Part shown: one piece after another, positions 1 through 64,000 of the stretch
Layout of the letters: the number at the start of each line of letters is the position of its first letter
Position numbering within the stretch: position 1 is the first letter of the stretch
DNA from: Methylobacterium nodulans ORS 2060
GTDB taxonomy: Bacteria > Pseudomonadota > Alphaproteobacteria > Rhizobiales > Beijerinckiaceae
Assembly: GCF_000022085.1 (NCBI RefSeq)
Contig: NC_011894.1
Coordinates: 4,703,001 to 4,767,000 of the forward strand
Direction of reading: 5' to 3'
Length of the DNA: 64,000 bases
The notes under the pieces: model-generated
Seen by the model: the letters and a program-made list of their open reading frames with translations, nothing else
What the model was told of the DNA's origin: nothing
Databases searched by the model: none
Program-made: the position numbers and the translations under genes

Positions 1-537
1 GAGCGCCTCCGAGAATCTCTGGAAGCCGCCGTCGTACTTGCCGGTCTCGGCGAGTTCGTACAGGCGCCTTTCCGTCGCCTCGATCTGGTCGCGGGGCGAG
101 GTCTCGACGGGGGCCTCGTAGGCGCCGTTCACCAGATCCTCGCCGATCGTGATCAGGCGCCGCCGCAGGGCGAGGTCGTAGATCGTGCGCCCGTAATGCT
201 CGGCGTTGATGACCGTCGTGGCCTCGGCCGCGAGCCGCGCGAGATACTGGCTCACCGTGAGCCCGCCGAGATCGGCGTCGCCCAGATAGGTCTTCAGCGT
301 GATCGGGCTCGCGAGCTTGCCCGCCTTGATCAGGCTGACCGCCACCTCGAAGATGCGCCGGTGCACCTCCTCCATGAAATGCTCGGGGAGAAGGAAGTCC
401 GAGACGCGGTAATAGGCATCGTTGTTGACCAGGATCGCGCCGAGAAGGGCCTGCTCGGCGTCGATGTTGTGGGGCGCCACGCGGTATTCCTGCGTCACGG
501 CCTCCAGGTTCGCCGTCAGGGTGCTGGGAATGGCCAT
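1..537 (-). CDS. dnaB: Replicative DNA helicase DnaB, N-terminal part (runs off the window)
   Basis: This is the 5' part of the replicative helicase that unwinds the fork ahead of the polymerase. The 179 visible codons start at ATG 537 and read MAIPSTLTANLEAV, then the DnaB N-terminal signature NIDAEQALLGAIL at about residues 23-36, then the helical N-terminal collar (HFMEEVHRRIFE and later TVINAEHYGRTIYDL). The RecA-like ATPase half lies beyond coordinate 1. Its position behind rpsF-rpsR-DUF2232-rplI is the usual arrangement in Rhizobiales. The identification is secure; only the missing C-terminal half cannot be judged. Confidence 0.95.
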   Translation of the reverse strand, partial: MAIPSTLTANLEAVTQEYRVAPHNIDAEQALLGAILVNNDAYYRVSDFLLPEHFMEEVHRRIFEVAVSLIKAGKLASPITLKTYLGDADLGGLTVSQYLARLAAEATTVINAEHYGRTIYDLALRRRLITIGEDLVNGAYEAPVETSPRDQIEATERRLYELAETGKYDGGFQRFSEAL

Positions 538-825
538 CCGGCGAAACTCCGTGTCGTTGCGCCGCGAATCGGCGCGCGGCCTCTCGGCGATCCGGCGACG
601 ATGGCACCGGCAGGGTTGACCGAAGCTTGACGGTCCCGGGCGGCACGGCGCCCCGCCCGTCACGGCCCGGCGAATGCGAACGGGGTCCGGTGCTCGCGCA
701 TCGGACCCCGCTATGCTGGAACGAAAGTGGAACATGTCAAGCCCGGAGGCTGGCTTGTCCCCGCTCTCCCGGCTTTCCCGTTCGGGCGCCTGCCCTCGGC
801 ACCGCTCGATGCGGCCAGGCAGCTG
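538..825. other. Intergenic region between rplI and dnaB
   Basis: About 290 bases lie between the rplI terminator-like hairpin and the dnaB start. Open frames here have no ribosome binding site or recognisable protein, so I read none as a gene. The stretch probably carries a dnaB promoter of its own, but I could not pick convincing -35/-10 hexamers on the minus strand. Confidence 0.5.
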
Positions 826-858
826 CCGGGCGACTCGGTCCCCGACCGAATCGCCCGG
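826..858 (-). terminator. Hairpin just downstream of rplI
   Basis: A 15-bp inverted repeat (826-840 with 844-858, one mismatch, 3-nt loop) starts 9 bases past the rplI stop codon. There is no clear T-run, so it may be an intrinsic terminator or a processing/stability hairpin separating the ribosomal genes from dnaB. Confidence 0.55.
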
Positions 859-867
859 GCGACGGAC

Positions 868-1437
868 TCAGCGCTCCTCGCCCTCCGGGCCGGCCTCGGC
901 CAGGGCCGCGCCGACCTCCAGGCCGAGCTCCTCCAGGTCGAGCTCATCGCGCACGACGGTCGACTCGCCGCGGGCCTGGCGCTCTGCCTCTTCGGGGCTG
1001 CGGGCGACGTTGACCGTCACCGTCACCTCGACCTCGGGGTGCAGCACCACCGGGACGGTGTGGAGGCCGAGCGTCTTGATCGGCTGGTTGAGGCTGAACT
1101 GGTCGCGCCCGACCGTGAAGCCGTTCTGCGTCAGCACCTCGGCGAGGTCGCGGGTCGAGACCGAGCCGTAGAGCACGCCCGTCTCGCCGGACTGGCGGAT
1201 GAGCACGAAGCTCTGGCCGTCGAGCTTCTCGGCCACGGCCTGCGCCTCGTTGCGGCGCTCCAGGTTGCGGGCCTCGAGCTGGATGCGCTGGTCCTCGAAT
1301 CGCTTCTTGTTCGCCTCCGTGGCGCGCAGGGCCTTGCCGCGGGCGAGCAGGTAGTTGCGTGCGAAGCCCGGGCGGACCTTCACGGTCTCGCCCATCTGGC
1401 CGAGCTTGGCCACGCGTTCGAGCAGGATCACTTCCAT
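868..1437 (-). CDS. rplI: 50S ribosomal protein bL9
   Basis: Large-subunit protein L9, 189 residues. It begins [21 protein letters not shown], the conserved N-terminal 23S-rRNA-binding domain, followed by [17 protein letters not shown] and the long connecting helix, and then the C-terminal domain (TRDLAEVL to VTVNVARS). The acidic tail after about residue 150 is typical of alphaproteobacterial L9. The start is ATG 1437 with an AGGAGTGACG ribosome binding site just upstream. It is the last ribosomal gene of the rpsF-rpsR-DUF2232-rplI run. Confidence 0.96.
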
Positions 1438-1493
1438 CGTCGTCACTCCTTCTGAGGATGGGAGAAAGGATGCGCGCCCTTCGGGGCGCGGAG

Positions 1494-2453
1494 TCAGGGC
1501 GTCGGCACCTCCGCCGGGCGGCGCAGGGAAAAGAGCGTGTCGGCGAGCCCGAACAGCGTCAGGGCCGCGAGTGCAAGCCCCTGGGTGAGGAGGACCAGCA
1601 GGTAGAGGCCGATCAGGAGCGGGGCGCGTCCGGGCCGGCCGCGGCTGCGGTCGTGGATGGCGGCGAGCCCCTGCAGCGCGAAGGCGGCGCAGAGCGCGCC
1701 GACGAGGCCGATCCCGAAGGTGCCGGCAAAGCCCGGTGCGAATGTCAGCGCGACGGCGGCCGCGAGCCCCCAGAGGATGCGCCGCGGCATCATGGTGCCT
1801 GGGATGTCCGGCCAGGGCCGGGGCAGGCGGCCGGACAGGTGCACGATGCGGCCGGCCGCCCAGAGATAGAAGACGAGGAGCAGCGTGAAGGTCACGCCCA
1901 TCACCGCCGGTGCGATGCGGGCGAGGCGGTCGGCGACCCGGGCGAGATCGGCCTCGGGCAGAGGCGGCGCGCCGCCCGGCTGCACGGTCTGCATCTCGAT
2001 CTGCATTACCGCATGGGCGATGCGGCGGATGCGCTCCTCGTAGGCCGCGTGGTCGCCGGAGGACAGCATCACCACGAGGATGATCGCCACGGCCGCCGTC
2101 GCCGCGGTCCAGGCGAGGAGCCGGCCGAGGGGATACCATTCGAGGGTGCTCGGCGGGCCGCCGGCCGCCGGCCGCCCGAGCAGGGCGAGGTAGCCCAGCC
2201 ACCAGGCGGGGAGCGCGGTCGAGACCAGGAAGGCGAGGCCGCGCAGCGGCGAGGCGGCGAGCATCAGCGCGACCGTTCCGGTCGCGGCGGCGACGAGGCC
2301 CGCCCGATGGCTCCAGCCGAGCGCCACGATGACGATCGGCAGCGGCGCCAGCAGGTAGAGGAGGAGCGCAAGCGGCGTCGCGGTGACGATCACTCCGATG
2401 AGGAGCGCCGAGGCGAGGCCGGCGACGACGCCGATGCCGAGGGAAGAAGCCAT
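1494..2453 (-). CDS. DUF2232 polytopic membrane protein
   Basis: A 319-residue integral membrane protein with about eight hydrophobic segments and an amphipathic stretch near residues 125-165. It belongs by sequence character and position to the DUF2232 (YybS-like) family, which sits between rpsR and rplI in many Rhizobiales. The biochemical role is unknown. ATG 2453 is preferred over the adjoining TTG 2456. It is almost certainly cotranscribed with the ribosomal genes, 105 bases after rpsR and 56 bases before rplI. Confidence 0.8.
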
Positions 2454-2515
2454 CAATCCATCCGCTGTCCCGCTGCCGTTGCGGCAGGGTTAGGGGCGTC
2501 TCATACCCCAACGAC

Positions 2516-2539
2516 CCCGGCGGCCTCGTGACCGCCGGG
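2516..2539 (-). terminator. Short GC hairpin between rpsR and DUF2232 gene
   Basis: A perfect 8-bp stem (2516-2523 with 2532-2539, 8-nt loop) without a T-run. It most likely attenuates transcription or protects the rpsR 3' end rather than ending the operon. Confidence 0.35.
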
Positions 2540-2558
2540 TTCAGGAACAGGATCCGGC

Positions 2559-2807
2559 CTAGCGGATCACGTAGGGCAGGAAGCCGAGGAAGCGGGCGCG
2601 CTTGATCGCCTGGGCGAGCTCGCGCTGCTTCTTGGCCGACACCGCCGTGATGCGGGAGGGAACGATCTTGCCGCGCTCCGACACGTAGCGGGAGAGCAGC
2701 TTCACGTCCTTGTAGTCGATCTTCGGGGCGTTCGGGCCCGAGAACGGGCAGGTCTTGCGCCGACGGAAGAACGGACGGCGGCCACCGCCACCAGCACCGA
2801 AGGCCAT
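2559..2807 (-). CDS. rpsR: 30S ribosomal protein bS18
   Basis: Small-subunit protein S18, 82 residues, which pairs with S6 on the platform of the 30S subunit. It shows the family core [20 protein letters not shown], then the helical region and the C-terminal [10 protein letters not shown]. The stop of rpsF lies two bases upstream of its start (2807 versus 2810), so the two are translationally linked. Confidence 0.97.
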
Positions 2808-2809
2808 GA

Positions 2810-3214
2810 TCAGTTCTCCTCGTTCCGGTCGCCGCTGAAGCCGTCCTCGTCCCGGCGCCGGCCGCGCTCGCGGTCCTTGCGCTCGTCGCGGTCACGCTTC
2901 TGCATCATGGCGGAGGGCTCGGTCTCCAGCGCCTCGACCCGGATGGTGAGGAAGCGCAGGATGTCCTCCGAGATCCGCATCTGCCGCTCCATCTCGGCGA
3001 GCGCCGCCGGCGGCGCGTCGATGTTGAGGAGCGTGAAATGGGCCTTGCGGTTCTTCTTGATGCGGTAGGCGAGGGACTTCACGCCCCACATCTCGGTCTT
3101 CTCGACCTTGCCGCCGTTCGCCTCGATGACGCCCTTGTAGGTGTCGATCATCGATTCGACCTGCTGCGAGGTCACGTCCTGGCGCGCCAGGAACACGTGC
3201 TCGTACAGAGCCAT
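2810..3214 (-). CDS. rpsF: 30S ribosomal protein bS6
   Basis: Small-subunit protein S6, 134 residues. It starts [15 protein letters not shown] at ATG 3214 and shows the ferredoxin-like S6 fold motifs [17 protein letters not shown] and [11 protein letters not shown]. The last 30 residues are a highly charged Arg/Asp/Glu extension typical of alphaproteobacteria. A longer reading from further upstream is open but has no S6 homology before MALYEH. It is the first gene of the operon. Confidence 0.97.
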
Positions 3215-3436
3215 GGTGGGCCTTTCGTCGGAGTGGAGCCGTCGCGCCGGACTTAAAGTCTGGCGGTCGGGCCGGTTCTCGGTCGCGTCGCACGGCGCCA
3301 AGCCCTTCGAGCCTGCAAGCAAGGCCCGAGCGGTTGTTCGAAGGCGGAGACACGGGACGCCGGGGCCTTGCGGCCCCACATGCCGGCAGGCGGCACCGTC
3401 CGTTCAGCCCCCGGCCGGAGCGAACGCGAGGCGCGC

Positions 3437-3464
3437 CCTATAGCAGGTTTTCGGCGAAGGGCAA
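3437..3464 (-). promoter_or_regulatory. Candidate promoter of the rpsF operon
   Basis: On the minus strand TTGCCC (3464-3459) and TATAGG (3442-3437) are separated by 16 bases, a good alphaproteobacterial housekeeping promoter. It would give a leader of about 215 nt before rpsF. That leader contains a perfect small palindrome around 3250 (GACTTAAAGTC), which could be part of an S6/S18 autoregulatory structure. Confidence 0.5.
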
Positions 3465-3471
3465 GGGTGAC

Positions 3472-6195
3472 TCACGCCTCGGGTTCCGGCCGCGGCGAGT
3501 CGAGGTCCAGCCGCACCAGCATCACCTCCGGATCCGACGGATCGGTGCGCACGTCGAAATCGAGCTTGCGGCACATGGCGAGCATCGTGGTGTTCTCGCG
3601 CAGCACCTGGCCCTCCACATGGCGGATGCCCTCGGCCCGCGCCCAGTCGAGCATCAGGCCCATCAGCGCCCAGCCGAGCCCGACGCCCTTGAGGTCGGAG
3701 CGGATCATGATCGCGTATTCGCCCGACTCGTGGTTGGCATCCGCATGGAGGCGGACCGCGCCCATCATCGCGCCGGTCTCGTCGTCGATGGCGACGAAGG
3801 CGATGGCGCGGGCGTAGTCGAGCTGGGTGAGCCGGGCCAGGAAGGCATGGCTGAAATCGCGGACCGGCGCGAAGAAGCGCAGCCTGAGGTCGGCCTCGCT
3901 CACGTGCCTGAAGAACTCTTCGAAGATCCCCTCGTCCTCCGGCCGGACCGGACGGATGAAGACGCTGAAGGCATCGAGGGCGATCCGGCGCTCCCATTCG
4001 GTCGGGTAGGGCCGGACGGCGAGGCGGGCATGGCGCGGGGCGGCCCCGGGCGGCGCGACCGCCACGCGGGCATCCACCGCGATCACGCCGGTCTCGTCGG
4101 CGAGAAGCGGGTTGATGTCGAGTTCGCGCACCTCCGGCAGGTCGGCGGCGAGCTGGGCGATCTTGACGAGGACGAGGGCGATGGCGCGCTCGTCCGCCGC
4201 CGCGACGTCGCGGTAGGCCTTCAGCCGGCGCGAGACGCGGGTGCGCCCGATCAGCTCGGCGGCGAGCCGCAGGTCGAGGGGCGGCAGGGCGAGCGCCCGG
4301 TCGTCGATCACCTCGACCGCCGTGCCGCCCCGGCCGAACACCACCACGGGGCCGAAGACCGGATCGTCGGTGAGCCCCGCGATCAGCTCGCGGGCCTTGC
4401 GGCGGCGCAGCATCGGCTGCACCACGAAGCCGGTCACGGACGCGTCGGGCCGGTCCCGGGCGGCCCGCGCCAGGATCTCGGCTGCGGCCTCGCGCACGGC
4501 GGCCTCGCTGGTGAGGTCGAGATGGACCCCGCCGATATCCGACTTGTGCACGATGTCGGGCGAGACCACCTTGAGCGCCACCGTCCCGCCGGCCGCGATC
4601 ACGGGCCATGCGGCCGTCGCGGCCGCATCGGCATCGGCGGCGAAATGGACCGGCAGCATCGGGATCGCGTAGGCGGCGAAGAGCCCGGCCACCTCGCGGG
4701 GATCGAGCCAGGTGCGCCCCTCCCGGACCGCGGCCTCGACGATCGCCCGCGCCGCCGGCACGTCCGGCGAGAAATCCTTCGGCAGCGAATCGGGCGTCTT
4801 CATCAGGTTGTCCTGCGCCTCGCGGTAGCGCACGAGGTGCATGAAGCCTTCGACGGCCTCCGTATCGGTGGCGAAGTGGGGAATGCCCGCAATCCCGAGC
4901 GTGTTGGTGGAAGCGGCGGTGTCCCCGACCGAGACGGCGAAGACGGGCTTCGCCCGGAAGCTCGCGCGGCGGCCGCGCCGCACCGCTTCCGCCACGGCGC
5001 CCGTCACCGCCTGGCCGTCGGAGAGCGCGGTCGGCACGTTGATGACGAGCACGGCGTCGTTCTCCCGGTCGGCGAGGAGCGCGTCGAGGGCGGCGGCGTA
5101 GCGTGCGCCGTCCGCATCGGCCCCGAGATCGAGGGGATTGGTCCAGGCGGCCGGCGCGAGTCCGGTCGAGGGCAGGGCGGCATCGAGCCGCTCCCGCGTC
5201 TCGTCCGAGGGGCAGGCGAGCATGCCGCCGAGATCCGCGAGACGGTCCACCGCCAGGGCGCCGACGCCCCGCCCGTTCGCCACGATGGCGAGGCGCTTGC
5301 CGGGAAAGGGCCGCTGCCGCCCCAGGGTCTCCACCGCCGAGAACATCTCCTGCAGGGCGGTGACGCGCAGCAGACCGGCGCGCCGGAAGGCGGCATCGTA
5401 GACCGCATCCGGCTTGGCCAGGGTGCCGCTGTGGGTGACGGGGCGCCCATCCGCGCGGCAGGTCTCGTGCCGGCCCGAGCGCAGGACCACCACGGGCTTG
5501 GCACGGGCGGCCGCGCGGGCCGCCGACATGAATTTCGGTGCGTCCTTCACCGCCTCCAGGTGAAGCAGGATGGCGCGCGTGCCGCGGTCGGCGGCGAAAT
5601 GGTCGAGGCAATCCGCGATGTCGACATCGAGGGCGAGCCCGAGCGAGACCACGCCGGAGAAGCCGTAGCCGCGCCCGACCGCCCATTCGGCGATGCCGGC
5701 TGCCACGGTGCGCGACTTGGCGATCAGCGCGAGATCGCCCTTCGGGGGCATGTGCGCGAGCAGGCTGGCATTGAGCCGCGCGGCCGGGATCGCGAGCCCT
5801 ATGCATTCGGGCCCCAGCAGGCGCAGGCCGTGCGCCCGCGCGGCCCGGCGGGCCGCCTCGGCGGCCGAGCCCTCGCCCGCGCCGAGGCCCGCCGTGACGA
5901 TCACCGCGGCGCCGCATCCGCGGGCGCCGGCCGCCGCGACCACCCCCGGCACCGTCTCGGCGGGCGAGACCACGACGACGAGGTCGGCGGGCTCCGGCAG
6001 CTCCGTCACCGAGGGAAGACATGGCAGGTCCCCGATCTGCGCGTGGTGCGGATTCACCGGCCAGATGGCGCCAGGAAAACCCGCCTCGCGCAGGTTGCGC
6101 AGGATGGCGGCGCCGAAGGTGCCCGGCCTTGCGCTCGCGCCCACGAGCGCGACGGAGCGGGGGGAGAGGATCCGGTCGAAGCGGTAGGTGCTCAT
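3472..6195 (-). CDS. ADP-forming acyl-CoA ligase fused to GNAT acetyltransferase (Pat-like)
   Basis: A 907-residue fusion. Residues ~1-450 are a CoA-binding Rossmann domain (SVALVGASARPGTFGAAILRN) and succinyl-CoA-ligase-like domains. About 480-690 is an ATP-grasp domain (VALKVVSPDIVHKSDIGGV, then FVVQPML). The C-terminal ~160 residues are a GNAT fold (FIRPVRPEDE, then GLGWALMGLMLDWARAEG, the acetyl-CoA loop). This is the domain order of the protein-lysine acetyltransferase Pat/YfiQ, which silences acetyl-CoA synthetase. In that family the ligase half is often catalytically inactive. ATG 6195 is used because the homology begins at MSTYRFDRIL. Whether it acts as an enzyme or a protein acetylase cannot be told from sequence. 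Confidence 0.85.
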   Translation of the reverse strand: MSTYRFDRILSPRSVALVGASARPGTFGAAILRNLREAGFPGAIWPVNPHHAQIGDLPCLPSVTELPEPADLVVVVSPAETVPGVVAAAGARGCGAAVIVTAGLGAGEGSAAEAARRAARAHGLRLLGPECIGLAIPAARLNASLLAHMPPKGDLALIAKSRTVAAGIAEWAVGRGYGFSGVVSLGLALDVDIADCLDHFAADRGTRAILLHLEAVKDAPKFMSAARAAARAKPVVVLRSGRHETCRADGRPVTHSGTLAKPDAVYDAAFRRAGLLRVTALQEMFSAVETLGRQRPFPGKRLAIVANGRGVGALAVDRLADLGGMLACPSDETRERLDAALPSTGLAPAAWTNPLDLGADADGARYAAALDALLADRENDAVLVINVPTALSDGQAVTGAVAEAVRRGRRASFRAKPVFAVSVGDTAASTNTLGIAGIPHFATDTEAVEGFMHLVRYREAQDNLMKTPDSLPKDFSPDVPAARAIVEAAVREGRTWLDPREVAGLFAAYAIPMLPVHFAADADAAATAAWPVIAAGGTVALKVVSPDIVHKSDIGGVHLDLTSEAAVREAAAEILARAARDRPDASVTGFVVQPMLRRRKARELIAGLTDDPVFGPVVVFGRGGTAVEVIDDRALALPPLDLRLAAELIGRTRVSRRLKAYRDVAAADERAIALVLVKIAQLAADLPEVRELDINPLLADETGVIAVDARVAVAPPGAAPRHARLAVRPYPTEWERRIALDAFSVFIRPVRPEDEGIFEEFFRHVSEADLRLRFFAPVRDFSHAFLARLTQLDYARAIAFVAIDDETGAMMGAVRLHADANHESGEYAIMIRSDLKGVGLGWALMGLMLDWARAEGIRHVEGQVLRENTTMLAMCRKLDFDVRTDPSDPEVMLVRLDLDSPRPEPEA

Positions 6196-6345
6196 CGGGG
6201 CGGCTCCTCGAAGAGGCGATCGTGCTGCCGGGGGGCAGCGGGGCACGAGATCCGGCCGTCCAGATCTGGATGGCGTTGCGAAGATTGTGCTGCACTGCAG
6301 CATTCTCAAGCCGGGCCGAGGGCACCTGGTTAAGGCCGGCATGCG

Positions 6346-6365
6346 CCGATTTCGTTGAAAAACTC
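6346..6365 (+). repeat. Left terminal inverted repeat of the insertion sequence
   Basis: The core GTTGAAAAACTC at 6354-6365 matches the right end perfectly; the outer eight bases match at five positions. Confidence 0.75.
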
Positions 6366-6433
6366 GCGGGCGATCTGGATCGAGCACCGATCGGCTGAGC
6401 GAGCCGATCCAACATGAGGGGGATCCCGGCCGA

Positions 6434-7816
6434 TCAGGCCGGGCTCAGCTGCTGTAGCGGGATCAGCTGGGCGAGCTTCCTGAGGTTCTGGGCCGCTGCG
6501 GCGAGGTGGAACTCGTCCCGGGCCCCGTTCGGACCCCGCAGCCGCAGCCGATCCAGCTTCAGGATTCGCTTGAGGTGGGCGAACAACATCTCGACCTTCT
6601 TGCGCTCGCGCCGCGAGGTGCGGCCCTCCTCCGAGGCGCAGATGTCGCGCGCCATCTGCCGGGCGCCTTCGTGGATCGAGCGCGGGATCTTGCGGGCGGG
6701 TGTGGTGGGGCAGCATCGTGGCTTCAGCGCGCAGGCGTCGCAGTCGCGCTTGCTGGCCCGGTAGCGCATCATGCCATCGTCGTCGACGAGCGGGAACGGC
6801 GTCCGATAGACCTTCTGGCGTGGCCGCAATGGGTGGCCGGCCGGGCAGGTGTAGGCATCGGCTGCAGGGTCGTAGGTGAAGGCTGACCGGCTGAAGGTGC
6901 CATCGCGGCGCTCGGACTTGTCGAAGACGGGGATGTGCGGCTCGATCCCGCGCTCGTGCACGAGCCAAGCGAGCTGCTCGGCCGACCCGTAGGCACTGTC
7001 GGCCGCAAGCCGGGCCGGCCACAGCCCGAAGCGGTCCTGCGCGCGCGCGATCATGGTGCGGGCTGCCCCGACCTCCGCCTGCCGGATGGCGCGGCTGGCC
7101 TCGACATCGACGATCACGGCGTGGTCGAGGTCGATCAGGTAGTTGGTGGCGTAGGCGAAGAAGGCATGGCCCTTCAGCGCGCCCGTCCACTGCGCCGCCG
7201 GGTCGGAGCGGGAGACGAACTTCGGCTGGACCTCGCTCGCTGCTCCCCAGGCGGCTTCGTCGAGGGTGTCGAGGTACTCGCGCACCGACCGGCGGATCCG
7301 GGCGAGATCGTTCCAGTCGACGGCCTCGGAGGCGTCTGCGGAGCGCTGCTTGTTGGCATCGGCCCGGATCAGGCTGGCATCGACCGCGAAGCCCTCGCCA
7401 CCGACCAGCCCCTCCTCGATGCAGCGCTGCACGGTGGTCTCGAACACCTCGCGCAGCAGGTCGCTGTCACGGAAACGACCGTGTCGGTTCTTGGAGAAGG
7501 TCGAGTGGTCGGGCACCGCGCCATCCAACCCGAGCCGGCAGAACCAGCGGTAGGCGAGGTTGAGATGCACCTCCTCGCACAGACGGCGCTCGGAGCGGAT
7601 GCCGAAGCAGTAGCCGACGAGCAGCATGCGAACCATCAGCTCGGGATCGACCGAAGGCCGACCCGTGGTGCTGTAGAAGGGACGCAGGTGCGCGCGTAGG
7701 CCCGACAGGTCGACGAAGCGGTCGATGGCGCGCAGGAGATGGTCGGCGGGTACGTGGGTATCGAGCGAGAACTCGTAAAACAGGGCGCCCTGCTCGACTT
7801 GCCGAGGTCCCATCAT
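6434..7816 (-). CDS. Transposase, IS1182/IS5 superfamily
   Basis: A 460-residue DDE transposase. An N-terminal helical DNA-binding domain (DHLLRAIDRFVDL, then GRPSVDPELMVRMLLVGY) is followed by the RNase-H-like catalytic core. Likely catalytic acids are the first Asp in GFAVDASLIRAD, the second in LAADSAYGS and the Glu in RKKVEMLFAHLKR. A Cys-rich insert (CPAGHPL, CDACALKPRCCP) is characteristic of IS1182-type transposases. The reading frame is intact, so the element may still be mobile. Confidence 0.9.
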   Translation of the reverse strand: MMGPRQVEQGALFYEFSLDTHVPADHLLRAIDRFVDLSGLRAHLRPFYSTTGRPSVDPELMVRMLLVGYCFGIRSERRLCEEVHLNLAYRWFCRLGLDGAVPDHSTFSKNRHGRFRDSDLLREVFETTVQRCIEEGLVGGEGFAVDASLIRADANKQRSADASEAVDWNDLARIRRSVREYLDTLDEAAWGAASEVQPKFVSRSDPAAQWTGALKGHAFFAYATNYLIDLDHAVIVDVEASRAIRQAEVGAARTMIARAQDRFGLWPARLAADSAYGSAEQLAWLVHERGIEPHIPVFDKSERRDGTFSRSAFTYDPAADAYTCPAGHPLRPRQKVYRTPFPLVDDDGMMRYRASKRDCDACALKPRCCPTTPARKIPRSIHEGARQMARDICASEEGRTSRRERKKVEMLFAHLKRILKLDRLRLRGPNGARDEFHLAAAAQNLRKLAQLIPLQQLSPA

Positions 7817-7877
7817 CTGCTTCGATCTCCGTCTTTCGACAGGAGTGAATCACCCCGCGACTACCGCCGCAACAGCG

Positions 7878-7897
7878 GAGTTTTTCAACAGAATCCG
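7878..7897 (-). repeat. Right terminal inverted repeat of the insertion sequence
   Basis: The core at 7878-7889 is the exact reverse complement of the left core. The palindrome described next begins two bases beyond this end. Confidence 0.75.
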
Positions 7898-7898
7898 C

Positions 7899-7944
7899 CC
7901 TGAGCGGACGAAGCGGTGGCGGGCCACCGCTTCGTCCGCTCAGG
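7899..7944. repeat. Perfect 22-bp inverted repeat (palindromic hairpin)
   Basis: 7899-7920 is the exact reverse complement of 7923-7944 with only two bases between. It abuts the insertion sequence end, and its right arm is the first part of an 82-bp dispersed repeat. It could work as a strong bidirectional terminator; the right arm runs into a CTTTT tract. Confidence 0.85.
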
Positions 7945-8004
7945 CTTTTGCTGTGTCGCAGGTTTTTGACGGAAAACCGCAAGGCACTGTTCCGAAACCT
8001 GCTT
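7923..8004 (+). repeat. 82-bp dispersed intergenic repeat, copy 1
   Basis: 80 of 82 bases are identical to 32597-32678. The unit contains the palindrome arm, a TTTT tract and a second small hairpin (GCAGGTTT paired with AAACCTGC). It lies between the insertion sequence and the parvulin gene. Confidence 0.9.
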
Positions 8005-8247
8005 AGCCTGGACTCGGCCGCGCCGCGAGCACGCGGATCCTGATCTCCTTCGATCCCTTCGGGACGCCGCACCGCCTCCGATTCGGCGGGACGGAGATCG
8101 AGCGGGTGGCGACCGCACAAGACGGTCCCGCAGCCCCCTGCGGCGACGCTGCGGCCCCGCAACTCTCTTGTGTTGCCGGGCGATCTGCGCCACCTGTCCG
8201 CCGCGCCCGTCCCGGACGGGCCCGACACGAGGCGCAAGGATCGTCCG

Positions 8248-9105
8248 ATGCAGACCTTCTCCCTTCTCTGGCGCACGGCTGCCCTCGCGCTCGGCCTTGC
8301 CCTTCCGGCTGCCGCGCAGACCAACCAGGCCCCCTCTCCGGCCCCCGACACCGTGGTGGCCCGCGTGAACGGCGCCCCGGTGACGGCCGGTGATCTCGCG
8401 GTGGCGGCCGACGATCCGGCCCTGTCCCTGCCGGGCGTGAGCGACGAGCAGAAGAAGGGCCTCCTCGTCGACTACATGGTGGACCTCAAGCTCGGCGCCC
8501 AGGCGGCCGAGAAGGCCAAGGTCGGGGAGAGCCCGGACTTCAGCCGCAAGCTCGCCTATTTCCGCGACAAGCTGCTCCTCGACGAGTATCTGGAACGCGA
8601 GGCCAAGAAGGCGGTGACGCCCGAGGCGGCCCGCAGCCTCTACGACGAGACGGTCAAGACCCTGAAGCCCGAGGAGGAGGTGCATGCGCGCCACATCCTC
8701 GTGGAGAGCGAGGCCGAGGCCAAGAAGATCGCCGGGCGCATCAAGGGCGGCGAGGACTTCGCGAAGGTCGCCGCCGAGACGTCGAAGGATCCCGGCTCCA
8801 AGGCCGAGGGCGGGGATCTCGGCTGGTTCACCAAGGAGCGCATGGTCCCGGCCTTCGCCGAGGCCGCCTTCAAGCTCGATGCCGGCAAGGTATCGGACCC
8901 GGTGAAGACCCAGTTCGGCTGGCACGTCATCAAGGTGGAGGAGAAGCGCACCAAGCCGGTGCCGTCCTTCGACGAGATGAAGGAGCAGATCGACACCTAT
9001 CTGACCCGCAAGACGCAGCAGGACATCATCACCAAGCTGCGCGAACAGGCCAAGATCGAGAAGACGGACGCGGCGCCGAAGGCTGAAGAGCCGAAGAAGC
9101 CATAG
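8248..9105 (+). CDS. Parvulin-type peptidyl-prolyl cis-trans isomerase, exported
   Basis: A periplasmic foldase of the SurA/PrsA type, 285 residues. The start is ATG 8248 with an AAGGA site 8 bases upstream. It gives a clean signal peptide (LLWRTAALALGLALPAAAQ). Residues ~30-140 are the helical chaperone region (APVTAGDLAVA, then KGLLVDYMVDLK). About 145-245 is the rotamase domain (HARHILVESEAEAKKI, GGDLGWFTKERMVPAF, then TQFGWHVIKVEE). The short Lys/Pro-rich tail is normal for the family. It stands alone as a gene. Confidence 0.92.
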   Translation: MQTFSLLWRTAALALGLALPAAAQTNQAPSPAPDTVVARVNGAPVTAGDLAVAADDPALSLPGVSDEQKKGLLVDYMVDLKLGAQAAEKAKVGESPDFSRKLAYFRDKLLLDEYLEREAKKAVTPEAARSLYDETVKTLKPEEEVHARHILVESEAEAKKIAGRIKGGEDFAKVAAETSKDPGSKAEGGDLGWFTKERMVPAFAEAAFKLDAGKVSDPVKTQFGWHVIKVEEKRTKPVPSFDEMKEQIDTYLTRKTQQDIITKLREQAKIEKTDAAPKAEEPKKP

Positions 9106-9158
9106 CGGCCGCGGCTGGGGCTAGGCCGGTCCTCAATCGAGGTGGAAGCCGCCCCGCT

Positions 9159-9365
9159 CCTCATGCTGAGGTGCTGGCGATCGCAGATCGCACAGGCGAT
9201 CGAAGATCGCACCGGAGCGAGCCTCTGGCCGGCATCAGCCGGCGCGCACCCCGGACCGATCCTCCCATCCCGCCAGAGCCTCGGACCAGCGCTCAGGCGT
9301 GCTTCGAGTCTGCGCGATCTTCGATCGCCAGTGCGATCTGCGATCGCCAGCACCTCAGCATGAGG
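9159..9365. repeat. 207-bp intergenic element with 52-bp inverted repeat arms
   Basis: Arm 9159-9210 is the reverse complement of 9314-9365 with one mismatch (the outer 35 bp are perfect). The arms are themselves built from GCGATCG-type sub-palindromes. No protein is encoded. The bases from 9348 onward are homologous to 37833-37927, where the hairpin is absent. Confidence 0.85.
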
Positions 9366-9511
9366 GCCGGGGTTGGCTGCCCCAGGGCGGGAGCGCTCAT
9401 TCAGCCGGTTTCGTCGATCAGGGTCGGCCCGGCCGGTGGCGAACTCACGAAGGCGCGAAAGGTGCCTCGCAAAAGGCGGGGACCGCCCGTCCGGCCAAGC
9501 CGGAGGGACCC

Positions 9512-9970
9512 TCACCAGTGGTGCAGCACCACCGCGTCGGCGAGGCAGGCGGGGCGCTCCTGGCCGTCGATCTCCACCGTCACGCCGTAGGTGACGCGCA
9601 GGCCCCGCGGCGGCACCGGGTTCGCCGCGGCCACGCGCACGCGGCCGCGCAGGCGCGAGCCGACCAGGACCGGCGCCGGGAAGCGCACCCGGTCGAGCCC
9701 GTAATTCAGGCTGAGCCGCAGCCCCTCCAGCCGGCGCACCCCGGCGATGAAGAGCGGCACCAGCGACAGCGTCAGATAGCCGTGCGCCACCGTGGCGCCG
9801 TAGGGCGAATCGCGCGCCGCCCGCTCCGGATCGACGTGGATCCACTGATGATCCCCCGTCGCCTCCGCGAAGCGGTCGATCATCGGCTGATCGACCGTGA
9901 TCCAATCGCCGACGCCGATCTCCTCGCCGAGCGCCGCCGTCAGGGCCTCGGGCCCGTCGAAGCTTCTCAT
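9512..9970 (-). CDS. MaoC-like (R)-specific enoyl-CoA hydratase / dehydratase
   Basis: A 152-residue single hot-dog-fold protein. It has the MaoC hydratase signature: the catalytic Asp/His segment [18 protein letters not shown] and downstream [14 protein letters not shown]. Such proteins hydrate trans-2-enoyl-CoA to (R)-3-hydroxyacyl-CoA. They feed polyhydroxyalkanoate synthesis or act as NodN-like dehydratases. No fatty-acid or PHA gene is adjacent, so the pathway is not indicated by context. Confidence 0.85.
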
Positions 9971-10146
9971 GCCTGCCTCCCGGTTCGAGCCTACGGGGTC
10001 GCGACGCCGAAGGCGATGGGCTGCGCGAGGGGATGATACTCCCTGATAGTGTTCTACTTACCCACCTGGCCCCGGATACGAGGACCGGAGCCGCAGGTTC
10101 GTCAGGGTCCGGCGCCGCCGGGCCTCTTGCCAGAGGAGTGCGTGCG

Positions 10147-11235
10147 TTGGGACAGAGGACTCTGCGGGTCGCCATCGCGGGCGTCGGGAACTGCGCGTCG
10201 TCCTTCGTCCAGGGCCTGACCTTCTACGGCTCGGTCGAAGCGGGCGAGGCTGTGCCGGGTCTGATGAACGTCGTGCTGGGCGGCTACCACGTGGCCGATG
10301 TGAGGGTGGCGGCGGCCTTCGACGTCGCGGCCTCGAAGGTCGGGCGCGACCTCGCCGAGGCGATCGGAGCGGCGCCCAACAACACCGCGCGTTTCGCCGA
10401 CGTGGCGCCGACCGGCGTCACGGTCGCCCGCGGGCCGACCCTCGACGGTCTCGGCCGCTACCTGCGCGACCTGGTGGAGGAATCGCCGGAAGCGCCCGTC
10501 GACGTGGCGGCCGCGTTGGACAAGGCCGGCGCCGACGTGCTCGTCTCCTACCTGCCGGTCGGCTCGCAGGCCGCCACCGAGCATTACGCCGAGGCCGCCC
10601 TCACGGCCGGCTGCGCTTTCGTGAACTGCATCCCGGTCTTCATCGCCTCGAATCCCGAATGGCGGGCGCGGTTCGCGGCGCGGCAGTTGCCGCTCATCGG
10701 CGACGACATCAAGAGCCAAGTGGGCGCCACCATCGTCCACCGCGCGCTCGCCAACCTCTTCCGCGAGCGCGGCGTCAGACTCGACCGCACTTATCAGCTG
10801 AACTTCGGCGGCAACGCCGATTTCCGCAACATGCTCGAACGCGAGCGCCTCGAATCCAAGAAGATCTCGAAGACTCAGGCGGTCACGAGCCAGCTCGACG
10901 TGCCGCTCGACCCATCCGACATCCATGTCGGGCCGAGCGACTACGTGCCCTGGCTGTCCGACCGGAAATGGGCGCATATCCGCCTCGAAGGCACGGCCTT
11001 CGGGGGCGTGCCGCTCAATCTCGAACTCAAGCTCGAGGTCTGGGACTCGCCGAACTCCGCCGGCATCGTGATCGACGCGGTGCGCTGCGCAGGGATCGCC
11101 CGCGACCGCGGCATCGGCGGCGCCCTGGTCGGTCCGTCGAGCTGGTTCATGAAGTCGCCGCCGCGCCAGTTCACCGACGAGGAGGCCCGACTGCGCACCC
11201 TCCGCTTCGTGGCCGGAGAGGCCGAACCCGACTGA
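10147..11235 (+). CDS. ino1: Inositol-3-phosphate synthase
   Basis: Converts glucose-6-phosphate to 1D-myo-inositol 3-phosphate with NAD. The glycine-rich NAD site is [17 protein letters not shown]. The conserved [11 protein letters not shown] and KKISKTQAV blocks carry the active-site Lys and Asn residues, and PVFIASN and [11 protein letters not shown] also match. This is the short (about 360 residue) actinobacterial/archaeal-type enzyme rather than the 500-residue eukaryotic one. I prefer TTG 10147, 8 bases after AGAGGAG; ATG 10033 and GTG 10138 are in-frame alternatives. It is a single gene divergent from the MaoC gene. Confidence 0.88.
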
Positions 11236-11466
11236 CGGCCCGCATACTTGGCTTTTGATTCGGATGCAAGGCCATTAGTTCGCACGCCACGCGTGTGCCG
11301 AGTATTCGGTGGAACGGACGGGTGCCTCCACTTGCCAGGCACTTACGGCAGCGTATGCTGCCGGCCGCAGCAACGCGGCTGATCCAGCCTCCGGCTGACG
11401 GCGTCGCGTCGACGCGATGCGCCGGTCGACAACGGTCGCGGGCACAGGGATCCAGGAGAAAGTGTT

Positions 11467-12201
11467 ATGATGTTGCGCAGATGCGTGGCGGAGGCGATCG
11501 GCACGTTCTGGCTGACCTTCGCGGGCTGCGGCAGTGCGGTGATCGCCGCGGCCTTTCCGCAAGTGGGAATCGGGCTGCTCGGAGTCTCCTTCGCCTTCGG
11601 GCTCAGCGTCCTGACGATGGCCTACGCGATCGGCCACGTCTCGGGCTGCCATCTCAATCCGGCGGTGACGGTCGGCCTTGCGGCGGGCGGGCGCTTCCCG
11701 GTCCGGGACATCGGGCCCTATGTGGGTGCGCAGGTGGTGGGGGCCGTGGTGGCGGCGGTGGTGCTCTACGCGATCGCCAGCGGCGCACCGGGCTTCGACC
11801 TGGGCAAGGGCTTCGCGGCGAATGGCTACGGCGCGCATTCCCCCGGCGGCTACGGCCTCGTCTCGGCCTTCCTGACCGAGCTCGTCCTGACCATGATGTT
11901 CCTGTTCATCATCATGGGATCGACGCACGGCAAGGCGCCCGTCGGCTTCGCGCCGATCGCCATCGGGCTCGGCCTGACGCTGATCCACCTCGTGGGCATT
12001 CCGGTCACCAATCTCTCGGTCAACCCGGCCCGCAGCACCGGCCCGGCCCTGTTCGCGGGCGCCTGGGCCCTGGGGCAGCTGTGGCTGTTCTGGGTGGCGC
12101 CGCTCATCGGGGGCGTGCTCGGCGGCGTGCTCTACCGCTGGCTGAGCGAGGAGCCCTCGGCCGAGGTCACCGGGATCCCCGCGAAGGCTCCGGCCGCTTG
12201 A
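11467..12201 (+). CDS. aqpZ: Aquaporin Z, water channel
   Basis: Inner-membrane water channel, 244 residues, with six transmembrane helices. The two half-helices carry the NPA boxes: [10 protein letters not shown] near residue 64 and [15 protein letters not shown] near residue 182. The selectivity-filter Arg follows the second NPA (NPAR), and [11 protein letters not shown] fits AqpZ rather than the glycerol facilitator. ATG 11467 is preceded by CAGGAGAAAG. It is a single gene, convergent with ung. Confidence 0.94.
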
Positions 12202-12203
12202 TC

Positions 12204-12256
12204 TCAACGGCCCAGGCTGCTGACGTAAGCCAAGTGCTGACGCAGCGGGCCGTTGA
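12204..12256. terminator. Hairpin downstream of aqpZ
   Basis: A 10-bp perfect stem (12204-12213 with 12247-12256) begins two bases after the aqpZ stop. It is the first of three consecutive hairpins in this convergent intergenic space. Confidence 0.5.
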
Positions 12257-12267
12257 GCCATCTCGAA

Positions 12268-12300
12268 TTTTCGATGCCAAGCCTTCGGCTTGGCGAAAAT
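12268..12300. terminator. Bidirectional terminator between aqpZ and ung
   Basis: Stem GCCAAGCC/GGCTTGGC (12276-12283 with 12287-12294, loop TTC), flanked by complementary ATTTTC and GAAAAT tracts. It has a U-run on both strands, as expected of a bidirectional intrinsic terminator. Confidence 0.7.
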
Positions 12301-12310
12301 CCGGGAACGG

Positions 12311-12341
12311 AGCCAACGGTCATTGAAAATGACCGTTGGCT
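12311..12341. terminator. Perfect 14-bp hairpin downstream of ung
   Basis: Arms 12311-12324 and 12328-12341 are perfectly complementary around a GAA loop, ending seven bases before the ung stop codon. Likely terminates or protects the ung transcript. Confidence 0.6.
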
Positions 12342-12347
12342 TGAGCC

Positions 12348-13052
12348 TCAGGCGAGGCGCCAGTCGATCGGCGGGACGCCGCGCTCCGCAAGCCATGCAT
12401 TCGCCCGGCTGAACGGGCGAGTGCCGCGGAAATCCGCCCGGCGGTTGAGCGGCGAGGGGTGCCCCGCCTCCAGCACGAGGTGCTTGGCGCGGTCGACGAG
12501 CGCGGCGCGTTGGCGTGCGGGGGCGCCCCAGAGCAGGAACGCAACCGCCGGCTGCTCCGCCGAGACCGCGGCCACCGCCTGGTCGGTGAGCGCCGACCAG
12601 CCGAGCTTGAGATGCGCGCCGGACTTGCCGGCCTCCACCGTCAGCGCCGTGTTGAGAAGCAGGACGCCCTGGCGCGCCCAGGCCGTGAGATCGCCGCTGG
12701 TCGGAACCGGGCTGCCGGTCTCCTCGGCCATCTCGGCGAGGATGACCTTGAGCGAGGCGGGCAGGCGCCGCTTGCCCCGATAGGAAAAGGCGAGCCCGTG
12801 CGCATCCCCCGGAGTCGGGTAGGGATCCTGCCCGAGAATCACGGCGCGCACCCGGTCGAGCGGCGTCAGGATCAGGGCGGCGAAGACGGAATCGGCGGGC
12901 GGAAGCACGGTCGCCCCCGCGGCGCGGCGGGCATCGACTGCCGCGGCGACCCGCTCGGCGCTGCCGTTCTGGAAGAAGGGCAGGGCGAGCCAGGGTGACT
13001 CGCTCGCGCGGAAGCGGGAGAGCGCCCCCGCGACGGTGTCGGATTCAGGCAT
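12348..13052 (-). CDS. ung: Uracil-DNA glycosylase, family 1
   Basis: Base-excision repair enzyme removing uracil from DNA, 234 residues. It shows the water-activating loop GQDPYPTPGDAHGLAFS near residues 74-90. LLLNTALTVE holds the uracil-binding Asn, and the minor-groove intercalation loop is AGHPSPLN near residue 194. These define a family-1 enzyme. It reads toward aqpZ; the nucleotidase gene ends 12 bases upstream on the same strand, so the two may be cotranscribed. Confidence 0.95.
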   Translation of the reverse strand: MPESDTVAGALSRFRASESPWLALPFFQNGSAERVAAAVDARRAAGATVLPPADSVFAALILTPLDRVRAVILGQDPYPTPGDAHGLAFSYRGKRRLPASLKVILAEMAEETGSPVPTSGDLTAWARQGVLLLNTALTVEAGKSGAHLKLGWSALTDQAVAAVSAEQPAVAFLLWGAPARQRAALVDRAKHLVLEAGHPSPLNRRADFRGTRPFSRANAWLAERGVPPIDWRLA

Positions 13053-13064
13053 GCGGCGGACGGA

Positions 13065-14585
13065 TCACCGGATCAGGATGCGGCCGGTCTCGATGGTGAG
13101 CGGCGCGGACTTCCGGATGTAGGTCATCACCGCGTTGGAGACGAGCGTTCCGTCCGTCGCCCCGATCAGGATCCGGCCCTCGCCGAGCATGCCGTAGCCG
13201 TTGCCGCCCCCGAGCATGAAGTTGTTGGCGGCGACCCGGTAACGGCGCTCCGGATCGAGGGCCTCGGTGCCGATGCGGACCTCCGTCACGCGCTGCTTAG
13301 GCGGAGCGGCGGCCGCCACGGTGACGGTGAGACCGGAGACCTGCGGGAAGCGGCCGGAGGGGCGTCCGACATCGAGGAAGCCGTTCTCGAGCGCCGCGCG
13401 CAGCTGCGCCCCGGTGATCTCGACGAGAACCATGGTGTTGCCGAAGGGCAGTTCCGTGAGCACGTCGCGCCGGGTGAGGATCCGTCCGGTGGGATAATGC
13501 TTGTTGCCCCGGATGCCCCCTCCGTTGGTGATCGCGACCTGGGCGTCCGTCGCGTCGCGCAAGGCATCGGCGACGAGGTTCCCGAAGGCGGTTTCCGAAG
13601 TTCGTACGGCGGCGACGCGGGTGTCGAGGTCCGTGTCGGTGCGGCCGAGCGGGCGGTCGAGTTCCTGCGAGAGCTCCGCCTCGAAGCGGTCGACCGCCGC
13701 CTGGACCTCGGGATCCGGCTCGACCTCGCTCGAATCGTGGATGCGGAAGCGCGGCGCCCACAGGATGCGGCGCTCCCGGCCCTGACCGAGCAGCTCGAGC
13801 CGGATGTCGATGGCCGTGACATGGTAGCCCTCCTCGCCCGATTCCGCGAAGACGGTGCGGCCGTCGTAGCGCAGGGCGAGGTCGTGGTCGTGGCCGGACA
13901 GCACCACCTCGGCGAGGCGGCTCGCCACCAGGGCCTCGTCGGTCGGGCGGTCGGTGTGGGTGACCGCCACGATGAAGGCCGCGCCCGCCGCCCGCAGCCG
14001 GCCGGCCTCCAGGCGCAGCGCGTCGAGGGCAGGGCCGAAGCGCCAGTCGCCCGATTGCGACTTCGACGGCGTCTCGGGCAGGGTGATGCCGACGACGCCG
14101 ACCTCCACCGGACCGAGGCTGAGGATGGTCGAATCCTGGAGCCCCGGGATCGCTGTCCCGTCCGCCTGCCGCAGATTGGCGGCGAAGACCGGGAAGTTCG
14201 CCTCGGACATCCTCTGCCGGAAGACCGCCTGCCCGAAATCGAACTCGTGGTTGCCCGGCACGAACACGTCCGGCCGGATCATGTTCGTGAGTTCGATGAT
14301 GTGCCGGCCCTTGTCGATGCCCGACATCAGCGAGGGCGAGAGCGTGTCGCCGGCATGGCAGACCAGGACCGGGACGCCCCGCGCCCGCTCCTTCTTCACG
14401 ATCGCTGCAAGCTTCGGGAAGCCGCCGCGTCCGTCGAGCGCCCCCATGCGGTAGATGTCGTTGATGAGGACGACGGTGAAATCCGTGTCGGGCCCGAGCG
14501 CCCGGGCCGCTCCGGGAGCCAGGGCGGCGGTCAGCCCGGCCCCGAGGCCGAAGCCGAAGGTCTCACGGCGGGTGGGATGGGGCAT
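13065..14585 (-). CDS. 5'-nucleotidase / 2',3'-cyclic phosphodiesterase family, Tat-exported
   Basis: A periplasmic metallophosphoesterase, 506 residues. A Tat-like signal (TRRETFGFGLGAGLTAALAP) precedes the calcineurin-like domain, with the metal-binding blocks CHAGDTLSPS, PGNHEFDFG, VTHTD and LSGHDHD. Next is the C-terminal 5'-nucleotidase domain with ITNGGGIRGN and NFMLGGGNGY, which form the substrate pocket. The first motif reads INDIYRM instead of the usual NDxHG, a departure in one metal ligand. It lies 79 bases after the membrane-protein pair. Confidence 0.85.
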   Translation of the reverse strand: MPHPTRRETFGFGLGAGLTAALAPGAARALGPDTDFTVVLINDIYRMGALDGRGGFPKLAAIVKKERARGVPVLVCHAGDTLSPSLMSGIDKGRHIIELTNMIRPDVFVPGNHEFDFGQAVFRQRMSEANFPVFAANLRQADGTAIPGLQDSTILSLGPVEVGVVGITLPETPSKSQSGDWRFGPALDALRLEAGRLRAAGAAFIVAVTHTDRPTDEALVASRLAEVVLSGHDHDLALRYDGRTVFAESGEEGYHVTAIDIRLELLGQGRERRILWAPRFRIHDSSEVEPDPEVQAAVDRFEAELSQELDRPLGRTDTDLDTRVAAVRTSETAFGNLVADALRDATDAQVAITNGGGIRGNKHYPTGRILTRRDVLTELPFGNTMVLVEITGAQLRAALENGFLDVGRPSGRFPQVSGLTVTVAAAAPPKQRVTEVRIGTEALDPERRYRVAANNFMLGGGNGYGMLGEGRILIGATDGTLVSNAVMTYIRKSAPLTIETGRILIR

Positions 14586-14664
14586 CGCGACGGGTCTCGT
14601 GGGGTTGGGGGGCGGGCGCTTCCTCTCTGGCCGAGCTTCTTGACCGGTGGAAGACGCCGCGGTT

Positions 14665-15243
14665 TCACCAGGGCTCCGCCGGGAGGCCGACGAAGCGGCG
14701 ATCGGTGTCGAAGACCCGGGCGGTTTCCCGTGCGGTCCGCATGAAGCGCTCGCCCTGCGGCGTGAGTCGGTAGCTGCCGTCGGCCCGCACGAGGTTGCCG
14801 GACGCGACCTGCTCGTCGAGCCGGCGCTGGATCTGCGCCCACTCGCCCACATAGATGCGCAGGAACGCCTCCCGGACCGCCTTTTCGTCGAGCCCCTCGG
14901 GCGCGGCGGCGAAGCGGCTGAGGACGAAGACCGAGATCGACCGGTCGACGGTCACGGGTCCGAGGGTGAAGGCGGTCAGCAGGAGGGCGACCGCCGTGAC
15001 GCTCGCCCCGACCGCATCGCGCGGCGCGAGGCCGAGGCGCGGACGGCGCGTCACCCAGGCCATCGCGCCGACGAGCAGGACGAATGTGGCGCCGAGCGAG
15101 GCGATCCCGCGATAGAACAGGATCGGGATGCCGGCGAACAGGCCCGTACGGGTGATCGCCAGGAACAGGGCCGTGCCGAGGATCAGGGCGAGGCCGTAGG
15201 TGAGGGCGGCGGCGACGAGGCCGCCGAGCACACAGCCCCTCAT
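14665..15243 (-). CDS. Small membrane protein with C-terminal winged-helix-like domain
   Basis: 192 residues, not recognised as a named family. Three or four hydrophobic helices fill residues 1-90. A soluble region then resembles a winged helix (AQIQRRLDEQVASGNLVRADGSYRLTPQGERFM split over about residues 140-170). ATG 15243 overlaps the stop of the upstream gene by the ATGA motif, so it is translationally coupled to the large membrane protein and probably works with it. Confidence 0.6.
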   Translation of the reverse strand: MRGCVLGGLVAAALTYGLALILGTALFLAITRTGLFAGIPILFYRGIASLGATFVLLVGAMAWVTRRPRLGLAPRDAVGASVTAVALLLTAFTLGPVTVDRSISVFVLSRFAAAPEGLDEKAVREAFLRIYVGEWAQIQRRLDEQVASGNLVRADGSYRLTPQGERFMRTARETARVFDTDRRFVGLPAEPW

Positions 15244-17306
15244 GGCGCCCGCGCGGCGTCCGGCACCGCGAAGATCATCACGCCGGGATTGGCGTAGAGC
15301 GGCTGCGCCGCCCGGGTCCAGGCGGTCGGGGCAGCGAAAACGGGATCCTGTTGCGTCACCACCAGAATCCCGACGCGCTCCTCGGCCGCGACGGCCATCG
15401 CCTCCGCGAAGGTCAGGCGCGGATCGGCGAAGACGGGGGCGAGCCGGGCGATGCGCGCCTCCACGGCGGCGGCGGAGGCGCCGAACAGCAGGCCGTTGCA
15501 GGGATCCGACACGGCGGTCGGGAAATGGCCGTAGAGCCCGTAGCCGTAGGCGCGGCACAGGGGCGGGTCGGGCCGCTCCTGCACGACGGTGCCGCGGGGC
15601 GCGTTCCGGGTGAGCCACGCCCAGGCGTCGCGCTCCTGCGGCAGCAGGGCGACCTCCTCGGCAGTCATGATCCGGTTCCAGCGCAGCTGGATCATCCCGT
15701 AGATCTCGCCTGCGATGCCGAGCCTGATGCAGGCGAGGAACAGGACGGCCGCGCGCCGGGACCCGCCCAGGGCGAGAACCGGGCGGGCCTCGAATCCCGC
15801 CCGCACGGCCGCGAGCGTCCAGAGCAGCGTGGCGAGCTGCGCGAACAGCATCACCCGCCAGCCGAGATCGTTGAACAGGATGCTCGACCGCAGGAACGAG
15901 CCGATCAGGAAGGAGGCCGCAGTCGCGAGGACGAGGACGACCGAGAGCTCGCTCGCGAGGCCGCGCCGCCCCTCGCGCTTCCAGAACACGAGCGAGCCGA
16001 TCAGGAATGCCCCGAACTCCAGGCCGTAGTTGAGGGGCAGGGCCAGGAAGTTGGTGATTGCCTGGATCGGGCTGCCCGGCGGCAGGAGGATGTCAACGAT
16101 CAGGAACTTGCGAATCTCGAAGGCGAGCGACGGGTCGCCACCCCCCAGGACGCGACCCTGCACGATGGTCGCGAGCCACGATCCGGCGAGCGCAAGGGCG
16201 AGCGCCGCCGCGCCGAGGGCCCGCGCGAGGCTGGCCCACCGCCGACGCAGCGCGAGGCGGACCAGCCAGAGGGCCATCGTCGCCGCGAGACCGATCGCGA
16301 GGTAGATCGACAGGCCCGCGAGCGACGCGAAGGCGAGGCCGGCGAGCGCGCCGCGCCGCAGGCTGCGCCGGAGATCCGGCGGCGCGTCGTCCTCGGCGGC
16401 GAGCGCCATCGCCCCGACCATGGCGGCGATCAGGCCGGCCACGTGGTGGGGCACCCACAGGACGCTCGTGAGCCATGCGGAGACCTGCGTGTTCCACTGC
16501 TCGAAGTCGACGAGGAAGTTGGCCCCGTTCGACAGGATGCCGATCACCACGACGCCGAGGAGGTCGAGCCCCGTCGTCAGGAGAAGGATCAGCAGCCAGG
16601 TCTCGGCACGCCACGCGCCCGGCCGGGCCCTGTCGAGCCGAGCCTGGCCATAGACGGTCCGGGCCAGGGCGAACAGGGCGGGTCCCATCCAGAGGTCGAG
16701 GCCGAAGACGGCCTGTCGGCCCGCGACGGCCCCGAGGCCCAGGCGCTCGATGACCGCCGTCAGCGTGTAGAAGAAGTAGTAATAGGCAGCAGGGCGGTCC
16801 GGCGTGAGGAAGGTCGGGTTGTAGGGCGGCGTTCCCGCCTCGGCGATCACCCAGCTGGCGGTGGCGTGCTTGACGTAATCCACCATGAGGAGGCTGCGCC
16901 TCGCCCCGCCGGAGACATGCCAGTCCACCAGCATCGCGACGACGAAAGCGGCGTAGGCTGCGAGCGCGAGGGCCGTGACGATGAGACCGCGCCGTGGGAC
17001 CGGCGTGGGCGCCGGCTTGGCCAGGAATACGGCGCCGGGAACCGCCAGGACGACCACGCTCGCGACCATCGGCCAGGGGCCGAGCCGCCCTGCGAGGTCG
17101 AGCAGCACGGGCAGGCAGGCGAAGCTGCAGAGCGCCGCGACGGCGATACGGTCGAGCCGCGTGCGCGCCTCCGCCCAGCCGGGTGCATCGAGGATTTGCG
17201 CGAACACCGCGCCGGGGCAGAGCAGGAACGGGATGCAGAGCGCCGCGGCCAGCAGCGTTCCGGGTATGTCGTAGGGGAAGGCGAACACCGGCCACCGTTT
17301 GATCAA
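15240..17306 (-). CDS. Large polytopic membrane protein, GT-C glycosyltransferase-like
   Basis: 688 residues with about 12 transmembrane helices and a soluble C-terminal ~130 residues. The early periplasmic loop carries MVDYVKHATASWVIAEAGTPPYNP and AAYYYFFYTLTAV. This arrangement recalls GT-C glycosyltransferases and related polyprenol-linked sugar transfer proteins. The family assignment is an inference from topology. The coupled small gene downstream suggests a two-component membrane unit. It is divergent from hemH. Confidence 0.55.
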   Translation of the reverse strand: MIKRWPVFAFPYDIPGTLLAAALCIPFLLCPGAVFAQILDAPGWAEARTRLDRIAVAALCSFACLPVLLDLAGRLGPWPMVASVVVLAVPGAVFLAKPAPTPVPRRGLIVTALALAAYAAFVVAMLVDWHVSGGARRSLLMVDYVKHATASWVIAEAGTPPYNPTFLTPDRPAAYYYFFYTLTAVIERLGLGAVAGRQAVFGLDLWMGPALFALARTVYGQARLDRARPGAWRAETWLLILLLTTGLDLLGVVVIGILSNGANFLVDFEQWNTQVSAWLTSVLWVPHHVAGLIAAMVGAMALAAEDDAPPDLRRSLRRGALAGLAFASLAGLSIYLAIGLAATMALWLVRLALRRRWASLARALGAAALALALAGSWLATIVQGRVLGGGDPSLAFEIRKFLIVDILLPPGSPIQAITNFLALPLNYGLEFGAFLIGSLVFWKREGRRGLASELSVVLVLATAASFLIGSFLRSSILFNDLGWRVMLFAQLATLLWTLAAVRAGFEARPVLALGGSRRAAVLFLACIRLGIAGEIYGMIQLRWNRIMTAEEVALLPQERDAWAWLTRNAPRGTVVQERPDPPLCRAYGYGLYGHFPTAVSDPCNGLLFGASAAAVEARIARLAPVFADPRLTFAEAMAVAAEERVGILVVTQQDPVFAAPTAWTRAAQPLYANPGVMIFAVPDAARAP

Positions 17307-17441
17307 GACGGGCGCTGCCGCAGTGCCGAGGTCCGGAACCGTCGATTCGCCCCCTGGCGGCGCCGGCGCGTATGGTCAAGCTTTCCGCACGGCGGTGCAA
17401 GGCGGCTGCGCCCGCCCGGCGGGCTGCTGCGTCTCGACGCG

Positions 17442-17469
17442 TTGGATCGCCTCCGCTGCGCGCTATTTT
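17442..17469 (+). promoter_or_regulatory. Candidate hemH promoter
   Basis: TTGGAT (17442-17447), 16-base spacer, TATTTT (17464-17469), about 50 bases before the hemH start. Fits the housekeeping sigma consensus moderately. Confidence 0.4.
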
Positions 17470-17522
17470 GGACACGGTGGGATGGTCCGTGGACGAGCCG
17501 CGGCGAACTTGTCTGGATGGTC

Positions 17523-18605
17523 ATGAACGAGGTGACGAAGGCCGCGGTGCTGGAACGCGGCGCCACTCCTGTCCCGCCGGCTTCGGCCGGTGTGCGTCCG
17601 GAGGGGCATCCCCGGGTGGCCTGGGGCAGGGTTGGCGTGCTGCTGATGAATCTCGGCACGCCCGAAGGCACCGGCTACTGGCCGATGCGCCGCTATCTCA
17701 AGGAGTTCCTCTCGGACCGCCGCGTCATCGAGGTGCCGCGGGCGATCTGGTGGCCGCTCCTCAACCTCGTGATCCTGACCAAGCGGCCGGGGCCGAAGGG
17801 ACGCGACTACGCCTCGGTGTGGAACACCGATCTCGACGAAGGGCCGCTCAAGACCATCACCCGGGGCCAGGCGCAGAAGCTTCAGGCCGCCATGGGCGAC
17901 CGCGTCGTGGTCGATTGGGCCATGCGCTACGGCAAGCCGGAGGTGGAGGGCCGCATCCGGGCCCTGCTCGACCAGGGCTGCGACCGCATCCTGCTGGTGC
18001 CGCTCTATCCGCAATACGCCGCCGCGACCTCGGCCACGGCCTGCGATCAGGCGTTCCGGGCGCTCATGAAGATGCGCTGGCAGCCGACCGTGCGCGTCTC
18101 GCCGCCCTATCACGACGATCCGGTCTATATCGAGGCCGTGGTGAGCGCGATCCGCCGCGACCTCGCCAAGCTCGACTTCGAGCCAGAGGTGATCCTCACC
18201 TCCTTCCACGGCGTGCCGAAATCCTACCTCCTCAAGGGCGACCCCTATCACTGCCAATGCGTGAAGACCGGGCGGCTGATCCGCGAGGCGCTGGGCTACT
18301 CGCCCGAGCGGATGCGCGTGACCTTCCAGTCCCGCTTCGGCAACGAGGAATGGCTCAAGCCCTATACCGACGAGACCGTGAAGGAACTGGCGGCGCAGGG
18401 CGTGAAGCGCCTCGCCATCGTGGCGCCGGGCTTCATGGCCGATTGCCTGGAGACGCTGGAGGAGCTCGACGGCGAGAACCGGCACTATTTCGAGGCGGGG
18501 GGCGGCGAGCATTTCGCCTATCTGCCCTGCCTCAACGATGGGCCGGAGGGCATGCGGGTGATCGAGCACATCGTGCGGCGCGAGCTGCGCGGCTGGATCG
18601 AGTGA
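17523..18605 (+). CDS. hemH: Ferrochelatase
   Basis: Inserts Fe2+ into protoporphyrin IX, the last step of heme synthesis. The 360 residues show the family start VGVLLMNLGTPEGTGYWPMRRYLKEFLSDRRVIE, then LVPLYPQYAAATSATA. The metal/proton site is SFHGVPKSYLLKGDPYHCQC, then FQSRFGNEEWLKPYTDE and PGFMADCLETLEEL, with the catalytic His in SFHG and Glu in LETLEE. ATG 17523 is preferred; ATG 17517 is two codons upstream. The next gene starts 7 bases after its stop. Confidence 0.95.
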   Translation: MNEVTKAAVLERGATPVPPASAGVRPEGHPRVAWGRVGVLLMNLGTPEGTGYWPMRRYLKEFLSDRRVIEVPRAIWWPLLNLVILTKRPGPKGRDYASVWNTDLDEGPLKTITRGQAQKLQAAMGDRVVVDWAMRYGKPEVEGRIRALLDQGCDRILLVPLYPQYAAATSATACDQAFRALMKMRWQPTVRVSPPYHDDPVYIEAVVSAIRRDLAKLDFEPEVILTSFHGVPKSYLLKGDPYHCQCVKTGRLIREALGYSPERMRVTFQSRFGNEEWLKPYTDETVKELAAQGVKRLAIVAPGFMADCLETLEELDGENRHYFEAGGGEHFAYLPCLNDGPEGMRVIEHIVRRELRGWIE

Positions 18606-18612
18606 GGCACCG

Positions 18613-19281
18613 ATGACCGAGGCGCCGCGCTGGGAGGCGGTGGACCGCTATGTCGCCGAGCGGCTGATTCCGCCGGACGCTGCGCTCGCGGCGGCCCTGG
18701 AGGCCAGCCATGCGGCCGGCCTGCCGCCGATCGCGGTGGCGCCCAACCAGGGCAAGCTGCTGATGCTGCTCGCCCGGATGCAGGGCGCGCGGCGCATCCT
18801 GGAGATCGGCACGCTCGGCGGCTACTCGACCCTCTGGCTCGCACGCGCCCTGCCCGAGGGCGGGCGCCTCGTCACGATCGAGGCCGATCCGCTTCATGCG
18901 GCGGTGGCCCGCGCCTCCTTCGCGCGGGCGGGCCTGTCGGAGGTGATCTCCCTGCAGGAGGGGCGGGCGCTCGACGTCCTGCCCGGCCTCGTCGACGAGG
19001 CGCCCTTCGACTTCGTCTTCATCGACGCCGACAAGCCCTCGAACCCGGATTACCTCGCCTGGGCGCTGAAGCTGAGCCGGCCCGGCGGCGCGATCGTCCT
19101 CGACAACGTCGTGCGCAGCGGCGCGGTGGTCGATGCAGAGGGCGACGCCAACGTGCAGGGCGTGCGCCGCGCCCTCGACCTCATCGCCGCCGAGCCCCGC
19201 CTCGATGCCACCGTGGTGCAGACCGTGGGCGAGAAGGGCTGGGACGGCTTCGCGCTGATCCGCATCGCGGATGCGACGTGA
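18613..19281 (+). CDS. O-methyltransferase, COMT-like (Methyltransf_3)
   Basis: SAM-dependent class I methyltransferase, 222 residues. The SAM pocket is RRILEIGTLGGYSTLWLARALP with an acidic ribose ligand in LVTIEADP. The metal-binding acidic motif is FDFVFIDADKPSNPDY, then GGAIVLDNVVRSGAV. These are typical of cation-dependent catechol/caffeoyl-CoA-type O-methyltransferases. The substrate is unknown. It is cotranscribed with hemH by spacing (7 bases). Confidence 0.88.
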   Translation: MTEAPRWEAVDRYVAERLIPPDAALAAALEASHAAGLPPIAVAPNQGKLLMLLARMQGARRILEIGTLGGYSTLWLARALPEGGRLVTIEADPLHAAVARASFARAGLSEVISLQEGRALDVLPGLVDEAPFDFVFIDADKPSNPDYLAWALKLSRPGGAIVLDNVVRSGAVVDAEGDANVQGVRRALDLIAAEPRLDATVVQTVGEKGWDGFALIRIADAT

Positions 19282-19296
19282 TCGTCTCGGACTGCT

Positions 19297-19962
19297 TCAG
19301 TCGGAATGCCTGTGCTGCTCCGGCAGCGTCAGCCCGAAATGCCGCACCAGATCCTCGACCTGGGCCGGGGTGAGGTGGCGCGGGTTGAGGTTGCGCAACA
19401 GGAGGTAGAGCTTGGCGGTCTCCTCCAGTTCCTCCGTCGCGAACACCGCCGCTTCCAGCGTGTCCCCGGCCACCACCGGGCCGTGATTGGCGAGCAGCAC
19501 CGACGAATAGGCGCCCGCGAGCCCCCGGATCGCGTCGGCCACGGCCGGGTCGCCCGGGCGGTAATAGGGCACCAGCGCCACGGCGCCCGCCCGCATCACG
19601 CTGTAGGGGGTGAGGGGCGGCAGCACCGCGCGGGGGTCGATCTCCGGCAGCATCGAGACCGCGACCGCATGCGTCGAATGCAGATGGACGATGGCGCGCG
19701 CCGAATCCCGCGAGTCGTAGAGCGCGCCGTGGAGCGGGATCTCCTTGGTGGGCGGATCGCCCGAGAGGAGCCGCCCCTCGCGATCGAGGCGAGAGATCCG
19801 GGCCGGGTCGAGGAAGCCGAGCGAGGCGTTCGTCGGCGTGACGAGCCAGCCGCCGTCGTCGAGCCGCACCGAGATGTTGCCCGATGAGCCCGGCGTCAGG
19901 CCGCGCTCGAACAGCGAGCGCCCGAACCGGCAGATCGCCTCACGCAGGTCGCTCTCGCTCAT
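19297..19962 (-). CDS. otnC: 3-oxo-tetronate 4-phosphate decarboxylase (class II aldolase family)
   Basis: A zinc-dependent class II aldolase/adducin fold protein of 221 residues. The signature is GNISVRLDDGGWLVTP and the metal-binding HLHSTHAVAVS, plus a third His in LANHGPVV. Family members include fuculose-phosphate aldolase. The presence of ltnD, otnI and otnK nearby points to OtnC, which decarboxylates 3-oxo-tetronate 4-phosphate to dihydroxyacetone phosphate. It lies 12 bases after the LacI regulator gene on the same strand. Confidence 0.82.
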   Translation of the reverse strand: MSESDLREAICRFGRSLFERGLTPGSSGNISVRLDDGGWLVTPTNASLGFLDPARISRLDREGRLLSGDPPTKEIPLHGALYDSRDSARAIVHLHSTHAVAVSMLPEIDPRAVLPPLTPYSVMRAGAVALVPYYRPGDPAVADAIRGLAGAYSSVLLANHGPVVAGDTLEAAVFATEELEETAKLYLLLRNLNPRHLTPAQVEDLVRHFGLTLPEQHRHSD

Positions 19963-19974
19963 CGGCCCCCTCCC

Positions 19975-21024
19975 TCACGCCGTCGCGCCCGTGATCAGCT
20001 CGAAGCCGAGATCCACGACGGTAGCGGGCGCATCGTTGCAGAGCAGGCGCGCGGCGGTCGCCCCGGCTTCCACCCGCGGCGTGCGGATGGTGGTGAGCGG
20101 CTGCGGCATCAGCCGGCCCACGTCGAGGCCGTTATAGCCGAAGAGCGCCAGCCGGTCCGGCACCGTCAGTCCGGCGGCGAGGCAGTGGAAATAGCCGCCG
20201 AGCGCCATGTCGTCGTTCGAGAAATAGACCGCGTCGCAGTCGGGCGCCCGCCCGAGCAGGGCCGCGAGGCCGTTGCGCCCGGCCTCTACCGACGAGGGCG
20301 CCGCGATGCGCTCCTCGGCGTGCAGCGGCAGGCCGGCCTCGGCGAGGGCCGCCCGGAAACCCGCGTAGCGCTTGCCCGCGCGGCGATCCCGCGTGAGGTC
20401 GTGGCCCAGATAGGCGATGCGCCGATAGCCCCGCGCCACTAGGTAGCGGGCGCTCGTCTCGCCTGCCGACCGGTTGGAATAGCCGACCACGATGTCGAGG
20501 CCGGGCCCGTCGATATCGAGGAGTTCGGCCACCCGCACCCCACTCGCCGTGAGCCGCCGCACCGTCCCCGGCGTGTGCTCCAGGCCGGTGACGATGAGCC
20601 CGGCCGGCCGCCAGCTCAGCAGGGAGGCGACGAGCGCCTCCTCCCGCTCCTCGTCGTAATCCGTAACGGCGATGACCGACTGGAAGCCCTCCGCATCGAG
20701 CGCGCCCGTGGCGCCCCGCAGCAGGTCCGGGAACACGATGTTCGACAGGGACGGGATCACGATGCCGATGAGCCGCGAGCCCGTCGAGGCGAGCGTCCCG
20801 GCGATGCGGTTCGGCACGTAGCCGAGCCGCGCCACCGCCGCCTCGACCTGCGCCCGCGTCCGTTCCGAGAAGGAGCCGTGGCTGCGCAGCACCCGCGAGA
20901 CCGTGCTCTCGCCCACGCGCGCCTCTCGGGCGACGTCCGCGAGCGTCACGGGACGGCGCGCTACGGTTTCGCGGCCCGCCGACAGCCCCTCGGCGGAGCT
21001 GCCCCGTCCCTCGTGATCCTCCAT
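19975..21024 (-). CDS. LacI-family transcriptional regulator of the tetronate genes
   Basis: 349 residues. An N-terminal helix-turn-helix (VTLADVAREARVGESTVSRVLRS in two parts, then hinge helix RIAGTLAS) is followed by a periplasmic-binding-protein-like sugar sensor (GIVIPSLSNIVFPDLLRG, then YFSNDDMALGGYFHC). ATG 21024 has GGAGGA just upstream; GTG 21072 has none. It is divergent from ltnD across 245 bases that hold a perfect operator-like palindrome. It therefore very probably represses otn expression until a tetronate-derived ligand binds. Confidence 0.88.
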   Translation of the reverse strand: MEDHEGRGSSAEGLSAGRETVARRPVTLADVAREARVGESTVSRVLRSHGSFSERTRAQVEAAVARLGYVPNRIAGTLASTGSRLIGIVIPSLSNIVFPDLLRGATGALDAEGFQSVIAVTDYDEEREEALVASLLSWRPAGLIVTGLEHTPGTVRRLTASGVRVAELLDIDGPGLDIVVGYSNRSAGETSARYLVARGYRRIAYLGHDLTRDRRAGKRYAGFRAALAEAGLPLHAEERIAAPSSVEAGRNGLAALLGRAPDCDAVYFSNDDMALGGYFHCLAAGLTVPDRLALFGYNGLDVGRLMPQPLTTIRTPRVEAGATAARLLCNDAPATVVDLGFELITGATA

Positions 21025-21133
21025 GAATCCTCCCGCCCGGATCGGCTCCGACGAGGTTTCGCCGCCCGGCACCGCACGATGTCATGTCTTCCGGCCCCGC
21101 TCAACGCATCTGAAACAGGAAGGTGATGGCGAT

Positions 21134-21147
21134 TGGCAGCGCTGCCA
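21134..21147. promoter_or_regulatory. Putative LacI-family operator
   Basis: TGGCAGCGCTGCCA is a perfect 14-bp palindrome with the central CG step typical of LacI-family operators. It sits mid-way between the divergent lacI-type gene and ltnD. Confidence 0.6.
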
Positions 21148-21269
21148 GAGCTTGGTAAGCCGGGGGACGGGCACGGCGCCGCCGGGCGGGGCTGGCGGAG
21201 AATCGCCGCCGTGTCACAGTGCTCGCGCGTCGCACCGCACGACGACGCACCAGGGGGAGGGACGTCGCC

Positions 21270-22178
21270 ATGACCGACAGGTCTGCTCGCGCGGCCGTAA
21301 TCGGCCTCGGCTCCATGGGCTTCGGAATGGCGCTGTCGCTGCGCCGCGCCGGACTCGACGTCGTGGGCTTCGACCTCGATCCGGCAGTCATGGCCCGCTT
21401 CGCGGGCGAGGGCGGAGGCCAGGCCGCGAGCCCCGCCGCGGCCGCCGCGGGTGCCGACATCGTCGTCTGCGTCGTCGTGAACGCGGCGCAGACCGAGGCG
21501 GTGCTGTTCGGGCGCGACGGCGAGGCGGGCGTCGCGGGCGCGATGCCGGAGGGCGCCGTCTTCATCTCCTGCGCCACCATGGATCCGGACATCGCCCGAG
21601 GGCTTGCCGCCCGGCTCGAAGCGCAGGGCCGGCACTATCTCGATGCGCCGATCAGCGGCGGGGCGCAGCGGGCCGCCGAGGGCGCGCTGACCATCCTGGC
21701 CTCCGGGAGCGCGGCGGCCTTCGCCCGCGCCCGGCCGGCGCTCGACGCCATGGCGGCGAAGGTCTACGAACTCGGCGACGCCGCCGGCCAGGGCGCCGCC
21801 TTCAAGATGATCAACCAGCTCCTCGCAGGCGTGCATATCGCGGCGGCGAGCGAGGCCATGGCCTTCGCGGCCCGCCAGGGGCTCGACCTCGCCAAGGTCT
21901 ACGAGGTGATCACCGCCTCGGCCGGCAATTCCTGGATGTTCGAGAACCGCATGAAGCGGGTGCTCACGGGCGATTACGCGCCCCGCAGCGCCGTCGACAT
22001 CTTCGTCAAGGATCTCGGCATCGTGCAGGACATGGCGCGGGCGCAAAGCTTCCCGGTGCCGGTGGCGGCGGCCGCCCTGCAGATGTTCCTGATGGCCTCG
22101 GCTGCCGGAATGGGGCGCGACGACGACGCGTCCGTCGCCCGGCTCTACGCGCAGGTCACCGGCACGGCGCTGCCCTGA
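21270..22178 (+). CDS. ltnD: L-threonate / tetronate dehydrogenase (3-hydroxyisobutyrate dehydrogenase family)
   Basis: NAD-dependent beta-hydroxyacid dehydrogenase, 302 residues. The Rossmann site is AVIGLGSMGFGMALSLRRAG, the substrate-binding segment is LDAPISGGAQRAAEGALTI, and the catalytic Lys is in GQGAAFKMINQLLAGVH. In the otn pathway LtnD oxidises L-threonate (or D-erythronate, by its relative) to 2-oxo-tetronate. ATG 21270 follows a strong GGGGGAGGG site. First gene of ltnD-otnI-otnK. Confidence 0.88.
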   Translation: MTDRSARAAVIGLGSMGFGMALSLRRAGLDVVGFDLDPAVMARFAGEGGGQAASPAAAAAGADIVVCVVVNAAQTEAVLFGRDGEAGVAGAMPEGAVFISCATMDPDIARGLAARLEAQGRHYLDAPISGGAQRAAEGALTILASGSAAAFARARPALDAMAAKVYELGDAAGQGAAFKMINQLLAGVHIAAASEAMAFAARQGLDLAKVYEVITASAGNSWMFENRMKRVLTGDYAPRSAVDIFVKDLGIVQDMARAQSFPVPVAAAALQMFLMASAAGMGRDDDASVARLYAQVTGTALP

Positions 22179-22218
22179 CCCAGGCCGACGAGACAACCCG
22201 CGAAAGGAGGGAGGAGCC

Positions 22219-23001
22219 ATGCCGCGCTTTGCCGCCAATCTCACGCTGATGTTCACCGAGCACCCGTTCCTCGACCGCTTCGCGGCGGCCGCGGAGGCCG
22301 GGTTCGCGGCGGTGGAGTTCCTGTTCCCCTACGAGCATCCGCCACAGGCCATCGGCGAGCGCCTGCGCCGCCACGGCCTGACGCAGGCCCTGTTCAACCT
22401 GCCGCCCGGCGACTGGGCGGTGGGCGAGCGCGGCCTCGCGGCCCTGCCCGACCGGTTCGACGAGCTGAAGGCGGGCGTCGAGACCGCGCTCGCCTACGCG
22501 GCCGAGACGGGCGTGCGGCGCCTCCACCTGATGGCCGGCATGGCCGACCGGGCGGATCCGGCTGCCCGGGACGCCTATCGCCGCGCGGTCGCCTGGACCG
22601 CCGAGCGGCTCGCGCGGGAAGAGCTCGACCTGCTCCTCGAGCCGATCAACGGCCGCAACATGCCGGGCTATTTCCTGAACGACTTCGGCGCCGCCGCGGA
22701 TCTCATCCGCGAGCTTGCCCTGCCGAACCTGAAGCTGCAGTTCGACCTCTACCACTGCCAGATCCTGCATGGCGACGTGACCATGCGGCTGCGCGCCCTG
22801 ATGCCGATGATCGGGCATGTCCAGACCGCGAGCGTCCCCGACCGCCACGAGCCCGGAACCGGCGAGATGAACGACGCCTTCCTGTTCGCGGAACTCGACC
22901 GGCTCGGCTATGACGGCTTCGTCGGCTGCGAGTACAACCCGAAGGCCGGGACGCAAGCCGGCCTCGGCTGGTTCGCGCCCTTCCGGGGAGGCCGGTCATG
23001 A
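22219..23001 (+). CDS. otnI: 2-oxo-tetronate isomerase (hydroxypyruvate isomerase family)
   Basis: A TIM-barrel sugar isomerase of 260 residues. The metal-binding strands are LLLEPINGRNMPGYF, LKLQFDLYHCQILHGD, HVQTASVPDRHEPGTGE and GCEYNP. The family also includes hydroxypyruvate isomerase. The flanking ltnD and otnK make OtnI, which isomerises 2-oxo- to 3-oxo-tetronate, the better call. A GGAGGGAGGAG site precedes ATG 22219. The stop overlaps the otnK start by ATGA, implying coupled translation. Confidence 0.87.
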   Translation: MPRFAANLTLMFTEHPFLDRFAAAAEAGFAAVEFLFPYEHPPQAIGERLRRHGLTQALFNLPPGDWAVGERGLAALPDRFDELKAGVETALAYAAETGVRRLHLMAGMADRADPAARDAYRRAVAWTAERLAREELDLLLEPINGRNMPGYFLNDFGAAADLIRELALPNLKLQFDLYHCQILHGDVTMRLRALMPMIGHVQTASVPDRHEPGTGEMNDAFLFAELDRLGYDGFVGCEYNPKAGTQAGLGWFAPFRGGRS

Positions 23002-24266
23002 GTCTCGCACTGGGCTGCATCGCCGACGACTACACGGGCGCCTCCGACCTCGCCAACACGCTGACCCGGGCGGGCCTGCGCACGGTCCAGACCATCGGCG
23101 TGCCGGGACCGGATCTCGACCTGCCCGGCATCGACGCGGTGGTGGTGTCGCTGAAGAGCCGCTCGATCCCCGCCGATCAGGCCGTGGCCCGCGCGCGCGA
23201 GGCCGACGCCTGGCTGCGCGCCCGCGGCGCCGGCCACGTCCTGTTCAAGGTCTGCTCCACCTTTGATTCCACCGATGCCGGCAATATCGGCCCGGTGACG
23301 GACGCCCTGCGGGCGGATGCGGGCGCGACGATCGCCCTCGTGACCCCGGCCTTCCCGGAGACCGGACGCACCGTCTTCCAGGGCCACCTCTTCGTCGGTG
23401 CAGTGCCCCTGCACGAGAGCCCGCTCAAGGATCATCCCCTCAACCCGATGCGGGACTCGAATCTGGTGCGGGTGCTCGCGCGCCAGAGCCGCCATCCGGT
23501 CGGGCTCGTCGATCTCGCCACGGTGGCGAAGGGGCCGGCCTCCGTGCGGGCCCGCCTCGATGCGCTCGCGGCCGAAGGCAAGGGCGCGGCAATCGCCGAT
23601 GCGGTCTTCGACGCCGATCTGGCGGTGCTCGGCGCCGCCTGCCTGTCCGATCCCGTCTCGACCGGCGCCTCCGGCCTCGGCCTCGGCCTCGCCCAGGCCC
23701 TGGTGGCGAGCGGCCGCGTGCAGGCCGCCTCCGCCGCGGAGGGGCTCGGCGCGCCCGTCGGCGGGCCGGCCGCCTGCCTCGCCGGGAGCTGCTCGCAGGC
23801 CACCCTCGGGCAGATCGCCATGGCGGAGGCCGTGATGCCGGTGCGCCGCCTCGATCCCGAGCGGCTGCTCGCCGGCCCCGAGGAGGCGCAGGACGCCCTC
23901 GCCTGGGCGGCGGAGCGGATCGGGAGCGGCCCGGTGCTGATTGCGTCGAGCGCGAGCCCGGAGGCCGTCACGGTCCTCCAGGCCCGGCACGGCCGCGAGG
24001 CGGCGGGCCACGCGATCGAGGCGGCGCTGGCCGGCATCGCCGAGGGGCTGGTCGCCCGCGGCGTGCGCCGGCTGGTGGTGGCCGGCGGCGAGACCTCGGG
24101 CGCCGTCGTCGATGCGCTCGGGCTCACGGCCTTCCGCGTCGGGCCGGAAATCGCGCCCGGCGTGCCGGTGCTCGGCACCGTGCGGGGCGACATGCGGCTC
24201 GCGCTGAAATCCGGGAATTTCGGCGGCCCGACCTTCTTCTCGGACGCACTCGCGCTGATGCAATAG
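22998..24266 (+). CDS. otnK: 3-oxo-tetronate kinase (DUF1537 four-carbon acid sugar kinase)
   Basis: 422 residues. The N-terminal DUF1537 domain has IADDYTGASDLANTLTRAG and KVCSTFDSTDAGNIGPV; the C-terminal nucleotide-binding domain has VVAGGETSGAVVDALG. OtnK phosphorylates 3-oxo-tetronate to its 4-phosphate, the substrate of OtnC encoded by the divergent lacI-otnC arm. Together the four enzymes turn a C4 acid sugar into dihydroxyacetone phosphate and CO2. No dedicated transporter is seen in the locus. Confidence 0.9.
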   Translation: MSLALGCIADDYTGASDLANTLTRAGLRTVQTIGVPGPDLDLPGIDAVVVSLKSRSIPADQAVARAREADAWLRARGAGHVLFKVCSTFDSTDAGNIGPVTDALRADAGATIALVTPAFPETGRTVFQGHLFVGAVPLHESPLKDHPLNPMRDSNLVRVLARQSRHPVGLVDLATVAKGPASVRARLDALAAEGKGAAIADAVFDADLAVLGAACLSDPVSTGASGLGLGLAQALVASGRVQAASAAEGLGAPVGGPAACLAGSCSQATLGQIAMAEAVMPVRRLDPERLLAGPEEAQDALAWAAERIGSGPVLIASSASPEAVTVLQARHGREAAGHAIEAALAGIAEGLVARGVRRLVVAGGETSGAVVDALGLTAFRVGPEIAPGVPVLGTVRGDMRLALKSGNFGGPTFFSDALALMQ

Positions 24267-24306
24267 GAGCAGGGCGCTGCGCACGCCCTGCACCCGCGCC
24301 AGAGGG

Positions 24307-25680
24307 CTATTCGCCCTCTGGACTCCCGGGATAGCGGAAGGGGTCGGGCAGGCGGGACGCGTCGTAGACGCATTCGCCCGCGACCCAGGTCGCCCGCACC
24401 GTGCGCTCGTCGCCGAGTGTCATCAGCACGAACATCAGGTCCTCGATGCTCTCGCAGCGGGCGGTGCGGAAGGCCAGGAAGGGCGTGGCGTCGAGGGCGA
24501 GCACGCACAGATCCGCGTCGTAGCCGGGCGCGATGCGGCCGATGCGGTCGTCGAGATGGAGCGCCTGCGCCCCGCCGAGCGTCGCGAGATGGAAGGCGCG
24601 GAGCGCGTCGAGGGCATCGCCCCGCAACGCCGCGACCTTGTAGGCTTCGCCGAGCGTGCGCAGCGCCGAGAAGCTCGTGCCCGCCCCGACATCCGAGCCG
24701 AGGCCGACCCGCACCGGCCGGCGCGGATCGAGCGCATCGAACAGCCGGAACAGCCCGCTGCCGAGGAACAGGTTCGAGGTCGGGCAATGGGCGAGCGCCG
24801 CCCCCGTGGCGTGGCAGGTGCAGAATTCCTCCTCGCTCACATGGATGCCGTGGCCGAACACCGCCCGGGGCCGTACCAGCCCCGCATGGGCATAGACGTC
24901 GAGATAGCTGGAACGGGCCGGGAAGAGGTCGCGCACCCAGGCCACCTCGTCCGGGCTCTCGCTGAGATGCGTCTGCAGGAACAGGCCGTCATGCTCGCGC
25001 AGGAGCGCGCCGGCCGAGTCGAGCTGCGCTTCCGTGCAGCTCCCGGCGTAGCGCGGCGTCACGCAGTAATGCTGGCGCCCGTTTCCGTGCCAGCGGCGGA
25101 TCAGGGCGCGGCTCTCCTCGTAGCCCCGCTCCACGGTGTCGCGCAGGTCGTCCGGGGCGTTGCGGTCCATCAGCAGCTTGCCGGCGACCATGCGGGTGTT
25201 GAACCGCTCGGATTCCGCGAAGAAGGCGTCGACCGAGTGCGGATGCACCGTGCAGTAGACCGCCGCCGTCGTCGTGCCGGCCCGCAGGATCTCGCGGAAG
25301 AAGACCCTGGCGGCCATCTCCGCATGGGCCGGATCCGCGAAGGCGCGCTCGGCCGGGAATGTGTAGCGCTCGAGCCAGGCCAGCAGCTGCTCGCCGAAGG
25401 ACCCGACCATCTGCACCTGCGGGTAGTGGACATGCGTATCCACGAAACCCGCGCAGATGAGGGCGTTCTCGTAATGCACCGGCGTGACGCCGGCGGGCAC
25501 GCGGGCGGGATCGTAGGGCTCGAAGGCCCTGATGCGCCCGTCCTCGATCAGGATCAGCGCATCCGCGTGATGGATGAAGCAGGCCCGCGCCGGCAGGTGG
25601 AACGGATTGCCGGAGAAGCTGATCGCCGACCCGCGGATCGCCGTGAGGCGGGGCGGCGGGGAAGGGCTGTCGGTCGGCAC
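24307..25680 (-). CDS. guaD: Guanine deaminase
   Basis: A zinc amidohydrolase converting guanine to xanthine, 457 residues. Metal ligands are visible in FVDTHVHYPQVQMVGSFGEQ (HxH), LQTHLSESPDEVAWV, FGHGIHVSEEE and GLGSDVGAGTSFS. These are the GuaD-specific blocks of the ATZ/TRZ superfamily. It ends the purine cluster, 76 bases after the permease gene, supplying xanthine to the neighbouring molybdenum oxidase. Confidence 0.93.
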   Translation of the reverse strand: MPTDSPSPPPRLTAIRGSAISFSGNPFHLPARACFIHHADALILIEDGRIRAFEPYDPARVPAGVTPVHYENALICAGFVDTHVHYPQVQMVGSFGEQLLAWLERYTFPAERAFADPAHAEMAARVFFREILRAGTTTAAVYCTVHPHSVDAFFAESERFNTRMVAGKLLMDRNAPDDLRDTVERGYEESRALIRRWHGNGRQHYCVTPRYAGSCTEAQLDSAGALLREHDGLFLQTHLSESPDEVAWVRDLFPARSSYLDVYAHAGLVRPRAVFGHGIHVSEEEFCTCHATGAALAHCPTSNLFLGSGLFRLFDALDPRRPVRVGLGSDVGAGTSFSALRTLGEAYKVAALRGDALDALRAFHLATLGGAQALHLDDRIGRIAPGYDADLCVLALDATPFLAFRTARCESIEDLMFVLMTLGDERTVRATWVAGECVYDASRLPDPFRYPGSPEGE

Positions 25681-25756
25681 GGTGGGATCTCCTGGGCGGG
25701 GTTTGCTGGGCGGGGTTTCCTGGCAAGGCGTCGTCGCTGGTCCGGGTGCGGCCGCG

Positions 25757-27097
25757 TCAGTGAGCCCCGCCCGCCTCCACGAACTTGAACAGGAACACGG
25801 CCGCGATCACCCAGACGATCGGCTTCACCTCCCGCGCCCGTCCCGTGAGGAGCTTCAGCGCCGCGTAGGTGATGAAGCCGAAGGAGACGCCGTTGGCGAT
25901 CGAGTAGGTGAAGGGCATCAGCAGTGCCGTGACGCAGGCGGGGATCACCTCGGTCAGGTCGTCCCAGTCGAGATCCACGAGTTCGTGCAGCATCAGGCAG
26001 GCGACGTAGAACAGGGCCGGCGCCGTGGCGTAGGGCGGCACCGAGCCGGCGAGCGGCGCGAAGAACAGGCAGGCGAGGAACAGCAGAGCCACCGTCGCGG
26101 CCGTGAGCCCGGTGCGCCCGCCCTCCTCGACGCCCGAGGCACTCTCGAGATAGGCCGTGGTGCTCGACGTGCCGAGCAGCGAGCCGATGAAGATCGCGCT
26201 GCTGTCGGCCATGAGCGCCCGGTTGAGCCGGGCCATCCTGCCCTCGACGAGGAGCCCCGCCCGGCTCGCCACGCCCATCAGCGTGCCGGTGGCGTCGAAG
26301 AGTTCGACCAGGAACAGCACCAGCACGACGTTGAGGAGCCCCGTCGAGAGGGCGCCCGACAGGTCGAGGGCGAACAGCGTCGGCGCGATCGAGGGCGGCA
26401 GCGACACCACGCCCTGGAAGCCGTTGCCGGCGACGAGGAAGCTCAGCACCGTGACGGCGAGGATGCTGGCGAGGAGCGCCCCCTTCACCTTCCGCACCGA
26501 CAGCACCGCCACCATGATGAAGCCGAGCACCGCGAGCACCGTACTCGGCTTGTGCAGGTCGCCCATGGTCACGAAGGTGGCGGGGCTCGCCGCCACCACG
26601 CCCGCGTTCTTGAGGGCGATGATCGCGAGAAACAGCCCGATGCCGACCGTGATCGCGATCCGCATCGAGCGCGGGATGCCCCCGATGATGAGGCTGCGCA
26701 GGCCCGTAAGCGTGACGATCAAAAAGCAGACGCCGGAGATGAACACCGCGCCGAGCGCTGCCTGCCAAGTATAGCCCATCTGGAGCACGACCACGTAGGC
26801 GAAATAGGCGTTGAGACCCATGCCGGGCGCGAGCGCGATCGGGTAGTTGGCGAGGAACGCCATGATGAGCGAGCCCAAAGCCGCGACGAGGCAGGTCGCC
26901 ACGAACACCGCACCCTTGGGCATCCCGGCATCGGCCAGGATGCTCGGGTTGATGAAGACGATGTAGGCCATCGTCAGGAAGGTGGTGAACCCCGCGAGCA
27001 CCTCCGTGCGCACGGTCGTGCCGTGCTCCTTCAGGGCGAAGAGCCGCTCCAGCAGGCCCTCCGGCCGGGCGGTCGCGGCGTCACGCGTCATGTCCAT
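25757..27097 (-). CDS. NCS2-family purine permease (AzgA-like)
   Basis: 446 residues with about 12-14 transmembrane helices. The N-terminal motif EVLAGFTTFLTMAYIVFINP and the APGMGLNAYFAY block are diagnostic of AzgA/PbuG-type guanine-hypoxanthine permeases. The short motif DSSAIFIGSLLGTSSTTAY holds the conserved helix-10 substrate residues. The start overlaps the end of the upstream oxidase gene by 17 bases (ATG 27097; ATG 27091 is possible). Context says it imports the purine used by guaD and the xanthine oxidase. Confidence 0.9.
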   Translation of the reverse strand: MDMTRDAATARPEGLLERLFALKEHGTTVRTEVLAGFTTFLTMAYIVFINPSILADAGMPKGAVFVATCLVAALGSLIMAFLANYPIALAPGMGLNAYFAYVVVLQMGYTWQAALGAVFISGVCFLIVTLTGLRSLIIGGIPRSMRIAITVGIGLFLAIIALKNAGVVAASPATFVTMGDLHKPSTVLAVLGFIMVAVLSVRKVKGALLASILAVTVLSFLVAGNGFQGVVSLPPSIAPTLFALDLSGALSTGLLNVVLVLFLVELFDATGTLMGVASRAGLLVEGRMARLNRALMADSSAIFIGSLLGTSSTTAYLESASGVEEGGRTGLTAATVALLFLACLFFAPLAGSVPPYATAPALFYVACLMLHELVDLDWDDLTEVIPACVTALLMPFTYSIANGVSFGFITYAALKLLTGRAREVKPIVWVIAAVFLFKFVEAGGAH

Positions 27098-29849
27098 CGG
27101 GGGTCTCCTGCGTCGCCGCCATCACGGCGCGGTAGATCCGGTCCGGCGCGAAGGGTGTCTGCGTGAGCCGCGCGCCGGTCGCGGCGCGGATCGCGTTGCC
27201 GAGCGCCGCCGCCACCGGGTTGTAGGGGCTCTCGCTCATCGACTTGGCGCCGAGCGGGCCGATTCGGTCATGCGTGTCGGCGAACAGCACCTCGGTGCGG
27301 GGCAGGTCGGCGAAGGCCGGGATGTGGTAGCTGCGGAAGGTCTGCGTGACGACCCGGCCGGCTTCGTCGAGACGCACCGCCTCGTAGAGCGCCGCGCCCA
27401 GCGCCTGCGCCACCCCGCCCTCGATCTGCCCGCGGCACTGCATCGGGTTGAGCACCCGCCCCGCATCCGCCGCATGGACGCTGCGCAGGATGCGCACCTC
27501 GCCGCTCGTCGGATGCACCGCCACCCGGAAGGCCTGGACGTTGAAGGCGACCGAGCGTGGCGTGCCGTCCGCGCGGCCCGTCGCCGCGAGCGGCGCGAGG
27601 TCGCCGAGGGAGACACGGCCCGCGGGCGTCTCGACCGCCCCGCCGACGAGCCGGCAGGCCGCCGCCGCGGTCCCGGTGCGCGCGGCGGCCGCTTCACGGA
27701 TCGCGGCCGCGAGTGCTTCCGCCGCGCGCAGCACCGCCTGCCCGGCCACCACCGTGCCGGTGCTGCCATAGGCCCCCGTGTCGTGGCCGACCGCATCGGT
27801 GTCGGATTGGAGGATCGCGATCCGGGCCGGCACCGTGCCGAGCACCGAGGCGGCGATCTGGCCGTGGATTGTGGTGGTGCCGTTGCCGAACTCGGCGGTG
27901 CCGACGGCGAGCGCATAGGCCCCCTCGCCGTCGAGCGTCAGCCGCGCCTCGGCGAAATGGCCGCGGGGCGGGATCGTGTCGATCATCGCCATCGCCATGC
28001 CCTCGCCGATGCGCCAGCCCGGGCCCGGCGGATCCTCGCCGCCGGGGGAGCGCATGGCGGCCTCAGCCAGGGCGAGGCACTGATCGAGCCCGTAGGAGCC
28101 GTACTCCACGTCGTGCGGTTCGAGGCTCGTGGAGACGAGCGGATCGCCCGGCCGCACGGCATTGCGGCTGCGCATCTCGTAAGGGTCGAGCCTCAGTCCC
28201 CGGGCGAGATCGTCCATGGCGGATTCGACCGCGAAGATCGTCTGGCTGAGGCCGTAGCCCCGGAAGGCCCCCGCCGGCACCGTATGGGTGTAGACGGCAT
28301 AGCCGTCCACCCGCTTGTTCGGGCAGCGATAGACGCTGATGACCTCGTTGCAGCCGTGATGCAGCACGCCGCCCGCGTGATTGGCATAGGCGCCCGTCTC
28401 GGAGAGCACGTCGAGTGCGATCGCCGTGAGCGTGCCGTCGCGGCGCGCGCCGAGCTTCACCCGCACCCGCATCGGATGGCGGGTGGTCGCGCCGACGAAC
28501 TGCTCGGTGCGGGTGAATTCCCATTTCACCGGCCGGCCGGTGCGCAGCACCGCGAGCGCGACGAGGTCCTCGGTCAGCATCTCCTGCTTGCCGCCAAAGC
28601 CGCCGCCGACCCGGCCGCAGACCACCCGGACGCGCTCGCGGTCGAGGCCGAGGAGGGCGCAGAGCGCATCGCGCGTCAGGAACGGCACCTGCGAGCTGGT
28701 GCGCAGGACGAGCCGGCCCGCCTCGTCGAGCCAGCCGATGGCGCCGTGGGTTTCGAGATGGGCGTGCTGGATGCGCTGCGAGCGGTAGGTACCCTCGACC
28801 ACGAGGTCGGCCTCGGCGAAGCCGGCCTCGACATCGCCGATCGCCCCATGCACCTCGGCCGCGAGGTTCGGGTGGGCATGGAGCGGGGGCGCATCCTCGC
28901 CCGGCCGGTCGCGCCCGTCATGGACGAGGGGCGCGTCGGGATCGAAGGCCCGTTCGGGATCGAGCAGGGCCGGGCGGATCGCGTAATCGACGATGAGGGC
29001 CCGCATCCCGGCCTCGGCGGCCCCCTCGCTCTCGGCGACCACGGCCGCCACGCGCTGGCCGACGAAGCGCACCACGCGATCGAGCATCAGGGTGTCGGGT
29101 GCGTCGTCGCGCGGATCCTGGTGCCGCCCGGTCGAGAAGCGCGCTCCCGGCACGTCCTCGTGGGTGAAGACCGCGACGACGCCCGGCACCCGGAGCGCGG
29201 CGCTGCGGTCGATGCGCCGGATCTCCGCATGGGCATGGGGCGAGCGCAGCACCTTCAGATGCAGGGTGCCCTTGAGCGCGAGGTCGAAGGTGTAGCGCGC
29301 CCGCCCGCTGACCAAAGCCGGACCGGCCGGGGCCGGGAGGCTGCGCCCGCAGGGGTCTGCCTCCGGCTCCGCCTCGGCCGACGCCACGCCCGCGATCGCA
29401 CCCGCGCCCGCGATCGCATCCGCGATCGCCCGATAGCCGGTGCAGCGGCAGAGATTGCCCTTGAGCGCCGTGCCGAGGTCGCGCTTCTGCCCCTGGTCGA
29501 GGACGGCGGCGGTCATCACCATGCCGGGCGTGCAGAAGCCGCACTGGAAGCCCTGCGCGGCCAGAAAATCCTCCTGAAGCGGATGCAGCCGCGCCGGCAC
29601 CGGATCGCCGGGCCGGCAGGGGCCGGCGAGCCCCTCGATCGTGGTCACGGCGCGCCCCTCGGCCCGCAGCGCCGGCACGAGGCAGCTATGGACCGGCTCG
29701 CCGTCGAGATGGACCGTGCAGGCGCCGCAATCGCCCGCGTCGCAGCCCTTCTTCACCCCGAACCAGCCGAGGTCGCGCAGGAGCGTGCGCAGGCACTGGC
29801 CGGGGCGGGGCTGCGCGCTCTGGCTCAGCCCGTTGACCGTGAGGATCAT
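27081..29849 (-). CDS. Xanthine-dehydrogenase-like oxidase: [2Fe-2S] domain fused to molybdopterin subunit
   Basis: 922 residues. Residues ~1-160 hold two [2Fe-2S] clusters ([15 protein letters not shown] and CGFCTPGM to LCRCTGY). The rest is the molybdenum-cofactor domain ([44 protein letters not shown]). This fuses the two subunits that are usually separate, while the FAD subunit is a separate gene just upstream. Adjacent guanine deaminase and purine permease argue for hypoxanthine/xanthine oxidation. ATG 29849 is fixed by the ATGA overlap with the FAD gene. Confidence 0.85.
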
Positions 29850-30673
29850 GGGCGCGGATCTCCGTCGAGGTCGCGCCGGATCTCCTCGGCGAGGAGGTGG
29901 GTCACGTGGCGGCGCCAGTCGGGCGCGCCGTGGATGTCGTCGTAGTAGAGAGCGTCCGGAATCGCCGCGGCGATCCTCGCCTGCAGGGCGGCTTCGTCCG
30001 GCAGCGTCGGGAAGGCGAGTTGCAGCGGCCGGCGGATCGACGCCGTCACGGTGAGCGCGAAGGCTCCGCCCGGGTCGCGCGTGCCGACGAGAAGCGCACC
30101 CGAGCGGCCGTTGGGGCTGAGCGAGATGCGCCGGAAGGCCGTTCGCCGCCGGAGGGAGGCGGCCGGCAGATCGATGCGGCGCAGGATGTCGCCCGGCTGG
30201 AGCGCGGTCTCCTGCGGCCCCCGCACGAAATCGACCACGGACAGAAGCCGCTCGCTCCCGTCCGGCCGCCAGATCAGGCAGGTGCCGTCGAGGGCCGCAG
30301 TGAGCGCGATCATCGGTCCGGCCGGCAGCGCCATGCAGAGATTCCCGCCGACCGTCGCCATGGTCCAGATCTTGAACGAGCCGAGGAGCGCCCGGCAGCA
30401 CTGGCCGATCAGCGGAGCGGCCATCCAGGCGGAGGGGCACTCGATCCGGTCGAGCTGCGCGAGGGTGCAGGTGGCGGCGATCCGCAATCCCTCGTCGTCG
30501 ATCTCGAGGGGCGTCCAGCCGAGCCGCGAGAGGTCCTGGAGCCGGGCGATCCCGGGCTGCGGCTCGGAGAACAGCCAGGTGCCGCCGGCAAGCCACGCAT
30601 CCCCCTCCCGCCAAGCGGCCAGATCCTCCCGGCTGCGCGGCGTCAGGAGGGCCGTGATCGTGTTGAGGTCCAT
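29846..30673 (-). CDS. FAD-binding subunit of the xanthine-dehydrogenase-like oxidase
   Basis: 275 residues of the PCMH/FAD-binding CO-dehydrogenase-flavoprotein family. WLAGGTWLFSEPQPGI binds the pyrophosphate of FAD, and MATVGGNLCMALPAGPM is the second FAD motif near residue 105. A C-terminal dimerisation domain follows. It passes electrons from the iron-sulfur clusters of the overlapping gene to NAD. First gene of the four-gene purine operon (FAD subunit, Fe-S/Mo subunit, permease, guaD). Confidence 0.85.
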   Translation of the reverse strand: MDLNTITALLTPRSREDLAAWREGDAWLAGGTWLFSEPQPGIARLQDLSRLGWTPLEIDDEGLRIAATCTLAQLDRIECPSAWMAAPLIGQCCRALLGSFKIWTMATVGGNLCMALPAGPMIALTAALDGTCLIWRPDGSERLLSVVDFVRGPQETALQPGDILRRIDLPAASLRRRTAFRRISLSPNGRSGALLVGTRDPGGAFALTVTASIRRPLQLAFPTLPDEAALQARIAAAIPDALYYDDIHGAPDWRRHVTHLLAEEIRRDLDGDPRP

Positions 30674-30954
30674 CCCGCCTCCCGGTCCCGTTCGGTCTCC
30701 GAGCTTACGCAAGAACCCGTCCAACCGCCGCGCTTGCCCGACGGGCTCCCGCGGGGGCCGATCATGACCCGACGCGGCGACCACGACGAGAGGGGGAGGA
30801 GCATCGGGCCTCACGCTATCCCGGGGCTTGCCCCGAGGCGGCGCGGCCGCCGCAAGCGGAGTCGGCTTCGGCGCCCGGGGAGCTTGCGCCGCGGTGACGG
30901 TAATGTCCGCGAGAGTTCCGCGGCAGCCGGATCGGCTCCGCGCCCGACCTCTCA

Positions 30955-31066
30955 TAAGGCTTCCGGTTGACCCGTTCGGAGACAAGAGGGCGCGGGCCCC
31001 CTCTCCCACTCGGGAGAGGGGGTCCCCGCGTGGATTCGTCTCGGAACAGATCAACCGGAAGCCGTA
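30955..31066. repeat. MITE-like inverted-repeat element
   Basis: A 112-bp element with 29-bp arms (30955-30983 and 31038-31066, 25 of 29 matching) around an inner perfect 11-bp hairpin of CCCCCTCTCCC and its complement (30997-31022). It encodes nothing. Its size and nested symmetry suit a non-autonomous mobile or REP-type element. Confidence 0.7.
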
Positions 31067-31149
31067 TCACCGGGCCTGCCAAGAATGCAACCTTGAATTG
31101 CGGTTTCGTGCCCGCGGCCATTCCCGCGGCAGAGGCGGGGACGACGCCT

Positions 31150-31596
31150 TCAACCCGCCTTCGACCGATGGGGAGAGGAACCACCCGTGTCGTCGCGCGC
31201 GAGGCGCAGCAGATCCTGGATGAGGGAGACCACGAGGCGCTCGTGTCGTTCCCGCTCGTCCCAGGCGAACTGGGCCCCCGCCATGAGCGTGGTCGAGACC
31301 TCGTCCAGCAACACCCGCGCCTTGGCCGCGAGCCCGTCCGCCGAGCCCGCCGGCATGGTGGCGACCGCCTCCACGAACCCGTTCCACCCGTCGCAGGCTT
31401 CCTGCCACTCGTCGTCGCTCATGCTGCGCACGACGGCCGGATTGCTCAGCAGGGTATGCAAGGCGATGGCGCGTTCGCAGGTTGCGATCAGCCCGGCATC
31501 GCCGTGATCCGCCGACTCCCGGAGAGGAGCCAGGGTATCCGGGGGGATCCGACGGACCTCCCGAAGGGCACGGCGTTCCGTGAGCATCGCGCGCAT
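31150..31596 (-). CDS. Hypothetical protein
   Basis: 148 residues, no family recognised. It is soluble, helical and rich in acidic residues and Trp (SMSDDEWQEACDGWNGFVEAV in the middle, ending RLARDDTGGSSPHRSKAG). ATG 31596 is chosen because GGAGGT lies four bases upstream. The frame stays open further upstream but without a site. It stands alone between the MITE-like element and mucR. Confidence 0.5.
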   Translation of the reverse strand: MRAMLTERRALREVRRIPPDTLAPLRESADHGDAGLIATCERAIALHTLLSNPAVVRSMSDDEWQEACDGWNGFVEAVATMPAGSADGLAAKARVLLDEVSTTLMAGAQFAWDERERHERLVVSLIQDLLRLARDDTGGSSPHRSKAG

Positions 31597-32153
31597 GGGC
31601 ACCTCCGGTTGATGAATGTGCGGGACCTTGAGCATCGCACATGCCATCTGGGACTGTTGATGGCAGCGTCGAGCAAGCGCGATCATCGGTGTCCGCCGTG
31701 CAACGCGCGCGGGAGCGACGCTCGTCAAGGCGAAGGTGCCATCTTGCTCCATTCCAGCTTGGGATCGACCAGTCCAGACCAGCCGTCTCGAGCCTCCTCG
31801 AAGCTCCGAAGAGGATAGGCGGGCCGTCCCCGGTGCCTATCAACCAGCCGCGATCTCGTTGCCAGTGTGGGACTGCGGGCCGCCACGGCCGAAACCGGGT
31901 GCTCCGGGGCAGTACGACCTGGGCGATACATGCGTCATGACGCTCGCCTTGCGTGTATCTCCGGCAGGCCAGTGACGACTTGCCGCACCGCAGCATGATG
32001 CGGCAGCGCGCCGCACAATCGCGGTCGAGGCCCGGTGCGTTATCCCTGCCGAATTTCTACGCAGCGTCCGGAACCCGCATTGACTTCCGGGATGCCGTCG
32101 ATAGTCAGGCGTTGACGGCGTAACTCTTTGTATCGATCAGGTTTGTACTGGCT
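31597..32153. other. Non-coding stretch upstream of mucR
   Basis: About 560 bases without a convincing gene on either strand. GC falls toward 32.1 kb, consistent with a mucR control region, since MucR proteins bind AT-rich DNA, commonly including their own promoters. I could not define hexamers with confidence. Confidence 0.4.
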
Positions 32154-32573
32154 ATGGCGTCCGAGCTCACCCTGATGACAGCCGACATCATCGCTTTGTA
32201 TCTGATAAACAATGCGTGCTCGACGCAAGAACTGCCGGAGTTGATCCGATCGGTCCATTCCGCCCTGGAGGACATCGAGCGGACGTCGAAGCCAGTCGAG
32301 GTGCAGGAAGCGCCGCCGGTTCCGATCGAGACGACTGTGACGCCAGACTACATCATCAGCCTCGAGGACGGAAAACCCTATAAGACGCTCGGGCGTCACC
32401 TTCACACGCGTGGCCTCACCCCCGAGCAGTATCGCCGGAAATGGGGCCTTCCGCCGGATTACCCGATGATCGCGCCGACCTACGCGGCCGAGCGGGCGGC
32501 CCTGGCCAAGCGCGGCGGCTTCGGTCGCAAGGCGGCGGCCGATGTGCAGCCGGCCCCGAACGAGGCGGAGTGA
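32154..32573 (+). CDS. mucR: MucR/Ros-family zinc-finger transcriptional regulator
   Basis: 139 residues. An N-terminal helical oligomerisation region (MTADIIALYLINNACSTQELPELI) is followed by the Ros/MucR core VTPDYIISLEDGKPYKTLGRHL, then HTRGLTPEQYRRKWGLP and DYPMIAPTYAAERAALAKR. The canonical Cys ligands of the Ros zinc finger are absent: the position usually reading CLEDGK is SLEDGK. This occurs in several MucR homologues. It controls exopolysaccharide, motility and cell-cycle genes in relatives. Confidence 0.92.
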   Translation: MASELTLMTADIIALYLINNACSTQELPELIRSVHSALEDIERTSKPVEVQEAPPVPIETTVTPDYIISLEDGKPYKTLGRHLHTRGLTPEQYRRKWGLPPDYPMIAPTYAAERAALAKRGGFGRKAAADVQPAPNEAE

Positions 32574-32596
32574 CGCTGAGCAGACTTGGCGGGCAG

Positions 32597-32678
32597 GCCA
32601 CCGCTTCGTCCGCTCAGGCTTTTGATGTGTCGCAGGTTTTTGACGGAAAACCGCAACGCACTGTTCCGAAACCTGCTT
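32597..32678 (+). repeat. 82-bp dispersed intergenic repeat, copy 2
   Basis: 80 of 82 bases are identical to 7923-8004. Here the left half of the 22-bp palindrome is degenerate (around 32576-32595). The unit fills the space between the mucR stop and the convergent methyltransferase stop, as a terminator would. Confidence 0.9.
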
Positions 32679-32684
32679 GGGCGA

Positions 32685-33533
32685 TCAGCGCGCCGGGAGG
32701 GCGAGGAGGTCGGCATGGCCGATCACCGCCGCGCGATCCGGGCCGGTGCGGGCCTCCCGCCAGGCGATGACCTGCTCCGGCGCAACGAGGCCCGTCTCCT
32801 GCACCGCCGCGGCTTTGCCCGCAGCCAACCGGTCGAGGAGGGGGCCCTCGCGAAGGCGCCAGGGACTTGGCCCCCGCAGGGTCCGGTAGCCCGACCGGGC
32901 GAAGGCCCGCTCCAGCACCTCCGTCGCCTGCGGGCCTGCGGCCGGTCCGAACCCCTTGTCGCGAATCTGATGCGTCAGGAAGGCGGTCTGGACCGCGGCA
33001 TCGGCCGGATGCGGCGGGGTCCAGCGCTCGGCGCCATCGTAGGTGAGGGCGGTGTAGAAGGCCGCGCCGGCCGCCGCCACGGCCCGTACCGCCGCGTCGA
33101 TCCAGCGTTCCGACACGAGGTCGAACAGGGCCGCCGCCGTGACGAGATCGGCCGGCATGGCCGGATCGAGCACGGCGCCGAGGCCGGAGGCGAGGTCGCG
33201 GGCGTGGCAGGACACCCGCAGCACCCGCCCCGCCCGCCGCAGGACGAGGTCGTCCCCATCCGTCGTGCTGTGCTCCGCCCAGTCCGCAAGGGCGGCGCGC
33301 GCCGCCGCGAGCAGCGCCCGGTCGTGGTCGATCAGGCACCAATGCTGGCGGTCCGGCAGATGCCCGGCGAGCGCCCGCAGGTTCGAGCCCGTGCCGCAGC
33401 CGAGGTCGAGGACGCGGATCGGCTCGGTTCGCGCCGCCAGGGCGCGACCGAGCGCGGCCATGAGAGCGGGATCGCGGGCGGCATGGTCGGCCGGCTCGCG
33501 CAGGGCGAGCCATTCGGGGCTGAAACCCGTCAC
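32685..33533 (-). CDS. Class I SAM-dependent methyltransferase, last gene of a pterin-like/glycosyl operon
   Basis: 282 residues. The SAM-binding motif is PIRVLDLGCGTGSNLRALAGHLP with acidic ribose ligand in WCLIDHDRALL and post-motif ADLVTAAALFDLVSERWI. The start codon is GTG 33533, overlapping the stop of the glycosyltransferase by GTGA. The acceptor is unknown. Cotranscription with a PTPS homologue, an MDR dehydrogenase and a GT4 enzyme suggests it decorates the same small molecule. Confidence 0.82.
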   Translation of the reverse strand: MTGFSPEWLALREPADHAARDPALMAALGRALAARTEPIRVLDLGCGTGSNLRALAGHLPDRQHWCLIDHDRALLAAARAALADWAEHSTTDGDDLVLRRAGRVLRVSCHARDLASGLGAVLDPAMPADLVTAAALFDLVSERWIDAAVRAVAAAGAAFYTALTYDGAERWTPPHPADAAVQTAFLTHQIRDKGFGPAAGPQATEVLERAFARSGYRTLRGPSPWRLREGPLLDRLAAGKAAAVQETGLVAPEQVIAWREARTGPDRAAVIGHADLLALPAR

Positions 33534-34582
33534 GGGCGCGCGCCCCGCAGGCAGGCCGCCACCGCCGCTGCCGTGTCGGCCCAGCGCGGCAGGAGCTGGC
33601 CGGCGGCCCAGGACGCCTCCGCGGCGGCGCGCCGCGCGTCGGGATCGGCGATCAGGCGGCGCAGCGCCGCGCGTAAGGAAGCGATGTCGCCGGGCGGCAC
33701 CGTGAGGCCGGCGGCCACCGGCACGGTCTCGGCCGCGGCCCCGCCACTCGTCGCCACGACGGGGAGGCCCCGGGCCAGGGCTTCCGCGAGCGCCATGCCG
33801 TAGCCCTCGAAGAGCGACGCCGAGACCAGCAGGTCCGCCTCGGCATAGAGGCGGTCGAGAACCTCGCCCGACACCGCCCCGGCGAGCCGGATGCGATCGC
33901 CGAGCCCCTGCTCGGTCACGGTCTGCCGCAGGGCCGCGGCGCAGGCGGGGGCCCGGTCGAGGGCGCCCGCGATGGTCAGGTGCCAGTCGAGGTCGCGCAA
34001 TCCGTCGAGCGCCTCCGCGAGCAGGTGATGGGCCTTGCGTGGCGTCACCGTGCCGACCGCCAGCAGGGAGACGGGACCCCCCTGCCTGAAGGGCGTTCGT
34101 CCGGCCGGCATTGTGCCGGGCTCCGCCACGGTGATCCGATCCGGCGGCACCCCGAAGTCGCGCATCAGCAACGCGCCGGTGAAGCGGCTCGTCGCGACGA
34201 CGCGATGCGCCAGCGCCAGGGCGGCGCGCTCACTCGCCCGGAGCGCCTCGGCGCGGGCAGGGGACAGGCCGGTCTCCAGGCAGAGCGGGTGATGCACCAG
34301 GGCGACGAGCGGCCGGTCGCCCGCCGCCCGGATCACCGGCTCGGGCAGGGCACCGTAGGCGAGGCCATCCACCAGCAGGGCGGCGCCGGCGGGCAGGCGA
34401 GCGAAAGCGGCTTTCGTCCGCGCCAGATCCGCGGCGGATGGGTCTGGAAAGGAGCCGGGCAGGGGCAGGGGCACGGCGCTCAGGCCGCAGGCCGGCCATT
34501 CCGCGAGCAGGCGGCGCGCATAGGCGTAGCCGCCGGTCGGCGCGTCGAGATCGCCCGGAACCGCGAAGACGGCGTCGATCAC
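33530..34582 (-). CDS. Glycosyltransferase family 4 (GT-B)
   Basis: 350 residues. The N-terminal Rossmann-like half (FAVPGDLDAPTGGYAYARRLL, with the GG acceptor loop) and the C-terminal donor-binding half (LLAVGTVTPRKAHHLLAEAL, then LVSASLFEGYGMALAEALARGLPVV in two pieces). The EGYGMALAEA motif carries the EX7E-type glutamate residues of GT4 enzymes. The start is GTG 34582, overlapping the PTPS homologue's stop by GTGA. Donor and acceptor are unknown. Confidence 0.85.
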   Translation of the reverse strand: MIDAVFAVPGDLDAPTGGYAYARRLLAEWPACGLSAVPLPLPGSFPDPSAADLARTKAAFARLPAGAALLVDGLAYGALPEPVIRAAGDRPLVALVHHPLCLETGLSPARAEALRASERAALALAHRVVATSRFTGALLMRDFGVPPDRITVAEPGTMPAGRTPFRQGGPVSLLAVGTVTPRKAHHLLAEALDGLRDLDWHLTIAGALDRAPACAAALRQTVTEQGLGDRIRLAGAVSGEVLDRLYAEADLLVSASLFEGYGMALAEALARGLPVVATSGGAAAETVPVAAGLTVPPGDIASLRAALRRLIADPDARRAAAEASWAAGQLLPRWADTAAAVAACLRGARP

Positions 34583-34983
34583 GGATCGAGCGGCCCCTCG
34601 CACCAGGCGCGGGCGACATGCGATTCGTGCAGGGTCACACGCAGGCGCGACACGCCCTCGCCGCCCGGCCCGAGATCGCCCGCCCGGACGGCCGCCGCCA
34701 TCGCCCGGTGGATATGGCCGCAGAGGAATTCGGTGGTGGTGTTGATGCCGGCGAAGTCCGGCAGGTCGTCGAGGTTGCAGTAGTTGAGCGGGGCGAGGAT
34801 CCGCTTCAGCACCTCGCCGGCCCGCCCGATATCGACCACGACGCCCTCCGGCGTGAGGCTCTCGCGGAAGAAGGCCACGTCGACCACGAAGGTCGCCCCG
34901 TGCAGCGCCTGGGCCGGGCCGAACAGCGCGCCCCGGAAGCTGTGGGCGATCATCACGTGGTCGCGGACTTCGACGGCGTACAT
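34579..34983 (-). CDS. Degenerate 6-pyruvoyl/6-carboxy-tetrahydropterin synthase homologue
   Basis: 134 residues with the PTPS/QueD fold: MIAHSF matches the first zinc His block, LHGATFVVDV the HGHxF block, GVVVDIG and NTTTEFL the substrate-pocket strand and helix, and TLHESHVAR the pterin-anchoring Glu. Against canonical QueD the catalytic Cys is Ala/Gln, HGH is HGA (one zinc ligand lost), and the LDHHYLND catalytic His/Asp segment reads LNYCNLDD. It probably binds a pterin-like ligand but does different chemistry. Coupled on both sides (TGATG upstream, GTGA downstream). Confidence 0.75.
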   Translation of the reverse strand: MYAVEVRDHVMIAHSFRGALFGPAQALHGATFVVDVAFFRESLTPEGVVVDIGRAGEVLKRILAPLNYCNLDDLPDFAGINTTTEFLCGHIHRAMAAAVRAGDLGPGGEGVSRLRVTLHESHVARAWCEGPLDP

Positions 34984-35999
34984 CAGGGCTCCTCGGGGGG
35001 ATCATAACGGATGGCGGTGCAGAGCCCGGGCGCTCCGCGGCGGAGCAGGCGCGGCAGGGAGCCGGGTAGATCCGCGAAGGCGACCTCCTCGGTGATCAGG
35101 GCATCGAAGCGAGGGTCCCCGAGGAGATCGAGGGCCTTCAGCAGGCGGCGGCGAGGGGTCCAGCGCGGGCGCCGGGCCGCCGGCAATTGTCCGACCTGGC
35201 TCGACACCAGCCGCAGCCGCCGCGGGTGGAAGAACACTCCGAGGGGAGCCGGCACGCTGTCGCTCCCATACCAGCTGAGTTCGACCACGCGGGCCTCCTC
35301 GCCCGCAAGCGCGAGGGCGGTCGCCAGGCCCTCGGCGCTGGCGCTGGTATGGAGGACGACGTCCGCCGCGCCATCCGCCTCCGGGGCCGTCCGGAAGGGC
35401 ACGCCGAGCGCCGCGGCCGGTGCGGCCCGGGAGGGGTCGCAGTCGATCAGCGTCACCTCGGCCCCGGGCAGGCGCGCGGCGAGGGCGGCCGCCAGCAGGC
35501 CGACCATACCGCCCCCGACCACCGCGATCCGGTCGCCGGGCCCGGCGCCCGAATCCCAGATCCCATTCAGGGCCGTCTCCATGGTGGCGGCCAGGATCGC
35601 GCGGCGGGGCGGCACGCAATCGGGCAGCGGAAACAGGGCCTCCGGCGTGGCGGTGAAGGCCTCCTCGTGCGGGTGGAGCGCAAAGATGAGGGGGCCGTCC
35701 GGCTCGATCCGTCCGACCGCGCAATAGCCATACTTGACCGGAAACGGGAAATCGCCCTCTTGGGCCGGCGCACGCATGCGCGCGCGGATCGGCTCCGGCA
35801 CCCTTCCCTCGAAGACGAGGCGCTCGGTGCCACGGCTGAGCGCGGACCAGAGGGTGCGGACCCGGACCTCGCCGGGGCGGAGAGAGGGCAATGTGTGGCG
35901 TCGCAACTCCGCCCGGCCCGGCGCCGTGTACCAGAGTGCGCGGGCGGACGCCGTCCCGTCCTGCTCTTCCGCGCCGCTGGATCCCGAGCGATGCTGCAC
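34983..35999 (-). CDS. MDR-family (zinc-type) dehydrogenase, first gene of the pterin-like operon
   Basis: 338 residues. The N-terminal GroES-like part (RPGEVRVRTLWSALSRGTE) and the nucleotide-binding Rossmann domain (DRIAVVGGGMVGLLAAALAA) are clear. The structural zinc Cys cluster and the catalytic Cys are missing, the usual position reading SALSRGTE, as in BchC-like and other non-zinc MDR enzymes. The start is GTG 35999 with GGGGAG five bases upstream. It overlaps the divergent opgH start by nine bases. It may reduce or oxidise a side-chain carbonyl of the operon's product. Confidence 0.8.
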   Translation of the reverse strand: MQHRSGSSGAEEQDGTASARALWYTAPGRAELRRHTLPSLRPGEVRVRTLWSALSRGTERLVFEGRVPEPIRARMRAPAQEGDFPFPVKYGYCAVGRIEPDGPLIFALHPHEEAFTATPEALFPLPDCVPPRRAILAATMETALNGIWDSGAGPGDRIAVVGGGMVGLLAAALAARLPGAEVTLIDCDPSRAAPAAALGVPFRTAPEADGAADVVLHTSASAEGLATALALAGEEARVVELSWYGSDSVPAPLGVFFHPRRLRLVSSQVGQLPAARRPRWTPRRRLLKALDLLGDPRFDALITEEVAFADLPGSLPRLLRRGAPGLCTAIRYDPPEEP

Positions 36000-37805
36000 T
36001 CTGACTCCCCGGTGCTGGCCGAAGAAGACTCGGCCACCGCCGCTCCTCTCACGACGCCGGCGGGGCTGCAACCCGTCGCGGCTTTGCGCCGCCGCCGCAT
36101 CGCCATGCTGGCCCTCAATCTGGTCAGCTGCGCCGGGTTCGCGGCGGCGCTCGCCCGGATCCTCGGCGCGGGCGGGTGGGACGCGATCGACGTCGCGCTG
36201 TTCGCCTGCTGCCTGCTCGCGCTGCCCTGGACCGTGCTCGGCTTCTGGAACGCGGTGATCGGATTCGGGCTGCTGCGGGCCGGTCCGCGGGGCCTTGCCG
36301 CAGCCGCCCCCTTCGCGGCGGCGGGAGACCGGCCCGATCCGCCGCGCCTGCGCACCGCCATCGTGATGACCCTGCGCAACGAGGAGCCGGAGCGCGCCTT
36401 CGCGCGGCTGCGCCTCGTGCAGGAGAGCCTCGACCGCACGGGCCATGGCGGGTGGTTCAGCTTCCACGTGCTGAGCGACACGGATGCTCCCGCCCTGATC
36501 GCCCGCGAGGAGGCGGCCTTCGCCGCGTGGCGCGCCGCGCTGGCGGGGGCGCGGGCCGCGCGCCTCCACTACCGGCGGCGGGCGGAGAATGCGGGCTTCA
36601 AGGCCGGCAACCTGCAGGAATTCTGCGCCCGCGCCGACGAGGAACTGATGCTGCCGCTCGATGCGGACAGCCTGATGACCGGGGAGGCGATCCTGCGGCT
36701 CGTGCGCATCGCCCAGGCTCATCCGCGGATCGGCATCCTCCAGGGCCTCGTCGTCGCAGCGCCGGCCGTGAGTCCCTTCGCACGGCTGTTCCAGTTCGGC
36801 ATGCGCCACGGGATGCGCCCCTACACCATCGCCATGGCGTGGTGGACGGGCGAGTGCGGCCCGTTCTGGGGCCACAATGCCCTCGTGCGCATCGCCCCCT
36901 TCGCGGAGCATTGCCGGCTGCCCGCCCTCGGGCCAGGAAGGCTCGGCGGGTCGATCCTCTCGCACGATCAGGTCGAGGCGGTGCTGATGCGCCGGGCCGG
37001 CTACGAGGTCCGGGTGCTGCCGGTGGAGACCGGCAGCTTCGAGGAGAATCCGCCGACGCTCCTCGATCACCTCGCCCGCGACGCGCGCTGGTGCCAGGGC
37101 AACCTGCAATATGTCCGGCTGCTGCGCCTGCCCGGCCTGCTCCCGGTCAGCCGCTTCCAGCTCGTCTGGGCGATCCTGATGTTCCTCGGTGCGCCCGCCA
37201 CCGCGCTGGCGCTGCTTCTCCTCCCGCTGCGGCTCCTCGATCTGCCGGCGGAGACGCCGACGGATCTGGCCGCTGCGCTCTATCTCGGCTGGCTCGGCCT
37301 CGTGCTCGCGCCGAAATATGCCGGCTACGCGGATGCGCTTCTCGGCGGGGCGGCGGCTCATGGGGGGCTCCCGCGCTTCCTCGCCGGCATCGTGGCCGAG
37401 ACGGTGTTCTCCTTCCTGCTCTACGGCATCGCCATGGTGCGGCTCAGCCTGTTCGTGGCCGGGCTCCTGGTCGACCGCCGGGTCACCTGGGCAGGGCAGC
37501 GGCGGCAGGCGGCGGGCCTGTCGGTCCTCGCTGCCTGCCGGGGGCTGCCGGACGTGGTGCTGTTCGGCACCGCCCTGTGCGGGGGGCTCGCGCTTCTCGC
37601 GCCCGGTCTGCTGCCATGGCTGTGGCCGCTCCTTCTGGGGCCGCTCGCGGCGATCCCCCTCGCGGTCCTCACCGCCTCGCCGCGCCTCGGCCTCTGGATG
37701 GCCCGCCACCGGCTCTGCGCCGTCCCGGAGGAGATCGGACCTGTGCCCGAGATCCAGGCGATGCGGGCTGGCTCGGATCCTGCTCTCGTCGGACGCCCGA
37801 CCTAA
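35991..37805 (+). CDS. opgH: Glucans biosynthesis glucosyltransferase H (short alphaproteobacterial type)
   Basis: Inner-membrane GT2 enzyme that polymerises the beta-1,2 backbone of osmoregulated periplasmic glucans. 604 residues: two N-terminal helices, a cytosolic GT2 domain (IVMTLRNEEPERAF; DADSLMTGE, the DxD-like site; TGECGPFWGHNALV; ARDARWCQGNLQ, the QxxRW-type motif written RWCQGN), then about six C-terminal membrane helices. E. coli OpgH is near 850 residues, but shorter forms are normal in Rhodobacter-like species. No opgG partner is adjacent. The ribosome site at ATG 35991 is weak. Confidence 0.85.
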   Translation: MLHSDSPVLAEEDSATAAPLTTPAGLQPVAALRRRRIAMLALNLVSCAGFAAALARILGAGGWDAIDVALFACCLLALPWTVLGFWNAVIGFGLLRAGPRGLAAAAPFAAAGDRPDPPRLRTAIVMTLRNEEPERAFARLRLVQESLDRTGHGGWFSFHVLSDTDAPALIAREEAAFAAWRAALAGARAARLHYRRRAENAGFKAGNLQEFCARADEELMLPLDADSLMTGEAILRLVRIAQAHPRIGILQGLVVAAPAVSPFARLFQFGMRHGMRPYTIAMAWWTGECGPFWGHNALVRIAPFAEHCRLPALGPGRLGGSILSHDQVEAVLMRRAGYEVRVLPVETGSFEENPPTLLDHLARDARWCQGNLQYVRLLRLPGLLPVSRFQLVWAILMFLGAPATALALLLLPLRLLDLPAETPTDLAAALYLGWLGLVLAPKYAGYADALLGGAAAHGGLPRFLAGIVAETVFSFLLYGIAMVRLSLFVAGLLVDRRVTWAGQRRQAAGLSVLAACRGLPDVVLFGTALCGGLALLAPGLLPWLWPLLLGPLAAIPLAVLTASPRLGLWMARHRLCAVPEEIGPVPEIQAMRAGSDPALVGRPT

Positions 37806-37832
37806 ACAGACCCTGACCTACCTGGAAGCCGC

Positions 37833-37927
37833 CCAGCACCTCAGCATGAGGGCTGGTGGGGCTGCCATCGGGGCCTTGCGGCCGGGTTCATCCGTCAGGG
37901 GCGGCCAAGGCCGGTGGCAACTGACGC
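37833..37927 (+). repeat. Dispersed intergenic repeat, hairpin-less copy
   Basis: CAGCACCTCAGCATGAGGG at its start and the following ~75 bases match 9348-9448 with scattered differences. Both copies are preceded by TGGAAGCCGCC. The 207-bp inverted-repeat block is present only at the 9.2-kb locus. Lies between opgH and gor. Confidence 0.7.
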
Positions 37928-37996
37928 GGGGCCGGTTCGCCGCATTCCCAACCAGGATGGCAAGCAGACGCGTGTCGCTGCGGGCTGCTGCCGGCG

Positions 37997-39397
37997 CTAC
38001 CCCACGCCCACCGGCTGTTTCACGGCGAGCGGCGTGCGCAGCGTGACCAGCTCCTCGCCGGCCGTCGGGTGGACCGCGATGGTGCGGTCGAAATCCGCCT
38101 TGGTGGCGCCCATCGTCACCGCGATCGCCACCGCCTGGATGATCTCGCCCGCGTCGTGGCCGAGGACGTGCACGCCCACCACCCGGTCGCTCTCGCGCGC
38201 CACCACGACCTTCATCAGGATGCGGTCCTCGCGTCCCGAGAGCGTCGCCTTCATGGGGCGGAAGCGCGCCTCGTAGACGTCGATGTCGCCGTAGAGCGCG
38301 CGGGCCACGTCCTCGTTGTGGCCGATGACGCCGATCTCCGGCGTCGAGAACACCGCGGTGGCGATCAGATCGTGGTCGACCGCCCAGGGCTTGCCGCCGA
38401 AGACCGTGTCGGCGAAGGCGTGGCCCTCGCGGATGGCGATCGGCGTGAGGGCGGCCCGGTTCGTCACGTCGCCCACCGCGAAGATCGTGGGCACCGCGGT
38501 CTGCGAGAAGCGGTCGACCGGGATCGCGCCGGCCGTGTCGAGGGTGATGCCGACCTTCTCCAGTCCGAGTCCCTGCACGTTCGGGCGCCGGCCCGTCGCC
38601 ACCAGCACCTGATCGACCAGGAGGTCCGTTCCGTCGCTGAGGGTTGCCAGGATGGCGCCGTCCCGCCGGTCGAGGCGTTCGATGGTGCGGTTGAGCCGCA
38701 GGTCCATGCGGCGCGCATAGGCGGCGCCGAGGGCATCCCGGATCTCGTCGTCGAAGCCGCGCAGGAGCCGGTCGCCCCGGTGGAGCAGGGTGGTGCGGCT
38801 GCCGAGGGCGGCGAAGATTCCGGCGAATTCCACCGCGATGTAGCCGCCGCCGACGATCAGGATGCGCTCGGGCTGGCGCTCGAGCTCGAACACCTCGTTC
38901 GAGGTGATGCCGAGCTCTCCCCCGGGAATCGCCGGCTCCTTGACCGGATGCGCGCCCACCGCGATCAGGATGAAACGGGCGCGGACCGTCTTGCCCGAGC
39001 GCACGAGGCGCACCGTGTGGGCGTCCTCGATGACGGCGCGATCGGCCACCAGGTCGACGCCGGCGCGCATCAGGTTGGTGGTGTAGATTCCCTCGAGCCG
39101 CGTCACCTCGGCATCGCGGTTGCGCTTGAGCGTCGCCCAGTCGAAACGCGGGGATTCGACGCTCCAGCCGAAACCGGCCGCGTCCTCGAACTCGTCGGCG
39201 AAGCGGCCCGCATAGACCATCAGCTTCTTGGGCACGCAGCCGCGGATGACGCAGGTGCCCCCGACCCGGTACTCCTCGGCGAGCTTGACCGTCGCGCCGT
39301 AGCTCGAGGCGATCCGGGCCGCGCGCACGCCGCCGGAGCCGCCCCCGATCACGAAGAGGTCGACGTCGAAATCGTCCGTGGCGGCTCCGTTGCCCAT
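37997..39397 (-). CDS. gor: Glutathione-disulfide reductase
   Basis: FAD/NADPH flavoenzyme that keeps glutathione reduced, 466 residues. The FAD site is DLFVIGGGSGGVRAARIA, the redox disulfide is GGTCVIRGCVPKKL near residue 50, the NADPH site is RILIVGGGYIAVEFAGIF, and the interface catalytic pair is AVHPTAGEELVT (HPTxxEE). YAGRFADEF and lack of a mercury-reductase-type extension separate it from lipoamide dehydrogenase. Its start lies inside the tail of the upstream O-antigen-ligase-like gene (49-base overlap). Confidence 0.94.
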   Translation of the reverse strand: MGNGAATDDFDVDLFVIGGGSGGVRAARIASSYGATVKLAEEYRVGGTCVIRGCVPKKLMVYAGRFADEFEDAAGFGWSVESPRFDWATLKRNRDAEVTRLEGIYTTNLMRAGVDLVADRAVIEDAHTVRLVRSGKTVRARFILIAVGAHPVKEPAIPGGELGITSNEVFELERQPERILIVGGGYIAVEFAGIFAALGSRTTLLHRGDRLLRGFDDEIRDALGAAYARRMDLRLNRTIERLDRRDGAILATLSDGTDLLVDQVLVATGRRPNVQGLGLEKVGITLDTAGAIPVDRFSQTAVPTIFAVGDVTNRAALTPIAIREGHAFADTVFGGKPWAVDHDLIATAVFSTPEIGVIGHNEDVARALYGDIDVYEARFRPMKATLSGREDRILMKVVVARESDRVVGVHVLGHDAGEIIQAVAIAVTMGATKADFDRTIAVHPTAGEELVTLRTPLAVKQPVGVG

Positions 39398-40641
39398 GGT
39401 GCGTCTCCTTGGCCCTTGGCACTATGGCGCATGGCGCGCAGCCACGCGACGAGGGCGCCGAGCCCCGCGATCCACCATCCCTGCCACGCCCCGTGCCCCA
39501 CGAAGGCGATGCCCGCCGCGGCCGCCATGGCGGCGAGCGCCGCGGCGCAGTCGGGCTTGGGCCAGGCCGAGAGCGCGCGCAGCGTCAGCAGCAGCACGAT
39601 GGCGGCAAGCGCCGCGCCCACGATGCCGAGCTCGGCCCAGACCTGCAGGAAGCTGTTATGCGGGTGACCGGCGGTGAGCATGGGGCGCATCTCCGGGTCG
39701 AGCCGCCGGGCCACCGGCAGCGCGTCGAACCGGGCGCTCGTTCCGAAGCCGGTCCCGCGCCAGGGATCCGCCGCCACCGCCGCGCCGAAGCTCTGGGCGA
39801 TCACCACCCGCTCCCGGGTGTTGCTGGCCGCCATCTCCGCGTGCAGCCTGGGCGGCATGACGGCGGCGAGGACATCGCCTTCGAGCGGTGCAAGGGCGAG
39901 GGCGCCCATCAGGCCGAGGCCCGCAAGCGCCACCATCGCCCGCTGCGGCAGCAGCCGCGCCAGCCCGTAGGTGGCGGCGGCCACGATCGCGGCGAGGGCG
40001 GAGGCGCCGCTCGCCGAGAACCACGCCGCCGCGCCGGCAGCGGCGGCGGCGAGAAGGGCGAGGAGGGGGCTGCCGCGCCGCGCCAGCAGGACCGCGACCG
40101 GACCTGAGAGCAGCACGATCAGTTCGAGCGGCCGGTTGTAGACATAGTCGAAGGCGCGCTCGTGCAGGAGTCGCCGCACCGCGACGTCGGTCGCGAGATC
40201 GATCTCGATGAACAGGCAGGTCGCCAGAAGCAGCCAGCCGGCGGGACGCAGGACCGGCCCGAGATGCGGGGGCGCCAGCCGCGCGACCAGGAAACCCGCG
40301 AGCAGCGTCGGGAGGAATTCGGAGGCATGGCGCAGCGACAGGGCCGGAAGCGGACTCCACGCGACGCTCACCGCGCACCAGCCCAGGAAGGCCAGGGCCG
40401 CGAGGCCGAGCGGCGTGGCGAGCGGCTCCGCAAGGCGCTCGGTCGCCGTCCGCCAGCCCTCCGCCGCGACGGCGGCGGCCAGGAACAGGAGGGCGGCCAA
40501 GCCCACCACGACCGGGCTCGACCGGTTCGCCGCCGCCATCACGGCGGGCAGGGCCGCCAGGAGCATGGCCGCGAAACCGGCAAGGCGCGCGGCGATCGGC
40601 GGCCCGGCCTCCGCCTGGGCCGTGGGAGCGGCGGCGCGCAT
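39349..40641 (-). CDS. O-antigen ligase / Wzy-like polymerase family membrane protein
   Basis: 430 residues with about 11-12 transmembrane helices. A large periplasmic loop carries the Wzy_C-type segment MLTAGHPHNSFLQVWAELGIVG, in which the HNxxLxxxxxxG pattern is characteristic of O-antigen ligases and polymerases. It would join or polymerise a surface polysaccharide. ATG 40641 is preferred; an upstream in-frame extension has no homology. No other polysaccharide genes surround it apart from opgH and the GT-C-like gene elsewhere. Confidence 0.72.
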   Translation of the reverse strand: MRAAAPTAQAEAGPPIAARLAGFAAMLLAALPAVMAAANRSSPVVVGLAALLFLAAAVAAEGWRTATERLAEPLATPLGLAALAFLGWCAVSVAWSPLPALSLRHASEFLPTLLAGFLVARLAPPHLGPVLRPAGWLLLATCLFIEIDLATDVAVRRLLHERAFDYVYNRPLELIVLLSGPVAVLLARRGSPLLALLAAAAAGAAAWFSASGASALAAIVAAATYGLARLLPQRAMVALAGLGLMGALALAPLEGDVLAAVMPPRLHAEMAASNTRERVVIAQSFGAAVAADPWRGTGFGTSARFDALPVARRLDPEMRPMLTAGHPHNSFLQVWAELGIVGAALAAIVLLLTLRALSAWPKPDCAAALAAMAAAAGIAFVGHGAWQGWWIAGLGALVAWLRAMRHSAKGQGDAPWATEPPRTISTSTSS

Positions 40642-40645
40642 CGCG

Positions 40646-41188
40646 CTACTGCATCTGGTGGCCGCGCTTGCCCATCTCGGCGCGGACCCGGACCATGACG
40701 TATTCGGAGACATCCTGCGTCCAGGACTGCATCGCCTGGACCATGTCGTCGAGCACCTGAGGCTGGGTTTCGACGTAGCGCTTGCCGGCGGTCGAGCGGA
40801 AGAAGATCGCGATCTCGCGCAGCTCCGCCTCGCTCAGCTTCGCGGCGTAGATGCGCGACGCCGTGTCGATCATCTTCTGCTTCTGCAGCTCCAGCTCGGG
40901 CTGGAGCTTCTCGATGACGTCGTCGAGATCCTTGGTCAGTTCGGGGCGGGTGACGGCGGCCTGTTTGATCTGATCGCCGAAGACCGGGATGATCGAGTCG
41001 AAGGAGCGGGCGATGCCGGAATTCAGCATCACCTCCTTGGCGAGCGCGAGGTGGCTCGGCGTGATGGCGGGCGCCGGGGCCGCGGGGGCAGCCGGAGCGG
41101 CGGCGGGCGCCTTCTGGGCTGCGGCCGGGGCGGCCGCCAGAACGGCGGCGAGGAGGCCCGCGAGGAGGGGCGCAGGACACGAGGGCAT
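40646..41188 (-). CDS. Exported DUF2059 protein
   Basis: 180 residues: a signal peptide (PLLAGLLAAVLAAAPAAAQ), a Pro/Ala linker and a helical DUF2059 domain (KLSEAELREIAIFFRSTAGKRYVE split across residues ~118-142, then SEYVMVRVRAEM). The family is periplasmic and of unknown function. It ends 4 bases before the O-antigen-ligase-like start, so they are likely one operon. Confidence 0.8.
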   Translation of the reverse strand: MPSCPAPLLAGLLAAVLAAAPAAAQKAPAAAPAAPAAPAPAITPSHLALAKEVMLNSGIARSFDSIIPVFGDQIKQAAVTRPELTKDLDDVIEKLQPELELQKQKMIDTASRIYAAKLSEAELREIAIFFRSTAGKRYVETQPQVLDDMVQAMQSWTQDVSEYVMVRVRAEMGKRGHQMQ

Positions 41189-41284
41189 GGACAGGCTCCG
41201 ATGAGAGGCGCCGCCGGTCTCAGGGGCGATGGCGGCGCGTAAAGAGGAGAACCCCGCGGCCGTGACATCGCGGGAGCGCGGCTT

Positions 41285-41992
41285 CTAGACCGCGCCGAGG
41301 GTGAGGAGACGGATGGCGCCGGCCTCCTCGGCGGCCAGGATGGCGCCGGTGCACAGGCCGAGGAACAGCCCGTGCTCGACCACGCCGGGCACCGCCGCAA
41401 GCGCCGCCGCGAGGGCGTCCGGGTCCGGGATGCGACCGAGATGCGCATCGAGAATCAGGTGGGCGCCGTCGGTCCGGAACGGCGCAAAGTCGCGGCCGGT
41501 GCGCAGAGTGAGCTCGCCCGCGCAGCCCGTCCGCGTCAGCGCGGCCGCGATCGCGCGGCGCGTCGCGCCGAGGCCGAAGGGCACCACCTCGATCGGCAAC
41601 GGAAACCGGCCGAGCGTGGCGACCTGCTTGCTGCCGTCGGCGATCACGACCATCCGGCGACTGGCCGCCGCCACGATCTTCTCGCGCAGGAGCGCACCGC
41701 CGCCGCCCTTGATGAGACGGAGCGATCCGTCGATCTCGTCGGCGCCGTCGACGGTGAGGTCGAGCTCCGGCGTCTCGTCGAGCGTCGTCAGCGGGATGCC
41801 GGCGGCGGCGGCGGCGCGGTGCGTCGCCTCGGAGGTCGGCACGCCGACCACGGAGAGGCCGCTCCGCACCCGTGCGCCGAGCAGCTCCACGAACTGGGCC
41901 GCGGTCGAGCCGGTGCCGATCCCGAGCCGCATGCCGTCCTGGACGAGGTCGACGGCACGGGCGGCGGCGGCGCGCTTGAGGTCGGCGCTCAC
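41285..41992 (-). CDS. rpiA: Ribose-5-phosphate isomerase A
   Basis: Interconverts ribose-5-phosphate and ribulose-5-phosphate (pentose phosphate pathway). 235 residues with all RpiA blocks: [18 protein letters not shown] (phosphate loop), [30 protein letters not shown] and [11 protein letters not shown], including the catalytic Glu region [13 protein letters not shown] 41992. It lies about 100 bases upstream of the DUF2059 gene on the same strand. Confidence 0.95.
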
Positions 41993-42144
41993 GCTGGAAC
42001 TCCGGCTGGGCAGGGAAGCGGGAAGGCGGGCAGCATGGGGCGGTGTCCCTGACGGTCCGGTGCCCGCGGCGCATGGCTAAAGCGGGCCAGCACGCCCCTA
42101 GCATGCGCGCCCGCTGCCGGGGAAGCGCCGGCGCGACCCGTGCG

Positions 42145-42582
42145 TCAGGGGCGCGCGGGCTGAGGCGTCACGACATTGCCGGTGGTCCGTGCGGCGGGCG
42201 CATCGCTCCCGGCGCTCGCCTGCGGGGTGCAGACCACGACTTCGTCGAGGACGTAGCAGATGCTCATGGCGCCGGTGCGGTGGTTCACCCGGAACACGCC
42301 GGCCTCCCGCAGGTGGCGCGAGGCGACGAGGCCGTATTCGGAGGGAGCCTGGGGGCCGGCGCCCTCGCCGGGCCCGAAGCACAGGGTCGTGCCGATGGTG
42401 TTCTCCTGCAGCCCGTACTGGCAGGACGTGACCTCGCCCGTGACCTTGTCGACCCGGTAGACGCGGTTGAGGTCGGCCTGCGGGGCCGGAACGAACTCGT
42501 AGGATCCGGCAGCCGCCGGCAATCCGGCTCCCAGCAGGGCCAGCGCCGCGAGGCCGCCCCGATATCTCGTTTTCCCGCCCAT
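42145..42582 (-). CDS. Small exported hypothetical protein
   Basis: 145 residues, no recognised family. A signal peptide (LAALALLGAGLPAAAGS) precedes a mature part with four cysteines and two similar blocks: YRVDKVTGEVTSCQYG and FRVNHRTGAMSICYV. This suggests an internal repeat of about 50 residues, each ending in a V-x-KxTG-x-xxxC hairpin. Probably periplasmic. Confidence 0.65.
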   Translation of the reverse strand: MGGKTRYRGGLAALALLGAGLPAAAGSYEFVPAPQADLNRVYRVDKVTGEVTSCQYGLQENTIGTTLCFGPGEGAGPQAPSEYGLVASRHLREAGVFRVNHRTGAMSICYVLDEVVVCTPQASAGSDAPAARTTGNVVTPQPARP

Positions 42583-42859
42583 GGCACCGCTCCCTGAGCC
42601 CCGTTGCCGCCCCGGCGGGCGCCGGGCCGGACTTCCCGGGGATGTTCTACCGGCTTTTGGCTGGTGCGAGCCTTGCACGCCGATGGAGGCTGGCCCGGCG
42701 CCGGTTGCAGAGCTAAGCCCGAGCGCTTTCTGATGTCGGCGCACTCGAAACGTGCTTTAAGCGCGCCGCGGACCCGCCCCACAGGGGGCGGGAGCGCCCA
42801 ACGAAGAACGCGGGCCCACGGGCCCGGTCGGGCCCGTTCGAGGGCCAGGAGAGGACGCC

Positions 42860-43879
42860 ATGACTTCGATCTCGCGCCGCCGTGCGCTCCAGCTCTCTCT
42901 TGCCGGCGCCGTCGCGGCGCCCGCCGTGCTGCGGATCAGCACCGCTCAGGGGGCGGAGTTCAGCCTCAAGGCAGCCAACAACAGCCCGGTCAACCACCCG
43001 CTCACCATCTACATGGTCAAGGCCGCCGACGCGATCCGCGAGGAGACCGGCGGCAAGGTCGACATCAAGGTGTTTCCGAACAACCAGCTCGGCGGCGACA
43101 CCGATATGCTGAGCCAGCTGCGCTCGGGCGCCCTCGAGTTCTTCACGCTCTCGCCTCTGATCCTCGCCACCCTGGTCCCGGCTGCGGCCATCAGCGGCAT
43201 CGGCTTCGCGTGGTCGTCCTACGACAAGCTCTGGCCGGCCATGGACGGGGAACTCGGCGCCCATGTGCGCGACAAGATCGGCAAGGCGGGGCTGTTTGCC
43301 TTCGATCGGATCTGGGAGAACGGCTTCCGCCAGACGACCTCGTCGACCCGCCCGATCCTGACGCCGGACGACTTCAAGGGCTTCAAGATCCGGGTGCCTC
43401 CGAGCCCGCTCTGGACCTCGATGTTCAAGGCCTTCGACGCCGCCCCGATGACCATCAACTTCGCGGAAGTGTACTCGGCGTTGCAGACCCGGATCGCGGA
43501 GGGCCAGGAGAACCCGCTCGCGCTGATCGAGGCGGCCAAGCTCTACGAGGTGCAGAAGCACCTCTCGAAGACCAACCACATGTGGGACGGCTTCTGGCTG
43601 CTCGCCAACGGCAAGATCTGGCGCGGGCTCCCCGAGGACGTGCGCACCGTCGTCGCCAAGCATTTCAACACGCAGGCCGTGGCCCAGCGCGAGGAGACGG
43701 CGCGGCGCAACATCTCGACGGAGAAGGACCTCACTGCGCGCGGCCTCATCTTCCACGACGTCGACACCAAGGCCTTCCAGGCCAAGCTGCAGGCGGCTGG
43801 CTTCTACAAGGAGTGGAAGGGCAAGTTCGGCGACGACGCCTGGGCGCTGCTCGAGAAGCATACCGGCCCGATCGCCTGA
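42860..43879 (+). CDS. TRAP transporter solute-binding protein, DctP family
   Basis: Periplasmic receptor, 339 residues. A Tat-type signal (SRRRALQLSLAGAVAAPAVL) is followed by the DctP fold: KVDIKVFPNNQLGGDTDMLSQL, FKGFKIRVPPSPLW (with the carboxylate-binding Arg) and EGQENPLALIEAAKLYEVQ. The DctQ and DctM membrane subunits are not in the window neighbourhood, so this is an orphan receptor gene. Ligand unknown, probably an organic acid. Confidence 0.88.
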   Translation: MTSISRRRALQLSLAGAVAAPAVLRISTAQGAEFSLKAANNSPVNHPLTIYMVKAADAIREETGGKVDIKVFPNNQLGGDTDMLSQLRSGALEFFTLSPLILATLVPAAAISGIGFAWSSYDKLWPAMDGELGAHVRDKIGKAGLFAFDRIWENGFRQTTSSTRPILTPDDFKGFKIRVPPSPLWTSMFKAFDAAPMTINFAEVYSALQTRIAEGQENPLALIEAAKLYEVQKHLSKTNHMWDGFWLLANGKIWRGLPEDVRTVVAKHFNTQAVAQREETARRNISTEKDLTARGLIFHDVDTKAFQAKLQAAGFYKEWKGKFGDDAWALLEKHTGPIA

Positions 43880-43943
43880 GGGGATCAGGGCCGGGTCTTC
43901 TGGCGAGTGCTGCGGGCAGGACAGGCCAGAGGCGCCGGCCGGA

Positions 43944-43984
43944 GCGACGGGGCTCCTGACAGAGAACATTAGGAGCCCCGTCGC
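43944..43984 (+). terminator. Strong hairpin downstream of the TRAP receptor gene
   Basis: A perfect 14-bp stem (43944-43957 with 43971-43984) around a 13-base AT-rich loop, 65 bases after the stop codon. Confidence 0.65.
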
Positions 43985-44208
43985 GTTCCGACCCGTACAC
44001 AGGTGAATCCTGGCCGCAGAAATTCCTTTCGCGCCGCAGCGGCGGCAAAGGCGCCCGCGGGAGGATCGTTTTTCCGTCCTGCGCCGAAGATCAGCGCAGG
44101 GCCGGGCGGCGCGGCATGCGGTCATCCCGCCCGATCGTGCCGCGAGGACCGGGCATCGGGCAGTCGAAACCGGCGCGACACGGAACTGGAACTGAGCCGA
44201 GGCTTGCC

Positions 44209-45438
44209 ATGGACTTCACGCTCCCGCCCCGGGTGGAGGATTACCGGGCCCGCATCGCGGCCTTCGTGGCCGACGAGATCCTGCCCGTCGAGGCCGACCG
44301 GGCGAATTTCGACTCCCACGAGAACATCCGGCTCGACCTGCTCGCGGATCTGCGCGCCCGGGCGAAGGCCGCCGGCCTCTGGTGCCTGCAGCTGCGCCCC
44401 GAGACCGGCGGGCAGGGGCTGAGCAAGGTCGGCATGGCCGCCTGCTACACGGAGATGAATCGCTCGATCTTCGGCCCCGTGGTGTTCAACTCCGCCGCCC
44501 CGGACGACGGCAACATGATGGTGCTCGAAGCCCTCGGCACGCCCGAGCAGAAGCAGCGCTGGCTCGAACCGATCGTCTCCGGCGCCGTGCGCTCCGCCTT
44601 CGCCATGACCGAGCCGCATCCGGGCGGCGGCTCGGATCCGTCGATGATCCGGACCCGGGCCGAGCGTGGGCCGGACGGGCGCTACCGGATCTACGGCCGC
44701 AAGTGGTTCATCACCGGCGCCGAGGACGCGGCGCATTTCATCCTGATCGCCCGCACCTCCGACGATCCCCGCCACGGGCTCACCGCCTTCCTGTTCCACC
44801 GCGACCAGCCCGGCTGGGAGATCGTCCGGCGCATCCCGATCATGGGGCCGGAGGAGCACGGGGGTCATTGCGAGCTCGCCTTCGACGGGCTGGAGATCGC
44901 CCCCGAGGACGTGCTCCTCGGGGAGGGCAAGGGCCTCAAGGTGACGCAGGTGCGGCTCGGGCCGGCCCGGCTGACCCACTGCATGCGCTGGCTCGGCCTC
45001 GCCATGCGTTGCGTGGAGATCGCGCGAGCCTATGCGGCCGAGCGCAAGGGCTTCGGGATGCGGCTCGCCGATCGCGAGAGCGTGCAGCTGATGCTCGGCG
45101 GGCTTGCCATGGACATCGAGATCGGGCGCCTGCTCGTCATGCGCGCGGCCTGGGAGCTCGACCAGGGCCGCTTCGCCCGCAAGGAGGTCTCGATGGCGAA
45201 GATCCACGTCGCCAACCTGCTGCACCGGGCGGCCGACATCGGCATCCAGATCAACGGTGCGCGCGGCTACTCGAAGGACACGGTGCTGGAGTGGATCTAC
45301 CGCTACGCCCGGCAGGCCCGCCTCGTCGACGGCGCCGACGAGGTGCACCGCATGGTGCTCAACCGGCATCTGGAGAGCGAGGGGCGCGACTTCTTCGCCT
45401 GGCCGAAGGCCGGGCCGGAAGCGGCAGGACTTTCGTAA
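44209..45438 (+). CDS. Acyl-CoA dehydrogenase family protein
   Basis: FAD-dependent acyl-CoA dehydrogenase, 409 residues. The N-terminal helical domain ends at LCLQLRPETGGQGLS; the middle beta domain has SAFAMTEPHPGGGSDPSMI and RKWFITGAEDAAHFILIART (FAD/substrate binding). The C-terminal helical domain has ERKGFGMRLADRESVQ and GARGYSKDTVLEWIYRYARQARLVDGADEVHR in pieces. The family is involved in fatty- or branched-acid oxidation. Substrate not evident; no thiolase or CoA ligase is adjacent. Confidence 0.88.
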   Translation: MDFTLPPRVEDYRARIAAFVADEILPVEADRANFDSHENIRLDLLADLRARAKAAGLWCLQLRPETGGQGLSKVGMAACYTEMNRSIFGPVVFNSAAPDDGNMMVLEALGTPEQKQRWLEPIVSGAVRSAFAMTEPHPGGGSDPSMIRTRAERGPDGRYRIYGRKWFITGAEDAAHFILIARTSDDPRHGLTAFLFHRDQPGWEIVRRIPIMGPEEHGGHCELAFDGLEIAPEDVLLGEGKGLKVTQVRLGPARLTHCMRWLGLAMRCVEIARAYAAERKGFGMRLADRESVQLMLGGLAMDIEIGRLLVMRAAWELDQGRFARKEVSMAKIHVANLLHRAADIGIQINGARGYSKDTVLEWIYRYARQARLVDGADEVHRMVLNRHLESEGRDFFAWPKAGPEAAGLS

Positions 45439-45484
45439 CCCTAATCGGGTGATTCTCCGGTCTCGTCCGATCACGAGGCCGGCA

Positions 45485-47107
45485 ATGGTGTTGCGTCAGG
45501 TTGCCCTCCCGCCCGGCCGGCGCCGGCCGCGTCTGTCGCCTTTCGTCGCGGCGACCTGGCTCCTCGGAGCGGCCTCGGCGCTCGCCCAGCCCGCGCCGGT
45601 GCCGCCGGCCGCCGTCCCGGCGCCGGGCGCCGCGCCGGCACCGGCCGATGCTCCGCCGGCCCCCGAGCCCGCGAAGGCCCCCGCGCCGGAACCCGCGGCG
45701 CTGCCGCCGCAGCCGACCCCGGAACCGGCGCGGGAGACCGCTCCGGATCCGTCCAGGGATGCGCCCAAGGATCCGCCCAAGGACACGCCGAAGAAGGCCT
45801 CCCGCGCGCTGCCGCCGCTCGTACTGGCGAAGATCTCGCAGGATCCGACGCCGACGCTGGCCCCCTCGACCTTCCTCGACACCCTGCGGATGGCCGACCG
45901 CTACCAGGCGATCGTCCAGGCGGGCGGCTGGCCGGGCGTCCCGGCGAACCTGTCCCTCAAGCCCGGTGACCGGAACCCTGCCGTGGCCTTGCTGCGCCGC
46001 CGCCTCGCCGTCACCGAGGACCTCGCCGCCGATGCCCCGGCCTCCGACGTCATGGACGAGGCCCTCGTGGCGGCCCTCAAGCGCTTCCAGCAGCGCCACG
46101 GGCTGCCGGACACCGGCCTCCTCGGCCCCATGACCGTGAAGGCGCTCAACGTCCCGGCGAGCACGCGCCAGCGCCAGCTCGCGGCCTCCGCTTCGCGGCT
46201 GATGGGATCCCGCTTCCCCTTCGGAGAGCGCTACGTCGTCGCCAACATCCCCTCGGCCACCGTCGAGGCGGTGGAGCGCGGCACCGTCGCGCGCCGCTAC
46301 GTGGCCGTCGTCGGCAAGCCCGACCGCGCCTCGCCGCTCGTCGAGACCAGGATCACCAACGTCAACTTCAACCCGACCTGGACCGTCCCGGTCTCGCTCA
46401 TCAAGAAGGACATCATTCCGCACATGCGGAAGGACCCCGGATACCTCGCCAAGATGCATATCCGCATGCTGGACGGGCAGGGCAACGAGGTGCAGCCGAC
46501 CGCGATCGACTGGTCGACCGAGAAGGCGGTGAACTACACGCTGCGCCAGGATCCGGGCTTCGACAATTCCCTCGGGCAGGTGCGGATCGACATGCCGAAC
46601 CGGCACGCCGTCTACATGCACGACACCCCCTCCAAGAACCTGTTCTCGCGCACCGCGCGCTTCCACTCCTCGGGCTGCGTGCGCGTGGCGGAGGTCAAGG
46701 GGCTGGTGGGGTGGCTCCTCGAAGGGACGCCGGGCCCGGGCGGCCCCGGCACCGTGTGGGGGCCGATGGAGATCGAGACCGGCATCGCGACGGGAGAGCG
46801 GCGCGACATCAAGCTCGCGAAGCCCGTGCCCGTCACCTTCGTGTACCTCACCGGCTATGCCACGCCCGACGGACGGGCACATTTCCGCGACGACGTCTAC
46901 AGCCTCGACGGCGGGTCGCCCGCTCCGGGCAGACCTGAGCCCGACGTGGCCGCGACCGCCTCGATCGCGCCGAAGCCTTCGCCGAAGCCTTGGCCGAAGC
47001 CCGCCGCGGGCCGGGCCACGGCCTCGACCGCAGCTCCGGCCGTGCCCAAGCCCGCTACGGCGCCGAAGGCACCGCCCGCCGCATCCGCTCCCAATCCGCG
47101 GACCTGA
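45485..47107 (+). CDS. L,D-transpeptidase with peptidoglycan-binding domain (YcbB-like)
   Basis: 540 residues. Signal peptide (FVAATWLLGAASALAQ), then a low-complexity Pro/Ala/Lys linker to about residue 115. The peptidoglycan-binding domain runs ~160-225 (NPAVALLRRRLAVTED, FQQRHGLPDTGLLG). The YkuD catalytic domain has YMHDTPSKNLFSRTARFHSSGCVRV, with catalytic Cys in HSSGCVRV and the upstream His in YMHD. It forms 3-3 crosslinks or attaches lipoproteins in the cell wall. A second Pro/Ala/Lys-rich tail ends the protein. Confidence 0.9.
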   Translation: MVLRQVALPPGRRRPRLSPFVAATWLLGAASALAQPAPVPPAAVPAPGAAPAPADAPPAPEPAKAPAPEPAALPPQPTPEPARETAPDPSRDAPKDPPKDTPKKASRALPPLVLAKISQDPTPTLAPSTFLDTLRMADRYQAIVQAGGWPGVPANLSLKPGDRNPAVALLRRRLAVTEDLAADAPASDVMDEALVAALKRFQQRHGLPDTGLLGPMTVKALNVPASTRQRQLAASASRLMGSRFPFGERYVVANIPSATVEAVERGTVARRYVAVVGKPDRASPLVETRITNVNFNPTWTVPVSLIKKDIIPHMRKDPGYLAKMHIRMLDGQGNEVQPTAIDWSTEKAVNYTLRQDPGFDNSLGQVRIDMPNRHAVYMHDTPSKNLFSRTARFHSSGCVRVAEVKGLVGWLLEGTPGPGGPGTVWGPMEIETGIATGERRDIKLAKPVPVTFVYLTGYATPDGRAHFRDDVYSLDGGSPAPGRPEPDVAATASIAPKPSPKPWPKPAAGRATASTAAPAVPKPATAPKAPPAASAPNPRT

Positions 47108-47215
47108 TGGCGCCCGGTTCGGTCCGGGCGGCTTCCGGCGGAACCATCCGGCCGCGCTCGAATTGGCGAGCGGAGGCGCGCCGCCGGCGGCGCCCGACCA
47201 CCCGGAGATTGGTTC

Positions 47216-47815
47216 ATGGCCCGTACTCCCAAGGCCGGCGCGGCGGTCCGGCCCTCCCGCAGCCGCGCCGCGCGGCCGAAGACCGCTACGGCCGATGCCC
47301 GCCTGCGCGTGACGGCCGAGCGGCTCAACACCCCCTCCGACCTCTCGCCCGAGGCATCCCGGGAGATTGCCGAGGGACTGACCGTGCTGCTCTCGGACTT
47401 CCTGGCCCTCTATCTCAAGACCAAGAATTTCCACTGGCACGTGAGCGGCCCGCATTTCCGCGACTACCATCTGCTGCTCGACGAGCAGGCGGCGCAGATC
47501 CTGGCGGTGACGGACGACGTCGCCGAGCGCGCCCGCAAGATCGGCGGCACGACCCTGCGCTCCCTCGGCCAGGCGGCCCGGAAGACGCGGATCGCCGACA
47601 ACAACGCGGACTACGTCGACCCCCTCGACATGCTCGCGGAGCTGCGCGACGACAACAAGGCGACGACCGCGCGGATGCGTGAGCTGCACGACCTCTGCGA
47701 CGAGCACAACGACGTCTCGACGGCGAGCATGCTCGAGGAGTGGATCGATCAGGCCGAGGAGCGCACGTGGTTCCTCTACGAGGCCAGCCGCCGCGGCGGG
47801 GCCGACGGCCACTAG
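47216..47815 (+). CDS. dps: Dps-family DNA-binding ferritin-like protein
   Basis: Iron-storing, DNA-protecting dodecamer subunit, 199 residues. A basic Ala/Arg/Lys tail of about 25 residues suits DNA binding. The ferritin-like bundle shows the intersubunit ferroxidase ligands in KTKNFHWHVSGPHFRDYHLLLDEQ (two His, Asp, Glu, read in pieces) and later EHNDVSTASMLEEWIDQAEERTWFL. ATG 47216. Ends in a strong hairpin. Confidence 0.92.
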   Translation: MARTPKAGAAVRPSRSRAARPKTATADARLRVTAERLNTPSDLSPEASREIAEGLTVLLSDFLALYLKTKNFHWHVSGPHFRDYHLLLDEQAAQILAVTDDVAERARKIGGTTLRSLGQAARKTRIADNNADYVDPLDMLAELRDDNKATTARMRELHDLCDEHNDVSTASMLEEWIDQAEERTWFLYEASRRGGADGH

Positions 47816-47854
47816 AGCCGTTCCCAACCTGATTGCATCAGGTCGGCGGCTCTA
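47813..47854 (+). terminator. Composite hairpin at the dps stop codon
   Basis: An outer 8-bp stem (47813-47820 with 47847-47854) begins in the dps TAG codon. An inner ACCTGAT/ATCAGGT stem (47827-47833 with 47837-47843) lies inside it. Confidence 0.6.
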
Positions 47855-48290
47855 AGTCGCTCAATCCGCGATCATGCGGGGACCAACGGCCCTCGACGAT
47901 CTCCGCAAGGCCGTGGCCGGACGAGCCGTTGAAGCCGACCATCTTCGGTGACGCTCAACCTGAGTGAGAGACGGCCGGCGCGAGAGCGAGCAGCCCATGG
48001 GTGTGGCGCTGCCTTTTCCTTGTTCGTGGCGTCACCGGCGGGCCGGGATCCGCTGCCTCTTCCTCCGACCCGGCCCGCTGCCATCCCCGGCATGCCGACA
48101 CTTCCGGCCATCGGCGAGCTGTCCAAGCTCAAGCAGGTCCCCGACGAGCACCTGAACGCGGCGTCGCCGATTGCCTGAACGGCCCGGCGCCCGGCCCGAG
48201 CAACTCCACGGATGGGATCGGCCTCGACCGGGCGGCAGGGGGCTGGCGAGCCCGAAGCGTAGCAACGATGGCTCGGAAGCGTAGCGGCGA
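47855..48290. other. Intergenic stretch after dps
   Basis: About 430 bases in which short frames are open but none has a ribosome binding site or homology that I recognise. It may contain further decayed remains of the caspase-like gene whose 3' end follows. Confidence 0.35.
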
Positions 48291-48698
48291 ATGTCCCCGA
48301 AGATGGCGATCCTGTTGGCGGGGGCGGAGCACAGCTTGCCGCGACGCACCGACCACCGCTGGCAGTTCGATGGCGAGGCCGTCACGCGCGAGAAGCGGGT
48401 CTATCTCCACAGGCGGCTGATCGGCAGAATCCGCTGCCGGCCCATGGCGGAGCCAGGCGGGCGGCCCTGTCTGCGGTTCACAGCCAGGCATGGCCAGGTG
48501 GCGCTCGTTGAGCAAGGCAGTCCGGGGAACAGTCCCTTCGCGGCGGCCCTGATCAAGAATATTGCCAATCCGGGTATCGAAATCCGCAAGATGTTCGGGC
48601 TGGTACACGATGATGTGCTGGCGGATACAGGCCGCAAACAGGAGCCATTCGTCTACGGCGCTCTCAGGCGTGAGGATTATTTCTTCAAAACGCGTTGA
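48291..48698 (+). pseudogene. Remnant of a caspase-family (peptidase C14) protein
   Basis: The last ~85 residues read as the end of a bacterial caspase-like domain: FTARHGQVALVEQGSPGNSP, FAAALIKNIANPGIEIRKMF, then VHDDVLADTGRKQEPFVYG. In intact homologues the His/Cys dyad precedes this by over 100 residues, and no such sequence is found upstream. The first ~50 residues are unrelated. I read it as the 3' fragment of a decayed gene at the edge of the accessory region; a genuine small protein is less likely. Confidence 0.5.
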
Positions 48699-48714
48699 AC
48701 GTGGCTGACGCTGA

Positions 48715-49270
48715 CCTGAGAGCCTGAACTCGACTCGTATGAGGCGAATCTACTGCGATGCGTGGGTTCTGTGACTTGACGACGAGGGGCGTCAATGGCG
48801 GTGATGCGCATGCTTGCGCCGACAGGACCTCATCTGCAGCCGGTCAGTGAACAGGATCTAATTGCCGGAACTCGCCGCATTGAAAATTCCACTCACGAAA
48901 CGACTGCTGCCGCCTCATTGAATCATGATTCAACCGAAACTGAATCTCGACTCGTGACGTAACTTGATTGTTCCGGGATGATCCTTGACGCAGATAAGCT
49001 TGAGAGTTGATACCAGTCTACTGATTTGACAATCTACAGCCATTTGTAAGGTGATTTTAGCTCTCTTGCCAATATATCGCCGTCTGAACATAGGTAATAA
49101 TGCTATGATATTGTTTATTCAGCCCTAATTTAAGAAGTATATTAGGTCTATACAAGAAAGTATCTATCTCATATGCCATACTGACGAGAATTCATCCTGA
49201 GAAAATACTCCGTATATGATTAGATGTGTTGCTTGCAAATCGACAGTAATCCGAACGGAATGGCGCAAGT
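48715..49270. other. AT-rich boundary segment before the RiPP cluster
   Basis: Base composition changes abruptly here. 48,960-49,270 is far richer in A and T than any coding part of the window, with tracts such as CTAATTTAAGAAGTATATTAG. No gene is supported apart from the small frame at 48795. This suggests foreign DNA or a heavily silenced control region. Confidence 0.6.
48795..48962 (+). CDS. Possible 55-residue small protein
   Basis: ATG 48795 follows GAGGGG by five bases and opens a 55-codon frame (MAVMRMLAPTGPHLQPVSEQ at the start, Thr/Glu/Ser-rich at the end). It resembles nothing I know. The only support is the ribosome binding site and position upstream of the RiPP cluster, so it may be chance. 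Confidence 0.25.
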   Translation: MAVMRMLAPTGPHLQPVSEQDLIAGTRRIENSTHETTAAASLNHDSTETESRLVT

Positions 49271-49274
49271 CATA

Positions 49275-49302
49275 TTGACATTTCTTGGAAAATCATTATG
49301 AT
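49275..49302 (+). promoter_or_regulatory. Near-consensus sigma-70 promoter of the RiPP precursor
   Basis: TTGACA (49275-49280), 16-base spacer, TATGAT (49297-49302). This is one base off consensus in each-hexamer terms at -10 and perfect at -35, the best promoter in the window. Transcription would start near 49309, about 70 bases before the preferred precursor start. Confidence 0.75.
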
Positions 49303-49379
49303 GGGAATTTCCAGCGCGTCAGCGCCAGGATGGAATGCAAAGGACCGGTCCGACTCTCACTCCAACAATGGAGGGAACC

Positions 49380-49766
49380 GTGTCGCGAACATCGAAGGAC
49401 AAGTGTCGGAACGAGGCTGTTCCAGTAGCGGGCATTGTCGGATTGACCTTGTCGATGGCCAGTGGAGCGTCCGCAGCTGTCGGCGTTCCAACGCTGGAGG
49501 CAGCATCGCAGGACGTCCCACCTCGGCCCGAGATGGCGCTCGGTCTCCACGAGGAAGAAATCAGCGACGTCAGCCTTGCGACATTCTTCGTCTTCGACAG
49601 GGAAATGACCGATACGTTGCGCGGTGACGTGCAGCTCGCAGGCTACTACCGGGGCTGCCGCGGCTGCTGGGGATGGCGCGGCTGCAGAGGATGTCGCTGC
49701 TGGGGTTGCCGTGGCTGCCGCGGCTGCCGCTGCGGCTGCGGCGGCTGCGGCGGCTGCCGGTGCTAG
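49380..49766 (+). CDS. Cys/Gly-rich precursor peptide of an azole-modified RiPP (TOMM type)
   Basis: 128 residues from GTG 49380, which lies four bases after GGAGGG; ATG 49368 and 49335 are in-frame alternatives. Leader: residues ~1-87, with a hydrophobic signal-like piece (VAGIVGLTLSMASGASAA) and an acidic block EEISDVSLATFFVFDRE probably read by the leader-binding domain. Core: the last 41 residues begin GYYRGCRGCWGW and continue as RGC, WGC, RC and GGC units. The final 36 residues carry 13 Cys and no Ser or Thr, so cyclodehydration could make only thiazolines/thiazoles. Its cyclodehydratase and dehydrogenase follow on the same strand. No known peptide is recognised. Confidence 0.8.
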   Translation: MSRTSKDKCRNEAVPVAGIVGLTLSMASGASAAVGVPTLEAASQDVPPRPEMALGLHEEEISDVSLATFFVFDREMTDTLRGDVQLAGYYRGCRGCWGWRGCRGCRCWGCRGCRGCRCGCGGCGGCRC

Positions 49767-50018
49767 CGACCCCGACGGCTCAACGGCAGGCGAGCTGGCC
49801 CGGATCAAGTCGATTTCGGCCAGTTGTTCAAAATTGGTGCCCGTTCAACCATGAGCGGGTACTCGACCTCGTGTGAGGAGACGAGGGCCTCGCGAGGCCG
49901 CCGGACGCTTTGAGAGGGTGACCTCGCATCTCTCCAGGAGCGACAAGAGTCGGGTATTGTTGCGGAACCCGATTTATTCAGGTGGCGCTGCGTTGTCCGC
50001 TCCAGGCGGAGGCTGATC
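49767..50018 (+). other. Spacer between precursor gene and the Cys-Cys micro-ORF
   Basis: It contains a perfect 14-bp palindrome, GGCCTCGCGAGGCC at 49886-49899, nested next to a CTCGT/ACGAG pair. This could be a partial terminator that lowers transcription of the enzyme genes relative to the precursor. No gene is supported in it. Confidence 0.4.
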
Positions 50019-50090
50019 ATGTCGCGCGTGTGCTGCGATGATGCAGGTCTGGCCTGCTGCGTATCGGCTCCCGGGAATGAGGCTGGATGA
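50019..50090 (+). CDS. Candidate 23-residue Cys-Cys micropeptide
   Basis: ATG 50019 is preceded by GCGGAGG with six bases of spacing, the strongest ribosome binding site in the cluster. The product reads MSRVCCDDAGLACCVSAPGN and ends EAG. It has two CC pairs. It stops 52 bases before the preferred start of the cyclodehydratase gene. It could be a second tiny substrate, a regulatory leader peptide, or a coupling ORF. No homology is known. Confidence 0.45.
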   Translation: MSRVCCDDAGLACCVSAPGNEAG

Positions 50091-50142
50091 TGAGGCACCG
50101 CATAACAAAGACGAAACCAATGTCATGGAGGGCGATCTCAGG

Positions 50143-52401
50143 ATGACAGCTGATCGCGGGAACGTTGCGATTCGGCGAGACGGCCGGGAGATTCCGCGGT
50201 TCGCGCCGAACTTTTCCATCTACGTGCTGCCTCCGAACGCCGTCTGCCTCTATTCAGAGCACCGCAAGTTCTTTCTGGAAGGTGATCTTTATGCTGCGCT
50301 CGCACCGCTGCTGGCGGCCGAGCTGACCCTCGCGGCGATCTTCGACACGCTGGAGCCCGATTTCCCGACCGCGGCCATCACCGAAGCCCTCCGGCGGCTG
50401 GTCGAACGACGCTTCGTCCTGCTCACCGACACGGCGGGCAACGGCACGGCGGCCGCCTTCTGGGCAAGCCTCGGCCTGCCGCCCGAGGCCGCGGAGCTGA
50501 ACCTCCGGAACTGCCGAGTGCGGATCCGAGCGCTCGATGTGGCAGGCACTGAGGACCTCGCGGCGGCACTGGCCGATCTCGGCGTGCGGGTGGTCAGGCG
50601 CGCCGCCGACCTCACGATCGTGCTGGCGAGCGACTATCTCGAGGCGCGTCTCGCGGCGGAGAACCGGCGGCACCTGTCGGAGGGAACGCCTTGGTTGCTC
50701 GTTCAACCCTCCGGGATCTTTCCGCTCGTGGGGCCTCTGTTCACCCCGGGACGGGGCGCCTGCTGGACCTGCCTCGCCGACCGGATGCGATGGAACCGGG
50801 AAATCAAGGCCTTCCTGGAGCGCCGGCAGGCCAAGCCCATGGCGCTGTCGCCTCTGGTCCGCAACATGGTCGGGCAGAGCGCCGTGCCCTTTGCCGCCAT
50901 CGAGATCGCGAAGGCGATCGCCACCGGCTTCCGCACGGACCTGCGCGATCATGTGCTCAGCTTCGATCTGACTGGGTCGACCATCGCCCGGCACTTCGTG
51001 GCAGCGCGTCCGCAATGTCCGAGTTGCGGCGACCCAGGGCGGCGCGATCCGAGCCGTCCGCCGATCCCCCTTGAGCTGAAGGCTGGTGGCAAGCTCGTCC
51101 TGACGAGCGGCGGATACCGGGCGCTGTCACCCGGAGCCACGTTCGCGCGCTACAGCAAGCACGTGAGCCCGCTCACCGGAGTCGTCTCGCGCCTGGAGCC
51201 GATGGAAGCCGACCTCTCGCTGAACACCAGCTACGTCGCGCGACACAACTTCTCGCCCCGTCCCGAGACTGTTTGGGCGCTCAAGGCAGGGCTCGGCGGC
51301 GACAGTTACGGCAAGGGCAGCACGGCCGAGCAGGCCCAGGCCAGCGCCCTGATGGAGGCGATCGAGCGCTATTCCGGGATCTTCCAGGGCGACGAGATCA
51401 GGGTGGTCCGGCGCTTCACGGAGTTCACGCCCGGCGAGGCGATCGCTCCGAACGACGTCATGCTCTTCAGCGATGCGCAATACCGTCAACGCGTGACGGG
51501 GCCGCACGATCACGAATCCGCCGCGCCGGCCCCCTTCGACCCCTCCGCTCCGCTGGAATGGTCGCCGGTCTGGTCCCTGCGGGACCAAAAGTTCAGATAC
51601 CTGCCGACGAGCTTCCTGTACTACTTCTACTGGGGTCCGGGCCATGCCCAGACCAGTGCGGATTCGAACGGCTGCGCGGCCGGGAACACGGTCGAGGAAG
51701 CCATCGTGCAGGGCTTCCTCGAACTCGTCGAGCGGGATGCCTACGCGATCTGGTGGTACAACCGGCTGCGGCGGCCGCCCCTCGACCTTGATGCGCTCGA
51801 AGATTCCTACATCCGCGACCTGCACGCCCAACTGACCGAAGCCGGGCGCCGGCTGTGGGTGCTCGACATCACCAACGATCTCGGCATCCCGACCTTCGTG
51901 GCGGTCTCGCACTGGATGGAGAATGGGGAGGAGTGCATCGAGTTCGGCTCGGGAGCCCATTTCGACACGCGGATCGCCGCGCTGCGCGCGATCACCGAAC
52001 TCAATCAATTCTTCTCGATTGGGCTCATGGCGCGCCGGCACGGCATTGATGCTGCTCACGAGAACGCCCAGCAGTGGCGGCTGGAGGCCAACCCGTACTT
52101 CGTGCCCGAGGGCGCGCCGCGGCTTCCGCCGGATTTCCGCCCGGGGTTCGCCCGCCTCGACCGGCGCGACCAAGTCCTTGCCTGCGTGGACCTGACGGCG
52201 CGTCTCGGCCTCAACTTCCTCGTCCTCGACCAGACGCGTCCAGACATCGACGTACCGGTCGTCAAGGTGATCGTCCCCGGGATGCGGCATTTCTATCGCC
52301 GCTTCGGCCCGGGACGACTCTACGACGTTCCGCTCGCGCTCGGCTGGCTCGACCGGCCCGTTGCCGAGCGCGACCTCAATCCGCTGTTCCCCCCGACCTG
52401 A
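50143..52401 (+). CDS. Fused E1-like leader-binding / YcaO cyclodehydratase of the RiPP cluster
   Basis: 752 residues. The N-terminal ~330 form an E1/ThiF-like domain with leader-binding region and two zinc-type knuckles: CWTCLADR near residue 206 and CPSCGDPG near 292. The rest is YcaO: the ATP/Mg helix SALMEAIERYSG near 401-412, then GCAAGNTVEEAIVQGFLELVERDAY near 508-535 (in pieces) and ALRAITELNQ. YcaO enzymes phosphorylate the backbone amide to close thiazoline rings. The C-terminus is proline-rich (NPLFPPT), resembling but not matching the PxPxP end of azoline synthases. ATG 50143 is chosen for GGAGGG 10 bases upstream; ATG 50125 and earlier starts remain possible. Confidence 0.9.
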   Translation: MTADRGNVAIRRDGREIPRFAPNFSIYVLPPNAVCLYSEHRKFFLEGDLYAALAPLLAAELTLAAIFDTLEPDFPTAAITEALRRLVERRFVLLTDTAGNGTAAAFWASLGLPPEAAELNLRNCRVRIRALDVAGTEDLAAALADLGVRVVRRAADLTIVLASDYLEARLAAENRRHLSEGTPWLLVQPSGIFPLVGPLFTPGRGACWTCLADRMRWNREIKAFLERRQAKPMALSPLVRNMVGQSAVPFAAIEIAKAIATGFRTDLRDHVLSFDLTGSTIARHFVAARPQCPSCGDPGRRDPSRPPIPLELKAGGKLVLTSGGYRALSPGATFARYSKHVSPLTGVVSRLEPMEADLSLNTSYVARHNFSPRPETVWALKAGLGGDSYGKGSTAEQAQASALMEAIERYSGIFQGDEIRVVRRFTEFTPGEAIAPNDVMLFSDAQYRQRVTGPHDHESAAPAPFDPSAPLEWSPVWSLRDQKFRYLPTSFLYYFYWGPGHAQTSADSNGCAAGNTVEEAIVQGFLELVERDAYAIWWYNRLRRPPLDLDALEDSYIRDLHAQLTEAGRRLWVLDITNDLGIPTFVAVSHWMENGEECIEFGSGAHFDTRIAALRAITELNQFFSIGLMARRHGIDAAHENAQQWRLEANPYFVPEGAPRLPPDFRPGFARLDRRDQVLACVDLTARLGLNFLVLDQTRPDIDVPVVKVIVPGMRHFYRRFGPGRLYDVPLALGWLDRPVAERDLNPLFPPT

Positions 52402-52414
52402 GAGGGCTGCCAGC

Positions 52415-53893
52415 ATGCAAGCCTCCCGGACCGCGCACATACAGGCTGCGTCGCCGGCGACGCTGTCGGTCCGGCTCAGCCGCCACATCGCCCTCGAGGC
52501 GGCCGCAGGCGGCGAGATCCTGGTCCGCGTCGAGCATCAAGCGGTCAGTCTCGGCACTTTCGATGCCTGCGTGGTGGAGCACATGCGCGCTCTCTCGGCG
52601 GGTCTGCCGGTGGACCTGCTGGCCGCCAGCCGGGATAGCGTCGACCGGGAGGTGCTGCGGCTCGTCCAGCGCCTCGCCCGAAGCGGCCTCGTCGAGTACA
52701 GCCTCGTCCGCGCGGATCGCGGCGGCGAGGTCGTCATCGAGCCGCAGGTTCCGGATTACTGGCCGCAACTGCCGGACCTGACCGACGGCGACACCCTGGT
52801 CCTCTCGCGGTTCGCCTACATGCGGCGGCGCGCGAGCGAAATGGTGTTGGAATCGCCCCGCTCCGGCGCCCTGTTCCGGCTCGGCGATCCTGCTGCCGCT
52901 GCCATGCTCGCCAGCCTCTCCGAGCCGCAGCCCGTCGCGCGGCTCCGCCGCCAGGACGGCTTCCCGGGCACCGAGCTGCTGGCCCTGCTGCTGGACAGCC
53001 AGATTCTCCTTCGGATCGAGGCGGATGGCGATGCCGGGCTGCGCGCGACGGAGGGTGACGAGCATCTCGTGCTCTGGGACTTCCACGATTTTCTCTTCCA
53101 CACCCGCAGTACGGAGGGCCGGCACGCCAATCCCTTAGGGGGGCGCTACCCCTATGTCGGCCTGTCGAACCCTCCGCCGGCTATTCGCCCCCGCTGGCCC
53201 GGCCGGGCCATCGACCTGCGCAGAGACTCGGACACCCCCGGCGCAACGGTCCGGCCGGTGACGGCGCTGCTGCGCGAGCGCCGTTCGACCCGCAGCTTCG
53301 ACGACCGGGCCCCGCTAACGCGCGCCGAACTGGCGCGGCTCCTCGACAGCGCGGCTCGGGTCCAGGCGACGTGGTGCAGCCCGCTCGACGGCGAGCATGG
53401 CGGCCCGATGATGTCCTACACGGCGAGGCCCTATCCCTCGGCGGGGGCGAGCTACGAACTCGAACTCTACCTTGCGGTCCGGCACTGCGACGGGCTCGCG
53501 CCCGGCTACTATCATTACGATGCAGGCCGGCACGCCCTCACGCTCCTCCATGTGCGCCCGCAGGACCTCGATGCGCTGCTTGCGGCCGCCGCCTTCGCGA
53601 TGGGCGCGCCCGGCCCGCCACAGGTCCTGATCACCATCGCGGCGCGCTTCGGCCGTGTGTCGTGGAAGTACAGCGCCGTGGCCTATGAGCTGATCCTGAA
53701 GAACGTCGGCGTCCTCACGCAGACGCTGTACCTCGTAGCCACGGAGATGGGGCTCGGCGGCTGCGCGATCGGCAGCGCCAACATCGAGCTCTTCGCGAGG
53801 ATGACGGGCCTGCCGCACCACATTGAAGGGGCCGTCGGCCAGTTCGCGCTGGGGCGCGGGCTCGACGAGGAGGAGGCGGACGGCCCGGCATAG
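52415..53893 (+). CDS. SagB-type FMN-dependent azoline dehydrogenase
   Basis: 492 residues. About 1-250 is the peptide-binding N-terminal region of SagB/ThcOx proteins. About 255-485 is a nitroreductase-fold FMN domain, with PVTALLRERRSTRSFDDRAP (FMN-binding Arg pair), YPSAGASYELELYLAV, YSAVAYELILKNVGVLTQTL and MGLGGCAIGSANI. It oxidises thiazolines made by the YcaO partner to aromatic thiazoles. ATG 52415 follows GAGAGGG by nine bases, 13 bases after the cyclodehydratase stop, so the two are one operon. Confidence 0.9.
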   Translation: MQASRTAHIQAASPATLSVRLSRHIALEAAAGGEILVRVEHQAVSLGTFDACVVEHMRALSAGLPVDLLAASRDSVDREVLRLVQRLARSGLVEYSLVRADRGGEVVIEPQVPDYWPQLPDLTDGDTLVLSRFAYMRRRASEMVLESPRSGALFRLGDPAAAAMLASLSEPQPVARLRRQDGFPGTELLALLLDSQILLRIEADGDAGLRATEGDEHLVLWDFHDFLFHTRSTEGRHANPLGGRYPYVGLSNPPPAIRPRWPGRAIDLRRDSDTPGATVRPVTALLRERRSTRSFDDRAPLTRAELARLLDSAARVQATWCSPLDGEHGGPMMSYTARPYPSAGASYELELYLAVRHCDGLAPGYYHYDAGRHALTLLHVRPQDLDALLAAAAFAMGAPGPPQVLITIAARFGRVSWKYSAVAYELILKNVGVLTQTLYLVATEMGLGGCAIGSANIELFARMTGLPHHIEGAVGQFALGRGLDEEEADGPA

Positions 53894-53910
53894 GACCTCC
53901 GGCGCGCCGT

Positions 53911-55548
53911 TCAGCGCCCGATCCCCTGCGCCGTGCGCAGCGCCAGGGCCGCGATCGTGAGCGCGGGCCCCTCGCCACCTCCCGACGATGGGAAGACGCT
54001 CGCGTCGGTGATCCAAAGATTGCGCCAGCGGTGGGAGCGCAGGCTCGGATCGATCACTGAGGTTGCCGGATCTGTGCCCATACGGCAGGTGCCGAAGACG
54101 TGCGTGGCGTTGAACATGTCCCAGGTGGTCAGCACATCGATCAGGTCGGTGGCGCCGCAGGCGGCCAGCATCGCGCGGCAGGTGACCGCCATGAAGCGCA
54201 GGCGGGCGATCTCGGATTCCACCAGCCAGGAGGTGATACGGGCTACCGGAATGCCGAACCTGTCGCGCGCCTGCGCGTCGAGGTCGACCCGGGCGACTGC
54301 GTTGGGAAGGCTCTCGCCGAGGGCCGAGAGGCTCAGCGAGTGCCCCCAGGTGCGGCGCATCTCACGGGCATGGTCGCGGCCCCAGCCCGGCACCGCATGG
54401 ATGGCGAAGGCCGACAGGCCCAGAAAGCCAGCTTCGGCCGAGGAGTTGTAGAGGCGGCACCCGCCCACCACGCCCGGGATCGCGTCGGGTGCGTTGAAGT
54501 CCCAGCAGATGGCGTCGTCGGGCAAGCCCCGCCGGGCATGCTGCGGCTCCGGGTGCAGGGCAATCAGCACGGTTGCCAGCGTCTCCATGAAGTTGCGCCC
54601 GACCTGCCCGCTCTCGTTGGCGAGGTCGTCCGAGGCGAGCAGCAGTCGCGGCGTCTCGACCGCACCGGCGGCCAGCACGAGATGTGGCGTGACGATCCGC
54701 TCCAGGCTGCCGTCCGGGCGGCCGACCAGCACGGCGGCCACGCGGTCGTCGGGGCCGGATTCGATCCGGACGACAGGCGATTCGGCACGCAATGTGCAGC
54801 GGCCCGTCGCGAGCGCGCCGGCGACGAATGTGACGTCGGCGCTGCCCTTGTCCCCCGGCATGCAGCCCATCTGGCAGGCGCCGCAATAGTTGCACGGCGG
54901 CCTCTTGCCGGAAGGCCGCGAGAGAGCCGCGCGGCTGTTGGCCTCCCAGCCGAGCCCGAGCGCGGCAGCCCCCCGGCCGAGGGTCCGCGCCCCGTAGGAC
55001 AGGGGATGGGGCGGCAGCGGAAAGGGCGCGGAACGCCAGCGGGCGCCCTGCGCCGCCGGGCCCGCGACGCCCATGATCCGCTCGGCCCGGACATAGAAGG
55101 GTTCGAGTTCCGCGTAGTCGATGGGCCAGTCCGCGGCGACACCGAAGCGGCTCCGCATCCGCATCGCTGCGGGATGGAGACGGTGGGCCTCTCCGGTGAA
55201 GTGGAGAGTGCTGCCGCCCACCCCGCGCACGTGATGATACTGGCCCATCACGCGCCGCCGCCCCTCGACGTGACGGCCCGAGACACGATTCCACGAAGCG
55301 AGCTGGGGTTCGTCCGCCGCCAGGACCTGACCGCGCGCGAAGCTCACCCGGCCCTGCGACCCTGGCTTCTCGGGGAAGTCGCGCAGCTCCCAATCCGTCC
55401 TGGCCTGGCCGTAATCGGCTGCCGGATCGAAGCGCGGACCAGCTTCCAGCAGGAGGACCGACAGGCCGCGCTCGCACAGGCCGTACGCCGCCGCGGCTCC
55501 TCCGGCCCCGCTTCCCACGACGACGACGTCCCAGCCGGGCGCCGTCAC
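53911..55548 (-). CDS. GMC-family FAD oxidoreductase (gluconate dehydrogenase large-subunit type)
   Basis: 545 residues. N-terminal FAD site VVVVGSGAGGAAAAYGLCERG; RGVGGSTLHFTGEAHRL (GMC signature 1); a Cys cluster CNYCGACQMGCMPGDKGSAD; LVLAAGAVETPRLLL (signature 2); and C-terminal NATHVFGTCRMG with active-site His and LWITDASVFPSSGG. It is most like membrane-bound sugar/alcohol dehydrogenases that work with a small subunit and a cytochrome c. The small subunit is the overlapping upstream gene; no cytochrome gene is present. It faces the sagB-type gene tail to tail with 17 bases between. Confidence 0.88.
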   Translation of the reverse strand: MTAPGWDVVVVGSGAGGAAAAYGLCERGLSVLLLEAGPRFDPAADYGQARTDWELRDFPEKPGSQGRVSFARGQVLAADEPQLASWNRVSGRHVEGRRRVMGQYHHVRGVGGSTLHFTGEAHRLHPAAMRMRSRFGVAADWPIDYAELEPFYVRAERIMGVAGPAAQGARWRSAPFPLPPHPLSYGARTLGRGAAALGLGWEANSRAALSRPSGKRPPCNYCGACQMGCMPGDKGSADVTFVAGALATGRCTLRAESPVVRIESGPDDRVAAVLVGRPDGSLERIVTPHLVLAAGAVETPRLLLASDDLANESGQVGRNFMETLATVLIALHPEPQHARRGLPDDAICWDFNAPDAIPGVVGGCRLYNSSAEAGFLGLSAFAIHAVPGWGRDHAREMRRTWGHSLSLSALGESLPNAVARVDLDAQARDRFGIPVARITSWLVESEIARLRFMAVTCRAMLAACGATDLIDVLTTWDMFNATHVFGTCRMGTDPATSVIDPSLRSHRWRNLWITDASVFPSSGGGEGPALTIAALALRTAQGIGR

Positions 55549-56081
55549 CGCGGCGCCTCCTCGAAGTCCGGGAAGCCCCCGGGCTGGGGCGGCCCCGCAT
55601 ACGCGAACGCCGCCATCACGGTCGGATGGGAGTAGTAGGCGGTGAGAGCGAACTCGCGCAGGCGCCACGCGATGGCGGCAGCGCCCTCCGCAGTGGAGGC
55701 TCTCGCGGCCCTGAGAATCGCCTCCTGCCGGGCTTCGTCGAGCGCGAGGAAATCCGGGGCATTCACCCTCCGGGCTCGGCCGTCGAGCCACGCGACACCG
55801 GCCGCGAGGCTCCGTTGCAGCTCCGGATCGGCCAGTGCGAGGATGCGGCGGTCGATCCCGAGCGCGCATCCACCCGGCAGCTCGTCGGCCGGCAGCATGC
55901 GGTCGATCACGGCCGCGATCGTTCGTGCAGTGTGCGCCTCGCGTGGCCGGCGCGCCGCGACAGCGCCGCGCTCGTGCAGGAGGACTCCCCCGATCAGCAG
56001 CAGGCGCCAGAGACCGATGAGCAGGCGCCGACGGGAAGAGAGCGGCCCCGGTGCGACGGGCGCGGGCCGGTTCATGGTCAT
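55545..56081 (-). CDS. Gluconate 2-dehydrogenase subunit 3-like protein
   Basis: 178 residues. A Tat-like start (SSRRRLLIGLWRLLLIGG) leads to the subunit-3 fold: TARTIAAVIDRMLPADELPG, DPELQRSLAAGVAWLDG and the C-terminal AYYSHPTVMAAFAYAGPPQPGGFPDF read in pieces. The partner GMC protein has no Tat signal, so it may be exported as a hitchhiker of this subunit. The ends overlap by GTGA. ATG 56081 is preferred; ATG 56075 is close. Confidence 0.8.
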   Translation of the reverse strand: MTMNRPAPVAPGPLSSRRRLLIGLWRLLLIGGVLLHERGAVAARRPREAHTARTIAAVIDRMLPADELPGGCALGIDRRILALADPELQRSLAAGVAWLDGRARRVNAPDFLALDEARQEAILRAARASTAEGAAAIAWRLREFALTAYYSHPTVMAAFAYAGPPQPGGFPDFEEAPR

Positions 56082-56149
56082 CCCGCCGAGCGCCGGCGAG
56101 TCGGGCGGCCCGGAAGCCGAAGCGCCGCTTCGCACGCTGCAGGGGGAGT

Positions 56150-57067
56150 TCACGCGCGCCGACCCGGCGGGCCTTCCGGCGGCGCGTCGGGCGCCCCGGG
56201 AGCTTCCGCATGGAGTGACCCGATGCGCGTCATCAGGACCCTGCCTCCGGACGAGCGCCCGTGCCAGTCGCTTGCCCACGTCACGGTGACGGTCCGGGCG
56301 CGTCCTCTCCCCATCAGGGCGAACAGGACTCCCTGCGGGTCCATGCCGTGCAGGATCCAGGTGCCGCCGGGACCTTCCATCGGTCCGTTGAGGATCTGGC
56401 CGCCTCCGGACGTCACGCGCTCGGCCGCCCGTGCGATGTCCGGGACCACGAAGTAGTGAAGCCAGAACGCAGCGGGCACGATCTCGGGTTTGGTGAGCAC
56501 GCCGCCGATCGCTTGCCTGCCCGCCGCAAACACGCTGTATTCGCCCGCCGGATCGACCTCCCCGCCCTCCGCGTAGTCCCAGCCGAAGAGTTCGCGGTAG
56601 AAGCCCAGCGCGGTACGTCCGTCAGCGGCAAGGAGCTCGGACCAGCCAACATGGCCCGGACGGTCGGCTGGATCGACCTCCTCCGGGCGGGGCACGAGCC
56701 ATCTGAACAGCCCGAGCCGCGCCGCCTGCGGATCGCTGATGACCGCGAAACGGCTCACATTCGGGACTTCTGTCGGCGGGATGTGCAGCGTGCCGCCGAG
56801 ACGTACAGCCCGGTTGGCAGCGGCATCGACATCGCTGGCGCCGACATAGCCGATCCAACTCGGCCGCGCCCCCGTCCGCTGCGCCGCACTGGGCAGCGCC
56901 ATCATCCCGCAAACCGACGTCTCGCCGATCGTCAGGAGCGTGTAGGGCATGCCCGGCACAGAGGCGTCTCTCGTGCCCCAGCCGACGACATCGGCGTAAA
57001 AGGCCCTCGCCGCCGCCATGTCGCCCGTCATCAACTCGAACCAGACGAACCGGCCTTGAGGAGCCAT
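56150..57067 (-). CDS. Two-domain VOC (glyoxalase/bleomycin-resistance fold) protein
   Basis: 305 residues holding two vicinal-oxygen-chelate modules. The first is ~5-115 (GRFVWFELMTGDMAAARAFY, IGYVGASDVDAAANRAVRLG); the second is ~125-245 (HVGWSELLAADGRTALGFYR, FVVPDIARAAERVTSGGGQI, ending DPQGVLFALMG). Family members are dioxygenases, glyoxalases or drug-binding resistance proteins. The ~50-residue C-terminal tail is extra and of low complexity. A self-protection role for the RiPP is possible but only suggested by proximity. Confidence 0.8.
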   Translation of the reverse strand: MAPQGRFVWFELMTGDMAAARAFYADVVGWGTRDASVPGMPYTLLTIGETSVCGMMALPSAAQRTGARPSWIGYVGASDVDAAANRAVRLGGTLHIPPTEVPNVSRFAVISDPQAARLGLFRWLVPRPEEVDPADRPGHVGWSELLAADGRTALGFYRELFGWDYAEGGEVDPAGEYSVFAAGRQAIGGVLTKPEIVPAAFWLHYFVVPDIARAAERVTSGGGQILNGPMEGPGGTWILHGMDPQGVLFALMGRGRARTVTVTWASDWHGRSSGGRVLMTRIGSLHAEAPGAPDAPPEGPPGRRA

Positions 57068-57130
57068 CTCGCCTCTCGCCCTGGTGCGCGACACCCATCG
57101 CGGCGCAGCGCCGCCTAGTGTCTCTCGCAT

Positions 57131-57780
57131 GATCGCATAGGCCGGATGGTTGAACTATCGCTGATTTCTCGAATCCGTCTCGGAAGTGGCGCCTGCCAAG
57201 GCTGTGGCAGCTTGCAGCACTCAGCTCGAGACCCCACGAATCACCAAGTCGAATCCAGATAAGTTGATATCCGGAAAGTGTGCCTCGGCTCATCCCCGGA
57301 GCCAGCCCGGTGATGTCCAGATTTTGAAGATCTTTTCCAGCATATCATCGAATATTGGAGATAATTGCAATATAACTTGCTAATTTATCGCTGATAAACT
57401 TCGGTATTTTATCGAAAATCTTCGAGAATATCATCCATTCTAAGACTGATAATCAGGTTACATATCTTGGATTTGTGCAGTTTGATTCACGAATGCGCCC
57501 AGAGCTGAAGCTTGGGGCGCGCTCGCCCGCCAGGCGCTGGAGCGGCTCGGTTCGCAAGCCGACCACCGAGATGGATCGCTACTCAAGCTCCTGGCCAAGC
57601 CGCCATCCGATCCGGCGCCAGACATGCCGGCACGTCGCCCAACAGCCGCATCATCATAGGCCATAGGTTTCCATCATGGTCTCGTGCACAGATATCGGCG
57701 AATGATCCACTGGGGAGGGGGGACCGCGAACGCGCTGTCGAAACGATGAGAGGCGCAACGCGCTGTGCGCCTTCTGAATG
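57131..57780. other. Long partly AT-rich intergenic region
   Basis: About 650 bases without a supported gene. 57,300-57,470 is strongly AT-rich and marks the right side of the accessory region. It likely holds the aldehyde dehydrogenase promoter and its control site. Confidence 0.5.
57384..57398. promoter_or_regulatory. Putative LysR-type binding site
   Basis: TTTATCGCTGATAAA is a perfect interrupted palindrome. Its inner 13 bases fit the T-N11-A rule of LysR-family sites. It lies upstream of the aldehyde dehydrogenase gene, with a LysR-type gene immediately downstream of that gene. Confidence 0.4.
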
Positions 57781-57806
57781 TGCCAACGCACGAGGGATGG
57801 CTGATC

Positions 57807-59285
57807 ATGGAAAACATACTGAGCAGTAAGCTCCCTACGCTGAAGAACCCTGCGCTGTTTCGCCAGCAGGCCTATATCGACGGGGCCTTCGTGGATGCCG
57901 ACAGCGGCGAGACCATCGCGGTCGACAACCCGGCCACGGGCCAGGTCCTCGGAACGGTGCCCAGGATGGGCGCCGCCGAAACGGAGCGCGCCATCGCCGC
58001 AGCCCAGGCGGCGCTGCCCGACTGGCGGGGGCGCACCGCCAAGGAGCGCGCCGCGATCCTGCGCCGCTGGTTCAGCCTGATCCTGGAGAACCAGGACGAT
58101 CTCGCCGCCATCATGACCGCCGAGCAGGGCAAGCCGCTGCCCGAGAGCCGCGGCGAGATCGCCTACGCGGCCGCCTTCATCGAGTGGTTCGCCGAGGAGG
58201 CCAAGCGCGTCTACGGCGACGTCATCCCGGCCCACGGGCCGGACAAGCGGATCGTCGTGCTCAAGCAGCCGATCGGCGTCTGCGCGGCGATCACGCCCTG
58301 GAACTTCCCGGCCGCCATGATCACCCGCAAGGCCGGACCGGCGCTGGCCGCCGGCTGCACCATGGTGCTCAAGCCCGCAAGCCAGACGCCGTTCTCGGCG
58401 CTGGCGCTGTGCGCGCTGGCGCAGCAGGCCGGGATCCCCCCGGGGGTGCTCTCCTGCCTGACCGGCTCGGCCCAGGCGATCGGCGGGGCGATGACCGCCA
58501 GCCCGATCGTGCGCAAGCTCTCCTTCACCGGCTCGACCGAGATCGGCCGCGAACTGCTTGCGCAGTGCGCCAAGACCATCAAGAAGACCTCGATGGAGCT
58601 GGGCGGGAATGCGCCGTTCATCGTCTTCGACGATGCGGACCTCGATCTCGCGGTGAAGGGCGCGATCGCCTCGAAGTACCGCAACGCCGGCCAGACCTGC
58701 GTGTGCGCCAACCGCATCCTGGTGCAGGACGGCATCTACGATGCCTTCGCGGAGCGCCTGGCGAGCGCCGTGCAGGCCATGCGGGTGGGCGACGGCTTTG
58801 CGGCCGGCACGGTGATCGGGCCGCTGATCGACGCCCAGGCGGTGGTGAAGGTCGAGGAGCACATCAGGGACGCCCTCGACAAAGGGGCGCGGCTCCTCAC
58901 GGGCGGGCGGCGCCACGCGCTGGGCGGCAGCTTCTACGAGCCGACGGTGCTGAGCGGGACGACCCCCGCGATGAAGATCTTCCGGGAGGAGACGTTCGGG
59001 CCGGTGGCGCCGCTGTTCCGGTTCCGCACCGAGGAGGAGGCGGTGGCACTGGCGAACGACACCGAGTTCGGGCTGGCCTCGTACTTCTACGGCCGCGACA
59101 TCGGCCGGGTGTGGCGGGTGGCCGAGGCGCTCGAATACGGCATTGTGGGCATCAACGAGGGGATCATCTCGACCGAGGTGGCGCCGTTCGGGGGCGTCAA
59201 GGAGAGCGGGCTCGGCCGCGAGGGCTCGCATTACGGCATCGAGGACTATCTGGAGATCAAGTATCTCTGCATGGGCGGCATATAG
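57807..59285 (+). CDS. NAD(P)-dependent semialdehyde dehydrogenase (succinate- or 2-oxoglutarate-semialdehyde type)
   Basis: 492 residues of the aldehyde dehydrogenase superfamily, closest in character to GabD-type enzymes. GVCAAITPWNFPAAMITRKAGPALAAGCT (in pieces) lines the active site, FTGSTEIGR is the NAD loop, MELGGNAPFIVFDDAD holds the general-base Glu, RNAGQTCVCANR the catalytic Cys, and FGPVAPLFRF the C-terminal NAD motif. Given galactarate dehydratase nearby, 2-oxoglutarate semialdehyde is the more attractive substrate. ATG 57807 follows GAGGGATGG; ATG 57765 is less likely. Confidence 0.88.
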   Translation: MENILSSKLPTLKNPALFRQQAYIDGAFVDADSGETIAVDNPATGQVLGTVPRMGAAETERAIAAAQAALPDWRGRTAKERAAILRRWFSLILENQDDLAAIMTAEQGKPLPESRGEIAYAAAFIEWFAEEAKRVYGDVIPAHGPDKRIVVLKQPIGVCAAITPWNFPAAMITRKAGPALAAGCTMVLKPASQTPFSALALCALAQQAGIPPGVLSCLTGSAQAIGGAMTASPIVRKLSFTGSTEIGRELLAQCAKTIKKTSMELGGNAPFIVFDDADLDLAVKGAIASKYRNAGQTCVCANRILVQDGIYDAFAERLASAVQAMRVGDGFAAGTVIGPLIDAQAVVKVEEHIRDALDKGARLLTGGRRHALGGSFYEPTVLSGTTPAMKIFREETFGPVAPLFRFRTEEEAVALANDTEFGLASYFYGRDIGRVWRVAEALEYGIVGINEGIISTEVAPFGGVKESGLGREGSHYGIEDYLEIKYLCMGGI

Positions 59286-59789
59286 GGTCCTGCGTTCGAG
59301 CGTCGTGCGGGACGCAGGACGGACATCCTGCGCAAGTCGCGTCGAACGGTTGCGAGAGGCGGAGCGGACGTCCGTTCCGCCCAGCGCAGCCTGCCGTTGG
59401 GTCGCGGAATGTCGTTGGGAGGGCTCCGTTGCGCCAGCGAGGAGCAGGCGTGGCGCTTTGATCCGTCACGGCAGCGCTCCTCGCAAATGGTGCAAGCGCG
59501 GCCCTGTCGGCTGCCGGGACCGCTCTGCCCGGCCGCACAAGCTGCCCCTGGATGGCCAGCGAGGAGCGTCAGGCGGGACGGAGGAACACCCGCACCCGAC
59601 GTCGGTGTCCTTGGGACCAGGGGCCTCACCCTGACTCGGCCAACGGGGCTCGCCGCTCCGAAGGGCAAGCGCCCCGCGCGCAGCGGACCACCTTCCGGCG
59701 CCGCCGGGCTGCTCGCCATCCTCCCGACGCTTCACCCTGCGACCTGTCGAAGTCAGACGCAGCCTGCTGCCAAGGCCGGTTTGGAAACC
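59286..59789. other. Intergenic region between aldehyde dehydrogenase and LysR genes
   Basis: It starts with an 8-bp perfect hairpin (59287-59294 with 59313-59320) that may terminate the dehydrogenase transcript. The remaining ~470 bases show repeated GCGAGGAGC motifs but no supported gene. The frame open into the LysR gene from 59397 has no homology before MLREL. Confidence 0.45.
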
Positions 59790-60665
59790 ATGCTCCGTGA
59801 ACTCAAGACCTTCGTCACCGTCGCTCGCCACGGGAGCTTCGCAGCGGCCGGACAGGTCATCGGCCTGACGCCGTCGGCAATCAGCGCGCAGATCCGCAAC
59901 CTGGAGCAGGAACTCGGCATGCGCCTGTTCGACCGCACCGGCCGCACCGCGTTGCTCAACATGAACGGCAAAAAGGCGCTCGCTCTCGCAGAAGAGATGC
60001 TGGCGACCTTCTCGCGCATGGCTGAAGTTGGAGACGGCGCAACCATACGCGGCGAGCTGAAGGTCGGAGCGATTGCGACGGTGCAGACCGGCATACTGCC
60101 TGGCGCGCTCGTGAGCCTGCAACGCCAAGCGCCGGATCTCAAGATCCACCTGGTTCCTGGAATGTCCCTGACTTTGCTCAATCAGGTCGATTCCGGCGAG
60201 ATCGATCTTGCTCTTCTGGTGAAGCCGCCGTTTTCCCTGCAGAAGGATTTGCATTCGGAGGATCTGGCGCAAGAAGAATTCGTGTTGATCACGCCGCATC
60301 GCATCACGTCAGACGATCCGGCCGAGATCCTGTCGGACCACCCGTTCATCCGCTATGACAGGGCGTCCTTCGCCGGGCGGCTGGTCGCCCGGTTTCTGCA
60401 ACAGCAGGGCATCGATCCCGACCAGATCCTCGAACTCGATGAGATCGAAGCCATCGTGAGGATGGTCGAGGGCGGCTTGGGTGTGTCGATCGTGCCGTTG
60501 GCCGGTCTGTGGATCACCACGGCGGATCGGGTGCGTGTCCTGCGGCTCGGTCGGCTGGCGTTCCACCGCACGCTCCAGGCCGTCGTCCGCTACTCTCAGC
60601 GGACCGTCCCGGCCGTCGAGCTCTTCCTGGGGTGCGTCAGGGAGGCTGTCACACAATCCCGGTGA
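59790..60665 (+). CDS. LysR-family transcriptional regulator
   Basis: 291 residues. Winged helix-turn-helix at 1-60 (MLRELKTFVTVARHGSFAAA, then LTPSAISAQIRNLEQELGMR) and a periplasmic-binding-like effector domain (GELKVGAIATVQTGILPGAL, EGGLGVSIVPLAGL). Its place between the semialdehyde dehydrogenase and the rraA/garD genes suggests control of aldarate catabolism. Confidence 0.92.
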   Translation: MLRELKTFVTVARHGSFAAAGQVIGLTPSAISAQIRNLEQELGMRLFDRTGRTALLNMNGKKALALAEEMLATFSRMAEVGDGATIRGELKVGAIATVQTGILPGALVSLQRQAPDLKIHLVPGMSLTLLNQVDSGEIDLALLVKPPFSLQKDLHSEDLAQEEFVLITPHRITSDDPAEILSDHPFIRYDRASFAGRLVARFLQQQGIDPDQILELDEIEAIVRMVEGGLGVSIVPLAGLWITTADRVRVLRLGRLAFHRTLQAVVRYSQRTVPAVELFLGCVREAVTQSR

Positions 60666-60942
60666 CAAGGGCCCGACGTGCAAGCCGAGGGCTCCAGCCG
60701 ATGATTCGGGACTCTTCTGATTCTTGGGGACTCTTCTGCAAGTTTCGTCGCGCCCGGCGGGGCCGCGCTTGGACGAACATCGCCTGTCTCCTTACGGAGC
60801 GATGGCTTCCGATTGATCCCGATTCCAGAGCGGGATCAGGATGGCGCTCCGTTCAGTGTCGGGACGCGACGGCCTCGGCATCGACGCCTGCCGCCATGCG
60901 GGCGGAGACATCGGGCTCCGGCCGTCAGGCTGTGATGCGCCC

Positions 60943-61644
60943 TCAGCGCTTCGTCTCGGCCGCGTAGCGCGCCTTGTTGTCGTCGTTCGGCGGGTACAGG
61001 CCGGGCAGCGAGGCTCCGCCCTCGACCTGCTTCATGATCCATCCCTCAAGCCGCTCCTGCTCGGGTGCGGTCTCGAGGACGTGGTCCACGAGGGCGGCCG
61101 GGATCAGCACCGCGCCGTCGTCGTCCACCACGATCACGTCATCCGGGTACACGGCGACCCCGCCGCAGGCGATCGGCTCCTGCCAGCCGACGAAGGTGAG
61201 GCCGGCCACGGAAGGCGGGGCCGCGGCCCCCTGGCACCAGACCGGAAGGTTCGTGGCAAGCACACCCGCCACGTCGCGGACCACCCCGTCGGTGATCAGG
61301 GCGGCGACGCCCTTCTTGCTCATGCGCGCGCACAGGATGTCACCGAAGATCCCGGCATCGGTGACGCCCATCGCGTCCACGACAGCGATGCAGCCCTCGG
61401 GCATGGCTTCGATGGCAGCACGTGTCGAGCGCGGAGACGACCAGGATTCGGGCGTCGCAAGGTCCTCTCGCGCAGGAACGAAGCGGAGGGTGAAGGCACG
61501 CCCGACCAGCCGCGGCTGCCCCGTGCGCAGCGGCTTCGTCCCGCGCAGCCAGACGTTGCGCAGCCCTTTCTTCAGAAGAATTGTCGTGATGGTCGCCGTG
61601 GTGACGTTGGAAAGAACATCCCTGATTTGTGCATCCGTCGCCAT
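60943..61644 (-). CDS. RraA-family protein (HMG/4-carboxy-HMG aldolase-like)
   Basis: 233 residues. The RraA fold shows LVGRAFTLRFVP, CIAVVDAMGVTDAGIFGDIL, the metal/substrate motif VAALITDGVVRDVAGV (with the paired Arg-Asp) and YPDDVIVVDDDGAVLIP. Members are either RNase E inhibitors or class II pyruvate aldolases for 4-hydroxy-4-methyl-2-oxoglutarate-type substrates. The catabolic context favours an aldolase, for example splitting a keto-deoxy-aldarate. ATG 61644 follows GAGGGGG. It is divergent from garD. Confidence 0.82.
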   Translation of the reverse strand: MATDAQIRDVLSNVTTATITTILLKKGLRNVWLRGTKPLRTGQPRLVGRAFTLRFVPAREDLATPESWSSPRSTRAAIEAMPEGCIAVVDAMGVTDAGIFGDILCARMSKKGVAALITDGVVRDVAGVLATNLPVWCQGAAAPPSVAGLTFVGWQEPIACGGVAVYPDDVIVVDDDGAVLIPAALVDHVLETAPEQERLEGWIMKQVEGGASLPGLYPPNDDNKARYAAETKR

Positions 61645-62140
61645 CTGGATCCCCCTCGTACACCGCGGCTGCCAAGATCTATTGATCACAGAAAGAACGT
61701 AGGAATCCGATCGGCAGCCGGGAAGCGCAAAGAATCGCTCTCGACGACGAACAATTTCGTTCGATCGCGGCTGCCGGGAATGGTTCCACGGTCGCTCGCG
61801 GCCGGAGGCGGACGAGGCCACGCATGCGGTTTCAATGCTGATCAAGCTCAAAAAGAGCATAGATCGATACCTGAACCGCATTGAGCTCCGACGCTCGCCA
61901 TCACCGGCATGGTCCGGAGGGAGTTCTCGCTGCGCTGCAGGCACTTAAGGCGATTGATCCAATCGTTGCATCGATCAATGCCGACAATGAGTTGGCCTTG
62001 GATGATTGACGGTTCTATGAACTCAGCAAAATCGGGTGAGGCCACTCGCCCAAGCCGGAGAGCGCAGTCCATCGGGTTCCCGCGCCAGCACCGAGGCTGA
62101 CGCAGTACCGGGAGCTGCCTCGCGGGACAGGGAGGAATCC
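61645..62140. other. Divergent control region between rraA-like gene and garD
   Basis: About 500 bases. It contains the perfect interrupted palindrome CGATTGATCCAATCG (61951-61965). This is nested in a longer dyad of ATTGATC and GATCAAT (61953-61959, 61973-61979). A TGAGTT/AACTCA pair flanks 61987-62030. No gene is supported. Confidence 0.45.
61951..61979. promoter_or_regulatory. Nested dyad, putative operator for garD or the rraA-like gene
   Basis: Two overlapping inverted repeats about 160-190 bases upstream of garD. The binding protein could be the nearby LysR regulator or an unlinked GntR-type regulator. Confidence 0.35.
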
Positions 62141-63691
62141 GTGCTGGCCGAAGCAGACATGAAGACGATGGGCGAGGTGCCGCGCACCATCCGGGTGCAT
62201 GAGGCGGACAACGTCGCGATCGTGGTCAACGCCTTCGGGCTGCCGGCCGGGACGGTGTTTCCGGACGGCCTGGTGCTGCGCGAATTCGTGCCGCAGGGCC
62301 ACAAGGTGGCGCTCGCCGACATCGCCGCGGGCGAGGCGGTCCGGCGCTACGGCGAGGTGATCGGCACCGCCCGCGAGGACATCCCGCGCGGCGCCTGGGT
62401 CGAGGAATCGCGCATGCGCACCCCGCCCGCCCCCGCTCTCGACGCGCTGGAACTCGCCACCCGCGTCCCCGCTCCACTGCCGCCCCTCGACGGCTACACC
62501 TTCGAGGGCTACCGCAATCCCGACGGCTCGGTCGGCACCCGCAACATCCTGGCCATCTCCACCAGCGTGCAATGCGTCGCCGGCACCCTCGACGTCGCCA
62601 TCCGGCGCATCCGCGAGGAGCTGCTGCCGCGCTATCCCAATGTCGATGACGTGGTCGGCCTCACCCATGCCTATGGCTGCGGCGTCGCCATCAATGCGCC
62701 GGAGGCGGCGATCCCGATCCGCACCCTCCAGAGCCTCGCCCGGAACCCGAATTTCGGCGGCGAGGTGATGGTGGTGGGGCTCGGCTGCGAGAAGCTGGTC
62801 GCGGAGCGCCTGCTGCCGGACGGGCAGACCGAGGGCGTGGTGCGCCTCCAAGACGAGCGCCACCAGGGCTTCGGCATGATGCTCGACAGCATCATGGCCA
62901 TGGCCGAGGCGCGGCTGGAGGTGCTCAACCGCCGCCGTCGCGAGACCTGCCCGGCCTCCGACCTCGTGGTCGGGCTGCAATGCGGCGGCAGCGACGCCTT
63001 CTCAGGCGTGACCGCCAATCCGGCGCTCGGCTTTGCCGCCGACCTCCTGGTGCGCTGCGGCGCCACCGTGCTGTTCTCGGAGGTCACGGAGGTGCGCGAC
63101 GCCATCCACCTGCTCACCCCCCGGGCCGAGACCGAGGAGGTGGCCCGCGCGCTCATCCGCGAGATGGCGTGGTACGACGCTTATCTCGCCCGCGGCGAGG
63201 CCGACCGCAGCGCCAATCCGTCTCCCGGCAACAAGAAGGGCGGGCTCAACACCATCGTCGAGAAGGCGCTGGGCTCGGTGGCGAAGTCGGGCACCAGCGC
63301 GATCCGGGGCGTGCTGGCGCCGGGCGAGCGGGTGCGCCAGAAGGGGCTGATCTTCGCCGCGACCCCGGCGAGCGACTTCGTGTGCGGCACGCTGCAGCTT
63401 GCCTCCGGCATCACGCTGCAGGTGTTCTCCACGGGGCGGGGCACGCCCTACGGGCTCAAGCAGGCGCCGGTGATCAAGGTGGCGACCCGCACCGAACTCT
63501 CCGAGCGCTGGTCGGACCTGATCGACCTCGACGCGGGCCGGATCGCCACCGGCAAGGCGACGATCGAGGAGATGGGCTGGGAGCTCTTCCGGCTGATCCT
63601 CGACGTGGCGAGCGGGCGCCGCAAGCCGTGGTCCGACCATTGGGGCCTCTACAACGACCTCACGCTGTTCAACCCGGCGCCCGTAACTTAA
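62141..63691 (+). CDS. garD: Galactarate dehydratase
   Basis: 516 residues of the UxaA/GarD family. The N-terminal SAF domain ([36 protein letters not shown]) is followed by the large dehydratase domain ([68 protein letters not shown]). It removes water from galactarate to give 5-dehydro-4-deoxy-glucarate. The related UxaA altronate dehydratase is an alternative, but the SPGNKKGG block and length favour GarD. GTG 62141 sits five bases after GGGAGGA. Confidence 0.88.
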
Positions 63692-63798
63692 GCCGATCCG
63701 AGCTTCATCTGCATCGATGCAGGCCTCCTGCACATCCTTTCAGTTTGGCTCGCAATAATCAAAACAAGAAATCATCCTGTTTTTTAGAGGAGGGAACG

Positions 63799-64000
63799 AT
63801 GAATCGCGCCAACGATGAGCTGGAGGCGAGGACCATACGCAAGGTCGCCTGGCGGCTTCTGCCTCTCATCGTCATCATCTATCTGGTCGCCTATATCGAC
63901 AGGACCAATGTCAGCTTTGCCGCGACGGGCGGCATGTCCAATGCGCTCGGCCTGTCGGCGAAGGATTTCGGCTTCGGTGCCGGCATCTTCTTCCTCGGGT
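63799..64000 (+). CDS. MFS transporter, anion:cation symporter type (N-terminal part, runs off the window)
   Basis: The first 67 residues are visible: a short charged N-terminus, helix 1 (LLPLIVIIYLVAYIDRTNVS) with the YIDRxNxS motif typical of the ACS family (glucarate/galactarate, phthalate, tartrate carriers), and the start of helix 2. ATG 63799 follows GAGGAGGG. It lies 107 bases after garD, consistent with uptake of the aldarate. Confidence 0.85.
   Translation, partial: MNRANDELEARTIRKVAWRLLPLIVIIYLVAYIDRTNVSFAATGGMSNALGLSAKDFGFGAGIFFLG

Follow-up and report, generated by a model that had tools for sequence, protein, structure and literature searches.

The locus raises the question of whether a short Cys-rich reading frame and the two enzyme genes that follow it form a complete pathway for an azole-containing peptide and, if so, which other genes belong to it and what becomes of its product. 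The window (the whole stretch of 64,000 nucleotides analysed here) corresponds to C7:4703001-4767000 of a genome of 8.84 Mb in 8 contigs.

Gene content and enzyme families

The sequence-only reading of this DNA had placed here a compact cluster of three genes, with precursor, fused E1-like/YcaO cyclodehydratase and SagB-type dehydrogenase in order on the + strand. All three are present as described, but the cluster is larger than that, as a VOC gene located 2.3 kb beyond the end of the dehydrogenase gene belongs to it (see below). The features are as follows.

49275..49302, + strand: sigma-70-like promoter (TTGACA-16-TATGAT) 5' of the precursor gene, 11/12 match, by consensus match only
49370..49376, + strand: Shine-Dalgarno-like GGAGGGA ahead of the GTG start, from sequence
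49380..49766, + strand: TOMM precursor, 128 aa, GTG start (ORF, homologues, leader HMM, dN/dS)
49380..49475, + strand: signal-peptide-like stretch spanning precursor residues 1-32, ending ASA (predicted, simple rule devised here)
49551..49604, + strand: conserved precursor block EEEISDVSLATFFVFDRE at residues 58-75, which the enzyme likely recognises (alignment of 41 sequences)
49644..49763, + strand: precursor core YYRGC...CRC, 40 residues with 13 Cys and zero Ser/Thr, from sequence
50143..52401, + strand: fused E1-like/YcaO cyclodehydratase, 752 aa, LynD/TruD/MusD-like, ATG start (curated models, alignments)
52415..53893, + strand: SagB/ThcOx-type FMN azoline dehydrogenase, 492 aa, with Lys-Tyr motif, ATG start (curated models, alignments)
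56150..57067, - strand: tandem VOC (glyoxalase-fold) protein, dedicated partner (models, neighbourhood, co-occurrence, tree)

GTG is the start codon of the precursor in the window and in all four further Methylobacterium copies examined, of which L003 and L087 are identical to each other; it is preceded by GGAGGGA in three of these four and by GGAGAG in the remaining one. The cyclodehydratase start (ATG, 50143) was set by the 752-aa database entry P0121, and the VOC start at 57067 was inferred from relatives, the open frame extending to 57130. A consensus scan gave two promoter-like sites in 5.1 kb (mean of 0.4 in shuffled sequence) and no terminator between precursor and enzymes in the window. 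In relatives, the gap between precursor and enzyme genes holds a hairpin: a GCCGGG..CCCGGC palindrome was identified in 47/75, a hairpin with a T-rich tail in 44/75, and the fold was >2 sd stronger than in shuffles in 51/75.

A gene for a Dps-like protein precedes the precursor, and ten further window genes within ~11 kb encode ordinary functions (ribose isomerase, solute-binding protein, acyl-CoA dehydrogenase, L,D-transpeptidase, aldehyde dehydrogenase, LysR regulator and others). No dedicated exporter or leader protease was identified beside the cassette among the 16 window proteins scanned, in agreement with the sequence-only reading. A GMC oxidoreductase frame between the dehydrogenase and VOC genes was excluded as a cassette member because in Methylobacterium crusticola (L003) the VOC gene lies only 27 bases past the dehydrogenase gene.

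Both enzymes fall within curated families, as had been proposed. The fused enzyme scores above the cut-offs of TIGR03882 (157 bits; cut-off 36.9), TIGR03604 (248; 219) and PF02624 (334; 25.7), aligns with LynD over residues 19-748 of 752 (E 2e-150) and is also similar to TruD over its full length, with two CxxC pairs (C207/C210 and C292/C295) invariant in 28 aligned rows. The dehydrogenase scores 170 bits against TIGR03605 (cut-off 78), is also above cut-off for PF22767 and PF00881, and aligns with CyaGox over residues 110-485 of 492 (E 1e-55); a KY[SRNAG] motif, whose Lys-Tyr pair we take to be catalytic in the SagB-type family, is found in 76 of the 77 copies longer than 430 aa. The window genome contains one YcaO match at E<=1e-3. 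The locus thus has the elements by which TOMM (thiazole/oxazole peptide) clusters are recognised, namely a YcaO cyclodehydratase with E1-like fusion, the optional FMN dehydrogenase and, beside the enzyme, a short precursor with a Cys-rich core. Judged by its gene families, it is a TOMM pathway comprising three real biosynthetic genes on one strand; thiazoles are to be expected from the SagB-type dehydrogenase, and the cassette is predicted to convert Cys-rich peptides into thiazole-rich products.

The precursor family

Homologue searches gave 1,896 precursor matches at E<=1e-3 among 2,370 candidates, part of which may rest on the repetitive core. The leader is common to the window precursor and the matches listed, and 116 of 121 sequences (120 matches listed plus the window) contain the conserved block as defined by the initial search pattern. 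An alignment of 41 precursors shows a signal-like part, in which a basic start leads into a mildly hydrophobic stretch that lacks charges and ends in ASA; then, past a linker of variable sequence, the block EEEISDVSLATFFVFDRE; and finally the Cys core. The block (consensus across precursors EEISDVSLATFxxFDxE) lies between the signal-like start and the core, and residues E58, E59, E60, D63, L66, T68, F69, D73 and E75 are invariant in this alignment. On average, the cores of 74 cluster precursors consist of 24% Cys, 31% Gly, 12% Arg and 4% Ser+Thr. Of at least 1,412 core Cys, 1,056 directly follow a Gly, an arrangement usual in heterocyclised TOMM cores.

Among Methylobacterium species dN/dS was 0.24-0.28 for the leader and 0.13-0.34 for the core, and a chance ORF was rejected in view of the homologues and of purifying selection. 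The precursor had been called unfamiliar, which holds insofar as no characterised product was found for it; it is nevertheless a member of a large family.

A conserved cassette with a VOC partner

A scan of a collection of species genomes gave 134 confirmed places, of which 80 were kept, mostly from Bradyrhizobium, Xanthobacteraceae, Methylocystis and other Hyphomicrobiales. With a Methylovirgula plasmid locus and the window these make 82 loci, or 83 with L001, the window's own fragment without precursor. By leader HMM, a precursor lies directly 5' of the cyclodehydratase gene in the window and in 74 of 81 relatives (L002-L082); in the seven relatives with no precursor match (L014, L017, L044, L045, L048, L049 and L082) fewer than 500 bases of contig precede the match. 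Homology search and neighbourhood comparison, the checks named by the sequence-only reading, thus bear out the pairing of precursor and enzyme.

Only three families of called genes are found in over 20 of the 83 loci, the cyclodehydratase in 83, the dehydrogenase in 81 and a VOC-fold protein in 59. Eight rarer neighbour families (OpgC, two carboxylase subunits, an NADH-dehydrogenase subunit, DUF192, a cold-shock protein, SIR2 and, in Methylocystis, an amidase) look like lineage synteny, and scanning them identified no exporters or leader peptidases.

The count of 59 proved an undercount from simple gene calling, as a profile search identified the VOC gene in 65/82 loci. The 17 loci without it comprise 12 of Methylocystis type (L044 classed by name alone) and five contigs shorter than 6 kb. 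When 13 genomes lacking it in the first count were searched whole, a VOC match (E<=1e-40) was found in all five that are not of Methylocystis type and in none of the eight that are. The gene lies either divergently upstream of the precursor or convergently downstream of the dehydrogenase, on the strand opposite to the enzymes in 59/59 loci of the first count (called genes, window included). The VOCs of the cassette nevertheless share one branch despite these two placements: all 63 labelled as such fall on one side of a single branch, with 12 other VOCs on the other (support 100/99; recovered in all 200 bootstrap trees). These 12 background VOCs were hand-picked, 11 from 43 listed places in the window's genus and one from a search of a Bradyrhizobium-like genus; the 63 include two identical rows and that of L111, labelled as cassette though it lies beside a distal precursor. 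The nearest named relatives of these proteins are Rv0577 and AbxF, the latter a tailoring enzyme.

Co-occurrence was examined in 265 genomes of the Bradyrhizobium-like genus, which are related to one another and do not represent 265 independent events. A precursor (E<=1e-3) was present in 116, a cyclodehydratase (E<=1e-150) in 118, of which two (G555 and G609; 577-579 bits) were dropped before comparison, and a VOC (E<=1e-60) in 116. The three sets consist of the same 116 genomes, with no genome carrying only one or two of the genes. Second, weak cyclodehydratase matches in G604 and G612 were dropped, and those kept score at least 1,042 bits except for a contig-end fragment (626 bits, G633). 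The VOC gene lies within 6 kb of the enzyme gene in 113 of the 116 genomes and on another contig in the other three. In the window's genus a precursor occurs in 3/111 genomes, and VOCs of at least 74% identity in the same three only, some VOC relative being present in 37/111 (43-50% identity in 17 without precursor). Across the order, precursor matches were obtained in 9/397 genomes sampled, two being as weak as ~1e-4, and across the class the only match at E<=1e-10 in a sample of 385 genomes was in the window's own genome.

On gene content and phylogeny, the VOC gene is best described as a dedicated fourth cassette member in every lineage examined except one. Since VOC proteins have the glyoxalase/bleomycin-resistance fold, the earlier statement that no obvious immunity gene lies nearby is now doubtful. 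Methylocystis-type loci do without it, so the protein is not required in every lineage, which weakens the case for a protector.

Additional precursors elsewhere in the genome

Among the 116 carrier genomes, 34 contain two to seven precursors (185 in total), counts that are lower bounds with 16 first-look candidates scored per genome; each has one strong cyclodehydratase, the enzyme that was counted genome-wide. Twenty distal precursors, picked from the list, lie from ~20 kb to several Mb away from the enzyme genes or on another contig. They have kept the leader, and the core has diverged in length and sequence; 17/20 end in CC-x-SWG-x-CR-x-C or a near variant with RWG (exceptions L110, L119 and L120). 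No shared neighbour was identified in 21 distal loci, where the best family was present in 3/21 and others in two or one. One orphan precursor far from the enzymes (L111) is accompanied by a separate VOC gene, the product of which falls within the cassette branch.

The window genome itself has an intact orphan precursor copy 2.24 Mb away (C7:2511099-2511485), 88% identical to the window copy over 441 bases. The two are identical over 150 bases from the codons for SDVSLATFF, with three differences after this; leader dN/dS is 0.30 and the core has no amino-acid change. The identical stretch and the shared core suggest recent gene conversion or a similar exchange.

These distributions suggest that a single enzyme set likely serves extra precursors in about three in ten carrier genomes of one genus, although the distal copies could instead be unmodified relics. 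The sequence-only reading had allowed that the product might rely on genes elsewhere, which turns out to be so in a sense other than the one intended, as what lies elsewhere is further precursors.

A working model and its alternatives

The start of the leader resembles a signal peptide, a feature that the sequence-only reading did not mention. A simple rule devised here is satisfied by 59/76 cluster precursors and 17/21 distal ones, compared with 31/1,052 other called genes and 61/15,200 shuffled leaders. Two of the 17 cluster precursors that fail are of Methylocystis type; among six failing starts inspected, three fall short of the hydrophobicity cut by 0.01 and three fail by the place or absence of AxA (one of Methylocystis type). 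Predicted Sec export of the precursor may thus explain why no exporter is found.

Our preferred reading, to which we give slightly better than an even chance, is a TOMM cassette in which up to 13 Cys are converted to thiazoles, the product likely leaves by Sec, and the dedicated VOC is probably a product binder that shields the producer. The precursor would be made and its block EEISDVSLATFFVFDRE bound by the E1-like half of the fused enzyme; the YcaO half would use ATP to form thiazolines, and the SagB-type enzyme would oxidise these to thiazoles. The modified peptide would leave by the general Sec route and be cleaved by signal peptidase behind the ASA that ends at residue 32, the remaining leader being trimmed outside by an unlinked protease. 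Distant precursors would be modified in trans by the single enzyme set, and the VOC would bind product left inside, as a binder or protector rather than a tailoring enzyme. The steps up to thiazole formation lean on well-known families; beyond them, we infer how the peptide is exported and trimmed, that the enzymes act in trans, and what the VOC does. A bolder, tentative proposal, which we consider rather less than probable, is that one enzyme pair making varied thiazole peptides, scattered precursors, a true signal peptide with Sec export and a VOC guard make up a system found throughout the Hyphomicrobiales; if true, this would be the first Sec-exported class of azole RiPP and the first case of a RiPP guarded by a VOC protein. 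The cassette makes testable the passage of heterocyclised peptides through the Sec channel, the use of many scattered substrates by one YcaO enzyme, and the guarding or tailoring of a RiPP by a VOC protein. A difficulty for the preferred reading is that cytoplasmic modification is in a race with Sec export, a point taken up by the bufferin authors with regard to their peptides (PMC12452194); they state as an open problem how modification is completed ahead of export.

The role of the VOC and the route of export are where other readings have most room. The VOC might be a tailoring enzyme that alters the azole peptide further within the same TOMM pathway, which we regard as possible but less than probable; the consistently opposite orientation to the enzyme genes speaks against this, and the VOC that accompanies the orphan precursor L111, far from the enzyme genes, fits protection better. 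Similarly, the leader start may be no Sec signal, serving in enzyme binding or in recognition by an unlinked double-glycine ABC peptidase-exporter, so that the product exits in this way or stays inside. An efflux pump is typical of LAP clusters (PMC6783444), the hydrophobic stretch is only mildly hydrophobic, and GG[AGST] is found somewhere ahead of the block in 81 of the 117 homologues with a readable block. However, AxA (A[SAV]A) is better kept, being present in 116 of the same 117 and, within the uncharged stretch of fetched loci, in 60/65 as against 36/65 for GG (11 Methylocystis-type leaders, whose block differs, were left out of the latter count); moreover, no family other than those of the cassette exceeds 20 of the 83 loci, and the eight rarer ones are not exporters or leader peptidases. 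A leader without Sec function is a minority reading, worth keeping in view.

Two further readings concern the product rather than its handling. The combination of a signal-like start and a Cys-rich core is the bufferin pattern (PMC12452194), and the peptide could be a periplasmic metal-binding product like the copper-binding bufferins, with azoles and leftover thiols or His as ligands, instead of an antibiotic. CGHG repeats in several cores (L002, L019, L027 and L077) and the position of the Methylovirgula cluster, flanked by a multicopper oxidase on one side and a cbb3 oxidase/P-type ATPase region on the other, are in keeping with this. The modifying enzymes are of a different class from those of bufferins, however, His makes up <1% of core residues on average, and no metal gene recurs beside the cassette in the 83-locus neighbour count, leaving a metal-binding role rather unlikely. 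That the peptide is exported unmodified, with the adjacent enzymes acting on another substrate, we consider very improbable: modification of Cys is a prediction from the genes, but co-occurrence in 116/116 genomes, the fixed adjacency of precursor and cyclodehydratase and the Gly preceding most core Cys all argue against separating peptide and enzymes.

Comparison with known systems

The closest enzymes are those of cyanobactin pathways (LynD/TruD/MusD with CyaGox/ThcOx), which have the same fused E1-like/YcaO enzyme and dehydrogenase. The cassette differs in having a VOC partner, another leader and core, and no recurrent PatA/PatG-type protease/macrocyclase; none was identified in the 83-locus counts or among the 16 window proteins and the eight neighbour families of relatives scanned. 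Cyanobactin membership was rejected, as the partner genes were not found beside the cassette. Heterocycloanthracin/sonorensin (TIGR03601) has a similar Gly/Cys-repeat core, matched weakly by residues 102-141 of a 143-aa frame, and membership was rejected at 17.7 bits (cut-off 35). In HCA systems the CD enzyme is described as short of ~100 N-terminal residues and accompanied by a separate F protein (PMC4603692), unlike the cassette enzyme, whose alignment with LynD begins at residue 19.

Bufferins are Cys-containing precursors with a Sec-type signal, which their authors call rare among bacterial RiPPs (PMC12452194). They are modified by MNIO enzymes, in contrast to YcaO/SagB here, where the signal is only predicted; an MNIO enzyme and its partner are absent among cassette neighbours (83-locus counts, 16 window proteins and eight families of relatives), and bufferin membership was rejected since these genes were not found. 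Prochlorosins (SyncA) offer a precedent for the trans action proposed here, as a single promiscuous enzyme there modifies several precursors whose leaders are conserved and whose cores vary; the same account also mentions a promiscuous YcaO in Methylovulum (PMC10783134). The cassette differs from that system, which involves lanthionine chemistry, Nif11-type leaders, cyanobacterial hosts and up to 143 precursors per genome. As for the VOC, the titles for Rv0577 and AbxF name no RiPP pathway, and the cassette VOCs form their own branch among genomic VOCs in a tree built without these two.

More than 20 TOMM families were defined by Cox 2015 (PMC4603692), the main text of which contains neither 'rhizobi' nor 'methylo'. 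The literature searched, with thin coverage of subscription journals, gave no description of the cassette or of the core and leader motifs tried. Like the cassette, phazolicin and trifolitoxin are azole RiPPs of Hyphomicrobiales (PMC6783444), and the phazolicin paper refers to trifolitoxin as the sole rhizobial thiazole/oxazole RiPP described until then. For trifolitoxin, a D protein working in the absence of a C protein is assumed (PMC4603692). In phazolicin the C and D genes are separate, an exporter (PhzE) provides immunity, and the core contains Ser/Thr in addition to Cys; the cassette differs in each of these respects. Beside these two, it would represent an abundant, apparently undescribed TOMM family of root-nodule, soil and methylotrophic bacteria, carried by 116 of the 265 species genomes of the Bradyrhizobium-like genus.

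Hairpin and core features

A hairpin, GGCCGGGTC..GACCCGGCC, is conserved in relatives between the precursor and cyclodehydratase genes (e.g. L015:9851-9990), its palindrome being found in 47/75 of these gaps and often accompanied by a T-rich tail; it may reduce readthrough into the enzyme genes. CGHG repeats are present in some precursor cores (cassette loci L002, L019, L027 and L077), a motif suggestive of metal binding. The cassette of L037, from a record titled Frankia sp. RB7, is typical and Bradyrhizobium-like, and this title may be a misassignment.

Additional precursor copies

Precursors were also identified away from the enzyme genes:
L084:1501-1887 (G000:C7:2511099-2511485), orphan copy, the second precursor of the genome that holds the window
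L111:2926-4546, distal precursor with its own VOC gene

When compared to the window copy, the orphan precursor DNA is almost the same in its 3′ half and diverged in its 5′ half. The VOC of L111 belongs to the cassette branch and lies far from the enzyme genes. In L080, a second precursor-like ORF (14596-15036), ~5 kb from the first, contains a short Cys stretch followed by a long unrelated tail.

Variation in gene content

The VOC gene is absent from all 12 Methylocystis-type loci (L028, L033, L034, L039, L042, L043, L044, L047, L051, L053, L056 and L059), in which the precursor leader block differs (EQEVFDVGLxSFRLFDRE) and, in some, an amidase gene (PF01425) lies directly 3′ of the dehydrogenase gene; no precursor was seen in L044, assigned to this type by title alone.

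In the window, two reading frames separate dehydrogenase and VOC:
53911-56279, minus strand, GMC oxidoreductase and companion ORF

Unlike the genome of the window, M. crusticola carries neither between dehydrogenase and VOC.
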